Virus record (IMG/VR): IMGVR_UViG_3300049032_000128
Span: 1-21,424 of that record
Length of the DNA: 21,424 nt
Strand: one strand, 5' to 3'
Source: a virus
This document shows positions 1 through 21,424 of the stretch, one piece after another (position 1 is the first letter of the stretch; each line of letters opens with the position of its first letter). Position numbers and translations under genes: made by a program. The notes below the pieces were generated by a model. That model made no database searches. It was not told where the DNA came from and was given only the letters and a program-made list of their open reading frames with translations.

Positions 1-2
1 GT

Positions 3-908
3 ATCGTCGTTCTCGATTCGGTTTTCCAAAAACGCGGTCAAACCGTCACCGGCCAAACGACTAATCCAGGCGATCAAGGCGGAGTGTTAGTTGAGAAGGA
101 TTTGCAAGGGTTGCTCGGGTTGATTCAGGCGGATACGTTCCTTGATAAAGTCGGCGCGTATTTTATGACGGGATTGAAAGGTGATATCGTTTTTCCGGTT
201 CAGGAAACCGCGCCAGCGATTCAAGAACTGACCGAGATTGAGACAATGAACGACTCGGAGATTCTGTTTAGCTCGTTCGAATTGAAGCCTACGCGCAGGG
301 GCACAACGGTTCCCATCTCGCGCCAAACGCTTTATCAAACTTCGTTTGATATGCAAGACATTGTGTTAACGGCAATTTCCGAAGCTCTTGCTCAGAAAAT
401 GAATGCTGAGGCTATTGCGAATCTGTTGACCATTATTACATCTGGTAACGGAAATTTGCTAGCCTTAGGCACAAATGGTGCCGCGCCTACTTACAATGAT
501 ATGGTTGCTCTGGAAGGACTTATTGACAGCTTTAACCATAACCGAGGCGTTCCCAAGTACCTGACGAACACAAAAGTCCGGTCGAAGCTGAAGACCACCC
601 AGATCTTTACAGGCACAAGCGGCGCCCCTGTTTGGAGCCCAGATAACGTCGTAAACGGTTACGAGGGAGTTGTGTCTAACATTGTTCCCGCCAACTTGAC
701 GAAGGGTACTTCAACGAATGCATCTGCAATCATCTTCGGTAATTTCAATGACTTCCGAATCGGCATGTGGGGCGGAACGGAGTTCATTGTTGACCCTTAC
801 TCAGCGAAGAAAAAAGCGCAAATCGAAATCACCGCCAATGCATTTTGGGCGATGAAAGCAGTACGTACGAAATCTTTCGCCGGTATAAAGGACGCTTTAA
901 CAGCATAA
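3..908 (+). CDS. Phage major capsid protein, HK97 fold (5' truncated)
   Basis: The reading frame is open to the left edge of the window, so only the C-terminal 301 residues are visible. The GTG at 84 is an internal Val codon and not a start. The visible N-terminus contains GDQGGVLVEKDLQGLL, which resembles the Gly-Gly-x-Leu-Val-Pro segment that opens the mature shell domain of HK97-type capsid proteins. It is followed by the Pro-rich strand and long-helix pattern (VFPVQETAPA, then LKPTRRGTTVPISRQTLYQT) common in this family. The mature protein would form the icosahedral head. Position at the head of a connector, tail-completion and tail-tube series supports the call. A strong stem-loop follows the stop codon. 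An N-terminal scaffold (delta) domain, if present, lies outside the window. Confidence 0.88.
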   Translation: MVVLDSVFQKRGQTVTGQTTNPGDQGGVLVEKDLQGLLGLIQADTFLDKVGAYFMTGLKGDIVFPVQETAPAIQELTEIETMNDSEILFSSFELKPTRRGTTVPISRQTLYQTSFDMQDIVLTAISEALAQKMNAEAIANLLTIITSGNGNLLALGTNGAAPTYNDMVALEGLIDSFNHNRGVPKYLTNTKVRSKLKTTQIFTGTSGAPVWSPDNVVNGYEGVVSNIVPANLTKGTSTNASAIIFGNFNDFRIGMWGGTEFIVDPYSAKKKAQIEITANAFWAMKAVRTKSFAGIKDALTA

Positions 909-917
909 TATTCATCC

Positions 918-945
918 GGTTCCTCAGTCATCCGATTGAGGAACC
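918..945 (+). other. Stem-loop after the capsid gene
   Basis: Nine perfect base pairs, GGTTCCTCA (918-926) with TGAGGAACC (937-945), enclose a 10-nt loop. It starts 9 nt after the capsid stop codon and lies ahead of the next gene at 961. No T-tract follows, so a classical intrinsic terminator is unlikely. It is more plausibly an mRNA processing or stabilising element, or a partial attenuator, that sets capsid excess over the genes downstream. Confidence 0.6.
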
Positions 946-960
946 ACATCAAATTGAAAA

Positions 961-1119
961 ATGGCAGAAAAGTCACAAGAGTACGCAGGTAAGACCAAAA
1001 AGGTTGAGATCATCAAATTTCACCCACTGATAGCCCACGAGGTCGGAGAAACTCCGGTTCTGACTGAGGAAAAGGCCAACGAGTTGATCGAGAAGAAATA
1101 CGCGAAAGAAGTTAAATAG
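961..1119 (+). CDS. Small phage head-region protein (52 aa)
   Basis: A 52-residue ORF starts MAEKSQEYAGKTKKVEIIKF and ends KKYAKEVK. It is very rich in Lys and Glu and has no Cys or Trp. The start ATG follows an A-rich leader (AAATTGAAAA), the usual strong initiation context in Bacteroidota, and the stop lies 5 nt before the connector start. Small charged proteins between the capsid and connector genes are common in siphophage head modules, sometimes head decoration or assembly factors. I do not recognise a specific family. Coding is supported by its exact fit between two genes in the same direction and by the start context. Confidence 0.65.
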   Translation: MAEKSQEYAGKTKKVEIIKFHPLIAHEVGETPVLTEEKANELIEKKYAKEVK

Positions 1120-1124
1120 TCATT

Positions 1125-1676
1125 TTGCACAACTATCCAATATTAAAAGAAAGGTACACAAATGAGCCTATTTCACTTGATGAGGCTCAGGAATGGCTAC
1201 GCCTTGACATAGAAGGATATGAGGACGAAGACACGGTTTTAGCGGCTCTGGTTGAGTCAGCCATTGATTACGTCGAGAGGGAGTGCAATCTGTCCTTGGG
1301 CGTCTCAACCTACGAATGGTATCCGGATTACCTTCCTTGTGAAATTCGCGACACTTATTACATCCGATCAATCACAAGCATCGAAGTCGAGGGAGAATCA
1401 GGATTTGAGTTAATACAAAGCACTAACTATAGTTTGATCCCCGCAAGTGAACGGCGTACTAAGATTAGGTGGATCGAGGGCTTCTCTTCGACAGGATCTA
1501 ATTTTCGTGTGACGTTTAAGGCAGGGTTTGAAGAGGGTAAAATTCCGCCACGTATATTGCTTGCCGTTCGCGTTCTATTGAGCAAGTTTTATGAGAACCG
1601 TGGAGACAATGCCGAGGAGAAGAAGACGGTCGTAGACCGGCTACTATCAAGTTTTAAAATCCCATACTTTGGATAA
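1125..1676 (+). CDS. Head-tail connector protein (HK97 gp6-like)
   Basis: This 183-aa protein opens with PISLDEAQEWLRLDIEGYEDEDTV and continues LAALVESAIDYVERECNL. That is the signature of the gp6/gp15-like connector family: a PhxxEAKxxLRI motif, an acidic turn, then a long helix ending in a conserved aromatic or charged cluster. The middle is beta-rich. The C-terminus (ILLAVRVLLSKFYENRGD) is the second conserved helix with the common YENRG ending. The family forms a ring below the portal through which DNA is packaged. The only fitting start is TTG at 1125, 5 nt after the previous stop. The gene overlaps the next by 8 nt, indicating translational coupling. Confidence 0.85.
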   Translation: MHNYPILKERYTNEPISLDEAQEWLRLDIEGYEDEDTVLAALVESAIDYVERECNLSLGVSTYEWYPDYLPCEIRDTYYIRSITSIEVEGESGFELIQSTNYSLIPASERRTKIRWIEGFSSTGSNFRVTFKAGFEEGKIPPRILLAVRVLLSKFYENRGDNAEEKKTVVDRLLSSFKIPYFG

Positions 1677-2016
1677 TAGAGCGGCAGGAAAATATAATCG
1701 GAGACTGACTATTTTTGAGTTGGTTACCGTAACTGGTCGGATGAATGAACAGAAAACGGAGCTCCAAATCAAATATTTAAAGTACCCGGCGTGCAAGATT
1801 GAAACGCAATCCAGTAAAGATCCTTCCGTGGAGAACAACGCTGAGCGTTCAATTCTAGATGTAGACTGGGACTTACGATTTATCCCGAATTTTTACCCCA
1901 AAGAGGGTTGGAAAGTGAAAGATAAGTTCGATGGAAGGGAATATGAAATCACCAATCCTGCGGTAGAAATCGGCCGAGGGCAGGGAATTCTAATTAAAAC
2001 CAGGTTAGTGCAATGA
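1669..2016 (+). CDS. Head closure / head-tail adaptor protein (SPP1 gp16-like)
   Basis: The 115-aa protein has the small beta-barrel pattern of the phage head-tail joining family. It begins with RRLTIFELVTVTGRMNEQKTE, has a central DLRFIPNF strand, then VKDKFDGREYEITNPAVEIGRGQGILIKTRLVQ. The 'I.R.F.. Y.I..P....GR...L.....' ending is characteristic. It would seal the connector and provide the docking surface for the tail. The start is TTG at 1669, within the last codons of the connector gene, and the end overlaps the next gene's ATG (ATGA). Family-level assignment rests on pattern and gene order. Confidence 0.75.
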   Translation: MDNRAAGKYNRRLTIFELVTVTGRMNEQKTELQIKYLKYPACKIETQSSKDPSVENNAERSILDVDWDLRFIPNFYPKEGWKVKDKFDGREYEITNPAVEIGRGQGILIKTRLVQ

Positions 2017-2504
2017 TGACTGTCGATGCAAAGGAGCTTGCAGAGCTGGAAAAAGGGCTTAGACTCTATGATAGCATCCTGCCAAAAATCGTCGCCAATC
2101 GGGCTCTTAAAAATGCGACAAGACCTATGCAGCAGTCAGCTAGGAGGTTGGCCCCAGTTGGTAGCACAATCGCTTATGACGGCATGGGAAAGCGCAAAGG
2201 GGCATCATTTGCACGTGGAGGTACAACAAGGAGAGATGTTCGTTTTCGATTTGAGACTAGTTACGATAAGGCTGTAACAAAGGGAATGGTGGGAGTTTCC
2301 CGGTTGAAAACCAAAGTTGGCTGGAGAACTCACTTCATCACTACGGGCTGGAAGGATCGGGGCGGAAAACGACATAGAGGGAAAAATTTCTTGCAGGATG
2401 CCTATACCTACACGATAGACTTTGCAAGAGATAATTACGCAAAAGAAACGCTGCTTTCATTTAGAAAGTGGGCACAAAGGAACCTTCCAAAAGGTAGATT
2501 TTAA
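2013..2504 (+). CDS. HK97 gp10-like tail completion / neck protein
   Basis: The 163-aa basic protein matches the HK97-gp10 pattern. It has an N-terminal helix with ANRALKNATRPMQQSARRLAP followed by the PVG turn, then a beta region. The C-terminal HFITTGWKDRGGKRH plus KNFLQDAYTYT resembles the 'FGT...PFLRPA' closing motif of the family. Members sit at the head-tail interface or complete the tail top. It starts with two consecutive ATGs (2013 and 2016). The first overlaps the previous stop as ATGA and its own stop overlaps the next ATG by one base, so the row is translationally coupled. Confidence 0.8.
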   Translation: MMTVDAKELAELEKGLRLYDSILPKIVANRALKNATRPMQQSARRLAPVGSTIAYDGMGKRKGASFARGGTTRRDVRFRFETSYDKAVTKGMVGVSRLKTKVGWRTHFITTGWKDRGGKRHRGKNFLQDAYTYTIDFARDNYAKETLLSFRKWAQRNLPKGRF

Positions 2505-2890
2505 TGATTACTGAGGCATTTATCGATAAACTCCTGTCTGAAACAACGGTCAATGCTGTCCTAGACGGACGTATCTACCCAAACATCATTAAAAGTGATT
2601 CCACGCTACCTGCGGTATATGTATTCTCCGATAGAATGTCAAAACAGGGATGCTATGACTCTGAAGGTTCGAAGACGGGAATGGTCGAAATCGGTGTGTT
2701 TGCAAAAACATACACTGAGGCTTATGATGTGATGAAGGCAATCCGCGAGTCACTCGATGATTTTACGGGCATTGTGAACAATGTAGGTATTGCCATCATG
2801 CGGGGAGAGGAAACTACAGACCAATACGACGAAGAAAAGAAAACACACATTAAAGTAATTGAATACGAGGCTATTGCGCAGCCTAAATGA
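2504..2890 (+). CDS. Tail completion / terminator protein, DUF3168-type
   Basis: The 128-aa protein has the DUF3168 layout. An N-terminal helix (TEAFIDKLLSETTVNAVLDGRIYP) is followed by LPAVYVF, a beta strand with EIGVFAKTYTEAYDVMKAIRESLD, and a late strand carrying acidic residues and IEYEAIAQ. Family members resemble the lambda gpU/HK97 gp10-11 tail terminators that stop tube growth and attach the tail to the head. Its place directly before the tube protein gene is the standard position. The start overlaps the previous stop (TAATG). Confidence 0.78.
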   Translation: MITEAFIDKLLSETTVNAVLDGRIYPNIIKSDSTLPAVYVFSDRMSKQGCYDSEGSKTGMVEIGVFAKTYTEAYDVMKAIRESLDDFTGIVNNVGIAIMRGEETTDQYDEEKKTHIKVIEYEAIAQPK

Positions 2891-2917
2891 GAATCATCAT
2901 CAAACTAAAAATAAATA

Positions 2918-3367
2918 ATGGCAGCACGTACTGTAGATACCGTAAGGGGTAATGAAACAACCCTTGCAGTTGATAAGGCGGACGATGACACGTTTGTAGT
3001 CATTAAGTGCGCGACGGATATTAATTACTCCGGAGATCGGGAAACACTTACGGCCGTTTGTTACGGTGGTACCGAGACTTTGGTATCTGGGGTGGATCCA
3101 ACTTTTACTATTTCTCTCAACGGTGTAGTGAAAGAGTATGCTACGGCGGATGACGCGGCAAATGTATCTGCCAACGACCTGGAAGACTGGTGGTTGTCCG
3201 GAACAGTTAAGGACTTTAAGTATGGCCGTCCATTTACTGGTGACCGTATTCGTTCATTCCAAGGCTTTGTATCCTCTTTTGGAGAAGCTGGGACGGCTAA
3301 TGGTTTGCAAACCTACAACGCGACAATCACTCCGTTTAAAAAGCCGACAATTACTACGGCGACCTAA
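2918..3367 (+). CDS. Major tail (tube) protein
   Basis: The 149-aa protein is almost entirely predicted beta, rich in Thr, Val and Gly, and opens MAARTVDTVRGNETTLAVDK. It contains the segment DRETLTAVCYGGTETLVSGVDPTFTISLNGV, resembling the pattern in which siphophage tube proteins describe their beta sandwich, then FQGFVSSFGEAGTANGLQTYNATI near the end. It would polymerise as hexameric rings around the tape measure. The ATG follows an A-rich leader (AAAAATAAATA), unlike the overlapping starts of its neighbours. This suggests independent strong initiation, fitting a high-copy product. A stem-loop follows. The assignment comes from fold pattern and gene order more than from a diagnostic motif. 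Confidence 0.75.
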   Translation: MAARTVDTVRGNETTLAVDKADDDTFVVIKCATDINYSGDRETLTAVCYGGTETLVSGVDPTFTISLNGVVKEYATADDAANVSANDLEDWWLSGTVKDFKYGRPFTGDRIRSFQGFVSSFGEAGTANGLQTYNATITPFKKPTITTAT

Positions 3368-3390
3368 CGGAGACTTCATCAACAAATTCT

Positions 3391-3425
3391 AGGCAAGAGC
3401 TCCCGGTTCAACCGGGGCTTCGCCT
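3391..3425 (+). other. Stem-loop after the tail tube gene
   Basis: An imperfect hairpin has an outer AGGC (3391-3394)/GCCT (3422-3425) helix. The inner helix is CCCGG/CCGGG around a TTCAA loop, with one bulge and a wobble pair between the helices. It occupies the 74-nt gap between the tube gene and the chaperone gene. There is no T-tract. It parallels the stem-loop after the capsid gene, so the same role (transcript stabilisation, processing or partial termination) is plausible. Confidence 0.55.
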
Positions 3426-3441
3426 GTAATCTAAATCGACA

Positions 3442-3828
3442 ATGGGAAAAACAGCACAAAAACCGGAAGTGGTAAGGTCGGAAACTAAGTTTAATATTAA
3501 ACTTGGTGAGTACGTCTACACACTCAATTTCAATACAAATACATTCCTGAGAATCAAGGATGCAAAGCCCGAACTAACTACGGCTTTTCACGCCGTTGAG
3601 GAAATTCCCCCTTACGAGCTAATCCCCTTTCTGATCCACTGCGCCATTAAGCCAGAAGAGAGGAAATGGACAAGTTTCGCTGAGTTGGCAGATTTGTACG
3701 ATGATATTGACGACCAGGAGGCCATTGCTAAGATTCTGCCTGCATTTATGGCTGCAACCGGCGCAGTCACAAAAAAGATTCAACCCGCACTAGAAGCCGT
3801 AGTGGCTCTACACGAAAGAGAAAAATAA
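3442..3828 (+). CDS. Tail assembly chaperone, G-like product
   Basis: The 128-aa protein contains GEYVYTLNFNTNTFLRIKDAKPELTTAF and then EIPPYELIPFLIHCAIKPEERKWTSFAELADL. This is the pattern of small tail assembly chaperones that coat the tape measure during tail assembly: a beta strand, a conserved aromatic, and a helix with a Lys/Pro-Glu turn. It lies exactly between the tube and tape measure genes, as lambda G does. Codons 110-112 (ACA AAA AAG, heptamer 3771-3777) form a canonical slippery site. The zero-frame product continues only 16 residues past it and ends in a highly charged HEREK tail. Confidence 0.8.
   Translation: MGKTAQKPEVVRSETKFNIKLGEYVYTLNFNTNTFLRIKDAKPELTTAFHAVEEIPPYELIPFLIHCAIKPEERKWTSFAELADLYDDIDDQEAIAKILPAFMAATGAVTKKIQPALEAVVALHEREK
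3771..3777 (+). promoter_or_regulatory. -1 programmed frameshift heptamer A AAA AAG
   Basis: The heptamer reads A|AAA|AAG in the chaperone frame, the same slippery sequence used in E. coli dnaX. A slip of -1 here enters the downstream frame at GAT (3777), which is open to the stop at 4173-4175. A weak hairpin may form 14 nt downstream (AG-a-AGCC/GGCT-CT, 3792-3809). Programmed -1 slippage between the two chaperone ORFs is a conserved feature of siphophage and myophage tails. Confidence 0.8.
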
Positions 3829-4175
3829 AGTTCGACTCGGACAACTGGTTCAGGGATGCGGGTAAGATGGGTTTAGCGCCTTCCGAGCTTGAAAATGTGA
3901 CCCCTTACCAATTCAACCTTTTGCGGGAAGGGTTTCAAGAACGCCAGCTGCTCGAATGGGATCGGACTAGATTCAGCGCATACTACACGTACGTCATGGC
4001 GGGTAAAATTGTCGAAAATCCTGTAAGCATGGAAGAATTCAGGCCTCTAAGGGATAACGATTTGAAGGCCATAAAAAAAGCAAAGAGTAAACCGAACCAG
4101 TGGAGCCCAGAGCAGGCGGAGCAAGCATTCGATTATTTCAATCCACATAAAGAAGCCGCTAATATCGAGGCGTAG
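3777..4175 (+). CDS. Tail assembly chaperone, T-like extension read by -1 frameshift
   Basis: The -1 frame relative to the G-like gene is open from the slippery site to 4175. It encodes a basic linker (DSTRTRSRSGSTRKRKIKF), then FRDAGKMGLAPSELENVTPYQFNLLREGF and a C-terminal segment with a helical, acidic end. 'GLAPSELENVTPYQFNLLREGF' is the hallmark of the lambda T/GT domain, which recruits tube protein to the tape measure. The first in-frame ATG is at 3867, but it has no good leader and lies inside the conserved domain. Expression as a 244-aa fusion (112 zero-frame plus 132 shifted residues) is therefore much more likely than independent initiation. Confidence 0.8.
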   Translation, partial: DSTRTRSRSGSTRKRKIKFDSDNWFRDAGKMGLAPSELENVTPYQFNLLREGFQERQLLEWDRTRFSAYYTYVMAGKIVENPVSMEEFRPLRDNDLKAIKKAKSKPNQWSPEQAEQAFDYFNPHKEAANIEA

Positions 4176-4177
4176 GA

Positions 4178-7168
4178 ATGGCAGCAGAAGTAGGTGCAGT
4201 AAACATACGTATAGGCGCAACCATTCAAGGATTACTGGATGGTATGAAGAAGGCGGCGGCGGCTGTTCGGTCTACAACTTTTGATATCAATTCAAAATTA
4301 GCCGACAGTTACAAGCGCGCCTCCAAAGAACAGGCTGTGTTTCGTGGTGGCCTAATCAAGATGGGGGGCGAGCTGACTTCAATAGGTCAGAAGATGGCGC
4401 TTTTCGGAACACTGCCAGCTCTGTATGCTGCTGGTACCGCCTACAAGAATTTTGCTGATCTGGAAAAGCTCGAGAAGGGATTAACCCGTTACGGAGAGTC
4501 AATTCAAAAGGTTAGGGAAATTGCTAAGCTTCCCAATATTGGCATTTTCGACGGTGCCAAATCGTTGATCAGCCTCAAAGCCATGAAGCTGAATGGCGAT
4601 CTTGCTACCCGGTCAATCAAAGCCTTCGCAAATGCCATCACTGATGCCGGAGGATCTGCAATTGACCTTGAACCGGCGTTGATCAACCTCCGGCAATTCG
4701 TCGCAACGAAGCATATTAACCAGGTGGATCTTCGTCAACTCGCGGCGCGTATGCCTCAAACATACGACGCTTTCGAGGCGGCATTTGGGACTCAAGACGT
4801 TGAAAAGCTCAATGAAAAAATGGCGAAAATTGGCGTCCAGGCTTTCATTAATAAATTTGTATCAGAGCTCGAAAAGATTCCTAAGGCTGGTGGCGGCGCA
4901 GCGTCAGCGATGGAGCAGCTAGGCGACTCTTTTACTATCTTCTCAGCTAGTATAGGGAAGGCGATAGAAAATTCGCTTGAAGTATCGAGTGCAATAAAAG
5001 ATTTGGGTGGGTTTCTCGATTCTGCAACGGAATCACTCGATAAACTCGACCCATCTGTTCAGAAAAACATTGTCGGGATGGCCGGTTATGCCCTCGCTAT
5101 TCCTATTGTTATCTCTGCCATCGGAGGGTTAATAAAGCTACTACCGATTCTGGCTACTGGATTTGGAACAATTTCCTGGCCGATTACGGCCATTATCGGG
5201 ACAATCGCGGCGTTTACAGCCCTAGGGACGATTATTCCGCTGATCACCAATAAAACGGCTGCGTTAACTAAAGAAATTGATGAGGTTGGTGCGAGCGAAT
5301 CGAAGATTAACCCACTCATTGCCAGATATGAAGAGTTAAAGGCACAGGCAGATCTGACAGTTCAAGAATCATCAGAGTTGAAAAAGATCATTAGCGAAAT
5401 CGCTAACGTCGTACCTGATGCAGCATACGAGTTTGACCAATACGGGAACGCCTTACAAATTGATATCAAGAAAACCCGCGAGTTTGCGGACGAGCAGCGC
5501 GAACTGTTAAAAGTACTCAAGCAGACTCGCGAGGCAACAATTACCCAGGATAATAAACTCCTGCAAAGGAAGATAAGTACGTTTCAAAGCGAACTAAATT
5601 CCGGTAAGAATAGCGCATTTATTGGCGACGACTCAGGCGGTGCAATTATTGGTGGCGGCCTATCCGGCAGGGAAATACTTGAAAAGCGCAAAGAGCTCAA
5701 CGAGGCGCAACGTCAGTTAGCGGCTAATATGAAAACGCTTTACGGGAATGCTACGGGCACTCCAGGTAAAGGTGCTTTGATTGGTGAATATTTTGCTGAT
5801 TTGGCCGCCAATACAAAGATGGCTGGCGATTCGGCAGATGATGCTGCAGAGTACTACGAAAAAATGTCGGGATCGGCATTTAAGGTTTGGCAGATCGACC
5901 TTGCCTCCAAATGGAGGAAGGAACAAGAAGAGCTCAAAGAGACGGTTAAGAAATACAAGGAGCTTTTCGGAGTAACTGCTAATCTCAATACCGAAAGACT
6001 TAATGCGAGGCCGCTCGAAATCAATGGGATTAAGGCCAATGTTGGAGACACACTTTACGACGGATTAGAAAAAGCAAAAGCACGTGGTGCCGCATTGGCA
6101 GATGCCCGAATTGCGGCAACACAGGAAGCAATAAGAAAGGAAACGGCTAAGGCAAAATTTTTCGATAACGCAAGACTCGGGGGGGCCGTTGATTTGAATC
6201 AAGCATTCGGATCAACCCTTAGTCTGGATAGTTTGAAATCATATTTTTCGGGATTTCAACAAATAGTTGATGAAACTCGTGAGCAATACCAAGATAGGAT
6301 TTCATCTATCGTTGATTCCACGGGCCGGTTGAAGGCGTCATTTGGGTCAGCCTTTAGCTTGGACGGCTTAAAATCTATTTTCGGTGTAATTCCGGATGTA
6401 ATTGGACAAACAGGTGAGAAGGTCTCTGAAAAGCTCAGGACTATCACCGACGCGATGAGCCGATTAAAGGAAGCATTCGGCTCAGATTTTTCATTGGCAA
6501 CAGCAAAGGACTTCTTTACAAGTCTACCGAAACTTGCGAGTGGATCAGCTGAAAAATACGACGAGCAGGTACAGCGAATCGTAGATACCTCTATTCAGCT
6601 CAGCAACGACCTTACCAATGCACTGAAAAATGCTGCCAATGAAGTAGCAGTAGGTTTTGGAGAAATGATTGGAAACCTAATGACAGGAGCTGGCGGAGTC
6701 GAAGACTTTGCAAAGCGCGTCATTGGCACTTTAGGGAATCTGCTTAAAGATATGGGTAAGTCCCTGATTGCTGCCGGTACTGCTGGTATAGCTCTCAAGG
6801 TATTTGCTAAAAACCCATACTTGGCCCTCGCGGCAGGTATTGGACTTGTGGCGATTGGGACAGCTACAACAAACAAAATAAACAATCAGGTCGGGAAAGC
6901 TACCACGCGATTTGCAAAGGGTGGGTTTGCCTATGATGAAATGACCGCGATTGTCGGGGATAACCCAAACTCTAGGAGGGATCCTGAAATGATCGCGCCG
7001 TACTCGAAGGTTGATGACTCTATCAAGAAAAGCATAAAACAGAGTGTCGCGGGGGGCGGCTCTGTATTCATTCCGGAAGTAACTCTTCGCGGCGAAGATA
7101 TCCGAATAGCATTCAATCGCGCAAGCGAAAACAACAGAGCCTTACAAGGTAAAAAGAAATGGGGTTAA
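4178..7168 (+). CDS. Tail tape measure protein
   Basis: The 996-aa protein sets tail length and is ejected into the host. Residues 90-215 (DLEKLEKGLTRYGESI, then VDLRQLAARMPQTYDAFEAAFGT) match the tape-measure N-terminal domain. Residues ~298-355 are strongly hydrophobic, a likely membrane-insertion segment. Residues ~375-600 are charged and helical or coiled. Residues 676-810 are three tandem 45-residue repeats. Residues ~862-896 form a second hydrophobic stretch. The C-terminus has FAKGGFAYDEMTAIVGDNPN and DPEMIAPYSK, the usual conserved 'GG-FxxxxxxVGExGPE' motif of tape measures. The start is 2 nt after the chaperone stop, and the 3' end overlaps the next gene by 10 nt. Confidence 0.93.
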   Translation: MAAEVGAVNIRIGATIQGLLDGMKKAAAAVRSTTFDINSKLADSYKRASKEQAVFRGGLIKMGGELTSIGQKMALFGTLPALYAAGTAYKNFADLEKLEKGLTRYGESIQKVREIAKLPNIGIFDGAKSLISLKAMKLNGDLATRSIKAFANAITDAGGSAIDLEPALINLRQFVATKHINQVDLRQLAARMPQTYDAFEAAFGTQDVEKLNEKMAKIGVQAFINKFVSELEKIPKAGGGAASAMEQLGDSFTIFSASIGKAIENSLEVSSAIKDLGGFLDSATESLDKLDPSVQKNIVGMAGYALAIPIVISAIGGLIKLLPILATGFGTISWPITAIIGTIAAFTALGTIIPLITNKTAALTKEIDEVGASESKINPLIARYEELKAQADLTVQESSELKKIISEIANVVPDAAYEFDQYGNALQIDIKKTREFADEQRELLKVLKQTREATITQDNKLLQRKISTFQSELNSGKNSAFIGDDSGGAIIGGGLSGREILEKRKELNEAQRQLAANMKTLYGNATGTPGKGALIGEYFADLAANTKMAGDSADDAAEYYEKMSGSAFKVWQIDLASKWRKEQEELKETVKKYKELFGVTANLNTERLNARPLEINGIKANVGDTLYDGLEKAKARGAALADARIAATQEAIRKETAKAKFFDNARLGGAVDLNQAFGSTLSLDSLKSYFSGFQQIVDETREQYQDRISSIVDSTGRLKASFGSAFSLDGLKSIFGVIPDVIGQTGEKVSEKLRTITDAMSRLKEAFGSDFSLATAKDFFTSLPKLASGSAEKYDEQVQRIVDTSIQLSNDLTNALKNAANEVAVGFGEMIGNLMTGAGGVEDFAKRVIGTLGNLLKDMGKSLIAAGTAGIALKVFAKNPYLALAAGIGLVAIGTATTNKINNQVGKATTRFAKGGFAYDEMTAIVGDNPNSRRDPEMIAPYSKVDDSIKKSIKQSVAGGGSVFIPEVTLRGEDIRIAFNRASENNRALQGKKKWG
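6203..6607 (+). repeat. Three 45-residue tandem repeats in the tape measure
   Basis: Units begin at 6203, 6338 and 6473, exactly 135 bp apart (residues 676, 721 and 766). Each starts (A/S)FGSxxSL, continues with a helical segment (LKSYFSG, LKSIFGV, AKDFFTS) and ends RIVD(S/T)-like before the next unit. The first, second and third units are diverged at both DNA and protein level, so the duplication is old. Because tape measure length sets tail length, each unit would add a fixed increment of tail. Confidence 0.85.
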
Positions 7169-10100
7169 AGTATTTCAGCAAGTTTTCCGATGTTGACGGA
7201 AACGGTAGGGAAGTAAGATTCTTCAATGATGCTTTTTCGGGTAGTCCGATAGAATGGATAAACAGTTCTGGAGCTATTCGTTACAGGGTTGGAGATTCTG
7301 ACTCTCTCTTCCCTGACCAGCCCATAATCGCCTCTCAGGTTCAGATAGGATTGATTCTAAAAGAACTTTATGACCTATCAGAATTCGTATTTGACAGGAA
7401 AACATTCTTCGTTCAAATTGTCGACACCGATTTCAATAAAATTAAATGGTCTGGATGGGTAGAGCCGTGGAATGCCGCACATAAATATGTGGATCCGCCG
7501 CATGAGGTGACCTTAACTGCAAGTTGTGGTCTTGCTCACCTTTCGCGTAAAAAGTATGTAAACCCCAGCAATACTTTTCGAAAGACCGGTTTAACCATCA
7601 TTCAGGAGTGCCTAGGAATCATCGAGGCCGGTGATTTAGCCTTGAGGCTGTCAACACATATGGTTGAGAATAGCTTCTCTGGCAACGCTGTTCTCGGTCT
7701 TACATCATTTGAAATTGACACGCAGCGCTATTATGATAACAATGGCGAAGCGATGTACTGCGATGTTATTGTTAATGATATCCTAAACCACTTCAATGCA
7801 GAGCTTGTGCAGTGGGACAATAAATGGGTCATTCGCGGTGTCGTTGATCATGCGACAGCATTACAGACAAACTATCAGGATATCGGCGATACGTCTGGAA
7901 CGTTGGCGTGGCCTGGTACGTATAGTGTTAATGGTTCGCAGTCGAAATCACTGGATGATGGGCAGATTAGGGTATTAGCTCCAATCACAAAATACCGTAC
8001 AGAAATTGATTTCGGTCAGCAAACGCCATTCTTTGAGAATGGTAGTTTGTTACTATGGAATGAAAACGGCTTGATAGGATGGGATTTCACCCACATGACA
8101 AAGGGGAATCCTGGCTGGGAGCAATTTGAGCTCGGCGGGGAGTCTAATAAATCCGTTTTAAAAATTAACGGGAAGTCTCCGCAGCCCTATCGGAAGCGTA
8201 AAAAAGTTAAATTGTTCAAAAAGTTGACCAACCAGGCGATCAATATTGCGATTGCTGGTGTCGGCGCTGTTGGTGCTCTTTTTAATAAGCCTGTATTAAA
8301 AGGCGCATGGGAAGACATTGAGCCTGCTGAATGGATTGAAAGCCCAGGCGGGCCAATTTCTAAGGCGGATAAAAGCGTTACAATATCGTTTGAATACGAA
8401 ACAGAGGCCTTTTCATCTGATATTCTAATTTCGATTAAAATTCCCGTAACTAAGCCAAATGGCGATGTCGTTAATTTTTGGGTTGACCCTAGTTCTCAAC
8501 CGGCATTAAACAGCGCCGACAAGACTCACGCTGGCGCGGATGATAAATTTCATTTAATCCGTGTTCCTCCCGTTGACCGAGGGAGCTTGATTAACCGTGG
8601 AGATCTTAATGCTGCCAGTAATCCGAATTATCCTGCCGCGAGTGCCGCAAATTGGACGTGGACTGTTACAGGTGTTCCAAGTGGTGAATATCGGAAAGTT
8701 GGAGGCGTAAATGGAGTTAACGTAGAGAACGGAGACCTCATTATTTCCAGAGTTCCGAACGTCGGGGGAACACAGGAGGCGGTAGGTGGAAATTTCGAAA
8801 TTGTAAGTATTCGAAATAATATCCGAAAAGGTACTTATCAGATTGCCGTTTCTCTTAATACCACATTTCTCTCTAGCGCTAATCAGCCTTTCCCGGCCGA
8901 CAAAGTATACGTCCGGTTCTACAAGATCGCTGATGAGGAAGGGCGGCCCGGAGACTGGTATAAAATCTATGACCTAAATGGACAGCTGGAGGGTTTCGTT
9001 GCTTCTACGGAATCTTCTAAATACGCAACTACGCTTGAACGTGGGGGTAAAACAGACGAGGAAGCGCAAGCTATTCAGCTCATTTCGGGCGATTTTACGC
9101 CCTGGTATTTAGGTGCTTGGAGAAAGCCTGGAAGCAATGACCTTACTTCTTCGTGGAAGCGAAGGTCTTTCATGAATGAAGGAATGAGTATCTACCGAGC
9201 GATGATGCTTGATAGATTATGCATGACTAGTAGGCCGCTGAATGTATTTGAGGGGCAAATAAAGCTATTGCCTGGGTACACTGAATTAAGCTATTTGCAT
9301 AGGCTCTCTTTTGTAGATCAAGACGACAAAAGATTCAGGATTGTTCGATATGAATTCGAAGACTACCGAAGGATAGCTACGATCACGGCGGTAGAAATAA
9401 AATATGAAGAAATCCCGAAGGAGGAACTAAGGCAGGATTCATACATTCCGGGCTCTCATCAGCTCAATACGATACCTGGTCAGGGTGATGGTATTTATCC
9501 GTCAAAGCAGGACAGTACCAATGGCAGGTTGAATGCGGAGGACTTGCCATTGACAGAGGATGAGCTATTGGAAGTTTTGGAAAGTGGCAGCCGGTTGGGT
9601 GTTTTGTTCGATGAAATAGACCCACTGGTTTTTGAAGTTGGATCTTTAAGTACAAAATACAGAAACCTAGCAGATTACCTATCTGAAGTTTTTCTCGAAA
9701 ACGAAGACGAGTTTGAGGATGAAGATACAACCGATTTCGCCGCGCTTGAATTTTCGGTCATATCTAAGCCTACTTGGGTTTCCAATGTAACTAAGGATGA
9801 GCTGATTTTTGGTGTTACTGGAAAGCCCACAGCAATAGGACAGTTCATTCTTCAAATAGGGTTATTTGATCCAGAGGAGCCGGAGTTCATCATACCGGTT
9901 GAGATTCCAATTATCGTCTACCCAAAAACCACAATAAAGTACACTCTCCGCGACACATCGGGTCTCGAGCCTATTGGTGTAGGTAATATTGTGAACGGAT
10001 CAGGTCACATGAAACCTGATGCATGGGATATTCTTGTTCAGGTTACGGGTCATCATGAAGGATGGTTTGGCAAGGTTTCTGGTATGGGAATCAATATACA

Positions 10101-13100
10101 GCCAACAGCTGATCCATATTCCCTTGTTTCCAGTTCGGATACAGCTACATACATTATCGGTTCTGATATTGAATCAGATGTCGGGATTTACAATCTTATC
10201 GTGGCTACGTTCCGCGATGAAGGAGAGCCGGATAATCTGAAAAAAGTAAAGGAGGACAAGATTAAATTTAGCCTTTATGATGAAGAATACTTAGACAAAG
10301 CGCAGTTCGAATTATGGGGCACTGAATCTAATACATTGATTGGGCCAATCGATCCGGATGGAAGTTCTGCTTTCAATGTCGAGGAAGCCTGGGATGTGAA
10401 AATGATCATCGAAGGCGTTGAGCACGATGCCGGTTCGTCTGTATTGGGGTCAGAGGTTGGCGACCTTGACACGAACGTAATCGGCCCGCTCGATCCAGCG
10501 GTCGAGGATGCATCTTACTTTCAATTAGGAGAAGTAAGGCCAGAGTTTGACCCTTCTGCCTATAATGTCCTTTTGACGCTGAGCCTTGAAGGTGATGAGC
10601 AATACGCAAGATCAGCCACTTTCACAATCAACAAGGATAAAGTAAAGCCAGTAGGTGGAAATTTGAAATTGGTTTCGATGATTACCAATACGACCAATTA
10701 TGATGTAATGGGTACGCTGGCGATCAATGGGAATTTATTTACCTTACCATCTTCGGGTTGGAATGTATTGCTGGAAAGTAATGTCGTTGCTGGCGCTATA
10801 CGCAAGCATCAAGTCTTCCAGAAGAAGGGAGATTCGTTAATAAATATCAACACACAATTATACACAGGTAAATCACAAACCAAATCTTACCCGGAATCTG
10901 CGCCCGAAGATCAATATTTCATTTTTGATTTCCTGAGTAGTTTAGATATCGACAAAATCCATCTTACGCCGTCCTCTTTTCGGGTCATTATCACTGATGA
11001 GGTTGATGGCGTAGTGACGAATATTTACCAGGCGGATTTCTCTTTCGGAGTTTTGGAAGATCTGGATGACCTGGATATTTCAGAGCCAGGCAACGCTGGT
11101 GATGGTGTTCAGGAGCATTTGGCGGGATTTGGGCTTTCTGAGGTTATTGACGACTATATCAAAACGTTCAACGTCAATACCGACAACTTAACGATAGAGG
11201 TATTTTCGCCTACCAACCCGGCTTTTAACTGGCTACGCGTAAAAGCAAAAGGTATTACACACGCGCACTATCAGGATATTGCATCACTGTCGATACTTGG
11301 AAACCTTGGCGGCTCTGCTGGGTCACCATATGAGGTGCCTATTATCACCTCTATTACCCTGGCTGGCGCAAGTAATCTTAATATCGCAACGACCCTTGCG
11401 GTTAAAACCTATGTAGATACGGCACTGGCTTTAAAACCAACTGGAAACGGCCTTTTAAACCGGTTTGTTGTCTGGACTGGCACAAATACACAAGCATCAA
11501 GTAACTTGTTCTACAACGGGGGAAATGTCGGGGTAGGAATGATACCGGGATATCAATTCGACGTACTTGGTGCGATAAGATGCTCTACACAGTTTGCTTC
11601 GACGATGCCAACTGGTTTTGCGCCAATTGATGTAACCAGCACAACGCTCTGTACCAACCTAAACGCCGACTTACTCGACGGATTTCATGCTTCTGCTTTT
11701 GCACTAGCGAGTCATACGCATACGATCGCGCAGGTAACAGGCTTGCAGGCATCCTTAGATAGTAAAGTTATCAACTTCGGAAATGGCGTTGCTAACCGGT
11801 TCGCATTATGGGTCGACAACACTCAAATTGGTAACAGTAACCTATATTATAACGCCGGGAACATCGGCGTCGGCATGGTGCCCGGTTATCAATTTGATGT
11901 CGCTGGGTCGATCCGGTTTACCAACCAATTAGCTTCCACAATTGCAACAGGCACAGCACCCTTGGATGTGACTAGCACTACATTGTGTGTAAATCTCAAT
12001 GCCGATCTGTTGGACGGATTCCACGCGTCCGCCTTCGCGTTAGCCAGTCACACGCACACTATTGCACAGGTTACAGGATTACAGGCTTCACTTGACAGTA
12101 AGGTTATCAATTTCGGCAATGGCGTAGCGAACCGGTTCGCTCTTTGGGTAGATAATAACACAATCGGGAACAGCAATCTTTATTATAATTCCGGCAATAT
12201 CGGTGTTGGCATGGTTCCTGGCTATCAGTTCGACGTGTCTGGCTCGATCCGTTATAGCAACCAGCTAGCGTCAACAGTAGGCACAGGTACTGCACCGCTT
12301 GATGTCGCGAGCACTACGCTTTGTGTTAATCTTCATGCGGATTACCTGAGCAAGTCAGTCATTGCTGGTTCCGGATTAACGGGCGGTGGTTTGTTAACTA
12401 GCAATGTTACCTTAAATGTTGCGTTCGGGTTTACGGCCGGAACAGCTGCGGAAGGCGATGATTTGGCGGCTCTGATAGCTCGTAATATTACAGTAAATGG
12501 CACTTCTGGAAGGATATCTTCGAGTGCAGGCGCGCAGAATCTCTCTGCGGATAGAAGCTGGACATTGGACTTAGTTGCGACTGGCGTGGCGGCTTCGACA
12601 TATAAATCTGTTACCGTTGACGTTTATGGGCGCGTAACGGGGGGCTCTAACCCAACAACTTTGGCAGGATATGGAATAACAGATGCTTATGTGATTACGG
12701 ACGTTAATTATTTGCTGGACTTTAAAGCAGACAAATCGACGGTTCTTACTATTAATGGCGTAGGTTATGATTTGTCCGCAAACCGGACTTGGAATGTAGG
12801 AACAATATCCGGTAGCGCAACGACTGGGTACTTCCCGAAAATGGCTACCAGCGCCTCAATCACTGATTCAGTGATGCGGGACACAGGAAGTGAGATCAAT
12901 GTCGGAGCTGGAAGATCGTTCGGAGTTGAAGGCCCCGCCGCGATGCGCGATTATCTGCACGTTCATAATTACGTCGGAATCGGAAAGTCTGGTCAACACG
13001 GCGCATTGGTTATCCATAGCGCGTCGAGTGCGACAGCGCATGCGACGGCTGCTATCGACATTCAGAGCACTACGAAGGGTGTGCTTTTCCCTAGAATGAC

Positions 13101-13263
13101 AGAATCGCAGAGGCAGGCGATTCCTTCTCCTCCTGTTGGCTTGGTGGTTTATCAAACAGACGTCGGGGATGGCGGGCCAGGGTATTACGGGGCTCAAGGT
13201 GTGGATGGGGGCGCTGCAATTGCGTGGGTACGATTCGCCTTCGACTTTGTGGATTATATCTAA
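7159..13263 (+). CDS. Fused tail tip / baseplate protein with C-terminal tail fiber
   Basis: A single 2034-aa protein takes the place of several tail-tip genes. Residues 1-~130 look like a distal-tail (Dit-like) domain (ASQVQIGLILKELYDLSEF, then FNKIKWSGWVEPW). Residues ~130-780 resemble tail-associated baseplate proteins. Residues ~845-925 resemble an Ig-like domain (SVISKPTWVSNVTKDELIF). Residues ~926-1290 are three diverged ~120-aa modules, each with a conserved Trp (W956, W1078, W1201). Residues 1429-~1750 are 112-residue fiber repeats with SHTHT metal-binding-like HxH motifs. The C-terminus (~1975-2034) has STTKGVLFPRMTESQR, common at the ends of Bacteroidota phage fibers. It would contact the cell surface and determine host range. 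The start ATG lies inside the tape measure's last codons. Confidence 0.82.
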   Translation: MGLKYFSKFSDVDGNGREVRFFNDAFSGSPIEWINSSGAIRYRVGDSDSLFPDQPIIASQVQIGLILKELYDLSEFVFDRKTFFVQIVDTDFNKIKWSGWVEPWNAAHKYVDPPHEVTLTASCGLAHLSRKKYVNPSNTFRKTGLTIIQECLGIIEAGDLALRLSTHMVENSFSGNAVLGLTSFEIDTQRYYDNNGEAMYCDVIVNDILNHFNAELVQWDNKWVIRGVVDHATALQTNYQDIGDTSGTLAWPGTYSVNGSQSKSLDDGQIRVLAPITKYRTEIDFGQQTPFFENGSLLLWNENGLIGWDFTHMTKGNPGWEQFELGGESNKSVLKINGKSPQPYRKRKKVKLFKKLTNQAINIAIAGVGAVGALFNKPVLKGAWEDIEPAEWIESPGGPISKADKSVTISFEYETEAFSSDILISIKIPVTKPNGDVVNFWVDPSSQPALNSADKTHAGADDKFHLIRVPPVDRGSLINRGDLNAASNPNYPAASAANWTWTVTGVPSGEYRKVGGVNGVNVENGDLIISRVPNVGGTQEAVGGNFEIVSIRNNIRKGTYQIAVSLNTTFLSSANQPFPADKVYVRFYKIADEEGRPGDWYKIYDLNGQLEGFVASTESSKYATTLERGGKTDEEAQAIQLISGDFTPWYLGAWRKPGSNDLTSSWKRRSFMNEGMSIYRAMMLDRLCMTSRPLNVFEGQIKLLPGYTELSYLHRLSFVDQDDKRFRIVRYEFEDYRRIATITAVEIKYEEIPKEELRQDSYIPGSHQLNTIPGQGDGIYPSKQDSTNGRLNAEDLPLTEDELLEVLESGSRLGVLFDEIDPLVFEVGSLSTKYRNLADYLSEVFLENEDEFEDEDTTDFAALEFSVISKPTWVSNVTKDELIFGVTGKPTAIGQFILQIGLFDPEEPEFIIPVEIPIIVYPKTTIKYTLRDTSGLEPIGVGNIVNGSGHMKPDAWDILVQVTGHHEGWFGKVSGMGINIQPTADPYSLVSSSDTATYIIGSDIESDVGIYNLIVATFRDEGEPDNLKKVKEDKIKFSLYDEEYLDKAQFELWGTESNTLIGPIDPDGSSAFNVEEAWDVKMIIEGVEHDAGSSVLGSEVGDLDTNVIGPLDPAVEDASYFQLGEVRPEFDPSAYNVLLTLSLEGDEQYARSATFTINKDKVKPVGGNLKLVSMITNTTNYDVMGTLAINGNLFTLPSSGWNVLLESNVVAGAIRKHQVFQKKGDSLININTQLYTGKSQTKSYPESAPEDQYFIFDFLSSLDIDKIHLTPSSFRVIITDEVDGVVTNIYQADFSFGVLEDLDDLDISEPGNAGDGVQEHLAGFGLSEVIDDYIKTFNVNTDNLTIEVFSPTNPAFNWLRVKAKGITHAHYQDIASLSILGNLGGSAGSPYEVPIITSITLAGASNLNIATTLAVKTYVDTALALKPTGNGLLNRFVVWTGTNTQASSNLFYNGGNVGVGMIPGYQFDVLGAIRCSTQFASTMPTGFAPIDVTSTTLCTNLNADLLDGFHASAFALASHTHTIAQVTGLQASLDSKVINFGNGVANRFALWVDNTQIGNSNLYYNAGNIGVGMVPGYQFDVAGSIRFTNQLASTIATGTAPLDVTSTTLCVNLNADLLDGFHASAFALASHTHTIAQVTGLQASLDSKVINFGNGVANRFALWVDNNTIGNSNLYYNSGNIGVGMVPGYQFDVSGSIRYSNQLASTVGTGTAPLDVASTTLCVNLHADYLSKSVIAGSGLTGGGLLTSNVTLNVAFGFTAGTAAEGDDLAALIARNITVNGTSGRISSSAGAQNLSADRSWTLDLVATGVAASTYKSVTVDVYGRVTGGSNPTTLAGYGITDAYVITDVNYLLDFKADKSTVLTINGVGYDLSANRTWNVGTISGSATTGYFPKMATSASITDSVMRDTGSEINVGAGRSFGVEGPAAMRDYLHVHNYVGIGKSGQHGALVIHSASSATAHATAAIDIQSTTKGVLFPRMTESQRQAIPSPPVGLVVYQTDVGDGGPGYYGAQGVDGGAAIAWVRFAFDFVDYI
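11443..12375 (+). repeat. 112-residue tandem repeats in the tail fiber
   Basis: Units begin at 11443, 11779 and 12115, exactly 336 bp apart. The third is shorter, diverging after VNLHADYLS. Each unit reads GNGxxNRFxxW, then NL(F/Y)YNxGN(V/I)GVGM(I/V)PGYQFDV, then DVxSTTLCxNL. The first two continue with the HxH segment SHTHTIAQVTGLQASLDSKV. The junction segments from NADLLDGF to WVDN are identical over 53 residues in two places yet differ at most wobble positions. Confidence 0.9.
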
Positions 13264-13288
13264 TTGTGCGACAAACAGACCTTTAAAA

Positions 13289-13452
13289 TTGTGAGTGGCG
13301 GCGACTCGGTATGACTTGTAGAGAAGATAGGTTTTTCCTTCATCTTGGCTTAGTAAAATACGTCAACATCGCCTATCCAGGGTACACTTAATGGTCTTAT
13401 AGATTATATCTTCAAGCTGGCCTAGTAATTTCCCTGGCTTCGCCACTCACAA
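13289..13452 (-). ncRNA. Candidate bridge RNA of the IS110/IS1111 element
   Basis: Directly after the transposase stop codon the minus strand can fold into a ~164-nt closed structure. The basal helix is TTGTGAGTGGCG (13452-13441) with CGCCACTCACAA (13300-13289), 12 perfect pairs. Inside are two adjacent hairpins. SL1 is 13437-13377, stem CCAGGG/CCCTGG. SL2 is 13376-13327, stem ATAGG/CCTAT. SL1 holds a large two-sided internal loop (15 nt at 13431-13417 and 13 nt at 13395-13383) capped by an apical helix at 13416-13396. Two hairpins with big internal loops are the known layout of target- and donor-binding loops. IS1111-type elements encode this RNA 3' of the transposase. This was inferred by hand folding only. 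Confidence 0.5.
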
Positions 13453-13455
13453 AAT

Positions 13456-14466
13456 CTATTCGGAATACAGCGAATCGTGATTCACACAAGCAAAAACTCG
13501 ATGGACTAGTTTGTTTTTGATTGCGTTTAAAATCGACATACTATGTTTGCCCTCTGTTTGCTTACGTACATAATATTGGCAAAGGAAACTATCCTTTCGC
13601 CGAAGGCAACCGATTGCTGCCAAATGAAGATTTGCCTTAATCTCCTTGTTTGCAAAAGTTGATACTCTTGCCCTTCCTAACTGTACTCCTCCCGAGGACC
13701 TTTCAAATGGTGCAATTCCACAATAGCAGGCAAATTGCCTAGCAGTAGCAATTTTATGGAATTCATTGGTGTGGATAATGATTTGTATCGCGATAATTTG
13801 TCCGATGCATGGAACCGAAGTAATAAGGCCGACCAATCGGGCTAATTTTGGGTCTGAACGAACTACGGAATCTAGCCGAATATTGACAGCTTTAATATCC
13901 TCGTTTATTGCTGCGACGCTTCGCGAAAAGTTTTCACTAAGCTCATAACTACGCTGCTTACTTAAAAAATAATCGTTGACCTTTACTTCGCCGAGGAGAA
14001 TTTTTCGTGTTTTCAGCAATCTGTTACGAATAGCTGTCAATTTTTGTAACAATACAAGACATTCTCGAGGCGGCTCGAACAACCTCACCCGATCGATGTT
14101 TTTCTTTGCATATTCTGCGATTCTTACTGCGTCGATTTCGTCATTTTTGCCGCGAGCAATCCCGAGAGATTTCTTGATTTGTAAAGGGCCTTCAAGCCAT
14201 AACGGAATTTTTTTTCGCAAGGTCTCCTTAATTAGGAAGTGGCAAAAGACGCCCATATCTTCTGCACAGACCAGCATTTCATTTGGGCGGCACCGCAGCT
14301 CTGAAATTTGCTGTCGAAGAAACTGTCGAATCGCTTCCTCGGTATGAGCTATTTTGTGAGTACTGATCGGAAGATGAGGTCCCAACACCGCAACATCGAT
14401 AGTGTACTTGGAAATGTCCACTCCAAGAACCGCTTTGGGTATCAGCCGCTTCGTAGTTTGTTCCAT
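13456..14466 (-). CDS. IS110-family transposase (DEDD recombinase)
   Basis: The 336-aa protein has the two-domain IS110 layout. The N-terminal RuvC-like DEDD domain shows GVDISKYTIDVAV (D17), CAED (E69) and KNDEIDAVRIAEYA (D109/D112). A coiled linker spans about residues 120-215. The C-terminal IS116/IS110/IS902 domain has LVGLITSVPCIGQIIAIQII, then FACYCGIAPFERSSGG, which carries the expected catalytic Ser. All key residues are present, length is normal and no frameshift is seen, so it is probably active. The ATG at 14466 lies 23 nt after the stop of the upstream gene on the same strand. The protein acts with an element-encoded bridge RNA in this family, and the candidate RNA follows its stop codon. 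Confidence 0.95.
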   Translation of the reverse strand: MEQTTKRLIPKAVLGVDISKYTIDVAVLGPHLPISTHKIAHTEEAIRQFLRQQISELRCRPNEMLVCAEDMGVFCHFLIKETLRKKIPLWLEGPLQIKKSLGIARGKNDEIDAVRIAEYAKKNIDRVRLFEPPRECLVLLQKLTAIRNRLLKTRKILLGEVKVNDYFLSKQRSYELSENFSRSVAAINEDIKAVNIRLDSVVRSDPKLARLVGLITSVPCIGQIIAIQIIIHTNEFHKIATARQFACYCGIAPFERSSGGVQLGRARVSTFANKEIKANLHLAAIGCLRRKDSFLCQYYVRKQTEGKHSMSILNAIKNKLVHRVFACVNHDSLYSE

Positions 14467-14489
14467 TGTCGACCTGGATAGCTATCGAT

Positions 14490-14852
14490 TCAGTATTTTC
14501 TTGGTCGCCCCCGCTTTTTAGGAGCCGGATCCGAGCTAGCGCCCAATTCCAACGCACGCACTTTTTTAATTTCATGATCTAACCTCACCTGCAGCTTTTC
14601 TATTTCCTGTTTCAATGTTGGCGCCGATCCTTCCTCAATTAGCATTTCCCCTTTACCCCGGATTATCCATTCAGCAGATATGTTCTCATATTTCATCAGC
14701 AGTACAAACATCAAACGATAATCGGACGGAGATATTCGTGCGGCGAGTGTCTGTATTTTCTCGGGTATGCCGGAGATAATTGGTTCGGTGCCATCGCGCT
14801 CATGAATGGTACGGCCGACCGCTTGAAGAGCCTGGATAAGTCTATTTTTCAT
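14490..14852 (-). CDS. Small XRE-like DNA-binding protein with AT-hook-like tail
   Basis: Starting at the ATG at 14852, this gives 120 aa beginning MKNRLIQALQAVGRTI. A TTG 27 nt upstream is possible but less typical. ISAEWIIRGKGEML matches the 'INPEWLLTGKGEML' segment that ends the helix-turn-helix domain of many Bacteroidota phage-type XRE regulators. The recognition-helix region before it looks atypical. A coiled Glu/Lys segment follows (LKQEIEKLQVRLDHEIKKVR). The extreme C-terminus KKRGRPRKY contains an AT-hook core (GRP between basic residues). It may be a prophage regulator. Its stop codon lies 23 nt from the IS transposase start, so the natural C-terminus could have been changed by the insertion. 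Confidence 0.65.
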   Translation of the reverse strand: MKNRLIQALQAVGRTIHERDGTEPIISGIPEKIQTLAARISPSDYRLMFVLLMKYENISAEWIIRGKGEMLIEEGSAPTLKQEIEKLQVRLDHEIKKVRALELGASSDPAPKKRGRPRKY

Positions 14853-15185
14853 GAGACTGGGTGTTTTCTCGGCCGACAAGAATAGAAGGAATCTTGCAAT
14901 AAATCGCAGGCAGACAAGATGTCGAGTAAAGTGCGTACAAAAGGTTTTTCATTCTGATAGGTGTAAGGGTTGCGGCGACGTAATCATACAACTAACCGAC
15001 CAAATCTCAAAATTGATTTATTAACCGTAATTGCAGGAGGCTCAATCGCTTAGATGGGAGGCTGACTACTGAGAGTTCTTAACTGAATGGATGCCGCGGA
15101 ATCTGGAATAACCCGGATTAGCCTGGAATAATGATATTCGGTTTAGGGTAGGGGAGCACTGAGTAAAAAACGGGCTATGTGGCCC
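14853..15185. other. Intergenic region with direct repeats
   Basis: No convincing gene lies in these 333 bp between two minus-strand genes. The region probably holds the promoter of the XRE-like gene. A 9-bp direct repeat CTGGAATAA occurs at 15103-15111 and 15123-15131, 20 bp apart (two helical turns on one face), a possible regulator site. No intrinsic terminator or tRNA was seen. Confidence 0.4.
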
Positions 15186-15476
15186 CTAATTTATTTGGTC
15201 AGCACTTCCAAATTCGCGAACGATTGCAAAAAAGGTTTCGGAGATATGATCAATATCGATCAAGGCAAGTCGTTGCTCTGCTATGGCCACGCCACTTTTT
15301 TCTCGCATTCGGTAGGGCTGAACCTTTCCATCATCCTGCATGTCAAACCTCACACCAACGTTGCCAACCCTTGGGTGAAAATTGATACTTGCCCCAGACC
15401 AGGAGAAATCTCTGTCGTCTCGAAAGTGATGTTTTACAATTCCCCTTTGCTCTTCAAGTTTTTCAAGATTTGTCAT
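15186..15476 (-). CDS. Hypothetical protein, 96 aa
   Basis: The 96-aa protein starts MTNLEKLEEQRGIVKHHF and ends FGSADQIN, with no signal peptide or membrane segment. It has a short helix, then a likely beta-rich middle (FSWSGASINFHPRVGNVGVRFDM), then a helix (HISETFFAIVREFG). I do not recognise a family. The opposite strand is open over the same stretch, but its product is rich in Cys and Phe with no recognisable pattern. The codon use and residue composition of the minus-strand frame look like a normal soluble protein. It stands alone, with long gaps on both sides. Confidence 0.6.
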   Translation of the reverse strand: MTNLEKLEEQRGIVKHHFRDDRDFSWSGASINFHPRVGNVGVRFDMQDDGKVQPYRMREKSGVAIAEQRLALIDIDHISETFFAIVREFGSADQIN

Positions 15477-15725
15477 CAGATAAATGCTTAGTTCTATTGT
15501 ATATTTTGGATTCGGGGAAACCTTATCACCTCGCTAGAAAAAACAGCACCTGACACATGGGAGGTTCGAACTTGGCCGAAGATATTCCCTAATCGGGGCG
15601 TTGACGCCTCCATTACTAATGCGCTGGTGCGCTGATGTCTTCAATTCAGATTCGCCGCAATTCGCTCGTTCATTAGCAGGTCACTTTAATCGGAATTTAC
15701 CATTGCTTTTTCAAGTCCGACAACC
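15477..15725. other. Intergenic region, 249 bp, no feature found
   Basis: No ORF with plausible composition is present. It separates two minus-strand genes and should contain the end of the lipoprotein operon transcript and the promoter of the 96-aa gene. A short stretch GGTTCGAAC resembles a tRNA T-arm, but no cloverleaf can be built around it. Confidence 0.35.
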
Positions 15726-16295
15726 TTATTTTCCCACCTGGTCGTTTAGCATGACGTAATACGGTCTCAAATTTCCTTTTAGACTAACCACGGTAATCTC
15801 CTTCAACTCGTCAAGATTCTTCTCAAAGAAAAAGACGTCTCCCGATTGAGAACTTGACTGTCTTTCGATGATGCGCCCATTTTGCCCATAAGCGGTAACT
15901 ATCGCTTGGTTTTCGATCCCCGCAGCCATTACTACGACCTGTTTGATTCCACGATAGAATGCAACGTCTATTCCTAATTGCGTACCCGGCAACAAAAAAT
16001 AATCGTTACGGCTACCAGCTTTAGTTGCACACTGCTGTATTAGAGGAGACTCAACTTTTGTAGCAGGCTGAATACTAACTTTAAGGTTTCGTTGCGATAT
16101 CGGAAGAGAATCACATTTTGGGACACTTGGTAAAAAGTCGTCAGGATTCATTTCAGGAATTGACGCGGTTTTGTGAATTTGCAATGCAAGATATATCGTC
16201 CCTTTAACCACATGCGGGTCGATGGGTTCTTTCTTCTTGCATCCTTGCATGAAGATTACGAAGAAAGCAAAGAAGAGTGATAGAAGTTTAGTCAT
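15726..16295 (-). CDS. Predicted lipoprotein, 189 aa
   Basis: The N-terminus MTKLLSLFFAFFVIFMQGCKKK is a lipoprotein signal peptide: two positively charged ends around a hydrophobic core and a lipobox MQG|C with the lipidated Cys at residue 19. The mature part is ~170 aa, probably beta-rich (FFLLPGTQ-like strands, then VVVMAAGIENQAIVTAYGQ). It has two further Cys (CDSLP and QQCATK) that could form a disulfide. I recognise no catalytic motif. The start overlaps the stop of the upstream 78-aa gene by 8 nt, so it is the last gene of a three-gene operon. It probably sits in an outer-membrane or periplasmic leaflet. Confidence 0.75.
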   Translation of the reverse strand: MTKLLSLFFAFFVIFMQGCKKKEPIDPHVVKGTIYLALQIHKTASIPEMNPDDFLPSVPKCDSLPISQRNLKVSIQPATKVESPLIQQCATKAGSRNDYFLLPGTQLGIDVAFYRGIKQVVVMAAGIENQAIVTAYGQNGRIIERQSSSQSGDVFFFEKNLDELKEITVVSLKGNLRPYYVMLNDQVGK

Positions 16296-16524
16296 TACTA
16301 TTTATTTTATCAGTGAGATGCTGTTTCAATGCCAAAAGTACTTCGAGCCAAGCTAATCCGTATTTCTCATTCTTTGCGCCAACTGCATTTAACCTTAACA
16401 GGCGAAGGAGCTCTTCAATGTAATCCCGGGTAATTTCGATTGTGGCATAGCCCATTTGCAGATCGAATCCCTTACCGATGTCAGCCGTGCCGAAAAACTG
16501 TTCGAGTTCGTCCAGGTCTTTCAT
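16288..16524 (-). CDS. Small unknown protein, possible DUF6965-type paralog
   Basis: The preferred start is the ATG at 16524, which overlaps the upstream stop as ATGA and gives 78 aa. Another ATG at 16536 would add four residues. The sequence MKDLDELEQFFG...IEITRDYIEELLRLLRLN...YGLAWLEVLLALKQHL has the same layout as the neighbour upstream: an acidic helix ending (E/K)QFF or KQYF, a beta segment, a helix, then an aromatic residue and a final helix (L.ALK..L). I read the two as diverged paralogs. Function is unknown. The DUF6965 label is a memory-based resemblance only. Confidence 0.65.
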   Translation of the reverse strand: MKDLDELEQFFGTADIGKGFDLQMGYATIEITRDYIEELLRLLRLNAVGAKNEKYGLAWLEVLLALKQHLTDKINSND

Positions 16525-16763
16525 TGTGTACAACATGGCGATCTATTTAAAATGATCTCTGGATGGGATTCAAGCCATTCTTTCAGCGCGATCAATCGCA
16601 TCACACACGGTTTAAAGTATGGATTAGGCTCCTTTTCAATTCCTTCAAGGTTTGCTTGAACGTATTGATTAAAGTCAATCACTGTCCCGAAACCATCGAT
16701 TTTGTGCGGCCCGTCCGGAAGCTCCCTCCCGGCAAAATACTGTTTAATTTCTGCTGCTGTCAT
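16521..16763 (-). CDS. Small unknown protein, possibly DUF6965 family
   Basis: The 80-aa protein begins MTAAEIKQYFAGRELPDGPH, followed by VIDFNQYVQANLEGI, then PNPYFKPCVMRLIALKEWL. A helix ending in Y-F followed by GRELP, a 'V.(D/E)..(Q/K)(F/Y)(V/L)' helix and a 'Y..(R)L..LK.' helix recall small Bacteroidota proteins annotated as DUF6965. It is the first gene of an overlapping three-gene operon leading to the lipoprotein. A terminator hairpin belonging to the gene upstream lies directly before it, so its own promoter must lie inside or across that hairpin or its mRNA has a very short leader. Confidence 0.7.
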   Translation of the reverse strand: MTAAEIKQYFAGRELPDGPHKIDGFGTVIDFNQYVQANLEGIEKEPNPYFKPCVMRLIALKEWLESHPEIILNRSPCCTQ

Positions 16764-16774
16764 ATTAATAGGTC

Positions 16775-16812
16775 AAAATAAAAACACCCTGACTACAAAG
16801 TAAACAGGGTGT
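16775..16812 (-). terminator. Intrinsic terminator of the 17816-16839 gene pair
   Basis: On the minus strand ACACCCTG (16812-16805) pairs with CAGGGTGT (16791-16784) around a 13-nt loop, followed by TTTTATTTT. It lies 27 nt after the stop at 16839. This is a good rho-independent terminator and separates the two minus-strand operons. Confidence 0.75.
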
Positions 16813-16838
16813 CCGGCATTACACTTCATAAAAATCAT

Positions 16839-17351
16839 TTATATTTTCCCAGCCTGGTGAAGTTCTTTCCAGTAGCTCTCTGCGTGGCGTATTGCTTCAA
16901 ATTTATCCCATCCCCAAAAAGTGCCAGAAAGCGACTTGCGACCGTTCTTGGCGATGCTCGGTTCTACAATGTTTGGCATACCATCCTCTGGGCTCCATGC
17001 ATCAAACAATTCACCCTGGTCGTTCAGAATGACCTCGAACGGTTGTTTTCCGTCTCGAACGGGATCCAGATACTTATCCACTTCCAGGGTAATTTCTTCA
17101 CGAGGAACTAAGATAGGCTCAATCGCTCCCTGCATGTAGGCGGAAAGAATTTCAGCGTATTCCCGGTTGGTGAATGCAGCCTGCGGCGTTTGCGTGTCCA
17201 ATCCGGCAAAGACTACCCATGCATGATGAGGGTACTCCACCGGCGCAAGGTTGGCCGCGATGTTGTCCCGCCATTTAGTGTAGGCTTTAACAAGCTCTTG
17301 CTTGTAGTTTTCAGGATCGAATTCGCCGTGATCGTCAGTTTGCTCTTTCAT
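16839..17351 (-). CDS. Unknown protein, paralog of the gene at 17373-17816
   Basis: The 170-aa acidic soluble protein contains HHAWVVFAGLDTQTPQAAF, ITLEVDKYLDPVRDGKQPFE, VILNDQGE and SGTFWGWDKFEAIRHAESYW. The same blocks occur in the same order in the upstream gene (AWVVYS...AAAF, IDVTIDQFADQVKNGATPY, VVLENGE, ACTYWAFSIQDAIESAEIDW). The pair thus arose by duplication. No signal peptide, membrane segment or known catalytic motif is seen. The two genes are 21 nt apart and share a terminator, so they are co-transcribed. Function is not recognisable. Confidence 0.75.
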   Translation of the reverse strand: MKEQTDDHGEFDPENYKQELVKAYTKWRDNIAANLAPVEYPHHAWVVFAGLDTQTPQAAFTNREYAEILSAYMQGAIEPILVPREEITLEVDKYLDPVRDGKQPFEVILNDQGELFDAWSPEDGMPNIVEPSIAKNGRKSLSGTFWGWDKFEAIRHAESYWKELHQAGKI

Positions 17352-17372
17352 GTTTGTTGATGATTATTGATG

Positions 17373-17816
17373 TTAGTTCTTTGAATGCTTTCTCCAATCT
17401 ATTTCGGCACTCTCAATCGCATCCTGAATTGAAAATGCCCAGTATGTACAGGCAAAGATTTCAGGATGTCCGGGCTCAAACGTAGGCTTCCTGATTCCGA
17501 ATATTTCACTTTCGTAAGTGTCTTCCCTCGAAACCTCTCCATTTTCCAAGACAACCAGGTACGGTGTGGCACCGTTTTTCACCTGATCCGCGAACTGATC
17601 GATCGTCACATCGATGTCAGAAACGTCTGCAAGTACTGGCGGCTCGGATTCGCTCAAAACACTGTGAAGGGTTTCGGCAACCGACTGATCGGAAAAAGCA
17701 GCAGCTATTTCACGGCTGGGATTGGTCGAATAAACGACCCAAGCCACCTCTGGCTTACCTGCTTGACCTTGATGCAGTTGGGGGCTGATTAGTGCCCCTT
17801 CGTCGATTGATCCCAT
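17373..17816 (-). CDS. Unknown protein, paralog of the gene at 16839-17351
   Basis: The 147-aa acidic protein shares ordered sequence blocks with its neighbour: an AWVVY strand near residue 25, an acidic IDVTIDQFADQVKNGATPYLVVLENGE segment and a C-terminal CTYWAFSIQDAIESAEIDWRKH helix. The last block, where an aromatic cluster precedes 'AI..AE..W', is the best conserved. It is first in a two-gene unit, preceded by a Bacteroidota-type promoter on the minus strand (17874-17845). No family is recognised. The compact alpha/beta pattern could suit a stress or immunity-type small protein, but nothing shows this directly. Confidence 0.75.
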   Translation of the reverse strand: MGSIDEGALISPQLHQGQAGKPEVAWVVYSTNPSREIAAAFSDQSVAETLHSVLSESEPPVLADVSDIDVTIDQFADQVKNGATPYLVVLENGEVSREDTYESEIFGIRKPTFEPGHPEIFACTYWAFSIQDAIESAEIDWRKHSKN

Positions 17817-17844
17817 GCTATAGCCTTCGTTTGATTTTGATATT

Positions 17845-17874
17845 CAAAGTTAAAAAATGGTTTTGAAACAACAA
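17845..17874 (-). promoter_or_regulatory. Bacteroidota-type promoter for the 17816 gene
   Basis: On the minus strand TTG (17874-17872) lies 19 nt upstream of TAACTTTG (17852-17845), matching the TAnnTTTG -7 box used by the Bacteroidota housekeeping sigma factor. It sits about 30 nt before the ATG at 17816. Confidence 0.5.
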
Positions 17875-17893
17875 TTACAATTTGATACTTTTG
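17862..17893 (+). promoter_or_regulatory. Bacteroidota-type promoter for the 17940 operon
   Basis: TTTG (17862-17865), a 20-nt spacer, then TACTTTTG (17886-17893) match TTTG-N19-21-TAnnTTTG well. It lies about 45 nt before the ATG at 17940 in an AT-rich divergent region and overlaps the minus-strand promoter, so the two directions may compete. Confidence 0.6.
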
Positions 17894-17939
17894 TTATCAT
17901 TTTTTTGATACTGTATTCATCAACATATAATTTAAGTAC

Positions 17940-18422
17940 ATGAGATCGTCCAGTTTGAAGGTTGGAGACGTTTTATTCCTCCCAAAGGGCATGATGGTGG
18001 GCTGTCATGATGTGCCCAAGAAAGTCTTAAACTCCTTTGTCAGCCCATTCGACGAGGAGCTGACGGACGGCAGGTTTAAACTTGGCTTCGAATATCATAG
18101 CCGCCAAGACGTATTCACCGAACGGATAAATGTTCGAGGGAAAATCATTGACATCTTCAAACAGATGCTGATACCGTTAAATGTGTCAATCCTTGACCGA
18201 TTTCTTTTCAGCCAGATTAAAGAGCAGCCCGCCTTTAAGATCATGATCCCTCACGGTCATTACTATGTAACGGACATTACTAATAAGGAAGGTACACGAT
18301 GGATTTATTGCGAAGAGATGTATGGCGACCCACCGGCCAAAATATATTTCTGGCAGGGACACTATTCAGGGATCTGCGATATTGTTCACAATAACATTAT
18401 GCCGGCGACGGATATTCGCTGA
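17940..18422 (+). CDS. Hypothetical protein, 160 aa
   Basis: The protein begins MRSSSLKVGDVLFLPKGMMV and ends HNNIMPATDIR. It has no signal peptide or membrane segment. The N-terminal VGDVLFLPKG is a beta-turn-beta pattern seen in small barrels. The central LDRFLFSQIKEQPAFKIMIPHGHYYVTD and the later WIYCEEMYGDPPAKIYFWQGHYSG are rich in aromatics. I do not recognise a family. It is the first gene of a transcription unit ending with the SRAP gene, following a good promoter, and may therefore be linked to that repair function. Confidence 0.65.
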   Translation: MRSSSLKVGDVLFLPKGMMVGCHDVPKKVLNSFVSPFDEELTDGRFKLGFEYHSRQDVFTERINVRGKIIDIFKQMLIPLNVSILDRFLFSQIKEQPAFKIMIPHGHYYVTDITNKEGTRWIYCEEMYGDPPAKIYFWQGHYSGICDIVHNNIMPATDIR

Positions 18423-18465
18423 TTTTAAAGATTTTACTACTTTAGGCTTCTTGAATCAAGTAACA

Positions 18466-18723
18466 ATGGCATTCACAGCAGAAGATTTCGAAATCGACTA
18501 CTTTGGAGTTAGGCTTCACATTCAAGTACTGGAAATGCAGGAACGAACTGTTTTCCGGGTGATGTTTTCGGACGGGCAGGAAGATTTGTTTATAACCAGG
18601 TCTGCGCTGACCGATGGCAGCAAATACTGGATGTCCGTCCCTGAAGACCCGAAAAGGCAGAATGATGCGGCTGAGATTGGACGGTCGATTGTACATTATT
18701 TTAAATCTATTCGCAATGTGTAA
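18466..18723 (+). CDS. Hypothetical protein, 85 aa, coupled to the SRAP gene
   Basis: The preferred start is ATG at 18466 (MAFTAEDFEIDYFGVRLHI), which follows the A-containing leader AAGTAACA. A longer frame reaching into the previous gene is open but unlikely. The product is 85 aa: a beta-rich N-half (YFGVRLHIQVLEMQERTVFRVMF) and an amphipathic C-terminal helix (AAEIGRSIVHYFKSI). The stop overlaps the SRAP start by 8 nt, so translation of the two is coupled and they may be functionally linked. The family is not recognised. Confidence 0.7.
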   Translation: MAFTAEDFEIDYFGVRLHIQVLEMQERTVFRVMFSDGQEDLFITRSALTDGSKYWMSVPEDPKRQNDAAEIGRSIVHYFKSIRNV

Positions 18724-19582
18724 CTACAACAGGCAAAAGGTTTTGCGTACAGAATATGTTTCCCTAAAAGGACTTGAAAAGGACATTAGGAAATTCAAGC
18801 TCGATCAGGCGAAACCAGTCAATAACGGATTCGACTATGCTCCGGTGTTCGTAATAAAACCTAACTTTTCCAAGAACGACTACGATATCGTTGAAATGGA
18901 ATGGGGGTATTTGCCCAGTTATGTGCAGGATCGAGATCGGGCCCGGGAGTTTCGGAATGGATATAAGAAACCTGATGGTAGTTTTCAACAGGGCATCACG
19001 ACGCTGAACGCACGCGGGGAAGAGTTGCTTTTGGTTGATCCTAAAACGGGGAAAGAAAAAATGTTCAGGGATGCGGCTCTCCACCGCCGATGCCTGGTTT
19101 TGTCAACAGGCTTCTTCGATTGGCGCCATGTATACCGTCGAAATAAGAAGACGGGCGAGCCACTCAAAACGGCTGATAAATATCCCTACTATGTCAACTT
19201 AAAGGATAAAGAATACTTTTTCATGGCCGGGGTTTGGAATCCATGGACTGACCGGAAATCGGGCGAATACATTGAAACGGTAACGATTGTCACGACAGAG
19301 GCAAATAAACTGATGTCCCAGGTTCATAATGCGAAAAATCGAATGCCTACCATCCTTGATGACGATCTTGCATGGGAATGGATTACAGGGAATTTGTCGG
19401 AGCAGCGGATCACGGAAATTGCGACTACTCAATATGACGCAGACAAGATGCAGGCGTGTACAATTGCAGCGAACTTTAGAGAATCGGACGAGCCGACAAT
19501 TCCATTTACATATCCGGACATGCCCCCGTTAGAGCAGACTGTTGCTAATGAAACGCCGCCGACCCAGCTGTCACTCTTTTGA
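18716..19582 (+). CDS. SRAP domain protein (YedK/HMCES-like abasic-site shield)
   Basis: The start is the ATG at 18716, because it exposes the essential catalytic Cys2 (MCNYNRQ) after Met removal. The product is 288 aa. The family covalently links to abasic sites in single-stranded DNA through a thiazolidine and protects them. Other expected residues are visible: Asn98 in TTLNARGEE, and His204 in VHNAKNRMPTIL. At the position of the conserved Glu (GFxEW) it has Asp135 in GFFDW. A ~15-residue basic insertion (RRNKKTGEPLK) follows GFFDW. The C-terminal tail is Pro/Thr-rich and ends QLSLF, resembling the beta-clamp-binding consensus QL(S/D)LF. That feature would place the protein at replication forks. 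Confidence 0.92.
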   Translation: MCNYNRQKVLRTEYVSLKGLEKDIRKFKLDQAKPVNNGFDYAPVFVIKPNFSKNDYDIVEMEWGYLPSYVQDRDRAREFRNGYKKPDGSFQQGITTLNARGEELLLVDPKTGKEKMFRDAALHRRCLVLSTGFFDWRHVYRRNKKTGEPLKTADKYPYYVNLKDKEYFFMAGVWNPWTDRKSGEYIETVTIVTTEANKLMSQVHNAKNRMPTILDDDLAWEWITGNLSEQRITEIATTQYDADKMQACTIAANFRESDEPTIPFTYPDMPPLEQTVANETPPTQLSLF

Positions 19583-19858
19583 CCAAGCGTCTATATCTGG
19601 CTGTACTCCGTATCCAAGTCGTAACCGATTTGCCCTGTGGTTGCCTCCGAATTTATGGATCGTGAAAATGAAATCGTTACCCTCTTGGACAACATGCCCG
19701 GCATTGAATGTGAATTTTCCATGGAGCTCAAACAATTCGAAGTGCGCATGCATGAACTGTATTGCATCCTTAACTGTGTCTCCTGGCTCGCCAATCACAG
19801 TTTGCTTTGTCCCTTCGACCCATTCTTTGTAGCCTTCGAATTTTTGATCGAGCTCCAT
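19571..19858 (-). CDS. Hypothetical protein, 95 aa
   Basis: The protein begins MELDQKFEGYKEWVEGTKQTV, has a charged middle (DTVKDAIQFMHAHFELFELHGKFTFNAGHVVQEGNDFIFTIHKFGG) and a basic C-terminus. The helix-then-beta-hairpin layout looks like a small soluble domain. No family is recognised. Plus-strand frames over the same bases give less convincing proteins. It is convergent with the SRAP gene, and the two 3' ends overlap by 12 nt, so no room is left for a terminator between them. Confidence 0.65.
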   Translation of the reverse strand: MELDQKFEGYKEWVEGTKQTVIGEPGDTVKDAIQFMHAHFELFELHGKFTFNAGHVVQEGNDFIFTIHKFGGNHRANRLRLGYGVQPDIDAWSKE

Positions 19859-19883
19859 ATAATGTCAAGTTTAAGACACAAAT

Positions 19884-19897
19884 ATGCAAAATTGCAT
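19884..19897. promoter_or_regulatory. 14-bp dyad in divergent promoter region
   Basis: ATGCAA-AA-TTGCAT is a perfect 6-bp dyad with a 2-bp centre. It lies in the divergent gap between genes at 19858 (minus) and 19935 (plus). It overlaps a possible minus-strand -7 box (CATATTTG) with a TTG 19 nt upstream, so it could be an operator controlling one or both genes. Confidence 0.35.
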
Positions 19898-19934
19898 TTC
19901 ATAAACAATAGGTAACCATCGAACCTCAATTATT

Positions 19935-20387
19935 ATGGATTTTTACATTGTGACCTCTGACTCAAAGCTTTTCGACTACGACAAGGAGCAACTTGACGCA
20001 ATAACCCAGGAAAATATCGCCCGGCATGGCCTGCTGGTTGACACTGATATCGAGGATTTCAAAGAAGACATGATCACATTGTTAACAACAATTGACATCG
20101 CGAGGGTTGCTTCAGGCACAATTGATATTGCAGAGCCAAAACGGTTGCTGACTTTCAAAAGCAAAACGATGTTTAAAATTGAAGACACCACTCTTGTTAG
20201 TTTGGGAGTGACAGATCGCGGCGTTTCCGTTTTCGAATCGATGATTACGATCGCTCAGGCACATGCATATGGAGCATTTAACGTCACTGTGAAGCAGATG
20301 AACTTGATAAGACTTCCAATGGAGGTTAGTCCGATTGAGAAATATTTGGAAGGAATAACCGACTTCCTTTCTTCACAAATTCAATAA
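19935..20387 (+). CDS. Hypothetical protein, 150 aa
   Basis: The protein begins MDFYIVTSDSKLFDYDKEQLDA and ends IEKYLEGITDFLSSQIQ. It has no signal peptide or membrane segment and is mainly helical at both ends. The middle has TFKSKTMFKIEDTTLVSLGVTDRG. I do not recognise a family. It is preceded by a divergent promoter region and followed 12 nt later by a small membrane protein gene, so the two probably form one transcript continuing to the glycosylase gene. Confidence 0.6.
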   Translation: MDFYIVTSDSKLFDYDKEQLDAITQENIARHGLLVDTDIEDFKEDMITLLTTIDIARVASGTIDIAEPKRLLTFKSKTMFKIEDTTLVSLGVTDRGVSVFESMITIAQAHAYGAFNVTVKQMNLIRLPMEVSPIEKYLEGITDFLSSQIQ

Positions 20388-20399
20388 GGCTGAACTTCA

Positions 20400-20618
20400 A
20401 TGAAATACGACCCAACTGCATTAAAATTTGTCCGATTGTTTATAAAATTGGCGTTCGTGATCTGCGGATTTTCCGCTGTTATTACCTTGACGATGTTGTT
20501 ACTTTCGATTAAGCCCCTGTCAGAACAGTGGCCGTTTATCCTTGGCTCAATGGCAATGTATGCTGCAGGTTTCGCCTTCCTTCGATTTCTACTTTACATA
20601 TTTAGCGAATCAAAATAA
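20400..20618 (+). CDS. Small membrane protein, two helices
   Basis: The 72-aa protein has two hydrophobic segments, roughly residues 12-36 (IKLAFVICGFSAVITLTMLL) and 44-68 (WPFILGSMAMYAAGFAFLRF). A short loop containing Pro and Glu separates them. No family is recognised. The charge pattern suggests a helical hairpin in the inner membrane. Gene spacing (12 nt after the previous, 21 nt before the next) suggests co-transcription with the neighbours. Confidence 0.6.
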   Translation: MKYDPTALKFVRLFIKLAFVICGFSAVITLTMLLLSIKPLSEQWPFILGSMAMYAAGFAFLRFLLYIFSESK

Positions 20619-20639
20619 TTCACCAACAACACCACAACC

Positions 20640-21422
20640 ATGCCTGAAGTACCAGAATTGAACATAGTAGGTATTACCCTACAAAAGCACTTCAAAGGAA
20701 AGAAGTTTAAGCATATTGACGTCCTATGGAAAAAGCGCGTCAAAGCGAGCAATGAGGAATTTAATGCAGCATTCGAAGGCGCCACGTTACTTTCTGTTGG
20801 CCGTAACGGGAAAGAACTACATCTTCATTTTGATAATGGCCACATTCTCGGGATTCACATGATGCTCACCGGGAAGATGGTATTGCTTCCCACTGATCAG
20901 AATTTAAAAAATCCAATCTTCGAGTTGATGTTCGAGAATGGCTCGGGTATTATGGTGCTGGATGGAATGGGCCAAGCTAAACCGATACTTGATCCCGAAA
21001 TTCCGCCAATACCGGATATCCTAGGCGATGACTTCACTCTTGAATATTTTACCAAGATTTTGTCAAAAACGGGCATCAAGGTCAAAGAGGCGATTCAGAA
21101 ACAGGAATGGATCCGAGGAATTGGAAACGCTTATGCAGACGAAATTCTATGGTCAGCCAAAATCTCACCGTATTCGGTTTCGAAGAACATTCCTGCCGAC
21201 AAAGTGAAGGATCTCTATAATGCGATTCGTGAAGTAACGGTCGAAGCAACCAAAGAATTAGAAAGTATAAAAACCTCTGATGATGTCTTTGAAATGGAAA
21301 ACAAGGATCATCGCTTCGTCCACAACCCCAAACGCACACATTCACCTGAGGGCGAAGAAATTCTAAATGGGAAGCTCGGAAACGGGAAAACGTATTATAC
21401 AGAAAGCCAAGTTCTATACTAA
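20640..21422 (+). CDS. Fpg/Nei-family DNA glycosylase, zincless variant
   Basis: The 260-aa protein starts MPEVPEL, exposing the catalytic Pro2 (Schiff-base nucleophile) and Glu3. Lys58 in GRNGKEL matches the phosphate-contacting Lys of Fpg. The H2TH domain is present (IRGIGNAYADEILW, residues 158-171). Members excise oxidised bases and cut the strand by beta/delta-elimination. Two features are unusual. The C-terminal finger (about 224-260, ending NGKTYYTESQVLY) has none of the four zinc Cys, and Lys replaces the Arg of the beta-hairpin. The DPRRFG void-filling loop is replaced by DGMGQAKP (108-115). It should act on DNA, but substrate choice may differ from MutM. Confidence 0.88.
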   Translation: MPEVPELNIVGITLQKHFKGKKFKHIDVLWKKRVKASNEEFNAAFEGATLLSVGRNGKELHLHFDNGHILGIHMMLTGKMVLLPTDQNLKNPIFELMFENGSGIMVLDGMGQAKPILDPEIPPIPDILGDDFTLEYFTKILSKTGIKVKEAIQKQEWIRGIGNAYADEILWSAKISPYSVSKNIPADKVKDLYNAIREVTVEATKELESIKTSDDVFEMENKDHRFVHNPKRTHSPEGEEILNGKLGNGKTYYTESQVLY

Positions 21423-21424
21423 AC

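What the first reader, a model, noticed from the sequence alone, without database searches (positions are those of the whole stretch)
13289..13452. Possible bridge RNA encoded directly after the IS110-family transposase stop codon
Seen in sequence: a 12-bp inverted repeat (13289-13300 and 13441-13452) closes a ~164-nt region. Inside are two abutting hairpins, CCAGGG/CCCTGG and ATAGG/CCTAT. The first has a two-sided internal loop with an apical helix, as expected for target guides. Established knowledge: IS110/IS1111 transposases use an element-encoded bridge (seek) RNA with two internal loops, and in the IS1111 branch it lies 3' of the gene. Also seen: the CCTGGATAG at the hairpin junction is the reverse complement of a 9-mer between the transposase start and the upstream gene. 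A 10-mer in SL1, GATTATATCT on the + strand, recurs at the end of the tail-fiber gene (13252-13261). Inference: a self-contained RNA-guided recombination system has landed beside this prophage.
Basis: partly seen in the sequence, partly recalled or inferred. Interest (0 to 1): 0.75.

Follow-up and report, generated by a model that had tools for sequence, protein, structure and literature searches.

The report
Bridge RNA behind an IS110 recombinase
The window holds a small RNA gene directly behind a DNA-recombining enzyme of the IS110 family; the RNA has the two-loop shape expected to tell the enzyme which DNAs to join, and close relatives in the bacterial genus Dyadobacter carry up to four different such RNAs in a row behind one enzyme, which I found reported nowhere.

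Summary
The 12-bp inverted repeat, the region and the first hairpin are real. The region 13281-13452 (minus strand) is a structured RNA, almost certainly the bridge (seek) RNA of the intact IS110-type recombinase at 13456-14466. A covariance model from 22 homologous units shows a three-way junction: the repeat is a closing helix around two stem-loops, each with an internal loop and an AGG...CCT cap. It has 158 doubly changed pair cells, against 70 in shuffles. In 48 Dyadobacter genomes, 21 of 23 model hits lie 3' of this recombinase clade; of the other two, one is a deletion derivative of such an element. Rfam has no match.

Beyond the finding: four of 15 elements carry 2-4 tandem, diverged, mostly intact bridge RNAs with different loops; published IS110 elements are described as having one. 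Guide loops are hypervariable, but no general guide match to element flanks was found, so targets and array function remain open.

The parts
13456..14466 (-). IS110-family (DEDD + Transposase_20) recombinase, 336 aa, intact
   Evidence: Pfam PF01548 and PF02371; NCBIfam transpos_IS110 at 136.4 bits, just under its 140 cut-off; residues D17, E69, D109, D112, S258 aligned with ISCro4
13281..13452 (-). bridge (seek) RNA, three-way junction
   Evidence: model R1 114.5 bits, E 1.5e-26 (window is one of the training sequences); covariation
13441..13452 (-).
   Evidence: 11 of 12 P1 pairs show changes on both sides across relatives
13289..13300 (-). P1 closing helix, 3' arm; sequence similarity to the nearest relative ends here
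13377..13437 (-). SL1: basal helix CCAGGG/CCCTGG, CT/AG pair, internal loop, apical hairpin AGATATAATCT (13401-13411); proposed target loop
13412..13423 (-). SL1 5' loop AGGCCAGCTTGA, proposed guide
   Evidence: position homologous to the target guide next to the apical hairpin in sister IS110 elements with mapped ends; hypervariable
13389..13400 (-). SL1 3' loop ATAAGACCATTA, proposed guide
13300..13373 (-). SL2: basal helix GGCGA/TCGCC, covarying dinucleotide pair CT/AG (13352-13353 with 13315-13316), internal loop, apical hairpin AGGAAAAACCT (13329-13339); proposed donor loop
13340..13351 (-). SL2 5' loop AAGCCAAGATGA
13317..13328 (-). SL2 3' loop ATCTTCTCTACA

Best explanation
13281-13452 (minus) is the bridge RNA of the IS110-group recombinase encoded just upstream of it. 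The transcript is closed by the 12-bp P1 helix and presents two stem-loops whose internal loops pair with DNA: SL1 most likely the target and SL2 most likely the donor or element ends. The recombinase binds it and exchanges strands at a short core, as IS621 does. In this Dyadobacter lineage the RNA gene sits at the 3' side although related IS110 elements keep it at the 5' side, and in several members it has multiplied into tandem arrays of 2-4 RNAs with different loops, so one recombinase can be offered several specificities. Shown: conserved covarying RNA, its tight link to this recombinase, variable loops on a conserved scaffold, tandem copies. Inferred: binding, guide pairing, which loop reads which DNA, and what the arrays are for.
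For: Covariation: 39 of 51 pairs change on both sides, 158 such cells against 69.8 +- 6.5 in shuffles and at most 72 in slid controls. Specificity: in 48 Dyadobacter genomes R1 hits lie behind this recombinase clade in 21 of 23 cases; the other two are a deletion derivative that keeps 24 N-terminal codons and one weak solitary hit. No hits outside Dyadobacter in an order-wide sample, none in sister IS110 loci. Arrays: 4, 3, 2 and 2 units in L056, L058, L055, L053. Loop variability 65-66% against 83% for the scaffold in close pairs. Homologous loop position and the same AGG...CCT hairpin in sister IS110 RNAs, where the 5' strand matches the left flank. Catalytic residues intact in all elements but L054.
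Against: RNA segments show no general match to the flanks of their own element; only L061 stands out, which is about what scanning 22 units could give. No empty site was found for the window. No expression data. Elements are low-copy (1-2 per genome), so mobility is not shown. The covariance model was trained on the units it finds in this clade.
Confidence: 0.88

Rival explanations
1. The element is an ordinary member of the IS1111 group: RNA at the 3' end and the 12-bp repeat a subterminal inverted repeat.
For: The 3' location fits the IS1111 rule (PMC11187229, PMC11208160).
Against: Tree: 99/97 branch separates the Bacteroidota group from IS4321 (though IS4321 is a long branch); the repeat brackets only the RNA, not the element, and covaries as an RNA helix; sister elements are 5'-RNA IS110.
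Confidence: 0.06
2. The RNA and recombinase are no longer mainly a transposon: the guide array serves programmed rearrangements (inversion, deletion, integration) at fixed host or phage sites.
For: Arrays of 2-4 diverged units; in L053 two units share SL1 guides (92%) while scaffold (73%) and SL2 loops (54%) differ; unit pairs kept between L055 and L056; low copy number; no general guide match to own flanks.
Against: Contexts differ between genomes (plasmid, integrase island, next to traG, prophage), as for mobile elements; no target pair was found (one search was negative for one guess at the layout).
Confidence: 0.2
3. The structure is a terminator, attenuator or mRNA-stability element of the transposase mRNA, not a guide RNA.
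For: It follows the stop codon directly.
Against: Conserved three-way junction with two capped internal loops, guide-like hypervariable loops, tandem copies far from the gene, and a homologous hairpin in sister bridge RNAs; no run of T after P1.
Confidence: 0.04

Closest known systems
IS621 / ISCro4 bridge RNA (IS110 group; PMC11208160, PMC11208158, PDB 8wt6 and 9t56)
   Same: DEDD + serine recombinase of the same family (E 1e-9 to 1e-10); RNA with two internal loops; CT dinucleotide in the loop (IS621 core CT, from memory)
   Different: RNA 3' instead of 5' of the gene; closed by a long P1 helix into a three-way junction; AGG...CCT hairpins; in relatives 2-4 RNAs per recombinase
IS1111-group seekRNA (ISEc11, ISKpn4, IS4321; PMC11187229)
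   Same: RNA downstream of tnp
   Different: Different phylogenetic branch; no subterminal inverted repeat at the element ends identified; the repeat here is an RNA helix
IS110-family members with a downstream non-coding region (a group marked in PMC11187229, Fig. 1b)
   Same: IS110-type enzyme with a 3' RNA region, so 3' placement outside IS1111 is already reported
   Different: Whether the same lineage could not be tested (sequences not at hand); tandem RNAs not reported there
Spirosomataceae IS110 elements (L087-L099)
   Same: 36-43% amino acid identity; same apical hairpin AGGTAAAACCTA next to the guide
   Different: RNA upstream; several copies per genome; R1 does not match them
TIGR-Tas arrays (PMC12045711)
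   Same: Guide RNAs in arrays behind a Nop-domain protein; the window enzyme has a weak match to the TIGR-Tas model, 28 bits against a 100-bit cut-off
   Different: tigRNAs are 36 nt and regularly spaced; here each unit is a full two-loop RNA of about 170 nt, irregularly spaced, with a recombinase

Membership tests
IS110-family bridge recombinase | DEDD RuvC-like domain plus Transposase_20 domain with catalytic serine | tested here: met
   NCBIfam IS110 model hit 136.4 bits against cut-off 140, nearest relative L002 above it
IS110-family bridge RNA | non-coding RNA linked to tnp with two stem-loops that carry internal loops | tested here: met
IS110-family bridge RNA | loops complementary to target and donor | tested here: inconclusive
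   no general match to own flanks; L061 only; element ends of the window unknown
IS110-family bridge RNA | expressed and bound by the recombinase | not testable with these tools
   needs RNA sequencing and co-purification
IS1111 group | transposase within the IS1111 branch | tested here: not met
   (one IS1111 reference, long branch)
IS1111 group | RNA in the 3' end | tested here: met
IS1111 group | 7-17 bp subterminal inverted repeats at both element ends | tested here: inconclusive
   the 12-bp repeat encloses only the RNA; ends not mapped in the window
TIGR-Tas | array of 36-nt dual-spacer RNAs with a Tas protein | tested here: not met
   units of about 170 nt; TIGR-Tas model far below its cut-off

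The most novel reading that the evidence does not exclude
A lineage of IS110 recombinases has turned its single bridge RNA into a tandem array of several two-loop guides, so that one enzyme joins several different pairs of DNA sites in trans: an RNA-guided rearrangement system with a CRISPR- or TIGR-like guide library, or a transposon with several alternative targets.
Probability: 0.25. Interest if true: 0.88.

Novelty: new variant of a known kind. Interest (0 to 1): 0.62.

Why it matters
Bridge RNAs are described as one two-stem unit per element (PMC12045711; no array in PMC11208160 or PMC11187229). Tandem, diverged, structurally kept bridge RNAs behind one recombinase would mean natural multiplexing of target and donor choice, would give ready-made orthogonal guide sets for genome engineering, and would be an intermediate between single-guide IS110 elements and TIGR guide arrays. 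The clade also gives a dated case of the RNA moving from the 5' to the 3' side within the IS110 group. All of it is directly testable in culturable Dyadobacter.

Tried and rejected
Guide-to-flank search with exchange controls for all four loop strands, both senses, several flank lengths, split sites and every 9-mer along the RNA: no general signal; the same scoring gave rank 1, 1 and 4 of 18 for three sister elements with mapped ends. A tentative target AACGGAC/GTTA for L058/L061 from flank comparison fits L061 but did not generalise. Empty sites for L056, L065, L058 and the window were sought in 48 Dyadobacter genomes: only partial boundaries. Viral contigs: protein searches found no relative; six contigs with an exact 16-mer of SL2 had neither RNA nor recombinase. 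A guess at a joined target site for L053 found nothing. A protein-only scan of genome contigs found nothing; the two-sequence alignment found 13 relatives. A first structure string for the model had the wrong length.

Full report
WHAT IS THERE. The window is a virus record of 21,424 bases. A tailed-phage module (major head protein, connectors, tape measure and a 2034-aa tail protein with tail-fibre matches) runs to 13263 on the plus strand. On the minus strand lies a 336-aa recombinase, 13456-14466, with the Pfam domains DEDD_Tnp_IS110 and Transposase_20; its nearest solved structures are ISCro4 and IS621. The residues D17, E69, D109, D112 and S258 align with those of ISCro4.

RELATIVES. Phage and plasmid records hold only distant relatives, the best at 44%. 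A scan of genome contigs with a two-sequence alignment gave a 77% relative in Dyadobacter sp. MSC1_007 and others at 44-47%. Search of 48 Dyadobacter genomes gave the rest, and 222 genomes of the family gave an outgroup at 36-43%. Comparing the window with the 77% relative, DNA similarity runs from the recombinase through the RNA and stops at the end of P1, and a second diverged copy of the RNA follows in the relative.

THE RNA. Iterative profile search found 22 units in 15 loci. On a sequence-only MAFFT alignment (A4) the named structure has 78.3% paired cells against 67.6% in shuffles, 39 of 51 pairs with changes on both sides, and 158 doubly changed cells against 69.8 +- 6.5 in shuffles and 44-72 in slid controls. 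The structure was voted from the folds of the same sequences, so the percentage paired leans towards it; the doubly changed cells are the stronger figure. Each stem-loop has an internal loop and an apical AGG...CCT hairpin. At the base of each loop a dinucleotide pairs across the loop: always CT in SL1, with AG opposite in 21 of 22 units; CT/AG, TC/GA, CC/GG and TT/AA in SL2 with a few mismatched cases. The window forms 37 of 51 model pairs. Rfam 15 has no match.

LINK TO THE ENZYME. Model R1 finds 23 hits in 48 Dyadobacter genomes. Twenty-one lie in the 3' region of this recombinase clade, including L066, where another element (IS66-like) has separated the two by 5.5 kb. One is a deletion derivative in G035 that retains 24 codons of the recombinase joined to the second half of an RNA, at the same place as in G002. 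One (G011, 37 bits) is solitary. In 390 genomes of the order the only hits are in Dyadobacter (stricter filters). Sister IS110 loci give none.

POSITION OF THE RNA. For four sister families I compared identical copies in one genome and mapped ends for three well. Their RNA is upstream of the gene, and the strand before an AGGTAAAACCTA-type hairpin repeats the left flank (for example CTACCGCCCGGC in L096). Nearly all sister loci have such hairpins upstream; the window clade has them downstream only. The tree groups the 15 downstream-RNA enzymes (94/93) within the Bacteroidota IS110 set, which a 99/97 branch separates from IS4321 (IS1111 group), ISCro4 and two others. Long branches make the outer order uncertain. 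So the 3' place is not evidence for the IS1111 group here. A downstream region in some IS110 members is already reported (PMC11187229).

ARRAYS. L056 has four units, L058 three, L053 and L055 two. Units of one array are only 55-73% identical on the model alignment, yet all match the model over its full length, most at 107-145 bits (L058 unit 2 at 90; L056 unit 2 and L058 unit 2 look weakest). Units 1 and 2 of L055 correspond to units 1 and 3 of L056 (84-86% identity), so an array predates that split. Remnants in L059 and L061 suggest loss of a former first unit (by eye). In close pairs the proposed guide loops are 65-66% identical and the scaffold 83%. In L060/L063 and L055-2/L056-3 the SL1 loops were replaced more than SL2; in L053 the two units share SL1 loops (92%) and differ in SL2 (54%). 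The papers I could search describe one bridge RNA per element; [quoted passage not shown] The library lacks most subscription papers and preprints, so 'unreported' is limited to it.

HOW IT PROBABLY WORKS. By homology with IS621 (established knowledge, PMC11208160) the RNA bridges target and donor DNA. By homology with the sister elements SL1 is probably the target loop. I could not prove pairing: loops do not match the flanks of their own elements more than those of other elements. Possible reasons are ends that lie elsewhere, flanks that have changed since insertion, or action at other sites. L061 is the one good match (AATGGGCGTAT with AACGGACGTAT). Array function is therefore open: alternative targets for a transposon, or programmed joining of several site pairs.

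VERDICT. A real bridge RNA gene in an unusual place for its branch, in the window itself an ordinary single unit; the notable part is the tandem multiplication in its closest relatives.

Noticed in passing
L056:6311-7377 (minus), L058:8442-9055, L055:6974-7374 (minus), L053:8892-9326: Tandem arrays of 4, 3, 2 and 2 bridge-type RNAs behind a single IS110 recombinase in Dyadobacter.
   Followed up: yes
L110:1501-1682 (minus): Deletion derivative in G035: 24 N-terminal codons of the recombinase joined to the second half of a bridge RNA, next to the same tyrosine integrase as the intact element of L058.
   Followed up: partly
L066:8304-13986: An IS66-like element has inserted between recombinase and bridge RNA, changing the C-terminus of the recombinase and moving the RNA 5.5 kb away.
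   Followed up: partly
L111 (G011:C1:621237-621370): A weak solitary match to the RNA model (37 bits) without a recombinase nearby.
   Followed up: no
L060:4985-6976 oriented (minus strand of L060) and L063:6896-7636: Two elements with different SL1 loops both lie directly behind a traG-like conjugation gene.
   Followed up: partly
L087-L099: Spirosomataceae IS110 elements with an upstream RNA, several near-identical copies per genome, in GC-rich targets such as CCGCACGGGCC.
   Followed up: partly
window 18614-19582 and 20640-21422: Non-phage genes beyond the element, including a likely SOS-response peptidase (YedK-like) and a likely MutM/Fpg glycosylase (by eye), suggesting the edge of a prophage.
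   Followed up: no
window 14490-14879 (minus): Small 129-aa gene upstream of the recombinase, similar by eye to a gene near L057; function unknown.
   Followed up: no
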